From the IMG/VR virus record IMGVR_UViG_3300044798_000675, positions 1 through 37,941 of that record: a stretch of 37,941 nucleotides of DNA; one strand, written 5' to 3'. The notes beneath the pieces were generated by a model that made no database searches, had not been told where the DNA came from, and saw only the letters and a list, made by a program, of their open reading frames with translations. Below are positions 1 to 37,941 of this stretch, piece by piece. Origin of the DNA: a virus. Positions within the stretch are counted from its first letter, which is position 1. Each line of letters begins with the position of its first letter. A program made the translations under genes and the position numbers.

Positions 1-342
1 ATGAGCCGCGGCGACTGGATCAGCTTCGCGGAACTCTGCCGGCGGTGCCCGGAAAAAAGTGCCCGCACCTTGCGGCGCATGGTGGCGGGCCGGCAGCTTT
101 CGTCGCGGCAGCGGTGTGCGCGGGGCAAGTTGGAGTTCAATTGGCACACGGTGCAAGGGGAACTCGCCGCTTTGGAGAACCCCGGCCGGCTGACGCCGAA
201 GCCGGTGGCCGATCACGCCGAGCAAATGCGTGAATTCGCGCACTTGGTTGCTAGGGAACTTGCCGACGAAATCGTTTCCGGGGTCGTGAAACACGTCACG
301 AGCGAGGTGGCGAAGCATCTGCAAAAGGAGGCGGCCGCATGA
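1..342 (+). CDS. Small putative DNA-binding phage protein
   Basis: The 113-residue product begins at base 1 of the window, so an upstream extension cannot be excluded. The N-terminal half is rich in Arg and Cys (SFAELCRRCPEKSARTLRRM) and reads like a short helix-turn-helix or excisionase-type fold. The C-terminal half is a long amphipathic helix (HAEQMREFAHLVARELADEI). I recognise no specific family. Its stop overlaps the next ATG as ATGA at 339, the first link of a coupled chain of early genes. A role as an early regulator or excisionase is only a guess from size, composition and closeness to the integrase in the circular form of the genome. Confidence 0.7.
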   Translation: MSRGDWISFAELCRRCPEKSARTLRRMVAGRQLSSRQRCARGKLEFNWHTVQGELAALENPGRLTPKPVADHAEQMREFAHLVARELADEIVSGVVKHVTSEVAKHLQKEAAA

Positions 343-554
343 TTTCGGCGCTCATCCACACGGAGCTCGGGCTCGACGTGCGGCGCGTGGCGCGTGATTG
401 CCCGGCGATCGCGGACCGGGAGTGGTGCGAGCCGCAGAGGAGACAGGCGCAATTTACAGCAGGGTGGCGCAGACTGGAAGCGCGCGAGGCTCCTAACTTC
501 GAGGTCGCCGGTTCAAATCCGGCCCCTGATCCCAATTTCCCGGTGATGCCATGA
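339..554 (+). CDS. Short coupled ORF that contains a whole tRNA gene
   Basis: This 71-codon frame has a strong Shine-Dalgarno (AAGGAGG at 325-331, seven bases before the ATG). It is joined by ATGA overlaps to the gene before (339) and the gene after (551), as real genes in this cluster are. Its second half, however, is the translation of the tRNA-Arg gene at 458-534. The peptide NFEVAGSNPAP is the typical false peptide read from a tRNA T arm. Either a small gene lost its 3' end to tRNA insertion while keeping the coupling stop, or the start region serves only to carry ribosomes to the next gene. The product itself has no recognisable domain. Confidence 0.4.
   Translation: MISALIHTELGLDVRRVARDCPAIADREWCEPQRRQAQFTAGWRRLEAREAPNFEVAGSNPAPDPNFPVMP
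458..534 (+). tRNA. tRNA-Arg (anticodon CCT)
   Basis: A full cloverleaf can be drawn by hand. The acceptor strands are 458-464 and 524-530, with one G-A mismatch at the second pair. The D stem is GCGC (467-470/480-483). The anticodon stem is 485-489/497-501 with one G-U pair, and its loop CTCCTAA carries anticodon CCT at 492-494. The variable loop has five bases. The T stem is a perfect GCCGG/CCGGC (507-511/519-523) around TTCAAAT. CCA is encoded at 532-534. The discriminator base is C, unusual for tRNA-Arg, where A or G is expected. It would read AGG codons. It sits inside an early gene cluster, so it is phage-borne rather than a host attachment site. Confidence 0.85.
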
Positions 555-835
555 AGTATATCATCTTCACCGCCACCGATGGCATGCCGCACTTCGTGAG
601 TTTCGCGGCGCCTGACCTACACGACGAAATCGCGCGGATGTACGCCGCCAAAGGCTGGAAACCGCGGTCCGCGGGCTTTGTCGAATTTCTCGGCCTGGGC
701 AAGGTGCGCTGCTTCGGATTCAGCGATTCCCTGCTGATGGGCCCGGACCAGCGCGATGATTCGCTCATCGAGGTCCTGATGAGCGCGACCTTGCGCATCG
801 CACCGCAGACTCCTTCCGCCGGAGGTGAGTCGTGA
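551..835 (+). CDS. Hypothetical early phage protein
   Basis: The 94-residue product starts MKYIIFTATDGMPHFVSF and looks like a small compact alpha/beta fold: strands at residues 2-7 and 12-17, a helix at about 22-35, then further strands. No family is recognised. Its start overlaps the stop of the tRNA-containing frame (ATGA at 551-554) and its stop overlaps the next GTG (832-835), so it belongs to the same coupled cluster. There is no good Shine-Dalgarno of its own, so its translation may depend on ribosomes arriving from the preceding frame or on a leaderless end made by tRNA processing. Confidence 0.7.
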   Translation: MKYIIFTATDGMPHFVSFAAPDLHDEIARMYAAKGWKPRSAGFVEFLGLGKVRCFGFSDSLLMGPDQRDDSLIEVLMSATLRIAPQTPSAGGES

Positions 836-1221
836 ACGATTCCGTGGTCACTTCGCGGCGGCTCTACGAATTGATCACGGAGGCGCAGGCGCGCATCGGG
901 ATCTTCCAGATCGCCTGCGATCTCGAATTTGGACTGCAGCGGCGGTGGAACGGTGAATGCGAGACCTACACGCCGGCCGGACTCGAGGAGATGGCCATCC
1001 GGCTCGAGGCCCGGGGATTCACCGCGGCCGCGGCGATCGTCCGAAGCGAACTCGCACGCCTGGTGGAGGCACCGCCGGCGGCCGTGCACAAGCACCGATC
1101 GCACCTGCCCTACAAAGATGCCGATGACGAAGCACTCTTCAGTGCCGCAGCGGCCGCGAAGCAGGATGCGGGCAAAAAAACACCTTTCATTGACGAAGGT
1201 GAACCAGGACCAGGAGCATGA
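832..1221 (+). CDS. Hypothetical early phage protein
   Basis: A 129-residue, mostly helical protein with a GTG start at 832. The start is supported by a near-perfect Shine-Dalgarno (GGAGGTGA at 821-828) and by the GTGA overlap with the previous stop. Residues 1-75 form likely helices (RRLYELITEAQARIGIFQIA, then AGLEEMAIRLEARGFTAAAA). The last third is charged and probably disordered. I recognise no family. Early cluster context suggests takeover or replication support, but nothing in the sequence proves that. Confidence 0.7.
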   Translation: MNDSVVTSRRLYELITEAQARIGIFQIACDLEFGLQRRWNGECETYTPAGLEEMAIRLEARGFTAAAAIVRSELARLVEAPPAAVHKHRSHLPYKDADDEALFSAAAAAKQDAGKKTPFIDEGEPGPGA

Positions 1222-1424
1222 AGGCCACGGCATTCGGCTACGGACAGGTGGAATTGCGCCCCGATGCGCTGCCGGCGCCGCTCACGCCGATCGGGCGGTC
1301 CGCCGAGATCGTACCCTTGGGTGATGGCCGGCACGGCCTCACCGTCGACGGGCAATGCTACGGCGTGGCCGCCCGGGCGGAGCTGCTCGAGCCCGCGCAA
1401 CGGCTGCTCGGAGGTGCGTCATGA
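1218..1424 (+). CDS. Small hypothetical phage protein
   Basis: A 68-residue product with alternating short strands (AEIVPLGDGRHGLTVDGQCY). Such a pattern fits a small beta-rich fold; no family is recognised. An ATGA overlap links it to the gene before, and AGGAG lies just upstream of the ATG. The following gene is also coupled, since its ATG at 1421 overlaps this stop. Confidence 0.65.
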   Translation: MKATAFGYGQVELRPDALPAPLTPIGRSAEIVPLGDGRHGLTVDGQCYGVAARAELLEPAQRLLGGAS

Positions 1425-1849
1425 AGGGCACGAGCACCACCGGGATGATCTGCCTCCTGATTGGCGCCTTCATCGTCTTTTGCTGGGTGCTGGTTCTGGA
1501 GGCCTTCGCGGGGGGGGCGCTGGATGGCAGCCTTGAAGGTCAGGCGAGCTGGTATGGAGGTCCGCGTTACCAGGGCCGGCCGATGGCCAATCGCGAGCCG
1601 TTCGACGAACGCAAGCCGAGCGTGGCGTCACGGGATTGGCCGCTCGGCACGGAACTTTGGGTGTGCTCCGGCGATCGGGCCATCCGTATATTCGTCACCG
1701 ACGTCGGCCCGGCGAAACCCCTGCGCCGGAAAGGCCGAATCATCGACCTGAGCAAGGCGGCATTCGCGGCCTTATTGCCCGAGGGAGTAACGCCCGAGGA
1801 CGTCGGCCTGATCGACGTGCTCGTCTGGCCGGTGGGAAAGCATTCATGA
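1421..1849 (+). CDS. RlpA-like double-psi beta-barrel protein, membrane anchored
   Basis: The 142-residue protein has an N-terminal membrane anchor or uncleaved signal (about residues 8-28, MICLLIGAFIVFCWVLVLEA). A barwin/RlpA-type double-psi beta-barrel follows. Diagnostic pieces are GQASWYGG at the start of the barrel, WPLGTELWV in the middle, and IFVTDVGPA followed by KGRIIDLSKAAFAAL at the end. In RlpA lytic transglycosylases the Asp of the last block (here in TDVGP) is catalytic. The partner His of the AHxxLPLGT block is replaced (ASRDWPLGT), so activity on peptidoglycan is uncertain. I chose the ATG at 1421 rather than an upstream in-frame start because it has GGAGGTG just upstream and the usual ATGA coupling. 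Its early position is odd for a lysis gene. Confidence 0.8.
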   Translation: MKGTSTTGMICLLIGAFIVFCWVLVLEAFAGGALDGSLEGQASWYGGPRYQGRPMANREPFDERKPSVASRDWPLGTELWVCSGDRAIRIFVTDVGPAKPLRRKGRIIDLSKAAFAALLPEGVTPEDVGLIDVLVWPVGKHS

Positions 1850-2079
1850 AGGCCTCAAGCCAAAATTCTACGCCGGCGTTCGCGGCCGGCGATGACCTCA
1901 CCGTGCAACAGCTCGGGAAATGGGAAGCCTACGGCGGCCGGCTGCAGCCGTTTCTCTCATCGCTGCTTTTCAATGCCGGCGAGAGCGGGGCGCTGGTCGA
2001 TGAACTCCGGGCGCGCCAGCACGAACTCAGCATCCTTTTGCGGAGAGAACCAACCAACAACGGAGAAACCCATGTCTGA
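1846..2079 (+). CDS. Small helical hypothetical protein
   Basis: A 77-residue product starting at the ATG that overlaps the previous stop (1846-1849). Residues 18-68 are predicted helical (LTVQQLGKWEAYGGRLQPFL and ALVDELRARQHELSILLRR). No family is recognised. Its last eight bases overlap the start of the ParB-like gene, and its 3' end carries that gene's ribosome-binding region (GGAG just before 2072). Confidence 0.6.
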   Translation: MKASSQNSTPAFAAGDDLTVQQLGKWEAYGGRLQPFLSSLLFNAGESGALVDELRARQHELSILLRREPTNNGETHV

Positions 2080-4312
2080 GACAGCGACCCTCGAACCCCC
2101 GGTAGTCGAAACGACACCGGAATTGATCGTGAACAGATTCGACGCCGACGGCATCTGCCAAGATCCCGAAACCGTGAAGGTGCTCATGCCGAAGGGCTAC
2201 ACGTGCCTGCTCTACTTGGCCGTGGATCCTGATGGCGGATGGCGCCATGGCTGCGACTGCAGCGGGTCTAATGGCAAGGAGCCGCTCGCCAGCATGGCCC
2301 GACTCGAACGGCCGGCGTTCATAGACCGCAGGCAGGCGCTGCGCATGGCGATGCAGGAAGCTATGGACTATTTCGTCAAGAATCGGAAGGCGTCGAAGGC
2401 GGTCAAGGCGCTGGAGACCTTCTATGCGGCAAATCTCACGACGGAGGAAGGTTCGCCGGCAAACCTTTCGACAGACTCAGGGCAGGCACCCCCGGAAGGC
2501 ATGGAGACCGGGCCCGCGCGCGGTGAATTCGCCGAGATCCCGGTGGCGGCGATTTCGCCGAATCCCGCCAACCACCGGAAACACATCGATCCTGACGAAC
2601 TCGCGGCACTCGCCGAGAGCATCCGCCTCGAAGGGTTGCTCCAGCCGATCGCCGTGCGCGAACTACCGCACGAGGAGATGCCCGCTATAGCCGATGCCGC
2701 GCCGCCGGCGCCGCGCTACGAACTCATCCTCGGCGAGCGCCGCTGGCGCGCGCATGAATTGCTCAAGGCCGCATCGATCCAGGCGAAAGTTTACCGCAGC
2801 ATCAGCGCCGGGCGGGCGAAGGTGCTCGCCCTCATCGAAAATCTGCAACGGGTTAACCTCAATCCGATCGAGGAAGCCGAGGGCTATGCCGATCTGGCGG
2901 AGGAAGGCTTGCAACAGGACCAGATTGCAGAGCGCGTCGGCCGCAGCCGGCCGGCCGTGACCAATGCGCTGCGCCTGCTCAAACTGCCGGCAGAGGTCAT
3001 CGCCTATATTCGCACCGGGAAACTCACGCCGGCGCATGGCGTGGCGATCCTGCGGTTCGATGGCTGGCCGATCCATGAGCGGGTGATGGGCGATCTGGCG
3101 ATCCGGGACAAGGTCCGCGCCGGCGATATGGAGCGCGGCGTGCCATTCGCATATGAATTGGAACGCGAAGGCATCGCCGTGCAGATCCAGAACTGGCAGA
3201 GCCCATACAAGGTAACCGACAAGCTCAAGAAGCACCCGGCATATTTCTCGATGGGCGAGGGCGACTGGGCTTGCTTCGATCCCAAGCATTGGGCGGCCGA
3301 GTGCGAGGAACGCCAGCGCCAGGCGGCTCTGCGGGAAGAGGCGGCACAAAGGCGCCGCGAGGAGGAACTGGTGACGATGGCGAAGTCAAAAAAGAAGCAG
3401 CTCGTGCTCAACGAACTGGCGACGGCCACCTACCGGAAATTTGAGGACGACCAAGCCCCGCTCAATGAGCTACTGCCTGACGAGAAAAAGGCGGTGGCGA
3501 AGGATTTTGACGGGTCGCGGGTGACGATCGCGACCGATGTGGAGCTGGCGGACCGGCTCAAGGCCGCCTGGGGGCGGGTGATCAAGAAGGATCGGCGCGC
3601 CAAGGTGCCGGATCTCGAGGCCAGGGTGCGGAAGAAGATCGCGGCGCTCAAGAAAGTCGGGCCGCGGGAGATGGCCTGGCTCGTCTACCTGATCGCCACC
3701 CACGAAGGCCGTAACATCAATCTTGATCTCGACAGCGAGGCGGCGGACCGCGCCGGCGTGAAGCTGCCGAAGCTGCTCAAGGAACTCGAGGATCGCCAGT
3801 GTGGCGAATCGATCACGGCTTGGGAGGAACGGGAGAAGAAAAAACGCTCGATCTATCATGCCTTTGCCGCGATGGATGCGGCCGATCTCGTCAAGGTCCT
3901 GATGGAAGAGACCCTCCCGAAGGTCCTGGCTGAGCTGATCGAGCAGGGTCCGGACTGCATCGCCGCCACGATGCTCCGCTGGTGGCTCGATAGTGACACG
4001 CTCTGGCTTCTCGAGGAGACGGACGAAGGCAAGGCCGAGCTACTCGACCAGGTTAAAAACGCGCCGTGGTACAGGGCAGAATTCTCCAGCCCGCAGCCCG
4101 GCGACATCATCGAGTGGGAAAGCAACGGCGGGATGATTCAGGGCGTGGTCGTCACGATCGCCGAATACACCAAGGTAACAAAGGGGTCCTGGGACTGGAC
4201 TGACGCTACGCCAGTCAAGGCCACGAAGCCGAGCGAAGCAGGCGCCGCGGCCTACCATGTGATCGAAACCAAGGCGTTGAAGATCGTTGGCGACGGAGAG
4301 GAGGAGGCATGA
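2072..4312 (+). CDS. ParB-family CTPase/DNA-binding protein with long extra domains
   Basis: This 746-residue protein carries a ParB/Spo0J-type core. A ParB N-terminal domain begins near residue 152 (FAEIPVAAISPNPANHRK). It contains the CTP-binding GERRWRA box near 221 and the ENLQR-NLNPIEEA box near 256. A KorB-like helix-turn-helix follows (QIAERVGRSRPAVTNALRLL, about 283-302). About 150 residues of unrecognised sequence precede the core, and more than 350 follow it, including a Lys/Arg/Glu-rich stretch and a C-terminal beta-rich segment (GDIIEWESNGGMIQGVVVTI). Ordinary chromosomal ParB is about 300 residues. There is no ParA nearby, so classical partition is doubtful. Transcription control, DNA loading or genome protection are alternatives. 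I prefer the start at 2072 (GGAGAAACCC before it) to an upstream in-frame ATG whose extension is low-complexity. Confidence 0.85.
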   Translation: MSETATLEPPVVETTPELIVNRFDADGICQDPETVKVLMPKGYTCLLYLAVDPDGGWRHGCDCSGSNGKEPLASMARLERPAFIDRRQALRMAMQEAMDYFVKNRKASKAVKALETFYAANLTTEEGSPANLSTDSGQAPPEGMETGPARGEFAEIPVAAISPNPANHRKHIDPDELAALAESIRLEGLLQPIAVRELPHEEMPAIADAAPPAPRYELILGERRWRAHELLKAASIQAKVYRSISAGRAKVLALIENLQRVNLNPIEEAEGYADLAEEGLQQDQIAERVGRSRPAVTNALRLLKLPAEVIAYIRTGKLTPAHGVAILRFDGWPIHERVMGDLAIRDKVRAGDMERGVPFAYELEREGIAVQIQNWQSPYKVTDKLKKHPAYFSMGEGDWACFDPKHWAAECEERQRQAALREEAAQRRREEELVTMAKSKKKQLVLNELATATYRKFEDDQAPLNELLPDEKKAVAKDFDGSRVTIATDVELADRLKAAWGRVIKKDRRAKVPDLEARVRKKIAALKKVGPREMAWLVYLIATHEGRNINLDLDSEAADRAGVKLPKLLKELEDRQCGESITAWEEREKKKRSIYHAFAAMDAADLVKVLMEETLPKVLAELIEQGPDCIAATMLRWWLDSDTLWLLEETDEGKAELLDQVKNAPWYRAEFSSPQPGDIIEWESNGGMIQGVVVTIAEYTKVTKGSWDWTDATPVKATKPSEAGAAAYHVIETKALKIVGDGEEEA

Positions 4313-5151
4313 AGATCTACGTCGCGAGCAGTTGGCGGTGCGAATCTCAGCCCGGCGTGGTCCAGGCACTTCGCTCGGCGGGCCTCGAAGTCTATGATTT
4401 TCGTCACCCGGCGCCGGGCAATGACAGCTTTCATTGGTCGGACATCGATCCAAAATATGAGGCCTGGAGCGCACCTGAATACCGGCGGCTGCTGGATCAT
4501 CGGTTGGCGATGAAAGGCTATGCTCTCGATTTTTCCGCCATGGAGGCGGCTGAGGCCTGCGTCCTGGTGCTTCCCTGCGGCCGCAGCGCGCACCTGGAGG
4601 CCGGTTACTTTGTCGGCGCCGGCAAACCGCTCGTCATTTTGCTGAATCACAAGGTCGAGCCGGAGCTCATGTACAAGATGGCATACGGCATCGCCTGCAA
4701 TCTCAGCGAGGTCATCGAGTGCCTGGCAATCTACAAACTCAAGCGGCCGGCATTGCGGGATCAGATGGAACTGCTGGATGCGCTCCGTCAATCGCCTGGC
4801 GCAGTGCTCGCGCTTCGCGAGCGTTTGCGGCAGATCCGCGGCGAGGGCTTCACGCCGGCGCGGGACGATGAGACCTACCAGTTCAACGAACTGGCCATCG
4901 CCGGCGTCTGCTACGCCGATACGGCGATCGTACAGGCGGAACAGCTTCGTGCGCAGGGTGGAGTCCAACCCTTGCCACGGTTCTTCATCCATAACCGCTG
5001 GCCATGGAGCCGCGCTTGGTGGAAGCCGCGCGGCCTGGTCCGCAACCTCGAGCGCGCGTGCGCGCTACTGATCGCGGAACTCGACCGTGTATTGCGGCTG
5101 CTTGACAAGCTCGGGGCGGCCGCCGACGCCGGCGCGGAGGAGGACAAATAA
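4309..5151 (+). CDS. Nucleoside 2-deoxyribosyltransferase-like domain fused to a phage-specific domain
   Basis: The 280-residue product begins MKIYVASSWRCESQPGVVQA, the typical opening of phage deoxyribosyltransferase-like proteins. It has the conserved HLEAGYFVGAGKP segment, where the Glu (residue 97) corresponds to the catalytic nucleophile of that family. From about residue 165 a second domain begins (RLRQIRGEGFTPARDDETYQ, then WPWSRAWWKP and a C-terminal helix). It matches a phage domain I know only as conserved and uncharacterised. The likely role is nucleotide salvage or modification for phage DNA synthesis. The ATG overlaps the ParB-like stop (ATGA) and has GGAGGAGG upstream. Confidence 0.75.
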   Translation: MKIYVASSWRCESQPGVVQALRSAGLEVYDFRHPAPGNDSFHWSDIDPKYEAWSAPEYRRLLDHRLAMKGYALDFSAMEAAEACVLVLPCGRSAHLEAGYFVGAGKPLVILLNHKVEPELMYKMAYGIACNLSEVIECLAIYKLKRPALRDQMELLDALRQSPGAVLALRERLRQIRGEGFTPARDDETYQFNELAIAGVCYADTAIVQAEQLRAQGGVQPLPRFFIHNRWPWSRAWWKPRGLVRNLERACALLIAELDRVLRLLDKLGAAADAGAEEDK

Positions 5152-5162
5152 GCAATCTCACC

Positions 5163-5315
5163 ATGGAAATCATCTTCGAATATCACCCAAACGAATTTGC
5201 CGTCTGGCCGGCGCTCATGATCGAACGCGGCGAGGCGGACATGACCCACGAGCCGGAGGGGATCAAGTTCACCCTGGCCCTCTTCCTTTGGTCCGTGGCG
5301 GTTTCGTTCGAGTAG
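5163..5315 (+). CDS. Very small hypothetical protein (50 aa)
   Basis: An ATG at 5163 opens 50 codons ending in TAG at 5313. The product starts MEIIFEYHPNEFAVWPALMI and ends in a short hydrophobic run (FTLALFLWSVAVSFE). Small beta-type phage proteins of this form are common next to early genes. The Shine-Dalgarno is poorly placed (GGAGG about 17 bases upstream, before the previous stop), so re-initiation after the upstream gene is likely if it is translated. No function can be assigned. Confidence 0.45.
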   Translation: MEIIFEYHPNEFAVWPALMIERGEADMTHEPEGIKFTLALFLWSVAVSFE

Positions 5316-5335
5316 ACCGCCTCTCTTTTTTTTGC

Positions 5336-5351
5336 CCACAAGGCCTTGTGG
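5336..5351. promoter_or_regulatory. Perfect 16-bp palindrome in an intergenic gap (operator or ParB-site candidate)
   Basis: The gap between 5315 and 5391 contains the uninterrupted perfect palindrome CCACAAGGCCTTGTGG. It is preceded by a run of eight T (5326-5333) and followed by a small TCGG-ACC-CCGA hairpin. With no loop it is a poor RNA hairpin, and the T run is on the wrong side for a terminator, so a site for a dimeric DNA-binding protein is the better reading. The phage encodes a ParB-type protein at 2072-4312, and known parS sites are also 16-bp palindromes. The HTH protein just downstream is another possible partner. Confidence 0.5.
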
Positions 5352-5390
5352 TCGGACCCCGACCCAACCCCAACCCATGGTATCCCGCTG

Positions 5391-5702
5391 ATGGCCGAAC
5401 GCTCCGCAATTGCGGCATTGACCGAATCGAGAGACGCCGAAACGGCGAAGGCCTACCTCACGATTGTCGAACGCGCGCGCGAGCGGTACCGGGCGACCGG
5501 GGTGGCCCACGTCGGCGGTGAGCGGCGGCGATGCCGCACGGAAGGGCCCACCAGTCGCCAGCGTTTGCCGGCGAACATCGATGCGCTGATGCGGCCGCTA
5601 CTGGAGGCCGGTTGGACGCATATCCAGGTGGCCGCGAAGTTGGGCATCAGCGTATGCAGTGTGTCCAGTCGTTCCCGCGGGATGGGGATCCGGAGGCGAT
5701 GA
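5391..5702 (+). CDS. Small helix-turn-helix protein
   Basis: The 103-residue product has an N-terminal helix (TAKAYLTIVERARERYRATG), a basic linker and a C-terminal helix-turn-helix (EAGWTHIQVAAKLGISVCSV, then SSRSRGMGIRRR). The latter resembles the small HTH modules in the HNH protein at 6021-7118. The reading frame stays open upstream to 5346, but those extra residues (Pro-rich) look non-coding and would run into the palindrome, so I chose 5391. There is no clear Shine-Dalgarno. It is probably a regulator of the neighbouring early genes, but its target is unknown. Confidence 0.6.
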   Translation: MAERSAIAALTESRDAETAKAYLTIVERARERYRATGVAHVGGERRRCRTEGPTSRQRLPANIDALMRPLLEAGWTHIQVAAKLGISVCSVSSRSRGMGIRRR

Positions 5703-5733
5703 GCGCACGCGCAACATTTTTTCCACGCAACCC

Positions 5734-6018
5734 ATGAAAATATTCCAACTCAACGACTGCGACTGGGTCATGGCCAACAATCTCGAAGAAGCGATCAAGA
5801 CGCTCATCGAGGAGACGGGAACCACCCGTGAAGAGGCCTATGACGAAGCGGTGGCCCATGAGCTCACCGATCAAGAACTCGATATGATGAAGTTCACCGA
5901 CGATGACGAGGCGCGCGGTGATGGATCGTTACAAACGATGGCGGTGACGCGCACGTTCAAGCAGGAAATGGCCCGCCGGAAGCAGGTGTCGCAGTTCTTT
6001 GCCTCAACCGAATTCTGA
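5734..6018 (+). CDS. Conserved small phage protein (MKIFQLNDCDWV type)
   Basis: The 94-residue protein begins MKIFQLNDCDWVMANNLEEA and continues with acidic segments (ELTDQELDMMKFTDDDE) and a basic helical tail. I recognise this as a recurrent small phage protein seen in early regions, without a known function. The ATG at 5734 was chosen because the conserved motif starts there; the upstream in-frame extension is unlike the family. The gene follows the HTH gene and precedes the HNH nuclease with a two-base gap. Confidence 0.7.
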   Translation: MKIFQLNDCDWVMANNLEEAIKTLIEETGTTREEAYDEAVAHELTDQELDMMKFTDDDEARGDGSLQTMAVTRTFKQEMARRKQVSQFFASTEF

Positions 6019-6020
6019 GC

Positions 6021-7118
6021 ATGCGGCGCGCAAAACAGATTATTGCTCATATCGCCGGCATCCGCCGGAGCCGGCTGGACGGCTTGGTGGTCCGTATGTA
6101 CGCCGACTATCAAACAGGCCTGACGCTGGCCGAGGTCGCCAAGAAACACGGCCGCGATGGCAAGAATGCAGCGTCGGCAATCTGGGTTCTCTTTCGCAAC
6201 CGCGGCCTGAAGATGCGGAAGCGGCATAGCTCATCGAGTCATGCACGAGGAGGCCTCAAAACGCGTGCCCGTCTCGATACATTGGTAGGTCGCATGTATG
6301 ATGATTACCGCCGGCCGATATCCCTCTCGGCCGTGGGCCGCAAATACCGACGCACCGCATCAGCGGTGGCCGGCTTATTCGAATGCCGCGGCCTCGCGCT
6401 TCGTCACGACTCTACAAACCCGAACGCCGAACATAATCCAGCGACGGGTTGCTACCTGCCGCTGATCCCAAAGACCGACCGGGAAATCGATCAAATGATA
6501 GCTGGCATGTCGCGAATCCAGATCCCGGCCGCCTTGCGCGAAGAGTGGCGCCATTGGTCGCTCGAACGGCGCGGCCAGTTCATTGCTCGGCTGCGCAAAA
6601 AGTTGAATCTGCCGGGCGATCGTCCTGCGACACCATTTTCAGCGAACGTCGAGCCTTTCGATTATGCCAGTCCGCGCGCGCATGAAATCACGAAGCGGAT
6701 GAACGCCGGCCGCAACTCGCAGACGAAGGCCGGAACAATTCGCCTCTGCAGCCAGGGCGTGATCTGGCGCGGCCGGCTGTTCTTTTGGGCGCAAGAGCAT
6801 GCCGGCGGCGCCTATTACATCGGTCCGTGGCGCAAGGACGGCGGCCGGCCGTCGTTGCACCATCTGATCTGGGAGGATCACCACGGCCGGCCGGTGCCCG
6901 CGGGGCACGTGGTCCGTTTCAAAGACGGCAACCGCAACAATCTCGATCCCGCCAATTTCACACTCGCGACCAGGAACGACGTCGCGCGCGAAAATCAGGC
7001 CGCGGCGCTCCTAAAAAAGTCCCGCGAGGACACCGCACTTTTGCTCGGCAACTCTCAACGAAAGAATCCCTCCAATGGTCACAATATCACGATCAAACGG
7101 CTGCGCCGGGCGAGTTGA
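6021..7118 (+). CDS. HNH endonuclease with two N-terminal helix-turn-helix repeats
   Basis: The 365-residue protein begins with two tandem DNA-binding repeats (about residues 18-66 and 84-128). Each runs from a LxxLVxRMYxDY helix through an HTH to an RGL-x-hydrophobic-R end. A central helical linker follows, then an HNH_3-type nuclease domain near residues 278-330 (LHHLIWEDHHGRPVPAGHVV, FKDGNRNNLDPANFTL). The first HNH His pair and the Asn are present. The His usually found before the KDGN segment is Phe here, a substitution I recall in other phage members, so cutting activity is not certain. It is probably a site-specific homing-type nuclease or a packaging/recombination helper. Its 3' end overlaps the next frame by 44 bases. 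Confidence 0.8.
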   Translation: MRRAKQIIAHIAGIRRSRLDGLVVRMYADYQTGLTLAEVAKKHGRDGKNAASAIWVLFRNRGLKMRKRHSSSSHARGGLKTRARLDTLVGRMYDDYRRPISLSAVGRKYRRTASAVAGLFECRGLALRHDSTNPNAEHNPATGCYLPLIPKTDREIDQMIAGMSRIQIPAALREEWRHWSLERRGQFIARLRKKLNLPGDRPATPFSANVEPFDYASPRAHEITKRMNAGRNSQTKAGTIRLCSQGVIWRGRLFFWAQEHAGGAYYIGPWRKDGGRPSLHHLIWEDHHGRPVPAGHVVRFKDGNRNNLDPANFTLATRNDVARENQAAALLKKSREDTALLLGNSQRKNPSNGHNITIKRLRRAS

Positions 7119-8091
7119 CGAGATCCGGCGGATTGTGCAAAGCGCCAAGGCGCGCGGATCCCTCCGCGACGCCATGACGGCCGCGCCGATCGAGAAGAAT
7201 GGCCAGCCGGTGACGAGCCTGGCCACTTTACGAACGCAATGGATGGACGTGGATCCGGCGACCGCCAAGCAATGGCTCGATAATAATCTTCGGAACCGTC
7301 CCCTCAAGGATGACGTGATCCAGGCCTATGCCAGGGATATGCTCAATGGCACCTGGGTGGCCACGCACCAGGGCGTGGCATTCAACGACCGCGATGAGCT
7401 GATCGATGGCCAGCATCGGCTGCGTGCGATCGTGCTGAGCGGCTGCACGGTCAAGATGATGGTCACCTTCGGCCTGCCCTCGGAGATCAAGGGCAAGGAG
7501 ATGACGACGATGGATGCCGTCGATCGCGGGGCCTGCAGGTCGGTGGCCGACCAACTCTTACTCCAACATGGCTTCCGCAATGCCGGCATCACGGCCGCGG
7601 TCTGCCGATCACTCGCTGCATTGTGCTCCGGAGAAAAAACCCGCCGGCTGAGCGTCGGTCAGACGCTGGAAATCTACCGTGTATTCGAGGAGCCGGTGCG
7701 CTTCGTGATCGACGGCCGTGTCAAGGAACATGGACTCCGCCAGGCCGGCCTCCTTGCCGGCTTTGCCTTCGCGATCGCGGCCGATCAGGGCGCGCGGCCG
7801 CTCTATGCCATCCTGCTCGCCGGCGACGGCCCGGCGGCAAAGAAAGGCTCTGCGCTGGGGCATCTGCGGAGGTTCCTCCTTTCCGACGAAGCGAAGTTGC
7901 TTAACCGCGGCACCGATCGCGGGCTGGCGGAGTTGGTGCTCCAGGCAATCCACCTGGAGCGCAAGAGTCAGACGATCTGGAAGCTGGAGCCTGCACCTGA
8001 AGGCGCGAATCGCTACCGGACGGCGCAGCCGGACCGGGTCGAGAAAATCGCGGCGCTATTCCGCCTGCCGAAGCCAGCGAAAGCTACATGA
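7075..8091 (+). CDS. DGQHR/ParB-like phage protein
   Basis: Up to 338 residues with a ParB/Srx-fold N-terminal module. The signature runs LRNRPLKDDVIQAYARDMLN, then the GTW and HQGVAF segments, then the ELIDGQHRLRAIVLSG box. The DGQHR box is the hallmark of this group. Phage members resembling this are widespread and mostly uncharacterised. The C-terminal 180 residues are helical with no known domain. The start is uncertain: 7075 overlaps the HNH gene by 44 bases and adds a basic N-terminus, while an ATG at 7174 would begin nearer the conserved core. It ends in an ATGA overlap with the next gene. It is the second ParB-fold protein in this genome. Confidence 0.7.
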   Translation: MVTISRSNGCAGRVDEIRRIVQSAKARGSLRDAMTAAPIEKNGQPVTSLATLRTQWMDVDPATAKQWLDNNLRNRPLKDDVIQAYARDMLNGTWVATHQGVAFNDRDELIDGQHRLRAIVLSGCTVKMMVTFGLPSEIKGKEMTTMDAVDRGACRSVADQLLLQHGFRNAGITAAVCRSLAALCSGEKTRRLSVGQTLEIYRVFEEPVRFVIDGRVKEHGLRQAGLLAGFAFAIAADQGARPLYAILLAGDGPAAKKGSALGHLRRFLLSDEAKLLNRGTDRGLAELVLQAIHLERKSQTIWKLEPAPEGANRYRTAQPDRVEKIAALFRLPKPAKAT

Positions 8092-8336
8092 CCATCCTCG
8101 AGGCAGAGCGGATCCGGATGCCGTTTGGCAAGCATCGCAATCTCACGCTGGCGGAGATCGCCGCGGTGGACGTGCTCTACTTGGACTGGCTGGCCGGGCT
8201 GACGAATCTCGATGCCTACCTGCGCGAGGCCATCGACTTGCTCTGCAAGAAACACGAACGCGCGATCGACAAGGCCATGGAGACAGGCGGCCGGCGCGAA
8301 TACAGCGACCGCCGCCAGGGGAGGCTTTTCGGATGA
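8088..8336 (+). CDS. DUF3820-type small protein
   Basis: The 82-residue product has the core RMPFGKHRNLTLAEIAAVDV followed by YLDWLAGL. This matches the small DUF3820/exonuclease-X C-terminal fold (MPFGKxKGxxLxEIPxxYLxWLA). Such modules bind DNA or accompany exonucleases. A basic C-terminal tail follows. It is coupled on both sides (ATGA at 8088 and start of the primase-like gene at 8333), placing it in the replication operon. Confidence 0.75.
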   Translation: MTILEAERIRMPFGKHRNLTLAEIAAVDVLYLDWLAGLTNLDAYLREAIDLLCKKHERAIDKAMETGGRREYSDRRQGRLFG

Positions 8337-9754
8337 GCATCGAGCACAACGACGATCTGGCGCGCGCCAAGGATGCGCTGACGATCTTCCGACTCTGGGA
8401 GGCGGCCGCATTGCCCGGACCCGTGCCGCAGCATGATGGGATGTATCGAAGCCCGTTCCGGGAGGAACGCACGCCGAGTTTTTCGATCACCAAGGGCGGC
8501 CGCGTATGGTGCGACTTTGGGGGCGATGCCGCGGCCAAGGGCGGTGTGTGGGAATTTGCGCAGCGATGTCCCTGCTGGGCCGGCGCGGCGAACGACAATG
8601 CGGCGATGGCGAAGGTGCTGATCGAGGTATCGGGCATCATGCCGACGCGCCCACGAGCTGCTGGCGCCGGCGAGACGGCCGCGCCGGCGGTGGATCCGCG
8701 GCTCGAGCGGGCGGCAAAGACGATCGAGCGGCGCGAACGGCTGAGCCAGGCGGTGGACGCCGCCTACGCGCGGCGCGAAGCGGCACTGCGGCCGGGCGTG
8801 GAGTGGCGCTTTCTGCCAGCGTGGCCCGTTTTCGTGGCAGAACGTTATGACGAGGGGAGATCGGTGCTGTTATCCGACGCCAGGCGGGCAAGCGAGCTGG
8901 CCAAAGCTCGTGGCTGGCCGGAAGAGTGGGTGTGGGAGCTGCTCGATCGAGAATTGCTGAGTTGTCCTTGGGAGCGCTGGTCGGATCCGGCCGATCAGCA
9001 TGCCCGCCGGCAGAAAGCCTTCCGGGTGGATTTCCCGGTGGTCGACCAGGTGGGCAGCGAACTGACCGTGAACCTGCAGCCGGTGGGTTATCACCAGCGC
9101 ATGTATATTCCGGCCCGGGGCGGCGAACGGGAGCGCAAGCAATGGATTTTCGTGCCGAGTTTTCCCAAGGAAGCGGCGCGATCGGAATTCGAACGCAAGA
9201 TCGTGTGCTGCGGCCTCGAGCGCGGGCTGAAATACGAGCCGGGCGAGGGCGGCATGCGCGCGACGTTCCTGCCGCCGCTGCCGTTTGTGCTCGGCGATCT
9301 GCAGCGGCCGCGGCTGCTGGTCCTGCTCGAGGGCCAATGGGACGCGATCACGTTTTTCGGAGCCTGCGGATGGTTCCATGACACGACGCCGGCGTCGGGC
9401 GTGGCAGTGTTCGGCATCCGCGGCGTGCAGGGCATGGACGTGTTCCTGGCCTATTGGAGCCGCTGGCTGCGCTGGCACAAGCCGCTGGCATGGGTGATCG
9501 CACAGAACGATCCGGCGTCGCTCGCCTGGCGTCAGGCGCCGGTAGTGCAGCCGGGCGAGCTGCAGGTGCCCAGCCTAGCGGACCGGCTGGCACATGCGGG
9601 CTGCCGTGACGTGAAGCTGAGCTGGTTGCGGCCGAATCCGACATGGGGGAAGGATTTCAATGACTATTATCGCGCCGGGCGGCCGACGCTCGAGGCAATG
9701 TGGCGCTGGATGGACCGGGTGGGCGTGACTGGCGCGAACGGAGGCTGGGCATGA
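8333..9754 (+). CDS. Primase-like protein with degenerate zinc-binding module and Toprim-like core
   Basis: The 473-residue protein starts with a segment laid out like a CHC2 primase zinc ribbon (YRSPFREERTPSFSITKGGR, then VWCDFGGD). The first Cys-His pair of CPFH is lost, so the metal site is degenerate. A Toprim-like block lies near residues 322-380 (LLVLLEGQWDAITFFGACG, with Glu as candidate catalytic residue, then GVQGMDVFLAYW). The acidic pair after it is hard to place. Together with the downstream helicase gene it forms a two-gene primase-helicase pair. It presumably makes primers or loads at the phage origin. The ATG at 8333 overlaps the preceding stop. Confidence 0.7.
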   Translation: MSIEHNDDLARAKDALTIFRLWEAAALPGPVPQHDGMYRSPFREERTPSFSITKGGRVWCDFGGDAAAKGGVWEFAQRCPCWAGAANDNAAMAKVLIEVSGIMPTRPRAAGAGETAAPAVDPRLERAAKTIERRERLSQAVDAAYARREAALRPGVEWRFLPAWPVFVAERYDEGRSVLLSDARRASELAKARGWPEEWVWELLDRELLSCPWERWSDPADQHARRQKAFRVDFPVVDQVGSELTVNLQPVGYHQRMYIPARGGERERKQWIFVPSFPKEAARSEFERKIVCCGLERGLKYEPGEGGMRATFLPPLPFVLGDLQRPRLLVLLEGQWDAITFFGACGWFHDTTPASGVAVFGIRGVQGMDVFLAYWSRWLRWHKPLAWVIAQNDPASLAWRQAPVVQPGELQVPSLADRLAHAGCRDVKLSWLRPNPTWGKDFNDYYRAGRPTLEAMWRWMDRVGVTGANGGWA

Positions 9755-11427
9755 GCGACGTCGGCGAAAAGCCTGACGACGGGAAAGTCGTGCCGTTTCC
9801 GGGCGCGGTCGCGTCGACGGCCGCCGCGGCCGTAACCGATGCCGGTCCGGCGCCGGCGCCTGTTGGTGAGGGAGTGAGTGATAAAAAATTGCCGGCGGTG
9901 GCGTCGAATGTGGAAGAGAAAACCGGAGAGGCGAAAAAGTCTTCCACCGTGCCGGAGGATCCTATTGCGGCGTTCGAGACCAAGGCGGGGCTCGACGAAT
10001 ACTGGTATGAGGAGACGTCGGCCCGATTCTGGCTCGTGAACGAAGCCGGGGCATGGGTGGATTTGTCAGAGGGCGGCTTCAAGCGGCACCTGAAAAAGAA
10101 AGGCCTGCGCGACAAGGCGGCGCCGGCGGCCGTGGCGGCCGGCAAGCCGATCAGCGAGATGGATGAGGCGCTGCATCGCGTGGAGACGGAGCGCCGGGTG
10201 GTATTTGCCGGCCTCGTGGCGGGCTACCGACGCGGGTTGCATCTCATCACCGGGCGGCGCGTGCTGGTGACGGAGGATCCGGTCATCATCGAGCCGGTGG
10301 CGGGGGAGTGGCCGATGCTGCAGGAGTTTTTCAAGCGGCTGTTTTTGGGCAGCGAGCCGACGGGCGAAGAAGGCAAGGTGATCGAGATCGATCAGCGGCC
10401 GCGGATGTACGCCTGGCTGCAACACGCTGCGCAGTGCTTTTATGGAGGGCTGACGGATCCGGGGCTGGCATTGTTCATCGCCGGCGAACGGGAGGGCGGG
10501 AAGAGCTTTTATGCACGCATCCTGCGCTGGATCCTCGGCGGAAGGGTGGGGCGGCCGTACGACGCGATGATCGGCCGCGATCAGTTCAACCGCGATCGTG
10601 TCGAGGCCGTGCTGCAGCTCATCGATGACGACAACCAGGCGGATACGCGCATCGAGGCGCGCCTGAAGTTCGCCGGATCGATCAAGCAGTTTGTGGCAAA
10701 CAACGAGTACCGGCTGCGCACGATGCATCGCGATGGGTTTTCGATCGAGTCGCTCGCGCGGCTGGTGGGCCTGGTGAACCTGCAGGCGAGCCGGCTGATG
10801 GTGCTGCCACCCCTGGACAGTGACATCACGGACAAGCTGATAATTTTCAAGGGATACAGGACGCCGCCGCCGGCGCGGTCGATAACGGCCGACACGCCGG
10901 CGGAGGAGGCCTGTTGGCCGGCGCCCATGCCCACGCGCACGATCGAGGAGAAAAGGGCTTATCGCGCACGGATGAAGGGCGAGCTGCCCGCGTTCCTTTG
11001 GTGGTTGTTGAATGAGTTCAAAATGCCGTCGTCGGTGTCGGGCGGGCGCTTCGTGGTGCGGAGCTGGGTGCATCCCCAAGTGGAGGCCATGCTGCATGAG
11101 TTCAGCCCGCACGTGCGGCTGTGGCAGCTCATCGTGCGGAGCAGGGTCATCTTCGAGGAGTTCAAGGGCGATGGGAACACCGCGCCGGACTGGGTTCGAC
11201 GTCCGGAGTGGAAGGGCACGGCCACCGATATGGAGCGCGTACTCAAGAATGAGCCATCGAAACTGACAATCGATGAGCGCCGCGAGGTCAAGGTGGCGGC
11301 CTGGCTGGGACAGAGCCTCCAGGCATGCGCCGAGCACTTCGGTGAGGAGCACTGCCAGCTGACGCGCGGATCGCGCCGGATCTGGGTGTTGCGACCGATG
11401 AAGGACGACTTGGAGGGGTTGGATTGA
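9751..11427 (+). CDS. Replicative helicase, SF3/D5-like (DUF5906 type)
   Basis: The 558-residue protein has a low-complexity N-terminal 75 residues followed by a D5/DUF5906-type ATPase. Walker A is GEREGGKS with Lys251 and Ser252. Walker B is LQLIDDD with Asp at 292-294. The C-terminal 150 residues look like a winged-helix region. This family drives unwinding at phage and virus origins. The start at 9751 overlaps the primase-like stop (ATGA), and translation as a pair is likely. The gene is followed directly by the nested-repeat region at 11428-11710, which would be a natural place for an origin. Confidence 0.85.
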   Translation: MSDVGEKPDDGKVVPFPGAVASTAAAAVTDAGPAPAPVGEGVSDKKLPAVASNVEEKTGEAKKSSTVPEDPIAAFETKAGLDEYWYEETSARFWLVNEAGAWVDLSEGGFKRHLKKKGLRDKAAPAAVAAGKPISEMDEALHRVETERRVVFAGLVAGYRRGLHLITGRRVLVTEDPVIIEPVAGEWPMLQEFFKRLFLGSEPTGEEGKVIEIDQRPRMYAWLQHAAQCFYGGLTDPGLALFIAGEREGGKSFYARILRWILGGRVGRPYDAMIGRDQFNRDRVEAVLQLIDDDNQADTRIEARLKFAGSIKQFVANNEYRLRTMHRDGFSIESLARLVGLVNLQASRLMVLPPLDSDITDKLIIFKGYRTPPPARSITADTPAEEACWPAPMPTRTIEEKRAYRARMKGELPAFLWWLLNEFKMPSSVSGGRFVVRSWVHPQVEAMLHEFSPHVRLWQLIVRSRVIFEEFKGDGNTAPDWVRRPEWKGTATDMERVLKNEPSKLTIDERREVKVAAWLGQSLQACAEHFGEEHCQLTRGSRRIWVLRPMKDDLEGLD

Positions 11428-11439
11428 CCATGAATACGA

Positions 11440-11464
11440 CGGCATTGACGGCATACGTCGGCAT
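11440..11464 (+). repeat. Left arm of 25-bp perfect inverted repeat
   Basis: The arm contains two GACGGCAT words and an ACGTCGGCAT word in tandem. It is exactly complementary to 11668-11692, and pairing stops at both ends of the arm. The related words ACGTCGGCAT, ATGACGGTAT and TGACGGCA also occur at 15625-15651. Confidence 0.85.
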
Positions 11465-11667
11465 GCATGGCCGCTACTCACTTACGGAAACAAGCGGGCG
11501 GGCGCGGGTTTACGCGATTAACGACGGCATGACGGCAAGAGGGGGAGTTTTCGCACATACGCGCGCGCGTGTACTTGGGTGTGCTCGCGAAATGATAGAG
11601 ATATGCTGTCGTGCCGTCGTAAGAGAGGGTTTCAGCAGTGAAAGCATGGCATCGTGTGGCTGGATCG

Positions 11668-11692
11668 ATGCCGACGTATGCCGTCAATGCCG
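11668..11692 (-). repeat. Right arm of 25-bp perfect inverted repeat
   Basis: This is the exact reverse complement of 11440-11464, with 203 bases between the arms. It ends 18 bases before the ATG of the HTH gene at 11711, so folding of this arm in mRNA could influence translation of that gene. Confidence 0.85.
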
Positions 11693-11710
11693 ACGGTGGG
11701 GTGCCTGACC

Positions 11711-12124
11711 ATGCCGGAACGCAATCGAGCACAGTCAGAGGAGCAACAGGCCGGGCAGATCGAGGAGGCCAGCCTCGCCACCTGGCGTCATCCGGTCGAC
11801 GAGATCGAACCCGAGTCAGGGCAAGACACCTACTTGGCGCTGTTGGGTGGCAACACCGATGCTGCCGATATCTTCCGTCGACTGTTCGTGATGTGCCTGC
11901 CACCCCGCACCTACAGTGATCTGCGCCATGTGCGTGGGGCGTATCATCGTATGGTTGCCCTGGCCTTCACTGTGGCACCGGAGGTGTTCGAGGGGCGCAC
12001 CGCGAAGACGGTGGCTCAACAGTTGGGCATCACACCACGTTGCTTCATGGATCACCTGGCAGAGGTGGCTCGCATGATGCGGCAGCGTCGTGAGGCGGCC
12101 GTCAAGGCGACGGATGGATTGTAA
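11711..12124 (+). CDS. Small helix-turn-helix protein at the early/late boundary
   Basis: The 137-residue product begins MPERNRAQSEEQQAGQIEEA and is mostly helical. Near the C-terminus it has an HTH-like block (TAKTVAQQLGITPRCFMDHL, about residues 98-117). I chose the ATG at 11711 because the frame upstream runs through the inverted repeat. It lies immediately after the nested-repeat region and immediately before the late genes, the usual place for a phage late activator or antiterminator. That role is inferred from position alone. It could also be an origin-binding protein for the adjacent repeats. Confidence 0.65.
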   Translation: MPERNRAQSEEQQAGQIEEASLATWRHPVDEIEPESGQDTYLALLGGNTDAADIFRRLFVMCLPPRTYSDLRHVRGAYHRMVALAFTVAPEVFEGRTAKTVAQQLGITPRCFMDHLAEVARMMRQRREAAVKATDGL

Positions 12125-12128
12125 AAAA

Positions 12129-12160
12129 AGACGGGTCCTTTTTACGGTCCCCACCCGTCT
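12129..12160 (-). terminator. Intrinsic terminator-like hairpin, leftward orientation
   Basis: AGACGGGT (12129-12136) pairs perfectly with ACCCGTCT (12153-12160). On the minus strand the stem is followed at once by seven T (complement of A12123-A12129), the form of a Rho-independent terminator for leftward transcripts. On the plus strand no T run follows closely. It would stop any leftward RNA entering from the late-gene side, although no leftward gene is visible there. Confidence 0.55.
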
Positions 12161-12237
12161 CAGGTTCCGCGTGATTTTTCAGGTTCTCCGAGTGAGGTGA
12201 TCAAAAATCTAGGTTAACTTTGCCTTTAGTGAAAGAT

Positions 12238-12256
12238 GGTTCACGTCGCGCCCCTT
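12238..12256 (+). promoter_or_regulatory. Late-module motif, copy 1 (before small terminase)
   Basis: This copy reads GGTTCACGTCGCGCCCCTT and fits the consensus GGTTCAYSYCGCGCCCCTT shared with 15655 and 18195. It ends 11 bases before the ATG at 12268. It is the first signal in front of the late gene block and is preceded by an AT-richer stretch (12170-12237), which might hold a promoter. Confidence 0.5.
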
Positions 12257-12267
12257 AACTGAGGGCC

Positions 12268-13026
12268 ATGAGTGAAGAAAAACCGATCCGAAACGCTGAC
12301 CTGGCGCGACATTGGCGCTGTTCACCGGCCTATATCACCAAGCTGAAGCATGCGGCGAGCGCCGGCGGGAAGGGCATGCCTGATTTCACGAGCCTCGAGG
12401 AGGCCGACACCTGGCGTTCCGTGCACGCTCCGCCCAAACCCGGGAATCATCCTTCGTTGAATGGGGACCATGGAGGGGGAAAAAATTCGGACATTGGTTC
12501 CACCACAACTGGCAAGGACAAACCAAGAGGGCTAAGCGACAAAATCATCGACATCGCGCAGTTCATCCGGAGCGGAAAAAATTTCGAGAGCATGATGATC
12601 GAGGACGCCGAGCACGTTCCGCAGATCGCCTTCGGATTATTCGAGCTCGCGAGCAAGGAGGGCAACTCATCGGAGATCTCCGCGGCGAGCAAGAACTGGC
12701 ACGAGTGCTCGAAAGCCGCGGCGGCGGTCCGCAACGAGTTTCTCGACCTGCAGGAACGCACCGGGGCGCTCATCTCACTCGATGAAACGATGGACGTCAT
12801 CGGCATGGAGCTGCAGGCGGTCCGCGGAGGCCTGCTCAAACTCGGCGAGCGGCTGGCCAATCAGGCAAACCCGCAGGATCCCGCGCTCGCGCGGCGCGTC
12901 ATCGACCTCGGGGTGGATGGGATTTTCCGGCAGATCGAAGCCGTGGTGGAGCGGGCGGGGGTGGCCGCAGGTTCGCCGGTAAACATTCCCTCAGTCGGGG
13001 CGATACGGGCGGGGGTCGCATCGTGA
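12268..13026 (+). CDS. Terminase small subunit (putative)
   Basis: The 252-residue protein opens with a winged-HTH-like DNA-binding segment (NADLARHWRCSPAYITKLKH), as in Nu1-type small terminases. A Gly/Ser/Pro-rich linker (about residues 60-90) follows, then a helical oligomerisation and large-subunit-binding half. It directly precedes the large terminase, with one small gene between. Small terminase selects phage DNA for packaging and positions the large subunit. The identification rests on domain layout and neighbours, as small terminases diverge fast. Its stop overlaps the GTG of the following gene. Confidence 0.75.
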   Translation: MSEEKPIRNADLARHWRCSPAYITKLKHAASAGGKGMPDFTSLEEADTWRSVHAPPKPGNHPSLNGDHGGGKNSDIGSTTTGKDKPRGLSDKIIDIAQFIRSGKNFESMMIEDAEHVPQIAFGLFELASKEGNSSEISAASKNWHECSKAAAAVRNEFLDLQERTGALISLDETMDVIGMELQAVRGGLLKLGERLANQANPQDPALARRVIDLGVDGIFRQIEAVVERAGVAAGSPVNIPSVGAIRAGVAS

Positions 13027-13421
13027 ATGGCTCGCGGGTCATCTGCGTCGATTTCGACGGAGTCCTATGCCGCCGCGCCGGGCCATGGCGCGGGGCCGGG
13101 CACGTCGAGGGAGAACTTATTCCCGGCGCCGCTGAGGCGTTGATCGCCTTGCTGGATCGATATCGCGTGGTGATTCACACGTCGCGCGCCCTGGTCCCGG
13201 AAGGAAAGCAGGCGGTGCATCAATGGCTCATAAAACAGGGATTGGGCGGCCTCTACGTCAATGTCCAGGGGGAAAAACGCTGGGCCCGGAACTATGTGGA
13301 TGATCGCGCGGTTTGTTTTCGCGGGGACTGGCGGGCGACGATCCGCGAGATCCGGAATTTCACGCCATGGACGGAGATTGAAGCGGGGCAGGGTGGGGCG
13401 GCGCCGGAGGCTGTATCATGA
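13023..13421 (+). CDS. HAD-superfamily phosphatase-like protein
   Basis: The 132-residue product has the HAD nucleophile motif CVDFDGVLC (Asp10 and Asp12), the motif II residue in VVIHTSRA and the acidic motif YVDDRAV near the end. This matches small phage HAD proteins whose C-terminus reads like IDDRAxxFxGxW. It starts with GTG in a GTGA overlap with the small terminase stop, and its stop overlaps the large terminase ATG. The substrate is unknown; 5' or 3' end processing of nucleic acid or nucleotide dephosphorylation are possibilities. Its place between the two terminase genes is notable. Confidence 0.8.
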   Translation: MNGSRVICVDFDGVLCRRAGPWRGAGHVEGELIPGAAEALIALLDRYRVVIHTSRALVPEGKQAVHQWLIKQGLGGLYVNVQGEKRWARNYVDDRAVCFRGDWRATIREIRNFTPWTEIEAGQGGAAPEAVS

Positions 13422-15352
13422 TCGCGACCGCTGCCGGTGTACGATTCCGCGCGTTCGTCCGGTCCTTCTTTCGCTACGAAGAACGCCTCACGCCCTCGCA
13501 ATGGGTCGAACGCCATGTGCGGTTGCCTCCCGGCAAACAGGAGACGGAGCCCGGCCGGGTCAGTTTCAAAACGCGGCCCCATCTGCGCGAGCCATTGGAC
13601 AGCTTCGCGGACCCCACACTCACGGATATCGTGATCGTCAGTTATACGCGCGGCGGCAAGACATTCGTGTTGCGCATGGTATTCTGCTGGTCGGTCGCCG
13701 GCGATCCTGCGCCCATGCTTTGGATCGATATCGATGAGGATAAGGCCAAGGACATATCTAAAAAAGAGATCCAGCCGCTCATCGAATACAATGAATGCCT
13801 GCGGGCCCGGAAGCCTGCCAATCGCCACAATTTCACGGATCTGCGCATGCTCTTTCCGGCGGCTGCCTTTACCATGGGTGGTGGTCAGGCCGTCAGCCAG
13901 GTGGCCGGCGATAACGTCAAGCGCATCCTCGGCAACGAACTCGATAAATGGCACGGGAAAACCGACAAGGAGGCTTCAATCCCCGAGCTCGCTCGCCACC
14001 GCACGGAGAGCTTCGATGACGAGCGCAAACATGGCTGGGGCTGCACGCCGACGATCGAGGAAATGCCCACCTGGCAATATCACAACCGCGGTGATCAGCG
14101 CCGTTGGTTTGGCCCCTGTCCGCGCTGTGGCACATTTCAGCAACTTGTCTGGCGCGATGAAACCACCGGCGCCGGCGTCGTCTGGGATCCGCAGGCAAGA
14201 ATAGCCTCTGGCAAATGGGATTTCGCCCGCGTCAAGGCCTCCGCGCGTTATTCTTGCGTCAATACCGCCTGCACCGCGCACGATTCTGATGGTACTCGCG
14301 GCACCGGTCTCAATGACGACGAACGCCGCGCCCTTATCCAGGATGAGCGTGCTCACTGGCGCCCCACGGCTATCGGCCAGCCTGGCTGGCGTTCCTACCA
14401 GTTCAACGGCCTCTATGGGCCGAAGAAATCCAACAACTGCGGCGAACTTGCCGTCGATTTCCTCTCCGCGCGCACGACCGGCTTTTATGCGGACCGGCAG
14501 GATTTCTGGAATTCCCGCATGGGCCTGCCCTGGCGCGATGAAATTACCCTCATCACCGCCAAAAAATTTGCGGACCGCGAGAAATCGCCTGGCGGCCAGA
14601 GCTATCTGCGTGGCGAGATGCCCGCCGGCTGGCGCCCCAACGTCGTCATCATCGGCGCCGACGTGCAGGCCAACCGCCTGCCCTATGTTGTGGCCGCGGC
14701 CGACTGGGCCGGCAATGCCTGTACTATTGATCACGGTGATGCCCCCACCTGGAAGGACCTGGAACAGGTGCAGAACGATTACCGCAAGCTCGGCGCCACT
14801 TCCTACGTCATCATCGATATCAATTATGAGGATCGCCGCGCCGAAACGCTCGAGCAGATCTATTTCCGGCGCGACCGCGGCTGGTATGGCGCCGAGGGCG
14901 TCGAGTTCGCCCGGGATCTCGTGCGCCTCGAGCACGCGAACGTTTACGCCGGCGGCAAACTCCAGGGCAAACGCGAGGATGAGCAACATAAGATCGTCAA
15001 GCTCGTCATCTCGACCTACCAGTTCAAGGTCGAGCTCGAGAAGCGGTTCGCCGGCAAGATCGCCAACTGGTTTTCCTACCAGCTCCCGCTTGCGGCCGAG
15101 GACCGGGAACGTGAAGAGCAGGCCGACTACTATGCGCAGCTCCTCGACGAACGCCGCGTGCCGCGCCGGATCCGCATCTCGGGCAAGCCGCCGTTCGAAT
15201 TCAAGGCCCGCACAAAAAACAACCATTTCTTCGACGGCTGGGTCTACATCCTCGCGCTTTTCTGGGTGCTGCAAAAGAAGCACAGCTTCGCCGCCCGCAA
15301 GCGCCTCGCCGCGGCCGGCGAGACGCGCAAGGTCATCGAGGTCAAACGATGA
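13418..15352 (+). CDS. Terminase large subunit, lambda gpA family
   Basis: The 644-residue packaging motor and nuclease belongs to the GpA group. The N-terminus has the conserved PSQWVERHVRLPPGKQ opening. Walker A is SYTRGGKT with Lys81. A zinc-ribbon-like pair of cysteine motifs (CPRC near residue 235, then CVNTAC) lies between ATPase and nuclease. The nuclease domain starts at IIGADVQANRLPYVV, whose Asp is the expected metal ligand. It cuts and translocates phage DNA into proheads. The overlap with the HAD gene (ATGA) and GGAGG upstream support the start at 13418. Confidence 0.92.
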   Translation: MIATAAGVRFRAFVRSFFRYEERLTPSQWVERHVRLPPGKQETEPGRVSFKTRPHLREPLDSFADPTLTDIVIVSYTRGGKTFVLRMVFCWSVAGDPAPMLWIDIDEDKAKDISKKEIQPLIEYNECLRARKPANRHNFTDLRMLFPAAAFTMGGGQAVSQVAGDNVKRILGNELDKWHGKTDKEASIPELARHRTESFDDERKHGWGCTPTIEEMPTWQYHNRGDQRRWFGPCPRCGTFQQLVWRDETTGAGVVWDPQARIASGKWDFARVKASARYSCVNTACTAHDSDGTRGTGLNDDERRALIQDERAHWRPTAIGQPGWRSYQFNGLYGPKKSNNCGELAVDFLSARTTGFYADRQDFWNSRMGLPWRDEITLITAKKFADREKSPGGQSYLRGEMPAGWRPNVVIIGADVQANRLPYVVAAADWAGNACTIDHGDAPTWKDLEQVQNDYRKLGATSYVIIDINYEDRRAETLEQIYFRRDRGWYGAEGVEFARDLVRLEHANVYAGGKLQGKREDEQHKIVKLVISTYQFKVELEKRFAGKIANWFSYQLPLAAEDREREEQADYYAQLLDERRVPRRIRISGKPPFEFKARTKNNHFFDGWVYILALFWVLQKKHSFAARKRLAAAGETRKVIEVKR

Positions 15353-15356
15353 TTGA

Positions 15357-15608
15357 ATGAATACGATGAATCTCTACACCGCACTTTCGATTATCCGCAG
15401 TTGCGCAGTAGCTTCACAGCAGGCTCGATCACCTCAGTTTCTGACTGCGCTCAAGGTGATCGATAGGAAACTCGTTGGCTTAGAACGTAAGCGGGCATGG
15501 CGAAATTCACCAGGAGGCACTATCCCACGCCATATGTTTGAACCCCGCCAAACGATACCCGACTGCGCTGCAATCGTCGGGACGGAGATACCTGTCCCCA
15601 AGGGATAA
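15357..15608 (+). CDS. Possible small protein in the terminase-connector gap
   Basis: An 83-residue frame starts four bases after the large terminase stop. The first 48 residues look helical (YTALSIIRSCAVASQQARSP) and could be a real short protein. The rest reads poorly (Pro/Arg, little pattern). It is richer in A/T than its neighbours, and its 3' part overlaps mutually exclusive hairpins (15558-15598), so the whole 15353-15679 gap may be an insert or a regulatory leader. No family is recognised. Confidence 0.3.
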   Translation: MNTMNLYTALSIIRSCAVASQQARSPQFLTALKVIDRKLVGLERKRAWRNSPGGTIPRHMFEPRQTIPDCAAIVGTEIPVPKG

Positions 15609-15624
15609 TCGCCTAATCGAATGA

Positions 15625-15651
15625 ACGTCGGCATATGACGGTATGACGGCA
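15625..15651 (+). repeat. Three tandem words related to the 11440 inverted repeat
   Basis: ACGTCGGCAT, ATGACGGTAT and TGACGGCA follow one another at 8-10 base spacing. The same words, in nearly the same order, build the arms of the inverted repeat at 11440/11668. The array lies just upstream of the second late-module motif (15655). A binding array for one phage protein at both places is likely. Confidence 0.6.
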
Positions 15652-15654
15652 CAC

Positions 15655-15673
15655 GGTTCATCCCGCGCCCCTT
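15655..15673 (+). promoter_or_regulatory. Late-module motif, copy 2 (before gpW-like gene)
   Basis: GGTTCATCCCGCGCCCCTT, identical over all 19 bases to the copy at 18195. It ends six bases before the ATG at 15680, too close for a normal promoter of that gene's leadered mRNA. A translation-start signal or operator is therefore also possible. Confidence 0.5.
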
Positions 15674-15679
15674 TAGTGT

Positions 15680-15946
15680 ATGCCCACAGACACCGGCGGC
15701 GAAACCATCGGCGAGCGGCTCACCCGTCTGCGCGCCGAGCTGACGCGCGTGCGCGCCACCATCGCGCGCCACGAGACCAGCGGCGCCTCCTTCAACATTT
15801 CCGGCACGGAGGTCACCCAGATCTCCTACGAGCGCGCCCTGACGCGCGCCGAGCGCCTTGAAACCCAGATTGCCGGCCTCGAGGCCCGCCTGGCCGGCAG
15901 CACGGCGCGGCCCGGCCTGGCCCAGCTCGCCAACAAGCTCGATTGA
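15680..15946 (+). CDS. gpW-like head-tail connector (putative)
   Basis: An 88-residue, two-helix protein with a central beta hairpin (ASFNISGTEVTQISYERALT) flanked by charged helices, ending in a coil. In size, form and position between large terminase and portal it resembles lambda gpW, which closes the packaged head and joins the tail. It has no Shine-Dalgarno; the late-module motif stands directly before the ATG. Confidence 0.65.
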   Translation: MPTDTGGETIGERLTRLRAELTRVRATIARHETSGASFNISGTEVTQISYERALTRAERLETQIAGLEARLAGSTARPGLAQLANKLD

Positions 15947-15951
15947 CCGCC

Positions 15952-17481
15952 ATGCCCGCCGCCCTTTCCCAGCCCCGCAAGGTCATCAATCTCACGGCGT
16001 ATTACGACGCCGCCGAGACCACGAGCAAGGGACGCGACTGGGGCTACTTCACGGCGGCCATCTCCGAGGATTTCTATTTCCAATCCGGCACCCGCCTGCT
16101 CGCGCTGGGCCGGCTGCGGCGCGAGGTCCGCAACAACCCTTATCTGGCCGGCCTCGTCAACAAGTACCCCGAGGCCATCGGCTCCTCCAATCTCCGCTCC
16201 CGCACCTCGTCGCGCGAATACAACGCGAAAAAGGACCTCTGGTGGTTCCGCTGGAAGAAGCGGGTCACCAACACCGGCGATTCCCTCCGCACCCTGGAGG
16301 ACATCGTCAAGAGTGAGCTGCTCGTGGCCGGCGAGATTTTCCTGGTCTACCTGACCAACGGCAAGGTTCAGGCCATCCCGTCCGAATACTGCGGCACGCC
16401 CTACGGCGGCGGCCTCCCGGGCGAGGTCAACGGCATTCAGCGCGCGGGTGGCACCATCATCGCCTACCGCTTCGGCCAGATGGAAGCCACCGGGCTCATC
16501 AACTACGCCAACAGCACGGTCATCAATGCGCGCTATGTGCTCCATATCTATGCCAAGGACCGCGTGCTGATGGGCCGCGGCCTGCCCGGCCTGCTGTCGT
16601 CGCTACCCACGGCGCGCGATCTCTACGAGATCACCCGCTCCAAGACCAAGCAGATCAAGGACGCCAACAGCATCTCCGGCTGGATCGAAAAGCAAGGTGG
16701 CGCTGCATTTTTACAGGGGCTGGCCGCCGCGGAAAAGGACGAAAACACCGGCGAGCCCATCAAGGAAGAATCGACCGCCCCGGCTGAGAGCGTCAGCACC
16801 ACCGGCCCGGTCGTCGTCGAACTCAAGCCCGGCACCTTTATCGCGCTGGAACCCGGCGAGAAACTCAGTCAGCTCATGTCGCAGTACCAGGCGAGCGACT
16901 ACAAGGAGCTGATCATGCTGATGCTGCACGCCATCAGCTCGCCCGTCGGCCTGCCGGTCGAACTCTGGTTCTCCGGCCTCGGCGACGTCAACTACTCCGG
17001 CTTCAAGGGTCTCGGCACGCAATGGAACGCCCGCCGGCGCGCCGTCATCGCCTTTCTCGAGGAGCAGTTCCTCAACCCACTTCAATTCTGGCGCGTCTCC
17101 AAGGCGGCCAATGAGGGCGATCTCCCGCCCAACCCTGACAACGATGACGATCTCATCGACTGGCGCTGGCGCCGCACCGCCGTGCTCGATGAGGAGAAGG
17201 CCGCCAAGTCCAACCAGGTCCGCCTCACCACCGGCGAATACTCGCTCGCCGATATCTGGGAGGAGGAAGGCCGCTACGCCGAGGAGGTCTTTGCCGAGCG
17301 CCGCCAACTCTGGATCAAGCTGCAGATCGCCGCCGGCAATCTCCAGGAAGGCGCCAACACCGACAAAATCATCGTGCCGGAGATCTTCCTGCTGCGCGGC
17401 CTGCTCCCGGGCGAGTCCGCCGCCACTCCCTCGCCCGCCACCGATCCGGTTCCCGATCGTTCCACCCAACCTGCCGCCTGA
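15952..17481 (+). CDS. Portal protein, lambda gpB family
   Basis: The 509-residue product follows the terminase and gpW-like genes, as in lambda. Typical blocks are a start region with LRREVRNNPYLAGLVNKYPE, a central VAGEIFLVYLTNGKVQAIPS strand region, and the conserved ELIMLMLHAISSPVGLPVEL and VNYSGFKGL stretch, where gpB-type portals have their wing and stem helices. The portal forms the dodecameric DNA channel of the capsid. I prefer the ATG at 15952 over an in-frame TTG at 15943 that overlaps the preceding stop. The C-terminus is Pro/Ala/Thr-rich. Confidence 0.88.
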   Translation: MPAALSQPRKVINLTAYYDAAETTSKGRDWGYFTAAISEDFYFQSGTRLLALGRLRREVRNNPYLAGLVNKYPEAIGSSNLRSRTSSREYNAKKDLWWFRWKKRVTNTGDSLRTLEDIVKSELLVAGEIFLVYLTNGKVQAIPSEYCGTPYGGGLPGEVNGIQRAGGTIIAYRFGQMEATGLINYANSTVINARYVLHIYAKDRVLMGRGLPGLLSSLPTARDLYEITRSKTKQIKDANSISGWIEKQGGAAFLQGLAAAEKDENTGEPIKEESTAPAESVSTTGPVVVELKPGTFIALEPGEKLSQLMSQYQASDYKELIMLMLHAISSPVGLPVELWFSGLGDVNYSGFKGLGTQWNARRRAVIAFLEEQFLNPLQFWRVSKAANEGDLPPNPDNDDDLIDWRWRRTAVLDEEKAAKSNQVRLTTGEYSLADIWEEEGRYAEEVFAERRQLWIKLQIAAGNLQEGANTDKIIVPEIFLLRGLLPGESAATPSPATDPVPDRSTQPAA

Positions 17482-17490
17482 TCCATTCTC

Positions 17491-18720
17491 ATGAAACCAT
17501 CCACCCTCCTCTCCACCCGTCTCGCCATCACTATTCCCGCCGGCTTCGATCCGACCACTGGCAAAATGCCCCCGCTGGCGCTTCTCACCATCGGAGAAGT
17601 CCTCGGGCGCGGTTATTGCATCGACGCGAAAACCCTCACCACCTGCTTCGCGGCCATCCAGGGGCATGGCGGCCGGCTCCGCGGTTACCTCACCCACAAT
17701 CACGAGGGGCCGACGCATTGGGAGGATGCCAAAGACTGCGCGGACGCCTTTTCCGAACTGAACATGGCCGGCTTTTTTTCGGCCATCGCCATCGCCAAGG
17801 AACAACTCATCGCCAGCAGCTTCGAGTTCTACGATTCGTTCAAGGAAATGTTTGCGCCGCAATACAAGCAGCTCATCGAACTCATGGCCAAGACGCCCGA
17901 CCTCTGCGGCCTGTCCATCGAGACCTGGTATTACCTCGTCTATGTCGGCACCGACGGCACCGAATACGCCGCGCTGCCCGAGGATATCGCGCTCGCCTAT
18001 AACGGCCTCCCCGCCATGCGCATCGAGGAATGTTTCGCCGCTGCCTTCGGCGCCGTGCCCGCCGCCAACCCCGGCCTCTTTGCGCGCCTCTCCGCGTTTG
18101 GCGGCAAACATGGCGGCCTCAAAAAACTCGCGCATTATCTCGCCGCTGAACTCGGCCTGCAGGCGGCTCCCGAAGAGCTGTCTGATGACAAGACGGTTCA
18201 TCCCGCGCCCCTTAATAGGAACCCTTCCACCTCTGCCTCACCTCTTATGAAAATAATCGCCGACCTCAAGGCCAAGTACGGCAACGACGACAAGCGTCTC
18301 GGCCAGGCCCTGCTCATCGTGGGCAAATCGTCCACTCTCGACACCCTCACCGTAGAAGCCGTCGAGGCCCAGATGGCCACCGCCGATCTGACCGCCGAGC
18401 GCGACACCTCCAGGGGGCAGGTCACCACGCTCACCGCCGAGCTCACCACCGCGAAGGGGCAGATCACCACGCTCACCGCGGAGCTCGCCACCGCGAAGGC
18501 CGCCACGGTCGCCCTCCAGACGCGCTTCGACGCGCTCAAGACCTCCGGCGTCGATCCGGTCGGGACCGGCGTGCCCTCCGGCGGCGCCACCGGCGCGGAA
18601 GACAATCCCTTCGTCTCCGGCAACCTCAGCGCCCAGGCCCTGCTCACCAAGTCCGATCCCGCGCGCGCCAAGGCCCTCAAGGAGGCCGCCAAAACCGCCA
18701 AGGCCGCGACCAATAAATAA
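17491..18720 (+). CDS. Prohead protease fused in frame to scaffold
   Basis: A 409-residue frame with two parts. Residues 1-235 look like a capsid maturation protease (GRLRGYLTHNHEGPTHWEDA with candidate catalytic His, then IASSFEFYDSFKEM and LCGLSIETWYYLVYVG). Residues 253-409 look like a scaffold: MKIIADLKAKYGN, then coiled coil with repeated TTLTAEL heptads, then an Ala/Lys tail. The junction holds a late-module motif and an internal ATG (18247), as in lambda C/Nu3-type nested genes where scaffold is also made alone. The exact protease clan (S49, S14-like or Mu I-like) cannot be settled by eye. The product lies between portal and capsid, as expected. Confidence 0.75.
   Translation: MKPSTLLSTRLAITIPAGFDPTTGKMPPLALLTIGEVLGRGYCIDAKTLTTCFAAIQGHGGRLRGYLTHNHEGPTHWEDAKDCADAFSELNMAGFFSAIAIAKEQLIASSFEFYDSFKEMFAPQYKQLIELMAKTPDLCGLSIETWYYLVYVGTDGTEYAALPEDIALAYNGLPAMRIEECFAAAFGAVPAANPGLFARLSAFGGKHGGLKKLAHYLAAELGLQAAPEELSDDKTVHPAPLNRNPSTSASPLMKIIADLKAKYGNDDKRLGQALLIVGKSSTLDTLTVEAVEAQMATADLTAERDTSRGQVTTLTAELTTAKGQITTLTAELATAKAATVALQTRFDALKTSGVDPVGTGVPSGGATGAEDNPFVSGNLSAQALLTKSDPARAKALKEAAKTAKAATNK
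18195..18213 (+). promoter_or_regulatory. Late-module motif, copy 3 (inside protease-scaffold ORF)
   Basis: GGTTCATCCCGCGCCCCTT again, now within coding sequence, 33 bases before the internal ATG at 18247. Finding it in the linker of a fusion gene, in front of a natural-looking N-terminus, supports separate expression of the scaffold part. Confidence 0.5.
18247..18720 (+). CDS. Scaffold protein from internal start (nested gene)
   Basis: The internal ATG would give a 157-residue scaffold: a globular N-terminus (MKIIADLKAKYGNDDKRLGQ), a coiled coil with two near-identical TLTAEL repeats at about residues 60-85, and a C-terminal helix rich in Ala and Lys that could bind capsid. A pyrimidine-rich leader stands before the ATG, as with other late genes here. 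Scaffolds made from within the protease gene are established in lambda-like phages; here it is inferred. Confidence 0.55.
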   Translation: MKIIADLKAKYGNDDKRLGQALLIVGKSSTLDTLTVEAVEAQMATADLTAERDTSRGQVTTLTAELTTAKGQITTLTAELATAKAATVALQTRFDALKTSGVDPVGTGVPSGGATGAEDNPFVSGNLSAQALLTKSDPARAKALKEAAKTAKAATNK

Positions 18721-18775
18721 CCGCCGCTTCTCCGTCACCATTCCCGCCTCACCGCAACTTCCACCCCTTCCTCTC

Positions 18776-19975
18776 ATGCGCTCTCCCTTCCGCCGTCTCG
18801 CCAAAGTTTCCCTCTTCCAGCTCTTCCAGCTTGTCGCCGCGCTCACCGTGATCGTGGCCTACAAGCTGTTCAGCGCCTCGGGCCTGCCCATGGCGCCGCT
18901 CACGCTCTGTATCGATATGACCGCGCTCACCGACCTCTGGGTCCCCGAGATCCTCACCGAAGGTCTGCGCGAACCGGTGGTCGAAAAGACCGCCTTCATC
19001 GATTCCGGCGTCGTCGCCACCGACCAGCGCTTGGTCGAGGCCGCCTCCGGACCGGGCACGGAGGTCGAGATCCCGTTCATCATTGATCCCAATCACGAGG
19101 ATCAGCTCCAGAAGGAAGACACTGCGCCCGACATGAAGAAAATGACCTCGGGCAAGCAGCGCGCGGCCATCTTCAACCGCGTCTCGCCGCTCGGCGCGAC
19201 GGCCCTCTCGGGCATCATCTCCGGCATCAAACCCGGCGGCGACGTGCTCTCCGCGCTGCTTTCGGCCGTCCAGGGTCTGCGCAAACGCCAGCGCAACCGG
19301 CTGGTCATCGCCGCGCTCGCCGGCCTGTTCGATGTCACGACCACACCGGATAACGCCACTGGCGCCTTGAAAGCGCTGCGGCTCGACAAGTTCATCGAGG
19401 CCCCCGGTGCCTCCCCGCTTGCGACCTACCTCATCGATTCCTCGATGATGCTCCAGGCCCTCGCCCTTCTCGGCGAGAACAAGGAGGTGCTCACTGGCGG
19501 CGCCGTGCTCATGCATAGCACGATCGAGGCCTCGCTCACCGACCAGGACCAGATCGACGTGGTCCGCAATTCCGAGGGTGTGATCGTGCTCCGCCAATGG
19601 AAGGGCATGAAGGTCTTCCTGTCCGACAAGCTCATCCGCGCCGGCGTTACCAACGGCAATGTCTACTACACGCTCTTCTGCGGCCTCGGCTCCATCGCCA
19701 TGGGCGACAAACCCCAGGTGGTCACCGATCTTGCGGGCGAAGTCGCCGCGCTGCAGCTCGATCAGCGCGATGTCGCCAAGAACAACGTCGCCGTCTACGA
19801 CCGCACGCGGTTCATCTGCCACCCGCAGGGCGCCAAGTGGAATCCCGGCGAGGGCGTCCCCGCCGACACCGCCGCCGGTCCGACCAACGCCGAGCTCGCC
19901 GATGACGCCAACTGGGCGCTGGGCGCGGCCAACGTCAAGAATACGCGCATCGTCTGCCTGCGCACCAACGGCTGA
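18776..19975 (+). CDS. Major capsid protein (HK97-fold, putative)
   Basis: Up to 399 residues. The core from residue 39 (MAPLTLCIDMTALTDLWVPE) has the layout of phage coat proteins: TDLWVPEILTEGLRE, then a VEAASGPGTEVEIPFI strand region, KQRAAIFNR, a long helix (ALLSAVQGLRKRQRNRLVIA), and a late VFLSDKLIRAG strand. It forms the icosahedral shell. The start is uncertain. The ATG at 18776 has the pyrimidine-rich leader typical of these late genes but adds a strongly hydrophobic 38-residue stretch (FQLFQLVAALTVIVAYKLF). The ATG at 18890 begins at the conserved core. A protease-cleaved N-terminus would reconcile both. A strong hairpin follows the stop. Confidence 0.85.
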   Translation: MRSPFRRLAKVSLFQLFQLVAALTVIVAYKLFSASGLPMAPLTLCIDMTALTDLWVPEILTEGLREPVVEKTAFIDSGVVATDQRLVEAASGPGTEVEIPFIIDPNHEDQLQKEDTAPDMKKMTSGKQRAAIFNRVSPLGATALSGIISGIKPGGDVLSALLSAVQGLRKRQRNRLVIAALAGLFDVTTTPDNATGALKALRLDKFIEAPGASPLATYLIDSSMMLQALALLGENKEVLTGGAVLMHSTIEASLTDQDQIDVVRNSEGVIVLRQWKGMKVFLSDKLIRAGVTNGNVYYTLFCGLGSIAMGDKPQVVTDLAGEVAALQLDQRDVAKNNVAVYDRTRFICHPQGAKWNPGEGVPADTAAGPTNAELADDANWALGAANVKNTRIVCLRTNG

Positions 19976-19994
19976 ATCTTTTCTCCGCCATAAG

Positions 19995-20042
19995 CCCGCC
20001 CGGGGTCGTCTCGCCCTTTCTCCGTCGAGCGCCCCGGGCGGG
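19995..20042 (+). terminator. Strong hairpin after the major capsid gene
   Basis: CCCGCCCGGGG (19995-20005) pairs perfectly with CCCCGGGCGGG (20032-20042), an 11-bp GC stem with a 26-base loop, followed by GTTT. It starts 20 bases after the capsid stop. It could be a weak intrinsic terminator or a 3'-end stabiliser that raises capsid mRNA relative to downstream genes. Confidence 0.6.
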
Positions 20043-20073
20043 GTTTCGGCAAATCCAGCAACCCTTTCCCGCC

Positions 20074-20988
20074 ATGTCTTCCATTTCGCTTCCGCGCATC
20101 GCGACCGGTAAAACCGGCGCGCGCTCCCTCAACGTCGTCATCGCCGCGATCGAGGCCGCGCTCAATGGCGTCTTGCCGGATACGGTCATTATCGCCGGCG
20201 TCACCGGCCTCCAGGATGCCCTCGACCTGAAGGCGCCGCTCGCCTCGCCCGCCCTCACCGGCAATCCCACCGTCCCCACCCAGGCCGGCGGCAATAATTC
20301 CACCCGCGCCGCCAGCACCGCGTTCGTCGCCGCGGCCGTCGCCCCCCTCGCTCCCGCTGCCAGCCCGACCTTGACCGGCGTGCCCGCCGCACCCACCGCC
20401 GATCCTGGCACCAATACCACGCAGGTCGCCAGCACCGCCTTCGTCGCTGCGGCCATCGCGCCCCTTGCGCCCGCCGCCAATCCCACCCTGACCGGCGTGC
20501 CCGCCGCACCCACCGCCGTTCTTGGCACCAATACCACGCAGATCGCCACCACCGCCTTCATCAAGGCGGCGATCGATGCTCTCCTCGCCGGAGCCCCGGG
20601 CGCCCTCGACACCCTTCACGAGCTCGCCGATGCCCTCGGCGATGACGCCAGCTACGCGGCCACGATCACCAGTGCCCTCGCGCTCAAGGCGCCGCTGGCC
20701 AATCCCGCCTTGACCGGCACGCCAACCGCACCCACCGCGGATCCCGCGACCAACAGCACGCAGCTCGCCAGCACCGCTTTCGTCAAAATCGCCGCCGATG
20801 CCGCTGCGGCCGCCAGCCAGCCCAAGACCGGCAACATTTTCGCGGTGGCCACCCTTCCCGCCGCGGCCTCGAACGTCGGCCGTGTGGTCTATTGTTCCGA
20901 CGGCAACGCCGGCGCGCCCTGCGCCGCCATCTCCGACGGCACCCATTGGAAGGTCATCGCCCTCGGCGCCACCTGCGCGATCGAGTGA
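20074..20988 (+). CDS. Repeat-rich fibre protein, likely head fibre/decoration
   Basis: The 304-residue product holds four copies of a fibre repeat of the form ALTGxPxAPTAxxGTNTTQxASTAFV, beginning near residues 52, 89, 129 and 204. Between copies 3 and 4 lies a GALDTLHELADALGDD linker of the kind seen in tail fibres. The C-terminus (TLPAAASNVGRVVYCSDGNA to GTHWKVIALGATCAIE) is a small beta domain. Such repeats are known from tail fibres and from phi29-type head fibres. Its place directly behind the capsid, far from the tail-tip genes, favours a head fibre or capsid decoration. The repeats are Ala/Thr/Pro-rich. The leader before the ATG is pyrimidine-rich with no Shine-Dalgarno. Confidence 0.75.
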   Translation: MSSISLPRIATGKTGARSLNVVIAAIEAALNGVLPDTVIIAGVTGLQDALDLKAPLASPALTGNPTVPTQAGGNNSTRAASTAFVAAAVAPLAPAASPTLTGVPAAPTADPGTNTTQVASTAFVAAAIAPLAPAANPTLTGVPAAPTAVLGTNTTQIATTAFIKAAIDALLAGAPGALDTLHELADALGDDASYAATITSALALKAPLANPALTGTPTAPTADPATNSTQLASTAFVKIAADAAAAASQPKTGNIFAVATLPAAASNVGRVVYCSDGNAGAPCAAISDGTHWKVIALGATCAIE

Positions 20989-21017
20989 TCCCTGGCCCGC
21001 TAACTACCACCCTCATC

Positions 21018-21521
21018 ATGTCACAAAAAGACGATGCCATTGCCGCGAAGAATGTTGCCGCTGTCGGAGCCAATCAGGCCCACGATGCAGCTCAAGACGC
21101 TTCCAATGCCCAATGCCAGGCCGGTCAGGTCTCTTGGCAGGCTGGAGGTAACGCCTTGCCCGTCCTACTCGAGTGTCAGACCAACGCCGAGGATGCCGCT
21201 AATCGTGCCACTACGGCTTCGGGCACCGCTCGTGTGGCAGAACAGTCCATCCCAACGATCATGAATACACAGCTCGCTGCGTTGGCTGAACTTCGGACCA
21301 TCTACAATAACAATCCGACGCCGGAGAACCAGGCGTTGGTGGATCAGGCCGTCCTTGATGTAGCTGACATCCAATGTGCATGGTGGGATGCCGACGCCGC
21401 CGCCTCTTACTCCGAGGGCAAGCGCAGCGATGCTGAAGCGGATCGAGATTCGTGTCGGCAGTTCGTCACGCAGTTCTACATCAACTATCCGGGCAGCCAC
21501 CCCACGAACGCCCAAGTCTGA
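21018..21521 (+). CDS. Ala-rich helical protein, unknown
   Basis: The 167-residue product (MSQKDDAIAAKNVAAVGANQ) is strongly helical and Ala/Asn/Asp-rich with several Cys (at least four), unlike its neighbours. It may form a coiled bundle. By eye its codon use is less GC-biased at third positions than that of the capsid and fibre genes, so later acquisition is possible. No family is recognised. Position suggests a virion accessory or connector to the fibre gene before it. Confidence 0.6.
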   Translation: MSQKDDAIAAKNVAAVGANQAHDAAQDASNAQCQAGQVSWQAGGNALPVLLECQTNAEDAANRATTASGTARVAEQSIPTIMNTQLAALAELRTIYNNNPTPENQALVDQAVLDVADIQCAWWDADAAASYSEGKRSDAEADRDSCRQFVTQFYINYPGSHPTNAQV

Positions 21522-21552
21522 TCGCCGTCCTCTGCTCTCCCTCCCTCTTCCC

Positions 21553-21795
21553 ATGACTTCCGCCGTCAATCCTCACGCCGATTCCCGCGCCGCCGCCGCC
21601 GCGCTCGCCGGCGCCCAGAGCGCCAAGAACGCGCAGATCCGCATCAAGAAACTCGCGCGCAAGCTCCCCGCGGTCCGCCAGCTCGTCGAGGAACGCGACG
21701 CGCTCTCCGCCACCGTCGAAGAACTTCGCGCCAAGCTCGCCGCGGCCGAGGCGGCGCTCGCAGCAGCCTCCGGCAAGCCTGGCGGCAAACGCTGA
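21553..21795 (+). CDS. Small coiled-coil protein
   Basis: An 80-residue protein with a basic middle (NAQIRIKKLARKL) and a regular heptad coil (LVEERDALSATVEELRAKLA). It ends in a Gly/Lys tail. The leader is pure pyrimidine up to the ATG at 21553. It sits between the fibre genes and the head-tail joining genes and could be a minor head or tail structural component. No family is recognised. Confidence 0.55.
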   Translation: MTSAVNPHADSRAAAAALAGAQSAKNAQIRIKKLARKLPAVRQLVEERDALSATVEELRAKLAAAEAALAAASGKPGGKR

Positions 21796-21803
21796 TCCTC
21801 CGC

Positions 21804-22463
21804 ATGGATTTCGACCATTCAGCCGCCAGAACCCAGATCGCCGGCATTATCGCCTATGCCGGCGTTCTCTTTTCTTTTGGCACGGTGCCATTCAAGGCTC
21901 TGGTCAACCCGGTCCCTTCAAGTGATGCCGCGATGTTTGGCGAAGGCGTCGATCGCGATCCCGGCGACGATATCATGGGCATGCTCACCGCCTTGGTGGC
22001 CGATTTCCCGTCCGGCCTTCCCCACCAGGGCGATGTGATCACCGATGCCGCCGGCGGCAGCCTGCGGATCCGCCGTGTCAACCAGCCCCCCGGTCTGCCC
22101 ACCGTCGTCTTATATTTCGCCAACCCGGTTCCCGCCACCTCGCCGGCGCCGCAACTCCTGTCGGCCACGATCGGGGCCGCCGGCCGGACGCTCACGTTCC
22201 TCTTCGACCGCATCGTCTCAATCGGCGCGGGCGGCAATGGCGGATTCGTGCTCACCCCCTCGGAGGATCCGGTCACCCTGGCCTACGAATCGGGCGCCGG
22301 CACGCCTGCGCTGGTCTACGTCATCAGCCGCGCCCTCCTGGCCGCCGAGACCGCCATCGTGGCCTATACGCAGCCAGGCGATGGGGTGGAGGACTCGGCC
22401 GGCGCCGATCTCGCGAGCCTTACCGGCAACGCCGTCGTCAACAATTCGGAGGAAACCGCATGA
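21804..22463 (+). CDS. Head-tail joining-type protein with C-terminal SwmB/Ig-like domain
   Basis: The 219-residue product has two parts. Residues 1-110 (VPFKALVNPVPSSDAAMFGE, then a beta-rich region with GDVITDAAGGSLRIRRV) resemble lambda FII-like or stopper proteins that join head to tail. Residues 115-218 form a SwmB/Ig-like domain, with ATIGAAGRTLTFLFDR early and AYTQPGDGVEDSAG near the end. By a hand, ungapped comparison it is about two thirds identical to the C-terminal domain of the major tail protein at 23832-24680. The appended domain probably lies on the virion surface. Its stop overlaps the next ATG. Confidence 0.7.
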   Translation: MDFDHSAARTQIAGIIAYAGVLFSFGTVPFKALVNPVPSSDAAMFGEGVDRDPGDDIMGMLTALVADFPSGLPHQGDVITDAAGGSLRIRRVNQPPGLPTVVLYFANPVPATSPAPQLLSATIGAAGRTLTFLFDRIVSIGAGGNGGFVLTPSEDPVTLAYESGAGTPALVYVISRALLAAETAIVAYTQPGDGVEDSAGADLASLTGNAVVNNSEETA

Positions 22464-22723
22464 CGCTCGAACTCAATATTTTGATCACCATTTTTACCGC
22501 CATCACGTTGGGCGTGCTCTCATGGATGGCTTGGAAGGTCCAGGAGATGTCCGCCACCGTGGCCACCATCGAGACCTCCTTGAAGTATGGTGAGGAGAAA
22601 TTCGTCAACCACGAGCGTGACCTGCTCGAGCTGCGCGCCCGCATCACCGCCTGCGAAATCGCCCTGGCGCAGTTCAAAATCACCTTGGGGAATAAAAACC
22701 ACCGCCCGAGTTCCGCCGGCTGA
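22460..22723 (+). CDS. Single-pass membrane protein with coiled coil
   Basis: The 87-residue product has one N-terminal transmembrane segment (about residues 6-26, NILITIFTAITLGVLSWMAW) and a cytoplasmic or periplasmic coil (HERDLLELRARITACEIALA). Its size and topology fit a small holin-like or spanin-like protein, but it lies among head-tail genes rather than in a lysis cassette. It has a good Shine-Dalgarno (GGAGG) and an ATGA overlap. Confidence 0.6.
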   Translation: MTLELNILITIFTAITLGVLSWMAWKVQEMSATVATIETSLKYGEEKFVNHERDLLELRARITACEIALAQFKITLGNKNHRPSSAG

Positions 22724-22729
22724 TCAACC

Positions 22730-23332
22730 ATGCCCGCCGCCAGCGACAACGCCAATCTTGCCGCCTTCATGGCCGCCTTCGACCAGTACCGCACCTGGTC
22801 GAAACGTGCGCTGGGTCCCATCCTCGAGGCCCGCGGCCGCGCGCTGCGCTGGGAGCTCTGGCGCCAGTTCAAGGCCATCGCCAAGACCGCCCGGGGATTG
22901 CACACGGAGATCGAGGATCTCGGCTACCGGATCCGCCGCCGCGTCGATCCCGCCACTGGCAAGGTACCACCCAATGCCGGTCCGGAGATCGCCCGCCGGA
23001 TCAAATCGCTGCGCTTTCTCTCCGTCAGTTTTCTCTACCGCGCCTGGCGCGCGGCCCGCGAGGGGCAGGAGGGCCGCTTTGCCTCGACCAGCCGCGCCAG
23101 CGCGCGGATCGGCGAGGCCATCATCCGCACCCGCGCCGGCCTCGACGATCCCATGGTCTCCCTCGCGTCGTTCCTCACCGGCGTCGTCATCCAGAACCGC
23201 GCCCATGGCATCGGCGACCGCGCCCTGCGCGCGCAAACGGCCGATATGCTGACCTATATCGCCCGCAAGCAGCGCGAGGACCTCGCCGCCTCCCTCGAGC
23301 GCGTCTTCACCCTTTCAATCGCCGCGCCATGA
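22730..23332 (+). CDS. Minor head-tail or tail completion protein (putative)
   Basis: A 200-residue, basic, helical protein (RTWSKRALGPILEARGRALR; GPEIARRIKSLRFLSVSFLY). In gene order it stands where HK97 gp10-like or tail completion proteins occur, between the stopper and terminator genes. No diagnostic motif is seen, so the assignment rests on position. It ends in an ATGA overlap with the next gene. Confidence 0.5.
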   Translation: MPAASDNANLAAFMAAFDQYRTWSKRALGPILEARGRALRWELWRQFKAIAKTARGLHTEIEDLGYRIRRRVDPATGKVPPNAGPEIARRIKSLRFLSVSFLYRAWRAAREGQEGRFASTSRASARIGEAIIRTRAGLDDPMVSLASFLTGVVIQNRAHGIGDRALRAQTADMLTYIARKQREDLAASLERVFTLSIAAP

Positions 23333-23778
23333 CGCCGACCCTTGACCAGGTGCTGCCCTCGACCCTCGCCTTGCTGGCTGCGAATCCGGCGCTCGTGGCT
23401 TTGCCGCGCATTGAGCAGAATGATCCCGATTATAACAAGAAGTTCGAGGGCGCCATGAAGACTCCCGGCATGGCGATCGTCGCCTGGCTGGCCGGCGGCC
23501 GTCCGGCCGACGGCAGTTCCCAGGACCAGCTCGCGCTCGACAACCTGGTGATCCTCTCCTTGGTCGAGAATCCGGCCAAGAACACCACCAGTCACGCCTG
23601 TTTTTACTGGGGGCTTCAGGTGCTCAAAACCCTTCACCGTGCCGGCCAGACCGCGCGCCGCGGCCTTCCGGCGATCCGCCATGATGATGAAACGGTCTAC
23701 GACCTCGGGCCGCTCCGCACCGGCCTCGTCATGTATTTTTTCAACTTCCGCGTGCGTTCAATCGATCCGCTGGCCTGA
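23329..23778 (+). CDS. Tail terminator-like protein (putative)
   Basis: A 149-residue alpha/beta protein (helix LPSTLALLAANPALVALPRI, then strands MAIVAWLAGGRP and LVILSLVENPAK, and an end MYFFNFRVRSIDPLA). The pattern and place just before the major tail protein fit the tail terminator of siphophages, which caps the tail tube. The call is by synteny. Confidence 0.55.
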   Translation: MTPTLDQVLPSTLALLAANPALVALPRIEQNDPDYNKKFEGAMKTPGMAIVAWLAGGRPADGSSQDQLALDNLVILSLVENPAKNTTSHACFYWGLQVLKTLHRAGQTARRGLPAIRHDDETVYDLGPLRTGLVMYFFNFRVRSIDPLA

Positions 23779-23831
23779 CGTTCGCCGGCAAACCTTTTTT
23801 CCACCGTCAACCTCCCTGAAAGGAACCTCCC

Positions 23832-24680
23832 ATGAGCTATAAGATCCTCGCCGGCCAAGGCCGGATTTTCCGCAGCGGCGCCGCCTTCACGGTGCCCACC
23901 GCCGGCACCGCCGGCCAGAACAGCCTCCCGGGCGCCGCCGATGGCGGCTGGGGGGATCTCGGTCACATCGATCTCGTCTTGAGCCCGAAAGTCGCCAAGG
24001 AGGAGATCGTGGGCGCGCCGGCCGGCAAGGGCCGCCGCCAGATCCGCAAGGTGCTGGTCACCCAGCGCGATCTCTCCGCCAAAATCACCCTCCACGAGCT
24101 GCTCACGCTCATCTTCGAGCTGATTTTCGGCTGCACCATCACGCCGGGTGTCGCCTACAGCCCGAACTCGGCCCGCGGCATCGAGGCCTGGATCGAACTC
24201 AAGGAATATGATGACGATGACGTGCTCGTGAACACGCATTACCATTACGTATTTCTCAATCCGCCCTCGGACGTGAAGCTCGACGAGAAGCACGTGCAGT
24301 GCGAGGTGGAAGCCCAGGTGCTGCCCTCCACCGTGTCCACCGGTACGCTCGTCCCCGCGACGGAGGCGCCGCAGCTCGTCGCGGCCACGATTGGCGAAAC
24401 CGGCCAGACCCTCGCACTCGTCTTCGACCGCATCATCTCGATCGGCGAGGGCGGCAATGCCGGCTGGGTCCTCACGCCGTCGGGCGCGGCCGCCACGCTG
24501 GCCTACGAGTCGGGTGCCGGCACCACCGCGCTGCTCTATGTCATCAGCCGTGCGATCCTCGGATCCGAGACCGCCACCTTGGACTACACGCAGCCGACTG
24601 ACGGCGTCGAGATCCCGGGAGGCATCGATCTCGCCAGCATTGCCGACCGGTCCGTCGTCAACAATTCGGCGGCCGCCTGA
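23832..24680 (+). CDS. Major tail (tube) protein with C-terminal SwmB/Ig-like domain
   Basis: A 282-residue protein. Residues 1-175 have a tail-tube pattern (LAGQGRIFRSGAAFTVP; GDLGHIDLVLSPKVAKEEIV; ITLHELLTLIFELIFG). Residues 178-281 are a second copy of the SwmB/Ig-like domain found in the protein at 21804-22463. Ig-like C-terminal extensions on tail-tube proteins are known (as in lambda gpV), where they decorate the tail. The gene has its own leader with AAGGAA before the ATG and is followed by a strong hairpin, as fits an abundant product. Confidence 0.75.
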   Translation: MSYKILAGQGRIFRSGAAFTVPTAGTAGQNSLPGAADGGWGDLGHIDLVLSPKVAKEEIVGAPAGKGRRQIRKVLVTQRDLSAKITLHELLTLIFELIFGCTITPGVAYSPNSARGIEAWIELKEYDDDDVLVNTHYHYVFLNPPSDVKLDEKHVQCEVEAQVLPSTVSTGTLVPATEAPQLVAATIGETGQTLALVFDRIISIGEGGNAGWVLTPSGAAATLAYESGAGTTALLYVISRAILGSETATLDYTQPTDGVEIPGGIDLASIADRSVVNNSAAA

Positions 24681-24712
24681 CCGCCCGGCGCCCAAGCGGC
24701 GCCCTTGCAACA

Positions 24713-24741
24713 TTTCCCCGGCGGTGGATCCGCCGGGGAAA
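24713..24741 (+). terminator. Perfect 12-bp hairpin after the major tail gene
   Basis: TTTCCCCGGCGG (24713-24724) pairs with CCGCCGGGGAAA (24730-24741) around a five-base loop. It ends eight bases before the next ATG. No T run follows, so it may be a mRNA 3' stabiliser or a partial terminator. Confidence 0.55.
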
Positions 24742-24748
24742 CCAACCG

Positions 24749-25795
24749 ATGAAATCGATCCGGCTCACCATCACCCTGCTGTCGGCCCTCCTCTGCGGCG
24801 CCACCTGCCAGAGAACGCCGACGGTTGTGGCGCCCGCTGGACCAATGCAGGTCCAGTTGGACGATACCTACAAGCAGCAGATCGCCGGTCTCAAGGCCGA
24901 ACTCGAGGCGGGTTACAAGGTCTCCCTCAATGCCTCCGGCAAGGTTTACGGGACCGGCAAGGCCCTTGAATTCGTCACGGAGTCGCCTGGCAAGGATGCG
25001 GCCGTGGCCGAGAACAATCTCGCCAAGGAAGTGCTGCCGCCACCGACGCCCGAGGACCAGTTGGCGGCCGAGAAGCGCGTCAACGCCATCATCACCGGGC
25101 AACTCGATGAGGCCAAGAAGCTCTATGGCCAGGCGCTCGATGAGGGAAAGGCGCTCAAGAGCAGGATCGATACCCTGAAAACGGATAACGATGCCTTGAC
25201 CGGAAAGATTGCGTCGCTCGAGACGGCCCGGAACCAGGAACGCGAGCAGCACGCGAATGACATGAGAGACGCGCTGGCGAAAAAGGACCAGGAGATCACC
25301 GACCTCAAGGCGTCATGGTCCAAGAATCTCCAGCTCTGGGCGGCCTATGGCTGCGTCGGGATCGGCGGGATCTTCCTATTGATCGCCGCCCTGTTCATCT
25401 GGTCCGCCTTTTCCTCGGGTGGTCTGTTGGCGGCGCGGCGGGCCATTCCCGCCGTCGCGGTGGGTCTGATGTTCATCGGCTGCGGCTTCATTGTTTCCAA
25501 GCCGTGGTTTCTCTGGGCGGTGGGCATAGCGGGCGCATGCGCCGTGGTCGCCGGCATCATTTTGTGGATTCACTTCCGGCGCACGGGCGAACTCGAAACC
25601 AAGAAGCGCCAGGCCATCCAGGACCTCAAGGACGAGGCGACCGCCGGGGTTCCGGCGGCGAAGGCGGCCTGGGAGCAGCTCGTCCAGCATCTCACCTACC
25701 GCTTTCCCAAGAATGCCGATGGTTCCAAGGGCACGCTGGAGAAGGAACAGGACAAACGCCTTGTATCCGAGGGCGTCAATGCAACCGCGAAATAA
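24749..25795 (+). CDS. Multi-pass membrane protein with coiled coil, in the tail module
   Basis: The 348-residue protein begins with a signal-like segment (MKSIRLTITLLSALLCGATC), possibly a non-standard lipobox around Cys20. A long coiled-coil region follows (about residues 90-190; LKSRIDTLKTDNDALTGKIA). Three transmembrane segments then run from about residue 195 to 275 (AAYGCVGIGGIFLLIAALFI, IPAVAVGLMFIGCGFIVS, WFLWAVGIAGACAVVAGIIL), with a charged cytoplasmic tail last. No family is recognised. A membrane protein in the middle of tail genes could act in lysis (holin/spanin-like), superinfection exclusion or DNA entry. Its start is preceded by the hairpin at 24713. Confidence 0.65.
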   Translation: MKSIRLTITLLSALLCGATCQRTPTVVAPAGPMQVQLDDTYKQQIAGLKAELEAGYKVSLNASGKVYGTGKALEFVTESPGKDAAVAENNLAKEVLPPPTPEDQLAAEKRVNAIITGQLDEAKKLYGQALDEGKALKSRIDTLKTDNDALTGKIASLETARNQEREQHANDMRDALAKKDQEITDLKASWSKNLQLWAAYGCVGIGGIFLLIAALFIWSAFSSGGLLAARRAIPAVAVGLMFIGCGFIVSKPWFLWAVGIAGACAVVAGIILWIHFRRTGELETKKRQAIQDLKDEATAGVPAAKAAWEQLVQHLTYRFPKNADGSKGTLEKEQDKRLVSEGVNATAK

Positions 25796-25821
25796 TTCAT
25801 AAATAACAACCAATCCCCTCC

Positions 25822-26325
25822 ATGTCTATTGCCCTGCTCAACGCCGTGCCATTCGAGGTCACCTATCTCGACGGCCGCAAGGAAACCCTCAAGATCGGCG
25901 AGCTGCCCATCCGGGCCCTCTATGAGTTCATCGAGTTCGTCAGGCGCAGCCAGACGCCCGAACTCGTGGCCCTCTGCGCCGGGAAGCCGCCCGAGTGGAT
26001 CGATCTGCTCAAACTCGAATCCTACGGCGCCCTGGCGGAGCAGTGCATCAAGCTAAATTTTCAGCGGGCGATGACGCTGGTCGAGAAGGACCCCGTCGTC
26101 GCCTCCGCCATGGCGCAGATTCTCATCGGGACGATCAACTTCGCCACCAGCATGGGTACGATCGATCCGAAAACGCTCGAGGCCCTGAAAGCCCTGGACG
26201 CGGCCGCGACCCGAAAATCGGAGAAGACCTCATCGCCCGCGCCCGCCGAAAGCGCGCCGAGCTCGAGCGCACCGTCACCCGCGCCTGCTGCCTCGGCATC
26301 GCCGGCGGCCACTGGGAGCGGGTGA
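25822..26325 (+). CDS. Tail assembly chaperone, short form
   Basis: A 167-residue product starting MSIALLNAVPFEVTYLDGRK, a beta N-terminus followed by helices (ELPIRALYEFIEFVRRSQTP; AMAQILIGTINFATSMGTID). After residue 131 it turns into a Ser/Ala/Pro-rich tail typical of a read-on frame. By position (between major tail and tape measure) and form it matches gpG-like chaperones that coat the tape measure during tail assembly. A second frame begins within it and continues to 26501. Confidence 0.7.
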   Translation: MSIALLNAVPFEVTYLDGRKETLKIGELPIRALYEFIEFVRRSQTPELVALCAGKPPEWIDLLKLESYGALAEQCIKLNFQRAMTLVEKDPVVASAMAQILIGTINFATSMGTIDPKTLEALKALDAAATRKSEKTSSPAPAESAPSSSAPSPAPAASASPAATGSG

Positions 26326-26501
26326 TCGCCCTCACCCCCAGCCGGCTGCGTCTGCTCATGGCCGAGGCCGAACGCATGTTTGCCGAAAAACAACTGGCCG
26401 TTCTGTTCGCCGTGAATCACGGCATGGCCGGCGGCGATGACTGCGAGAAATACGCCGACAAGCTCAAGAGACAGATCGGCGAGACTTCAGATACCCCTTA
26501 A
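25822..26501 (+). CDS. Tail assembly chaperone, long form by predicted -1 frameshift
   Basis: The -1 frame is well formed from about 26217 (IGEDLIARARRKRAELERTV, then LTPSRLRLLMAEAERMFAEK) to TAA at 26499-26501. It has no good start of its own. Upstream of 26211 that frame looks non-coding. A slip on the AAAA run at 26214-26217 (codons CGA-AAA-TCG re-read as AAA-ATC) would join the 132 residues before it to 94 after it, giving about 226 residues, as in the gpG/gpGT pair of lambda. The slip site is not a canonical double-slip heptamer, so the exact shift point is inferred. Confidence 0.6.
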
Positions 26502-26512
26502 CCCAAGATCGC

Positions 26513-29149
26513 GTGGATTCCGTTTTCAGACTCATTCTCACCACCGCCGGCAGTGCCAGCGTGGTGAATGCCCTTGGCACGGTGCAGGGCGCGCTCGGCG
26601 GCCTCACGTCCATTGCCACCAGTGTCATCTCGTCCATGGCCGGCGTGAAGGCCTCGCTGAATCTCGGCGCCGAACTCGAGGGGCTTTCGCGTCGCTCCGG
26701 GCAATCGGTTGCCGATCTGGTCGTGCTGCAGCGGGCTTTTGAAAATGCAAGCATGAGTCCTGACCGGCTCGCGCTGATGATCGACAAGTTCCACAAATCG
26801 CTCGACACCGCGATCACCAAGCCGCATATCGCCTCGCTCTCATCGGTGCGTAACCAACTCATGGGCCTCGAGGAGGATGGTTATGCCGCCGGAGACGCGT
26901 TCAGTCGTCTCGGATTATCCGCCCAGGCATTGATGGGGTTGCCATTCCGCGAGCAGATCGAGGCGCTCGCCCGCGCCTTTGAGCGCATCCCCACCGCCGA
27001 AGAGCGGTCTGGCTTGGCCATGAAGCTCTTCGGCCGCGCCGGCGGCGAGATGCTCCAGCTCATCGGCAAACCCGAGCTGCTGGTCCGTTCGCAGGAAGAG
27101 GCGGGGCGGCTGGCCGACCGGCTGCAGGATGATGCCAGCCGATTCGAGGACATCGGCCACCGGCTGACGATCGTCAAGCTCCGCATGCAGGAAATGTGGG
27201 TGGTCGCCGCCGAGCAATTGCTGCCGGCGCTGCAGAGCACCGCCACCTGGCTGTCGAAACTCAATCTCGCGCCGGCGGGCGCCATGCTGGCGGGCATCCC
27301 GGCGATCGCCCTGGCTGCCGGCGGCCTTTATTCCGTCCGCAAGCTTGATGACATCATTGCCACTTCCACGCTCAAGATGCGCGCCGGCATGATGCAGGAG
27401 GTTGGCTTCGGCCTGAGCAATGTCACCGGCGCCCTCGCCAAGGTGCTCCCGATCGGACTGGCGGCAATTGTGGCGATCGAGGTTGCCAAGGGCATTTATG
27501 GAGGATGGGTCGAATCGCGGAATCAGATCTTGGCCGCGGCCAATGCAGGCTTCGATCAGCTTGGCAAACTGCAGGCCCGGGTGGCCGGCATCCGGACCGA
27601 GGGAGACAAAACGGGTGTGATCCCTGATCTGGAGAAATACCGGGCCCAAACCGCGGCGAAGCTCACGGAGGAACAGAAGCGCTGGTTTCCGAGCCAGGGC
27701 GCCATCAGTTCTTATGTTGAGCAACTGCGCGAGGTCGACGGTTTGATGCGCCTGTTGTCCTCAGCCCGGGCCGACGCGATCGCCATGACGAACCAGCAAT
27801 CCGACGAGGAAAAGGCCCTCGCCACCTGGCGGGAATCGGCCGAGGCCAAGCGCCTCCGCGAAATCATCGCAGTCGACACGATCGCGCGCCGCGACGCCGA
27901 GGAGGCGCTCGCCAGTCAAAAAGCCGCGCTGGCGGTCGCCGACCGGAATGCGGCAACCTATGCGCACATCCGCAGCATCCGCCAGTTATCAGGCAAGCCG
28001 GAGGGCGCGCCGGCCGCGAGCGAAGAGGAAAAGGAACTCCGCAATGCCGCCCAGCGCGCCGAGATCCTCAAGGACATTGCCACCCTCGAGCAAAAGGTCG
28101 CGCGCATCCGGACGGATGCCGCCAAGAATTCCCTCGAGGAGGAGCTTGCCCGCCTGGCTTGGGAGAACGCCCGGATCGAGGGCGATTTCGCGCGCACCGA
28201 CGCCGAGAAGTGGAACGAGCGCAAGGCGAACCTCGGCGCGCAGATCTCCGCCCAGCAGCGCTATCTCGATACCATGCGGGAGGCGCGCAAATCCGCCTCA
28301 ACCGAGGAATCGCGCGCCAGCTATGATTCTAGCATTCGCAGCGGCATCGGCACCCTGGGCGGCCTGCAGCAGCAACAGGCGCAGCTTGGTCCGGATCCAA
28401 ACTCATGGATTCAACAGATGCAGGCCGGCCTTGCGCAACTGCGCGCGGACTGGGGCACCACGGCCCAGGGCATCGCCTCGACCATCACCGGCACGATCGG
28501 CTCGGCGGTCAATTCGATCTCTTCCGGCATCTCCGGCTGGATCCTGCGCACGACGAGCTGGCGCCAGGCCCTGGCTAATGCCGGCAGCACAATCCTTACG
28601 ACTTTGGTTCAATCGATCGTTCAGCTCGGGGTGCGCTGGGTGGCGTCGCAAATCATGATGGCCGTGGCGGGCAAAACGATCGCGGCGGCTTCCGCGGCGA
28701 CGCTGATCCCCATCGCCATGGCGCAAAGCCTCATCTGGGCCGCGCCGGCCACGCTGGCCACGATCGCCAGTTTTGGCGGAGCGGCCGCGCAGGCTCCTTT
28801 CAGCATTGCGGGCGCCATGGCCATGACCCAGGCCATGGCGGCGATCCCCGGATTTGCCGAGGGCGGCTATACCGGTGATGAAGGCGGCGTTGTCCATCGG
28901 CGCGAATTCGTTTTCTCCGCGCCCGCGGTTGAATCCATCGGCCTTGGCAATCTGCGCGCACTTCACGCGGCCGCGCGCGGTCCGGCGCCGGTGGCGGGCG
29001 GCTCGGCGGGCGCCCGGCAATCCGAGCCGCAGCATTTGTCGCTGGCCATCCTCGATACCACGACGGCCGTCGAAGACTTCCTCAACAGCAGCAAAGGGCG
29101 GAAAATGTTCTACGACCGCGCCAGGCGCGTCGTGAAGGACCTTTCCTGA
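26513..29149 (+). CDS. Tail tape measure protein
   Basis: The 878-residue product starts at GTG 26513 (VDSVFRLILTTAGSASVVNA). Long helical and coiled-coil stretches, hydrophobic segments (about residues 255-275, 300-330, and 690-770 including MAVAGKTIAAASAATLIPIA) and a Gly-rich C-terminus (FAEGGYTGDEGG) are all typical of tape measures, which set tail length and pass through the tail at infection. It follows the chaperone pair and precedes tail-tip genes, as in lambda-like phages. The predicted protein fits a tail of roughly 130 nm if about 1.5 angstrom per residue holds. Confidence 0.85.
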   Translation: MDSVFRLILTTAGSASVVNALGTVQGALGGLTSIATSVISSMAGVKASLNLGAELEGLSRRSGQSVADLVVLQRAFENASMSPDRLALMIDKFHKSLDTAITKPHIASLSSVRNQLMGLEEDGYAAGDAFSRLGLSAQALMGLPFREQIEALARAFERIPTAEERSGLAMKLFGRAGGEMLQLIGKPELLVRSQEEAGRLADRLQDDASRFEDIGHRLTIVKLRMQEMWVVAAEQLLPALQSTATWLSKLNLAPAGAMLAGIPAIALAAGGLYSVRKLDDIIATSTLKMRAGMMQEVGFGLSNVTGALAKVLPIGLAAIVAIEVAKGIYGGWVESRNQILAAANAGFDQLGKLQARVAGIRTEGDKTGVIPDLEKYRAQTAAKLTEEQKRWFPSQGAISSYVEQLREVDGLMRLLSSARADAIAMTNQQSDEEKALATWRESAEAKRLREIIAVDTIARRDAEEALASQKAALAVADRNAATYAHIRSIRQLSGKPEGAPAASEEEKELRNAAQRAEILKDIATLEQKVARIRTDAAKNSLEEELARLAWENARIEGDFARTDAEKWNERKANLGAQISAQQRYLDTMREARKSASTEESRASYDSSIRSGIGTLGGLQQQQAQLGPDPNSWIQQMQAGLAQLRADWGTTAQGIASTITGTIGSAVNSISSGISGWILRTTSWRQALANAGSTILTTLVQSIVQLGVRWVASQIMMAVAGKTIAAASAATLIPIAMAQSLIWAAPATLATIASFGGAAAQAPFSIAGAMAMTQAMAAIPGFAEGGYTGDEGGVVHRREFVFSAPAVESIGLGNLRALHAAARGPAPVAGGSAGARQSEPQHLSLAILDTTTAVEDFLNSSKGRKMFYDRARRVVKDLS

Positions 29150-29160
29150 CCCACGGCGCC

Positions 29161-31974
29161 ATGATTCCGACCACCGTCGATGACCTCCCGGTTTATCTCC
29201 TCACCGCCCCGCCCAACTGGCGCGAGCAGGTGTCGGCGAAGTTTGCCGTCAAACTGATCCGGGACGCCGGCCTGTCGAATCGCGAGGCCCGGCGCGCACT
29301 TGCCAGCGAGACCCTTTGCACGCTGACCTATACGCCGGTGATTGAGGGCTCCGAGGCCCGCGATCTGCGCGCCGCCTTGCGCGCCTATGATAACCGCCCG
29401 GTGCTTGTGCCGTTCTGGCCGGCCGAGCAGTTGCTCAGTGATCTCGATGATTCGATCTGGGCCGGAGGCCTGCGGGTGTTCTATGAACCCGACTGGTCGG
29501 CCTGGCAGATCCTCGCTGATGCCACCGCGCCTGATTCCTTCACGCCATCGGCCGACTGTCTCACCGCGCCGGCCCTCTGGGGCAAGTTCACGGATCTGCC
29601 CAATCCCGATGCGCTCACCGATGACGCACTGCGCGGCAAGTTCTCCCTGATCGAAACCGGCCTGGCCGGCTACGCGATCCGGCCGGCCTCGACGGAGACG
29701 ACGTCGGGCCCCGTCATTGCCGGCAGTGCCCGGCCATTGCTGCCGGTCCAGCCCAATTGGGCGCATGCCGTGACTGCGGGCGGCATCGATCTGCGCGTCG
29801 AGCAGGAACAGACCGGCTACGGCCGCGCACCCTCGGAAAACTATGTGGCCCAGTCCGCGCGCCGGCGGCACAAGGTCACGGTCACCGCCGAGGGTGCCGA
29901 GATCGGCGCCATGCTCGCGCTTTTCCGTGCGGTCCGCGGCCACGTCGGCGCCTGGTGGGTGCCCGGCGTCTACACCGAATCGGTCCTGGCCGCGCCGGCC
30001 GCGGTCGACGCGACTGAGATCCAGCTCACCGATGCAGCGGCACTCGTGGGCGAGTGGGGCCTGGCGCTCGATCGGGGCGATGGGGTGATCCAAGCCCGGC
30101 ACATTGCCAGCCGCGTTGGTGCCCTGCTGACGATCGATCCTGCGCTCACCGTGGCGTTGCCCGTGTGTTCGCCGGTGCAGGAATTGCTGCTCTGCCGGCT
30201 GGTGGCGGACAATCTCACGTTCAGGTTCATCATGCCGGAATGCGCGGAGATCGATATCGAGGTGATCGAGCTGCCCACGGAAACCGTCGTTCCCCCGGGC
30301 GAGACGACCGGCGAGACGATCGGCGATCTCGGCGGCAAATGGTGGGGTTACGTCGTCACGGATGGCGTCACCACCTGGCGCTTCACGTCCTATGACATCG
30401 AGGTCGACGCGGGCGAAACGCTCGGCGTCTTCGAGCCGCGGCCGATCGACCATGGCGACATCACGATGGAGATCAACCTGGCGAGGCACGACGTCGATCT
30501 CACGGTCGGCTGGTGGTCCGGCAACCCCTTCTGGCGGGCGAAACTCGATGCGCTGACCTACGCTCCGGGCAAGGCGAATCTCCCGGCTCCGCCGCTCACC
30601 GTACAGATTTACGAGGGCACGATCGCGGATCCCTCCGCGGCGGAGCTCATCTTCACCGGACGGGCGAAGAAGCCGAAATTCAACGGCGCGAAATGCACCT
30701 GCGCCGTCGCCGGCCTGACGGCGCTCCTGGACGTCAAGGGGCCGATCCAGACCGTGGGCCCGCGCTGCTGGGTGCCGCTCTATTCCCAGCTCTGCGGCCT
30801 GGATCGCGACGATCTCGGCATGGACGTCGACTATCATGGGAAAGATGAAAACGGAGCGCTCCTCTTCGGTGTGCCCGGCAACACCGCCTTCCCGGCCACG
30901 CCTGCCGATCACTTCCGCTTCGGCTACGCCGAGCGCACGCTCTCCGATGGCACGAAGCGACGCTTCACCATCGTCCGTTCCGACGCGCCGGCCGACGTCG
31001 AGCGCGGCGCGCTCATCGGGTTCCCGGGCAATGTCGACGCGACCCGGAAATATCTCAAGCGGACGACCTCGGGCACGACCCACACCGGCATCTGGAGCCT
31101 CGCGGCCTGCCCCTATGACCACGGCCATGGCGGCGTGGTCAATCTCGCCTCTTCCGGGCACAATGACACTTATGGCGATTGGACCGCGGTCGGGACGATG
31201 ACGATCACGCCCGATGACGATTTTCTGCATGCCCACATCACGATCTCCGGACTCAGTGCCACGCTGAACGGAAATGCGACGTCCGTCTGGGCGGTGATCT
31301 GGGGCAACCAACTGGGCAATGGGACGCACGGCCCGTTCGACTGGGACAGCTTCGAACTCGTCGACATTGGGCTGAAGCTTGTTTCGAACCAATGGGATCA
31401 GGGTTTCTACGCCCTCGTCCTTCCGGATTATCCCTGGGGTGCGCTCTTCCCGCTGCTCTCGGAGCGCGACGTCTTCGACAAGGTCGAGACCTACAACGAG
31501 GACAACGAGGTCGGGACCGTCGACAATTCGGTGCATGCTCAGCAGGCCTTCGGCGACTGGCCGCTGGCCAGCGGCGGCGATGAATCGACGCCGGCGGTCG
31601 TGCCGTCCGGAGCGGCGGCGGATGACGTCGTGATCACGCAGGAAACCAGGACCTGGGCCGGCAAGAATCAGTGCATCCAGACGGGATCCGGTCCCACGCG
31701 TTACACGAAGATCGATGGCGAAATCGTCGAGGAACTCTCCGAGGAGAACACCACGCTCCGGATCAAATATAGCACCCTGGCCATCGCCGTCCTCGGCACC
31801 CCGCCCGATTCGCCCGAGTCCGGCTGGCGGCTGCTGCCCGGCTGCGACAAGTCCTATGAGCGCTGCAAGGCGCTCGGCAACGGCGACAATTTCCGGGGTT
31901 TCCCGCATTTCCCGAAGACGAATCCGGCCCTGATGCCGATCACCCAGGACACGCCCTCGACCGGCAAGAAATGA
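29161..31974 (+). CDS. Distal tail protein fused to a BR0599/DUF2163-like module
   Basis: A 937-residue, beta-rich protein. The N-terminal half (MIPTTVDDLPVYLLTAPPNW to about residue 380, with repeated LLPVQPNWAHAVTAGG-type segments) resembles distal-tail/DUF2460-like proteins. The C-terminal half contains a DUF2163/phage_BR0599 pattern ending in GCDKSYERCKALGNGDNFRG and FPHFPKTNP (about residues 893-920). In gene-transfer-agent and related tails these are two separate genes (the g12/g13 positions), followed by an NlpC/P60 peptidase and the hub, as here. It is probably the ring at the tail tip to which hub and fibres attach. A region around residues 690-740 (THTGIWSLAACPYDHGHGGV) looks like an inserted lectin-like beta domain. 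Confidence 0.7.
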   Translation: MIPTTVDDLPVYLLTAPPNWREQVSAKFAVKLIRDAGLSNREARRALASETLCTLTYTPVIEGSEARDLRAALRAYDNRPVLVPFWPAEQLLSDLDDSIWAGGLRVFYEPDWSAWQILADATAPDSFTPSADCLTAPALWGKFTDLPNPDALTDDALRGKFSLIETGLAGYAIRPASTETTSGPVIAGSARPLLPVQPNWAHAVTAGGIDLRVEQEQTGYGRAPSENYVAQSARRRHKVTVTAEGAEIGAMLALFRAVRGHVGAWWVPGVYTESVLAAPAAVDATEIQLTDAAALVGEWGLALDRGDGVIQARHIASRVGALLTIDPALTVALPVCSPVQELLLCRLVADNLTFRFIMPECAEIDIEVIELPTETVVPPGETTGETIGDLGGKWWGYVVTDGVTTWRFTSYDIEVDAGETLGVFEPRPIDHGDITMEINLARHDVDLTVGWWSGNPFWRAKLDALTYAPGKANLPAPPLTVQIYEGTIADPSAAELIFTGRAKKPKFNGAKCTCAVAGLTALLDVKGPIQTVGPRCWVPLYSQLCGLDRDDLGMDVDYHGKDENGALLFGVPGNTAFPATPADHFRFGYAERTLSDGTKRRFTIVRSDAPADVERGALIGFPGNVDATRKYLKRTTSGTTHTGIWSLAACPYDHGHGGVVNLASSGHNDTYGDWTAVGTMTITPDDDFLHAHITISGLSATLNGNATSVWAVIWGNQLGNGTHGPFDWDSFELVDIGLKLVSNQWDQGFYALVLPDYPWGALFPLLSERDVFDKVETYNEDNEVGTVDNSVHAQQAFGDWPLASGGDESTPAVVPSGAAADDVVITQETRTWAGKNQCIQTGSGPTRYTKIDGEIVEELSEENTTLRIKYSTLAIAVLGTPPDSPESGWRLLPGCDKSYERCKALGNGDNFRGFPHFPKTNPALMPITQDTPSTGKK

Positions 31975-32429
31975 CACCCTTCTTCCATTCGCCGGATCGG
32001 ATCGCCGCCCTCGAGGCCGCCGCGGCCGACTGGCTGGGTACTCCCTACGTCCAGAGCGGCGCTGTGAAGGGCAGCGGCGCGAGCTGCCATCGGCTCGCCG
32101 GCGCCGTGCTCCGGGAAGCCGGCATGCCGTTGCCCGAGATCCCCGAGCGCGGCCTCACGCGCATGTGCGAGTACCGCGGGGCGATGCGCGCCTGGCTCGA
32201 CGGCCACCCGGAGCATTTCGCGCCGGTGGCGCTCGAGGCCCTGCAGCCGGGCGATGTGCTGCTCTGCCAGGTCGGCATCGGCCACATCGGCCTCTTCGTC
32301 GGCGATCCGGGCGCGCGCGTCCTGCAGGTCCTGCGCAACCGGCCGGCGCAGTTCGTCTGTCTCAATGATCCCCAGGTGCGCCGGTACGTCCAGTCGGCCT
32401 ACCGGCCGCTTGAAACCTCCCCGTCATGA
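31971..32429 (+). CDS. NlpC/P60-like tail peptidase
   Basis: The 152-residue product has the layout of phage tail-tip NlpC/P60 enzymes: an opening WLGTPYVQSG, a catalytic Cys in GASCHRLAGAVLREAG (Cys39), and a catalytic His in QVGIGHIGLFVG (His105). The usual Asp before the Cys is Ser here. It would cut peptide bonds in peptidoglycan so that the tail can pass during DNA injection. It overlaps the tail-tip gene before (ATGA) and the small gene after. Gene order (BR0599-like, NlpC/P60, hub) strongly supports the call. Confidence 0.85.
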   Translation: MTPFFHSPDRIAALEAAAADWLGTPYVQSGAVKGSGASCHRLAGAVLREAGMPLPEIPERGLTRMCEYRGAMRAWLDGHPEHFAPVALEALQPGDVLLCQVGIGHIGLFVGDPGARVLQVLRNRPAQFVCLNDPQVRRYVQSAYRPLETSPS

Positions 32430-32635
32430 GCAAGGGCCACGTCGACCAGACTCCCGCGCCATCGCAGACCGACGTCGTCTCGGCCTATGATGAATCGTTC
32501 GCCGTCAGCGAAGATGGACGTCCGGTGCCATGGGGGCGGGGAGAGTTCAAAGTCTCGGGTCGCTACGTCATCTGCCCGTTCTATGGCCAGCGGACCTGGC
32601 AGGAGCCTGCGAAATCATCAGGGAAGGGGAAGTAA
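32426..32635 (+). CDS. Small tail-tip-associated protein
   Basis: A 69-residue product (MSKGHVDQTPAPSQTDVVSA) with a short beta core (GEFKVSGRYVICPFYGQRTW) and a Lys/Ser tail. It is coupled to the peptidase gene (ATGA at 32426) and followed after nine bases by the hub gene. It may be a small adaptor in the tail tip. No family is recognised. Confidence 0.55.
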   Translation: MSKGHVDQTPAPSQTDVVSAYDESFAVSEDGRPVPWGRGEFKVSGRYVICPFYGQRTWQEPAKSSGKGK

Positions 32636-32644
32636 CCCCGCGCC

Positions 32645-34711
32645 ATGGGCTCATCAAACAAAGGCGGTTCAGCGGGCACGAAGCACGTCAACGGCACGAT
32701 CGCGTGCCTGATCGGCCGCGGACCGCTCTATGGCCTGAAGACGATCCTGCTCAACGCCGAGCAGGTCTGGACCGGCCCGATCTATCGCGCGACGTCCACC
32801 AACCCCGTCAATTTATCGACGAAATACGGCACGATCCGACTCTATTGGGGCACCGAAGATCAGCCGGCCGACGCGACGCTCAACGAATACGAGGAGCATC
32901 GTCCCATGAAGGGAGATGCCTATATCGTCCTCGTCGATTTCGACCACGGCCAGTCGACCACGGCCTATAACGCCGAGTTCATCGGCCTGGCCGCGCCGGC
33001 GCAGTCGGTCATCACCGGGGCCGCGGCTGCCGAATCCCTCGATGGCGCGATGACGGTCAACCCCATCGTGGCCGCGGCCGAGATCCTCACCTCGCCCGCC
33101 TGGCTCGGCCTGCCTGATGACGCCCTGGTCGCCGAGACCTTCCAGGCCGTCGCCGATGCGGTGCAGGCGGAGATCCCGGCCGGCGCCCCGGCGGGGAGGT
33201 CCGCCGCGGCGGTCTCGCCGCTTTATGGTGACGCCACGGAGACCCGTGGTGCGCTCGCCGATCTCGCCGAGCTGGCCGATGCCTGGCTGCGCAGCCGGTA
33301 TGACGGCAAGATCGAATGCGGTCTCTGGCGGCGCGACGGGAATCCTCCAAGCGTGACGACGATCACCTATGACGATCTATCGGAATTTCCCGAGGATATG
33401 CTGGAAGATAATGACGAGGCGCCCAATTCTTTCGCGGTCGAGTTCGTCGATTCGGAGGCGCTGCACAAGGACGCGAAGATCACGGTCGATGACAACGCGC
33501 GGATCCTCGACGATCAGGCGCTCCGCCGGCAGACGCTGAGCCGCCCCTTCCTGATCACCTACGACCAGGCCCTGCGGGCCGGGGAAGAGGCGCTCCGCAA
33601 GGCCCTGGCGGGCGGCCATTGGGCCGCCAGCGTGCGCTTTGGCAAGGCCGTCACCCCGGAAGGCGCGATGCTGCTGCCCGGAGACTATCTCCAGGTGCCG
33701 ATTTCCGAGCCCGGCGAGACCGTGGTGACGCGGCTCATCCGCATCACGAAGGTCGTGCGGCCGAAGAACGCCACGTCTCCGGTGCAGATCGAGGGCGATT
33801 TCGATCTGCGGGCCGCTCCGGGTTCATCCGTGGTCGCCGCCGGGACGGGCGCTGCACAAAATGGCAGTGCCCTGCCTCCGGTGGCGCTTTCGCGGATCCT
33901 CGCCCTGCCGGCGTCGGTGGTCGGTGCGACGCCGCCCATCCATGCGCTCGCCTGCCGGCCGGCCGACCTGGCGCTCGGCGTCGACGTCTTCTATGATGAT
34001 TCCACCGGCGGGGATTTTCCCGCGGTGGGCCGCCAGCCCGCCTTCGCCCTGCCGGTTTCGCTTGCGCTCAGTTTCGGCGCCGCGGCGGCGACCGTCCGCG
34101 TCAAGCTGCTGCCGGCCGGTGCGAACGGCGAAAGCTACCGGCGCGACGACAACCTGCTCCGCGATTGGACCGGGGGATTGACCGAGGGCCGAAACGACGA
34201 GCTCGTTCTCGTGCTGCTCAAAAAGGAGGTCGGCGGCTTGATCTCCCGCCAGGGCGGCGGCCTGCTCGAGTACCTCGAGGTTTTGTCGATCGCCGGCGCC
34301 CCGACCCTGGTGGCCACCGACACGTTCGATGTGCCGGTCCTGCGCGGCCGGCTCGGCACCACGGCGCTCGATTTCACCGCCGGAGACTTCCCGGATGCCT
34401 GGAGCACCTATGAGGGCTGGATCATCTCGCGCCGGCTGCTGACCGCGCTCACGCATGCGGACTTCAATGCCATGCTGGCGAGCGGCGATCCGGGTTATTT
34501 CCGGCTCGGCGCTTACTCCGCCCGGGCGCTCTATTCGCCGGCCGCCGCCTGGGCCGAGCGGGAGGCCCGTGAGACCGCCGAGCTGCCTCTCGCCGAATTT
34601 GCCGGCCAGCCGGACGATTCCACCTGGGTGCCCGAAGCGGAGTACAGCCTGCCGGCCGGCCTCGCCACCGTGCCGGTCGTCGGCGGTGGCACCTATGACG
34701 ATCTGCCATGA
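32645..34711 (+). CDS. Tail hub/central tip protein (gpJ or GTA g15-like, putative)
   Basis: The 688-residue product begins MGSSNKGGSAGTKHVNGTIA and is beta-rich. Blocks such as GPLYGLKTILLNAEQVWTGP and TKYGTIRLYWGTEDQPADAT fit the N-terminus of phage hub proteins. A later baseplate-like region (LARGEEALRKALAGG-type helix; GAMLLPGDYLQVPISEPGET) and C-terminal beta domains follow. It lies directly after the peptidase gene, the usual place for the host-contacting hub. It is shorter than the typical lambda gpJ, so part of the receptor-binding function may lie in the small genes that follow. Confidence 0.7.
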   Translation: MGSSNKGGSAGTKHVNGTIACLIGRGPLYGLKTILLNAEQVWTGPIYRATSTNPVNLSTKYGTIRLYWGTEDQPADATLNEYEEHRPMKGDAYIVLVDFDHGQSTTAYNAEFIGLAAPAQSVITGAAAAESLDGAMTVNPIVAAAEILTSPAWLGLPDDALVAETFQAVADAVQAEIPAGAPAGRSAAAVSPLYGDATETRGALADLAELADAWLRSRYDGKIECGLWRRDGNPPSVTTITYDDLSEFPEDMLEDNDEAPNSFAVEFVDSEALHKDAKITVDDNARILDDQALRRQTLSRPFLITYDQALRAGEEALRKALAGGHWAASVRFGKAVTPEGAMLLPGDYLQVPISEPGETVVTRLIRITKVVRPKNATSPVQIEGDFDLRAAPGSSVVAAGTGAAQNGSALPPVALSRILALPASVVGATPPIHALACRPADLALGVDVFYDDSTGGDFPAVGRQPAFALPVSLALSFGAAAATVRVKLLPAGANGESYRRDDNLLRDWTGGLTEGRNDELVLVLLKKEVGGLISRQGGGLLEYLEVLSIAGAPTLVATDTFDVPVLRGRLGTTALDFTAGDFPDAWSTYEGWIISRRLLTALTHADFNAMLASGDPGYFRLGAYSARALYSPAAAWAEREARETAELPLAEFAGQPDDSTWVPEAEYSLPAGLATVPVVGGGTYDDLP

Positions 34712-35082
34712 GCACGCCCGTCCCCACCAAGGAATCGATCGTGCCGCGCTATGGCACGGAGGCGAAGCGCATCGAGAAAGCCGCGCAGATCCTCAATGGC
34801 GAGCTGCATCAGACGAGCGACCAGGGCCGGCTTTTCATCAAGAACGCCCTCGTGAGCGGCGGCCTCTACCTTGGACTCGTGGCCGATGAGGCCGCCCGGC
34901 TGGCGCTCGATGAAAACGATCCCCACGGTTGCTGGCCTGGTGATGTCTGCGAGCAGGTGGCGCCCGTCGGAGTCTTTCGCTGCATAGCTAATCACGGTGC
35001 CGATGCGGCGGACTGGATTTCCATCGGCGGCGGCGGCGGCAGCACGGTGGATTCCCTCGACATCCGATTCTATGGAAACTGA
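34708..35082 (+). CDS. Small tail-end protein, unknown
   Basis: A 124-residue product with a helical N-terminus (YGTEAKRIEKAAQILNGELH), a beta core (CWPGDVCEQVAPVGVFRCIA) and a Gly-rich hinge (ISIGGGGGSTVDSLDIRFYG) near the end. It overlaps the hub stop (ATGA). Probably an accessory of the tail tip; no known family. Confidence 0.6.
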   Translation: MSTPVPTKESIVPRYGTEAKRIEKAAQILNGELHQTSDQGRLFIKNALVSGGLYLGLVADEAARLALDENDPHGCWPGDVCEQVAPVGVFRCIANHGADAADWISIGGGGGSTVDSLDIRFYGN

Positions 35083-35085
35083 CCC

Positions 35086-35448
35086 ATGACAACGCTACAT
35101 GCATCTTTACTCACCGATCTGGTCGTCCCGCTGGCGGCGGCGGACGCGGTCATCTGCGTCAACCCGGCCAACACCCGGACCTTCATCCAGGCGATTTGCC
35201 TGCACAACTCGGGGGACACGCTGCAGGTCGGCGCCATCTACCTCGTCAAGCACAACGGCGCCGCCGAAGGTGCGGCGGCGAAGGCGAATCGCGTTTTCTA
35301 CTTTTCCCTTGGGCCGAACGCCACCATCGATCGAAAGATCCCCGGCCTCGGCTGGGTGCTGATGAGCGAGCATGACTCCCTGCGGGGATTTTCGACCACC
35401 GCCAATGAGGTCAACGTGACCCTGAGCGGTGAGGTCGCCACGACATGA
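35086..35448 (+). CDS. Small beta-rich tail-end protein, unknown
   Basis: A 120-residue, beta-sandwich-like product (ICLHNSGDTLQVGAIYLVKH; GLGWVLMSEHDSLRGFSTTA; NEVNVTLSGEVATT). This type of strand pattern is common for small receptor-contact or decoration proteins. It is close to both neighbours: three bases after the stop of 34708-35082 and overlapping the next gene by ATGA. Confidence 0.6.
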   Translation: MTTLHASLLTDLVVPLAAADAVICVNPANTRTFIQAICLHNSGDTLQVGAIYLVKHNGAAEGAAAKANRVFYFSLGPNATIDRKIPGLGWVLMSEHDSLRGFSTTANEVNVTLSGEVATT

Positions 35449-35777
35449 GTTTCCAGCTCTACAACAATAAGGTGCCCAACCTCGGGCTGCACGGCGGCGA
35501 GCCTCCGGAGTCGGACCTGTATGTGCCGGGCACGGGCGAGGACGTGGTCACGCGGGAGTCGAACGAGAACTTCCAGCAATATCCGGCCGGCAACTATGCG
35601 TCACTGAGCGGCCTCGATGCCCACGGCCGCTTGCAATTTCCCTTCATCTACATGGTGGGCGGCCTCGACCACCTACGCTCCTCGCACGACTTCCAGAACG
35701 AGTCGGACGGCAACCACAGCTCCCTCAGCGGCGGCGTCGGCTGGGTGGGCGACATCCAGATCGTGACGCCCACCTGA
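35445..35777 (+). CDS. Small tail-end protein with an internal repeat
   Basis: A 110-residue product in which a short motif appears twice: NENFQQYPAGNYASLSG at about residues 39-55 and HDFQNESDGNHSSLSG near 80-95. This is a sign of internal duplication. The rest is beta-like. No family is recognised. It probably belongs to the host-contact end of the particle. Confidence 0.6.
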   Translation: MSFQLYNNKVPNLGLHGGEPPESDLYVPGTGEDVVTRESNENFQQYPAGNYASLSGLDAHGRLQFPFIYMVGGLDHLRSSHDFQNESDGNHSSLSGGVGWVGDIQIVTPT

Positions 35778-35788
35778 CCCCTCCTCCC

Positions 35789-36520
35789 ATGGCCGGCAAC
35801 ATCAAGGTCGTCACCGTCAACACCACCGACAAGGTCGGCATCCTCAACGCCCGCAACGCGCTCTTCGGCCGGACGCAGCTCGGCTCGGATTATCTGGGGG
35901 CCGTGATGGGCATGTTCTACACCTTCGTGCCGCTGGCCAGCGACGATCTGGCCTGCGTCAATGAGAGCATCCTCCCGGCCAGCTACCTCGACTGGTTTAC
36001 GATCGGACTGAAAAATCACGCCAACGCCGAGCCGCCCGGCAAGGCCGGCTCCCAGTTCGTCGGATTCTGCAATACGTTGGACACGGCCACCAACCTCGTC
36101 CTCGCCAAGAACGACGTCGCCAGCGGCTCGCTGACCCCCAACACCCGTGCCTACGTCGTCTCCTGCAATGGCGCCACCACTCTCACCGCGATCAACACCG
36201 GTCTGTCCATTCAATTTCCGATCTTCTCCGCCACCAACGTCAACGCCTTCTTCGGCCTGAAGATCACGGTGCAAAATTACGGGCTGTCCACCCAGACGAT
36301 CACCGTGGCCTACCTGCATGCCATCGGACCGCAGACCGATGTCAGTTCCGCGGCCCTGCGCACCGCCTGCTTCAACACGACGCCCGGCACCGCCCGCGTC
36401 CTCAACTGGTTCGCCGGCGGCGTGGCCCTGCCTTTGCCGGAAGCCTTCTGGGTCCTCAGTCCGTTCAACAACAACCGGCTCCGCGTCACCAACATCGATG
36501 CCTGGCGGATCGCTGCCTGA
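35789..36520 (+). CDS. Putative receptor-binding or tail-end protein
   Basis: A 243-residue, beta-rich product (MAGNIKVVTVNTTDKVGILN, then FFGLKITVQNYGLSTQTITV). Few charged residues and many Thr/Asn suggest an exposed jelly-roll-like domain. It is the last rightward gene, where receptor-binding proteins often lie. Its leader is pyrimidine-rich without a Shine-Dalgarno. No family is recognised, so receptor binding is only inferred from position. Confidence 0.6.
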   Translation: MAGNIKVVTVNTTDKVGILNARNALFGRTQLGSDYLGAVMGMFYTFVPLASDDLACVNESILPASYLDWFTIGLKNHANAEPPGKAGSQFVGFCNTLDTATNLVLAKNDVASGSLTPNTRAYVVSCNGATTLTAINTGLSIQFPIFSATNVNAFFGLKITVQNYGLSTQTITVAYLHAIGPQTDVSSAALRTACFNTTPGTARVLNWFAGGVALPLPEAFWVLSPFNNNRLRVTNIDAWRIAA

Positions 36521-36533
36521 TTCCCCCATCATT

Positions 36534-36553
36534 TTCCGCCTAGCCGGGCGGAA
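36534..36553. terminator. Small hairpin after the last tail gene
   Basis: TTCCGCC (36534-36540) pairs with GGCGGAA (36547-36553) around a six-base loop, 14 bases after the stop of the last rightward gene. No T run follows, so it is a weak terminator candidate at most. The rest of 36521-36658 contains no gene that I can support. Confidence 0.35.
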
Positions 36554-36657
36554 CGCGCCTGATTGTTCGGGCTCTCATCAGCCTGCCTTGAGGGGCGCGA
36601 GTAATACCTCGGGGGTTAATACGGCCGCCGGCGGGCGCCGCAATGGTGAGACCGCCC

Positions 36658-37941
36658 TCACGCCCCGGGCCCACCGCCCGGGGCGTGTTGTCTCTGGCGC
36701 CAGCGTTCCACCGCGGCGCGCTGCAGTGGAGTGAGGAGCTTCGGATCCATTTTTGCCCAGAGATCGGCGCGCCGGCCCTCGAGCGACTGGCGCCGCGGCG
36801 CCGCCCAGTCGGCCGCGATGGCGGCCGTCTTCACGGCGTCGGCGTGGGGCACGGCGCGAATGTAGGAGGTGAACAGTACCTTGGCGCTGTTGCCCATCGT
36901 CTTGACCAGGGCATCGATGTCGCGGTGCAGCTCGTAATGGTAGGAGGCGAAGGTGTGGCGTTCGATGTCCTTTTCCCAGAGCTCGAACAGGCCGGCATCG
37001 CGCCGGATCCGGTTGAACTTGCGCACGGAAAAGAACCCCGGCGCCAGACGGAGTTCTTTGCAGCGGCGCAGAATCGCCGCGAGCTGGTCACTGACTTCGA
37101 CGTTGCGGCGGCTGCGGCCGCCCTTGGCCTTGTTGACCTCGATCACCGGATGCGGCCCCTCGAGGAAGATATCCCCGGACCGCAACTGCACGCACTCGCC
37201 TGGCCGCACCCCGCATAGGGTGCAGATTGCGAAATGCGGAAGCATCTCCGGGCCCTCGGGGTCCGTCCACGCGGCATCGAGCAGGGCCTTGATCTGTTCC
37301 GGAGTGAAGATCGCCGGCGGATCCACACGCACCTTCGGGCGGATAAGCTCAGCCACCGGATTGATCGTCGCATGCTTTTCGCGAACGAGCCAGTCGCAGA
37401 ACTGATTAAGGCGGTCATAGCGATCGCGTTGGCTGCGCGCCTCCAGATCGGCCGCATAGATCCATGCTTTCGCGTCCTCGGGTCGCAATCGATCAGTGCG
37501 ATCAATCCGGCGTTTCTCGATGAACCGGGAGAACTGGCGCAACTCGCCGGCGCGATCGTCGGCAGTCGCCTCGAGCGTCTTGCGTTCCGCCACCAGGTGC
37601 GCTTGGAAAAGCTCGATCGATTCCGCCCAGGACAGGGGTACCAGCGGCCGGTAGTGCTCACGGAAGAAGTCGGCCGCCTGCAGGAGAGTGGTGCCCGAGG
37701 GCAGTCGTTTGCCGGCGAACTCCGCCTCGCGTACCCGCTCTTCTGGGAGCGACGTCAGCACGGCCGACATGGCGCTGGACTGCAGGTCGCGTGTCCGGTG
37801 ATCGAACTCGGCGACCGCCTCCGGCCGGCTCGGGAAATTGATGCGCACCCGCTCGCCCAGCACGGTCCCCGTCAGCCGGTAGGAGATCGATCTGGAACGG
37901 TTCTTGAATGGCACGATCTTGAGTGAATGCAGGGCCTTCAT
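36658..37941 (-). CDS. Tyrosine recombinase (phage integrase)
   Basis: The 427-residue product has an N-terminal arm-type region, a SAM-like core-binding domain (about residues 95-190), and a catalytic domain with Arg in CGVRPGECVQLRSGD, Lys in VNKAKGGRSRR, Arg in KDIERHTFASYHYE and the Tyr nucleophile in LFTSYIRA. The first His of the HxxR box is Asp, and the His of the usual GHS is Asn (MGNSAKVLF). The RHTFASYH-MGNS style resembles integrases of Verrucomicrobia and related bacteria. It catalyses site-specific integration and excision. It is convergent to the late genes and would be divergent from the early genes in the circular genome. The ATG is the last base of the window, so an earlier start is possible. 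Confidence 0.88.
   Translation of the reverse strand: MKALHSLKIVPFKNRSRSISYRLTGTVLGERVRINFPSRPEAVAEFDHRTRDLQSSAMSAVLTSLPEERVREAEFAGKRLPSGTTLLQAADFFREHYRPLVPLSWAESIELFQAHLVAERKTLEATADDRAGELRQFSRFIEKRRIDRTDRLRPEDAKAWIYAADLEARSQRDRYDRLNQFCDWLVREKHATINPVAELIRPKVRVDPPAIFTPEQIKALLDAAWTDPEGPEMLPHFAICTLCGVRPGECVQLRSGDIFLEGPHPVIEVNKAKGGRSRRNVEVSDQLAAILRRCKELRLAPGFFSVRKFNRIRRDAGLFELWEKDIERHTFASYHYELHRDIDALVKTMGNSAKVLFTSYIRAVPHADAVKTAAIAADWAAPRRQSLEGRRADLWAKMDPKLLTPLQRAAVERWRQRQHAPGGGPGA
36659..36687. terminator. Perfect 12-bp GC hairpin at the convergent gene end
   Basis: CACGCCCCGGGC (36659-36670) pairs perfectly with GCCCGGGGCGTG (36676-36687) around a five-base loop. It overlaps the last codons and stop of the integrase gene and separates the convergent late and integrase transcripts. 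It lacks T runs on both sides, so it may block read-through by pairing rather than as a standard terminator. Confidence 0.5.

What the first reader, a model, noticed from the sequence alone, without database searches (positions are those of the whole stretch)
11440..11692. Nested, RNA-compatible inverted repeats right after the helicase gene
The sequence shows an outer 25-bp perfect inverted repeat and, inside it in correct nested order, four further stems plus a GC-alternating apex. The 17-base inner stem differs from perfect symmetry at two places, and both changes become G-U pairs in RNA. That argues for selection on an RNA fold (or at least for a cruciform kept over time). No convincing gene occupies the region. 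Its location behind primase-helicase genes is that of a phage origin; the short iteron-like GACGGCA words support an initiator-binding role. A non-coding RNA that folds as one long hairpin is the main alternative, a MITE-like insert with 25-bp ends the third.
Basis: partly seen in the sequence, partly recalled or inferred. Interest (0 to 1): 0.72.

Follow-up and report, generated by a model that had tools for sequence, protein, structure and literature searches.

The report
Mirror-image phage replication origin
The nested repeats are very probably the place where this phage starts copying its DNA: short binding words for its own helicase laid out as a mirror image around a central tract, a layout that related phages keep although each uses a different word.

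Summary
Arms 11437-11464/11668-11695 match at 27 of 28 bases and are the best inverted repeat in the window; an inner pair, 11521-11537/11604-11620, matches at 15 of 17. The best explanation is an iteron-type replication origin directly behind the gene of a D5-family (SaPI-Rep-like) helicase. The arms are built from 7-base words (GACGGCA/GTCGGCA) spaced 8-10 bp, pointing inwards, around an alternating purine-pyrimidine core. Relatives keep position, orientation, spacing and mirror symmetry but use other words (GACAGCA, GACGGTT, GTGACAG, TGACGGGG, CGACACC and others). Integrase-helicase elements without a detected terminase carry the same layout, so it follows the helicase and not packaging genes. 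The helicase C-terminus is predicted as a winged helix. Selection on an RNA fold is not supported: only 4 of 22 arm mismatches in the family are G·U on the gene strand. A MITE and a conserved protein are rejected. Unexpectedly, in six of seven phage-type loci one forward frame stays open across the whole origin and abuts its neighbours by stop/start junctions, although its protein sequence is not conserved; the origin seems to sit in a translated carrier frame. Function is inferred, not shown.

The parts
9700..11427 (+). D5-family (DUF5906) helicase gene, the proposed initiator; the C-terminal part encoded by 11071-11424 is predicted as a winged helix
   Evidence: PF19263 E 1.2e-6; Foldseek matches D5/E5, NrS-1, SaPI5 primase-helicase; C-terminal model pLDDT 86.7
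8333..9754 (+). gene upstream of the helicase, probably a primase (only a weak zinc-ribbon match)
   Evidence: Zn_ribbon_DnaG E 0.06; conserved at the same place in L005, L006, L010
11425..11432 (+). TGACCATG: helicase stop, two bases, start of the carrier frame
11430..11708 (+). carrier reading frame open across the whole origin (ATG 11430; TTG 11424 also possible)
   Evidence: open equivalents in L005, L006, L010, L018, L022
11437..11464 (+). outer left arm, three words pointing right at 11438-11444, 11447-11453, 11457-11463 (spacing 9, 10)
11521..11537 (+). inner left arm, two words pointing right at 11523-11529 and 11531-11537
11552..11574 (.). alternating purine-pyrimidine core, strongest such run in the window
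11590..11604 (.). short A+T-rich stretch (12 of 15) on the right side of the core, a candidate melting site
   Evidence: read from the sequence; similar stretches at the same side in relatives
11604..11620 (-). inner right arm, words pointing left (11604-11610 variant, 11612-11618)
11668..11695 (-). outer right arm, three words pointing left at 11669-11675, 11679-11685, 11688-11694 (spacing 10, 9)
11706..11713 (+). TGACCATG: carrier-frame stop, two bases, start of the next gene
11711..12124 (+). next gene, small protein with a weak helix-turn-helix/sigma-like match; kept in L005 and L006

Best explanation
This is the phage's replication origin. Subunits of the D5-family helicase encoded just upstream bind the inward-pointing iteron arrays through their C-terminal winged helix. 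The two mirror-image half-sites load two helicase complexes facing each other, and these melt the alternating/A+T core between them to start bidirectional replication. The long RNA or cruciform pairing follows from the mirrored iterons and is not the selected product. In this phage the origin also lies in an open frame that lets translation pass from the helicase to the downstream genes. Shown here: the architecture, conservation of layout with changing words, the link to the helicase, and the open frame. Inferred: binding, melting, replication and translation.
For: Words are clustered, 9 in 257 bp, and convergent. Relatives L005, L006, L010, L018 have matching inverted arrays right behind the helicase with different words, L019 a looser one. 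The same arrangement occurs behind many helicases found in 23 Verrucomicrobiota genomes. It occurs in integrase-helicase elements with no GpA terminase detected nearby. The helicase is of the D5/DUF5906 type with a predicted C-terminal winged helix. SaPI Rep and SCCmec Cch2 recognise iterons directly downstream of their genes through the C-terminal domain (PMC7581432). The strongest alternating purine-pyrimidine run lies at the core in seven of seven close loci. An iteron array also lies behind the D5-type primase-helicase of Streptococcus phage Javan389.
Against: No binding or replication data. The core is not clearly A+T-rich (maximum 55% A+T in 40 bp). GC skew changes sign near 13-14 kb, not at the site. 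Several distant helicases (L015-L017, L025, L026, L030, L038) lack a clear array behind the gene. The exact mirroring of spacers and word variants is more than simple iterons require.
Confidence: 0.87

Rival explanations
1. A packaging (cos/pac) site: the words bind the small terminase subunit, whose gene lies shortly downstream.
For: terS and terL follow in the window, L005, L006, L010 and L051; terminase sites also use repeated words.
Against: The layout is present in integrase-helicase elements with no GpA-type terminase within about 12 kb downstream, and it keeps its distance to the helicase while the distance to terS varies (L010 about 1.1 kb, L018 about 0.4 kb from the helicase end).
Confidence: 0.04
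2. A structured non-coding RNA or an mRNA hairpin kept for its fold.
For: Fold z -6.0; arms change on both sides and stay complementary in WIN, L005 and L006 (15 of 28 pairs).
Against: The complement folds nearly as well (z -5.2). Arm mismatches are not biased to G·U on the gene strand (4 against 8 on the other). Only the word arrays pair, and the words repeat directly within an arm, which a hairpin does not need. No Rfam match.
Confidence: 0.04
3. A real small protein gene (94 aa) whose coding constraint dominates.
For: The frame is open and joined by stop/start junctions in six of seven phage-type loci; in L075/L076 an array lies inside a gene with similar ends.
Against: Codon log-odds -0.26 against +0.14 to +0.42 for the genes used as reference; GC3 0.58 against 0.84 in the helicase. 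Almost no amino-acid similarity. No Pfam or PHROGs match.
Confidence: 0.03
4. A MITE-like insertion with 25-28-bp ends and TGACCATG target duplications.
For: Identical 8-bp direct repeats at 11425-11432 and 11706-11713.
Against: Single copy in the record; relatives have an equivalent in the same slot with other sequences; the 8-bp repeats are not adjacent to the arms and are stop/start junctions, one also seen in L005.
Confidence: 0.01

Closest known systems
SaPI Rep/ori replicon (staphylococcal pathogenicity islands) and SCCmec Cch2 with its putative origin
   Same: A D5-type helicase, a C-terminal DNA-binding domain, and short iterons directly downstream of the helicase gene (PMC7581432)
   Different: Two nested, exactly mirrored array pairs; an alternating purine-pyrimidine core; an open frame through the site; lineage-specific words; here in Verrucomicrobiota phages
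Phage P4 alpha protein with ori/crr (from general knowledge)
   Same: Primase-helicase initiator with a C-terminal winged helix that binds short repeats
   Different: P4 uses two separate sites and a fused primase-helicase; here one site directly behind a separate helicase gene and no second cluster of the words
Phage lambda ori inside gene O (from general knowledge)
   Same: Iterons and melting region embedded in a translated sequence
   Different: In lambda the carrier gene is the initiator itself and the iterons are direct; here the carrier frame has no conserved protein and the arrays are inverted

Membership tests
SaPI-type Rep/ori (D5 helicase with downstream iteron origin) | Initiator is a D5-family self-loading helicase | tested here: met
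   DUF5906 above its cut-off; Foldseek top matches are D5/E5 and NrS-1, with SaPI5 primase-helicase lower in the list. Self-loading itself is not testable here.
SaPI-type Rep/ori (D5 helicase with downstream iteron origin) | C-terminal DNA-binding domain in the helicase | tested here: met
   Winged-helix model with pLDDT 86.7; generic winged-helix matches at Z about 5. Fold only; binding not shown.
SaPI-type Rep/ori (D5 helicase with downstream iteron origin) | Multiple short iterons directly downstream of the helicase gene | tested here: met
   and relatives
SaPI-type Rep/ori (D5 helicase with downstream iteron origin) | A+T-rich or otherwise easily melted region | tested here: inconclusive
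   Only a 15-bp stretch is 80% A+T (11590-11604); the core is an alternating tract. Distant relatives have A+T-rich cores.
SaPI-type Rep/ori (D5 helicase with downstream iteron origin) | Helicase binds the iterons and drives replication | not testable with these tools
   needs biochemistry or a plasmid test
Phage cos/pac site | Found with terminase genes | tested here: not met
   Same layout in elements with no GpA-type terminase detected
Known structured RNA family (Rfam) | Match at or above a curated score | tested here: not met
   Only a tRNA at 458-531
RNA hairpin under selection | Mismatches biased to G·U on one strand | tested here: not met
   4 G·U(+), 8 G·U(-), 10 neither
MITE | Several dispersed copies with the same ends | tested here: not met
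   Single copy in the record; the arm scan of viral contigs gave one chance-level match. Host genome not held.
Protein-coding gene | Conserved amino-acid sequence and gene-like codon use | tested here: not met

The most novel reading that the evidence does not exclude
The origin is built to be translated: a stop-free alternating purine-pyrimidine core replaces the usual A+T-rich one so that ribosomes can pass from the helicase to the downstream genes. The mirrored half-sites are read as whole composite sites by two facing helicase rings, and each lineage carries its own word as a private replication code that changes together with the helicase C-terminus.
Probability: 0.3. Interest if true: 0.62.

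Novelty: new variant of a known kind. Interest (0 to 1): 0.52.

Why it matters
It gives a recognisable signature (inverted short iterons directly behind a D5-family helicase) for finding replication origins in uncultured phages and small integrated elements, shown here for Verrucomicrobiota. The matched sets of words and helicase C-termini make it possible to test how self-loading helicases choose their origin and whether word choice decides compatibility between elements. The open frame across the origin suggests a simple way for a phage to keep an origin inside an operon without stopping translation.

Tried and rejected
Helicase search against annotated phages: no match. DNA search against phages: none. 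Single-protein scans of viral contigs with the helicase, the 94-aa ORF and the next gene: none; the terminase scan gave the key relatives. L011, found by an exact 18-mer of the arm, matches only 19 bases and is taken as chance. Profile search of the PDB by sequence gave no real relative. The alternating tract's score in the window alone is not exceptional (183 of 1000 core shuffles and 10 of 60 whole-window shuffles reach it); only its position across loci is. GC skew was not decisive. No end repeat or attachment-site repeat was found between the window ends. Two distant D5-type phage helicases (Vibrio phage 13VV501A, Microbacterium phage Brahms) showed no clear array behind the gene; Streptococcus phage Javan389 did. 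P4 alpha's origin-binding domain was not seen among the structural matches listed, which does not exclude kinship.

Full report
What is there. The outer arms 11437-11464 and 11668-11695 match at 27 of 28 bases and form the best inverted repeat of the window. The inner arms 11521-11537 and 11604-11620 match at 15 of 17. Shuffled versions of the region gave no arm scoring 10 or more; the observed score is 25. As RNA the region folds at z = -6.0, its complement at z = -5.2, so folding does not favour one strand. Both arms are made of a 7-base word, GACGGCA or GTCGGCA. Nine of the window's 35 such words lie in 257 bp; all on the left point right and all on the right point left. The centre is an alternating purine-pyrimidine tract (11552-11574) followed by a short A+T-rich stretch (11590-11604).

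Relatives keep the layout and change the word. Terminase and helicase searches gave phage contigs L005, L006 and L010 and Opitutales loci L018 and L019. Each has inverted word arrays directly behind the helicase: GACAGCA in L005 (28/28 arms), GACGGTT/A in L006 (28/28), GTGACAG in L010 (17/17), TACGGTAA/TTCGGTAT in L018 (24/25), and a looser TGACRGTA array in L019. A search of 388 genomes of the Opitutales locus's phylum (taken to be Verrucomicrobiota) with the helicase profile found 23 genomes with matches. Many of these show the same arrangement with other words: TGACGGGG (L024), CGACACC (L044), TGAAGGGG (L045, L050), TGCGGAGG (L034), TGGGCGTAC (L033), GCGTCAG (L047). A most-frequent-word test against shuffles gave p below 0.05 in about half of the loci tested; the layout is not universal, and L015-L017 lack it.

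Why an origin. The position directly behind the helicase and the inward orientation recur, while terminase genes do not: L053/L071, L062/L072 and L063/L073 are integrase-helicase elements with chromosomal-type genes around them and no GpA-type terminase within about 12 kb. Other terminase families were not searched exhaustively there. The helicase carries DUF5906; its full-length model is moderate (pLDDT 66.5) and its best structural matches are D5/E5, NrS-1 and, lower, the SaPI5 primase-helicase. The last 118 residues model well (pLDDT 86.7) as a winged helix, with Z about 5 to many winged helices, which supports the fold and not a specific relative. SaPI Rep recognises, through its C-terminal domain, an iteron origin directly downstream of its gene, apparently as two hexamers; the SCCmec helicase Cch2 binds direct repeats in the same position (PMC7581432).

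Mirror symmetry beyond the word. In the window, L005 and L006 the outer arms have three words spaced 9 and then 10 bp, mirrored on the other side together with the spacer base and word variants; 15 of 28 pairs differ on both sides among the three loci. This exceeds what separate binding sites for one protein would need. Two facing helicase rings that read the whole half-site would explain it; homogenisation by template switching is another possibility. Neither is shown here.

RNA selection tested. Over 17 arm pairs there are 22 mismatches: 4 would be G·U on the helicase strand, 8 on the other, 10 on neither. The two G·U sites in the window are therefore not evidence for an RNA fold.

Alternating core. 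In the window, L005, L006, L010, L018, L019 and L022 the strongest alternating purine-pyrimidine run of the whole held sequence (4.5-38 kb) lies within 300 bases behind the helicase; a naive joint probability is about 5e-12. L076 repeats this and in L075 the run at the array is second. The score alone is not exceptional in the window, and most distant elements have an A+T-rich centre instead.

The open frame. In the window, L005, L006, L010, L018 and L022 a forward frame is open across the whole 270 bases behind the helicase (shuffle p 0.017-0.05 each; by my own arithmetic about 3e-5 combined by Fisher's method). L019 and most terminal origins of small elements are not open, although some distant loci are. 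The frame starts at or near the helicase stop (TGACCATG, TGATG, ATGA, GTGA) and in the window, L005, L006 and L018 ends at the next start. Its codon use and protein sequence are not gene-like. In L075 and L076, related by terminase but with a fused Prim-Pol/D5 helicase, an array with alternating core lies inside a gene whose start looks alike in the two phages. Alternating tracts contain only RYR and YRY triplets and stop codons are YRR, so such a core can carry no stop in any frame. I infer that translation through the origin is useful; this is untested.

Limits. There is no experiment. Relatives are mostly 35-58% identical in the helicase, so fine-scale evolution cannot be followed. The family sample was not weighted by a tree. 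The mirror and G·U counts use arms chosen by best match. The host assignment (Verrucomicrobiota, Opitutales) rests on relatives only.

Noticed in passing
L075:3280-3460 and L076:3685-3860: An inverted word array with an alternating core lies inside an apparently real gene between a fused Prim-Pol/D5 helicase and a homologue of the window's 11711 gene.
   Followed up: partly
L063:4913-8212 (with L073): A helicase-plus-array element sits next to a Cas9-like gene (HNH_4, RuvC_III) and what looks like a CRISPR repeat array.
   Followed up: no
L044:3019-3190: A second, 38-nt inverted repeat (CCAAGGAGCGGCGGTTTGTG...) about 240 bases behind the helicase, looking like a dispersed bacterial repeat.
   Followed up: no
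L007:2246-2337: A 46-nt arm inverted repeat with no gap (80% complementary) upstream of the small terminase gene of a related phage.
   Followed up: no
window 11711-12124; L005:2129-2506: The gene behind the origin has weak sigma-70 region 4 / helix-turn-helix matches; it could be a late regulator or a second origin-binding protein.
   Followed up: partly
window 12000-14000: GC skew changes from positive to negative although the main genes keep their direction; may mark a replication or packaging boundary.
   Followed up: no
window 20218-20824: Direct repeats of about 151 nt, 67-77% alike, at spacings of 117 and 222, inside a probable tail-fibre gene.
   Followed up: no
L081:3803-4162 (Streptococcus phage Javan389): A GGTTACC/GGTAACC iteron array lies in the gap behind the D5-type primase gene; not annotated as an origin in the features listed.
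   Followed up: partly
G083 (L031, L046 and two further matches): One genome holds four copies of the helicase, two of them with their own TGACGC-type or TGTCACC-type words behind them in the loci read.
   Followed up: no

Follow-up and report, generated by a model that had tools for sequence, protein, structure and literature searches.

The window, the whole of a 37,941-base virus record, includes the structural genes of a siphophage as one module, read from the + strand, with a major head protein and a tape measure protein as its two anchors (Table 1). More tail proteins also lie in this module. Two of its open reading frames, 21804-22463 and 23832-24680, had been singled out in an earlier note as virion proteins that end in the same domain, and both exist at these coordinates.

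Table 1. Genes and domain features of the structural module in the window, with the ground for each assignment
Feature	Position	Strand	Basis
Terminase small subunit, candidate	starts 12268	+	
Terminase large subunit	starts 13418	+	
Portal, lambda-family	starts 15943	+	
Major head protein (SPP1 gp13-like), head-end anchor of module	18776..19975	+	phrog_247 E 4.9e-42; tblastn to SPP1 coat protein
Tail-fibre-type repeat protein	starts 20074	+	
219-aa protein in head-closure (stopper) slot, with C-terminal domain	21804..22463	+	ORF; slot from order and size versus lambda, Bxb1
Linker VPATSP, with counterpart in copy 2 save a one-residue indel	22128..22145	+	BLASTP alignment
Domain copy 1, residues 115-215	22146..22448	+	BLASTP; 10-row profile E 5.4e-43
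Small membrane-type protein, left out of lambda/Bxb1 order comparison	22460		
200-aa protein in neck/tail-completion (lambda Z) slot	22730..23332	+	Order and size only (lambda Z 192 aa)
149-aa protein in tail-terminator (lambda U) slot, without domain	23329..23778	+	Order and size only (lambda U 131 aa)
282-aa major tail (tube) protein, with C-terminal domain	23832..24680	+	PF25681, phrog_117 matches
Linker VPATE, counterpart of VPATSP	24351..24365	+	BLASTP alignment
Domain copy 2, residues 179-279	24366..24668	+	BLASTP; 10-row profile E 6.3e-41
Tape measure protein, 878 aa, tail-end anchor of module	26513..29149	+	phrog_8462 E 1.6e-17

We find that the two proteins align over 107 positions with 71 identical residues and one gap (BLASTP, 132 bits, E 2e-42), and that the ungapped core, residues 115-215 of the first and 179-279 of the second, has 67/101 residues identical, which bears out the earlier claim of a shared C-terminal stretch of ~104 residues at about two thirds identity. 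The DNA of this core is 75.9% identical over 303 nt (22146-22448 versus 24366-24668) and the similarity stops sharply, with identities of 30% and 28% in the 90 nt beyond each edge. A VPATSP or VPATE linker, differing by a one-residue indel, is common to both copies. A Smith-Waterman comparison of the full-length proteins scores 340, against a mean of 37.1 and a maximum of 66 over 1000 shuffles, while the N-terminal parts score 23, which is below their shuffle mean of 27.6, so that these parts are unrelated by sequence, as had also been claimed. The 37,941-base record holds these two copies and no third, either by single-sequence search or with a 10-row profile that admits E values as high as 10. 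AlphaFold2 models of both proteins from single-sequence input are of low confidence (mean pLDDT 31.8 and 32.1).

The carrier with the clearer identity is 23832-24680. Residues 5-102 of its N-terminal part match PF25681 Phage_TTP_17 at E 4.7e-5 and 23.6 bits, which falls short of the curated cut-off of 27 bits, and its N-terminal 176 residues match the major tail protein family phrog_117 at E 5.2e-4; the tape measure gene lies a short distance downstream. Because gene position and phrog_117 agree, we file the product as a predicted tail tube protein, though not as a Phage_TTP_17 member, and find the shared domain fused to the C-terminus of what these matches indicate is a virion structural protein. 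The name "major tail protein" given in the earlier note thus agrees with family matches, whereas its "head-tail joining-type" protein, 21804-22463, matches no family and is assigned by gene order, size and position.

The 21804 gene sits between the head protein and the tail-completion, terminator and tube genes, of which the middle neighbours also lack a family match (none in PHROGs for the 200-aa protein; none in Pfam or PHROGs for the 149-aa protein). In lambda, FII-Z-U-V measure 117, 192, 131 and 246 aa; here, the corresponding slots measure about 108+111, 200, 149 and 173+109 aa, the second figures being linker plus domain, and Bxb1 has the same run of head closure, neck/tail completion, terminator and tail protein. 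By order, size and position, then, 21804-22463 is quite probably a head-closure protein. It could instead be another virion or accessory protein in the head-closure slot, a reading that we consider unlikely. In its favour, Pfam, PHROGs, the sequences in the PDB and a set of 50,697 phage records all lack a match to the N-terminal 111 residues, and further proteins without assignment lie directly upstream of 21804; against it, the order and sizes fit lambda FII-Z-U-V and the head-closure-to-tail order of Bxb1. Searches of Pfam, PHROGs, PDB and phages give no sequence or profile match of 21804-22463 to gpFII/gp16-type head closure. Lambda gpFII relatives, considered as a profile for comparison with the N-terminal part, came from 100 records, nearly all of them close lambdoid phages, and were set aside as too narrow. 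In the viral contigs searched, no relative was confirmed for the N-terminal part of either carrier or for the major head protein, and on this ground the phage has no close relative there.

Relatives of the domain itself occur in 11 records, which are Marinobacter phages PS3 and PS6, eight IMG/VR contigs (L003, L004, L005, L008, L009, L010, L011 and L013), and L017, a contig of a Desulfococcus MAG. The L017 carrier is flanked by a Neck1 gene on one side and a tail sheath gene on the other, so we take this contig to be a contractile-tail prophage or phage; PHROG matches place terminase or head-protein genes near the domain in L003, L005, L008 and L010. The domain makes up nearly the whole protein in L005 (133 aa) and L008 (143 aa), and is internal to proteins of 662-1045 residues in PS3, PS6, L009-L011, L013 and L017, the long carriers of L009 and L013 matching tail-fibre or tail-assembly PHROGs. 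No tube or head-closure protein was recognised among the carriers in these 11 records. The PS3 and PS6 proteins, phrog_30287, contain the same domain (E 1.4e-13 and 1.5e-8 versus the two window proteins), but it lies inside a ~730-residue protein of unknown function, flanked by other regions. With carriers that differ across the 11 records, the domain appears to move between unrelated phage proteins, and because its relatives stand nearly alone or inside long fibre-like proteins, we read the shared part as an independent, mobile module. The near-solo and internal occurrences also counter, at the level of sequence, the objection entertained in the earlier note that the segment is integral to both folds.

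Several matches were handled separately. L014, L015 and L016 were dropped as the same places as L003, L004 and L005, and L018 as L011; a second, weak match in L005 (E 1.1e-5) was used in the A1 and A5 alignments only, a partial PS6 match, likewise weak (E 0.005), was left unused, and L017, found after the A3 alignment was built, enters the tree only. L012 lies at the opposite end of the L011 contig, and the two have in common an identical stretch of 3916 bases, which may be a terminal repeat, a duplication or an artefact of assembly.

The family to which the module belongs emerges from its relatives. No Pfam model picks up either window copy on its own, even with E values allowed to reach 10, and PF13753 SWM_repeat finds nothing in the 37,941-base record. 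Within the A3 alignment, however, seven of the ten members match SWM_repeat (best E 1e-4) and three match Big_5 (best E 1.7e-4) in Pfam, and five match swm_rep_I (TIGR02059) in NCBIfam. In a second Pfam comparison, covering eight phage domains, one cellular domain and one long phage protein, five phage relatives match SWM_repeat at 13.4-19.7 bits, below the cut-off of 27, and the tube copy, L013 and L017 give no SWM_repeat match. The connection to a canonical member runs through L033, a cellular repeat in genome G161 whose domain scores 46.2 bits with SWM_repeat (cut-off 27) and 31.9 with Big_5 (cut-off 23.6). The A3 profile matches L033 at E 2.9e-10 over 1-101; in single comparisons, to which their E-values apply, the window-led profile A2 does so at E 2.4e-5 (probability 75.5) and copy 1 alone at E 4e-9. 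Known SWM repeats stand in tandem in cell-surface proteins, of which L033 is an example, whereas the window has one copy per protein and two per record; length and motif layout are similar to SWM_repeat and swm_rep_I. Neither window copy reaches the 27-bit cut-off, and we therefore describe the domain, only through its relatives, as a divergent SWM/Big_5-like domain of the Ig-like superfamily and not as a Pfam SWM_repeat member. The SwmB/Ig-like label of the earlier note survives in this indirect form, by way of L033, and finds no Pfam match in the window copies themselves.

Extensions of this general kind are known. In each of the mycobacteriophages LeBron, Wildcat and Bxb1, the major capsid protein and the major tail protein have a common C-terminal extension, which is Ig-like in the first two (PMC3029335), and we reproduce the Bxb1 pair at 35/85 identical residues (E 3e-16). 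As here, one phage carries the extension on two virion proteins, but the carriers there are capsid and tail, while here they are tail and, by position, head closure; the extension there further belongs to another sequence family, and the Bxb1 copies are 41% alike, compared with 66% in the window. The tube proteins of lambda (gpV), T5 (pb6), YSD1 and SPP1 (gp17.1*) likewise have an in-frame accessory domain at the C-terminus, drawn from Big_1, Big_2, I-set or FN3 according to the available text of PMC9022992 and PMC8718954, while the nearest families here are SWM_repeat and Big_5. The neck adaptor of roseophage R4C has an Ig-like domain outside the usual phage Ig families, but at its N-terminus, in contrast to the C-terminal position in the head-closure slot here, and the accessible part of that paper mentions no second copy on the tube (PMC10276861). 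SWM_repeat has been named among the fibre domains of contractile injection systems (PMC12923769). Listeria phage PSA was considered as a precedent and rejected, its frameshift extensions being too short for this domain by annotated coordinates.

Our best explanation, which we hold as a whole to be reasonably probable, combines duplication within the lineage, a shared domain on the tube and probably the neck, and weak contact with the outside. A siphophage would carry a ~101-residue accessory domain of a kind circulating among phage virion-module proteins; a structural protein would have gained one copy at its C-terminus through a VPAT linker, and duplication of the segment of linker and domain would then have given another protein, encoded ~2.2 kb away, the same C-terminal addition. 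The tail tube and, probably, the neck would thus display the same domain outwards. The 878-residue tape measure protein is close in length to that of lambda, which has 853 residues. Lambda has a single hexameric ring of head-closure protein and 32 such rings in its tube (PMC10721106). If these proportions hold, a lambda-type particle would present the domain six times at the neck and some 200 times outside the tube wall. As suggested by other Ig-decorated phages, the domain may engage surface polymers belonging to the host or its surroundings through many weak contacts, which would keep the particle near the cell until the tail tip binds. Ig-like domains on phage tubes project outward, with a function described as mostly unproven in the available text of PMC9022992, and in mycobacteriophage Douge, Ig-like domains isolated from the capsid and tube proteins bound host surface glycans (PMC13033339). 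By this analogy, adhesion by the domain is plausible, and no observation singles out mucus, one of the targets named in the earlier note.

We favour such weak adhesion over a structural role, in which the domains would brace neck and tube by mutual or neighbour-ring contacts, with outside binding secondary or absent, and to which we assign a rather low probability. Bracing has precedents, since the Ig-like domains of lambda gpV contact their neighbours along the tube and their removal cuts activity about 100-fold (PMC8718954), and the neck-adaptor domain of R4C has been judged unlikely to act in adsorption and interpreted as stabilising, with a tie to local stability (PMC10276861); the two window copies, moreover, have been kept alike (66% aa). 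Bracing fits poorly, however, with a terminator-slot protein that stands between neck and tube and carries no copy, with the persistence of the same domain in unrelated long fibre-like proteins elsewhere, and with the viability of SPP1 virions that lack the extra tube domain (PMC8718954). A stronger statement, that the head-closure ring and every tube ring display the same SWM-type domain, a cell-surface-type family serving as a neck-to-tail coat for concerted weak adhesion or domain-domain contacts, is tentative and of rather low probability.

The history of the two copies bears on the preferred explanation. A 12-row tree, from which L004 was left out as a near-copy of L003, makes the window copies sisters with moderate support (85/93, not starred), recovered in 86% of 200 bootstrap trees. 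As the copies are each other's closest kin, the domain was likely duplicated within this phage lineage; together with the homology and the sharp edges, the sister pair sustains the earlier proposal that one phage has copied the domain onto two virion-module proteins. Between the copies, two methods give dN of 0.21-0.25 and dS of 0.53-0.63 (dN/dS about 0.4), and from these values we infer that the duplication is not recent and that the protein sequence has been held by selection. Identity in 60-nt steps runs from 0.65 to 0.82, with no near-identical tract and hence no sign of recent gene conversion in this check for the recombination between the DNA copies that the earlier note had suggested looking for. 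Independent acquisition of the domain by the two genes, from other phages, is improbable: phage proteins that are unrelated to one another carry the domain and its close relatives are thinly sampled, but identity between the copies (66%) exceeds that to the nearest full-length relative found (53-55%, L008), and they have the VPAT linker in common. That mosaic exchange left the copies behind as neutral remnants, or that they serve as recombination handles only, seems very remote: Ig-like domains are said to move by non-homologous recombination (PMC5009743), but the dN/dS between the copies indicates constraint and looping out between them would delete the intervening genes.

The immediate donor can be narrowed somewhat. 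In peptide-pattern searches, which miss diverged relatives and whose cellular negatives are no proof of absence, none of 229 matches in genome contigs was confirmed with A2, and one of 402 was confirmed with A4, namely the prophage contig L017. The L010 domain has no match in plasmids or annotated phages, and among 395 genomes of one phylum two matched, one being the prophage genome and the other a genome with a remote cellular protein. Because the close relatives found lie in phages and one prophage contig, with a single, remote relative of cellular origin, another phage is a likelier near source than a bacterial surface gene. The direct origin from cell-surface proteins hinted at in the earlier note finds no support in the same count: close relatives come from ten phage or viral records plus one prophage contig, and the 395 genomes yielded a single remote SWM repeat of cellular origin.

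Ig-like carriers have been sorted into five classes, and head closure is not among them in the available text of PMC9022992; in the accessible portions of the literature searched, neither a C-terminal Ig-like domain on a head-closure protein nor a tube bearing an SWM-type domain is described. What is new here is the apparent head-closure carrier and the SWM-type domain, the principle of a common extension being already in print, and two sister add-on domains on the tube and a probable neck protein are an uncommon form of the known Ig-like decoration of phage particles. With this case, an SWM/Big_5-like family joins those from which the Ig-like domains of phage tubes are drawn, and head-closure proteins are suggested as further carriers of such domains. 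Two sister copies on different rings provide an internal control for the function of a phage surface domain, with the same domain in different places at about six copies versus about two hundred.

Relatives of the SWM/Big_5-like domain occur in other contigs in varied settings. In the IMG/VR viral loci L003 and L004, the match is limited to the C-terminal half of the domain (L003:3355-3528 and L004:55-228) and ends a short ORF directly 5' of a fibre-like gene, perhaps representing a decaying or split domain copy. The two ends of contig IMGVR_UViG_3300028883_000049 (loci L011 and L012) have at least 3916 identical bases in common, a stretch that takes in the domain-bearing gene region and that could be a terminal repeat, an assembly artefact or a duplication. 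The domain-bearing proteins of L011, of two further viral loci (L009 and L013) and of a Desulfococcus MAG contig (L017) begin with a stretch that, judged by eye, resembles a secretion signal, an odd feature for virion proteins.

In the window itself, the series of neck and tail genes is broken by two membrane-type proteins, the second of which has weak matches to coiled-coil-type proteins and to an Rz-like spanin; these are possibly lysis genes within the structural module.

Membrane-type proteins among the neck and tail genes
Feature	Window position	Hydrophobic stretch
Membrane-type protein	22460-22723	~residues 1-25
Membrane-type protein	24749-25795	one or more between ~residues 194 and 277

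Directly 5' of the tape measure gene, two ORFs overlap in different frames (25822-26501), a layout like that of frameshifted chaperone pairs, and the first of them weakly matches a tail assembly chaperone (E = 0.073). Positions 1892-5151 encode a large ParB-domain protein of 806 residues and, after it, a protein that matches a nucleoside deoxyribosyltransferase PHROG (E = 1e-49). The gene at 20074-20988, which lies immediately 3' of the major head protein gene and far from the tail-tip genes, encodes a 304-residue protein built from ~39-residue tail-fibre-type repeats. PHROG comparison matches this protein to phrog_454 (E = 1.2e-57), and it could be a head fibre.
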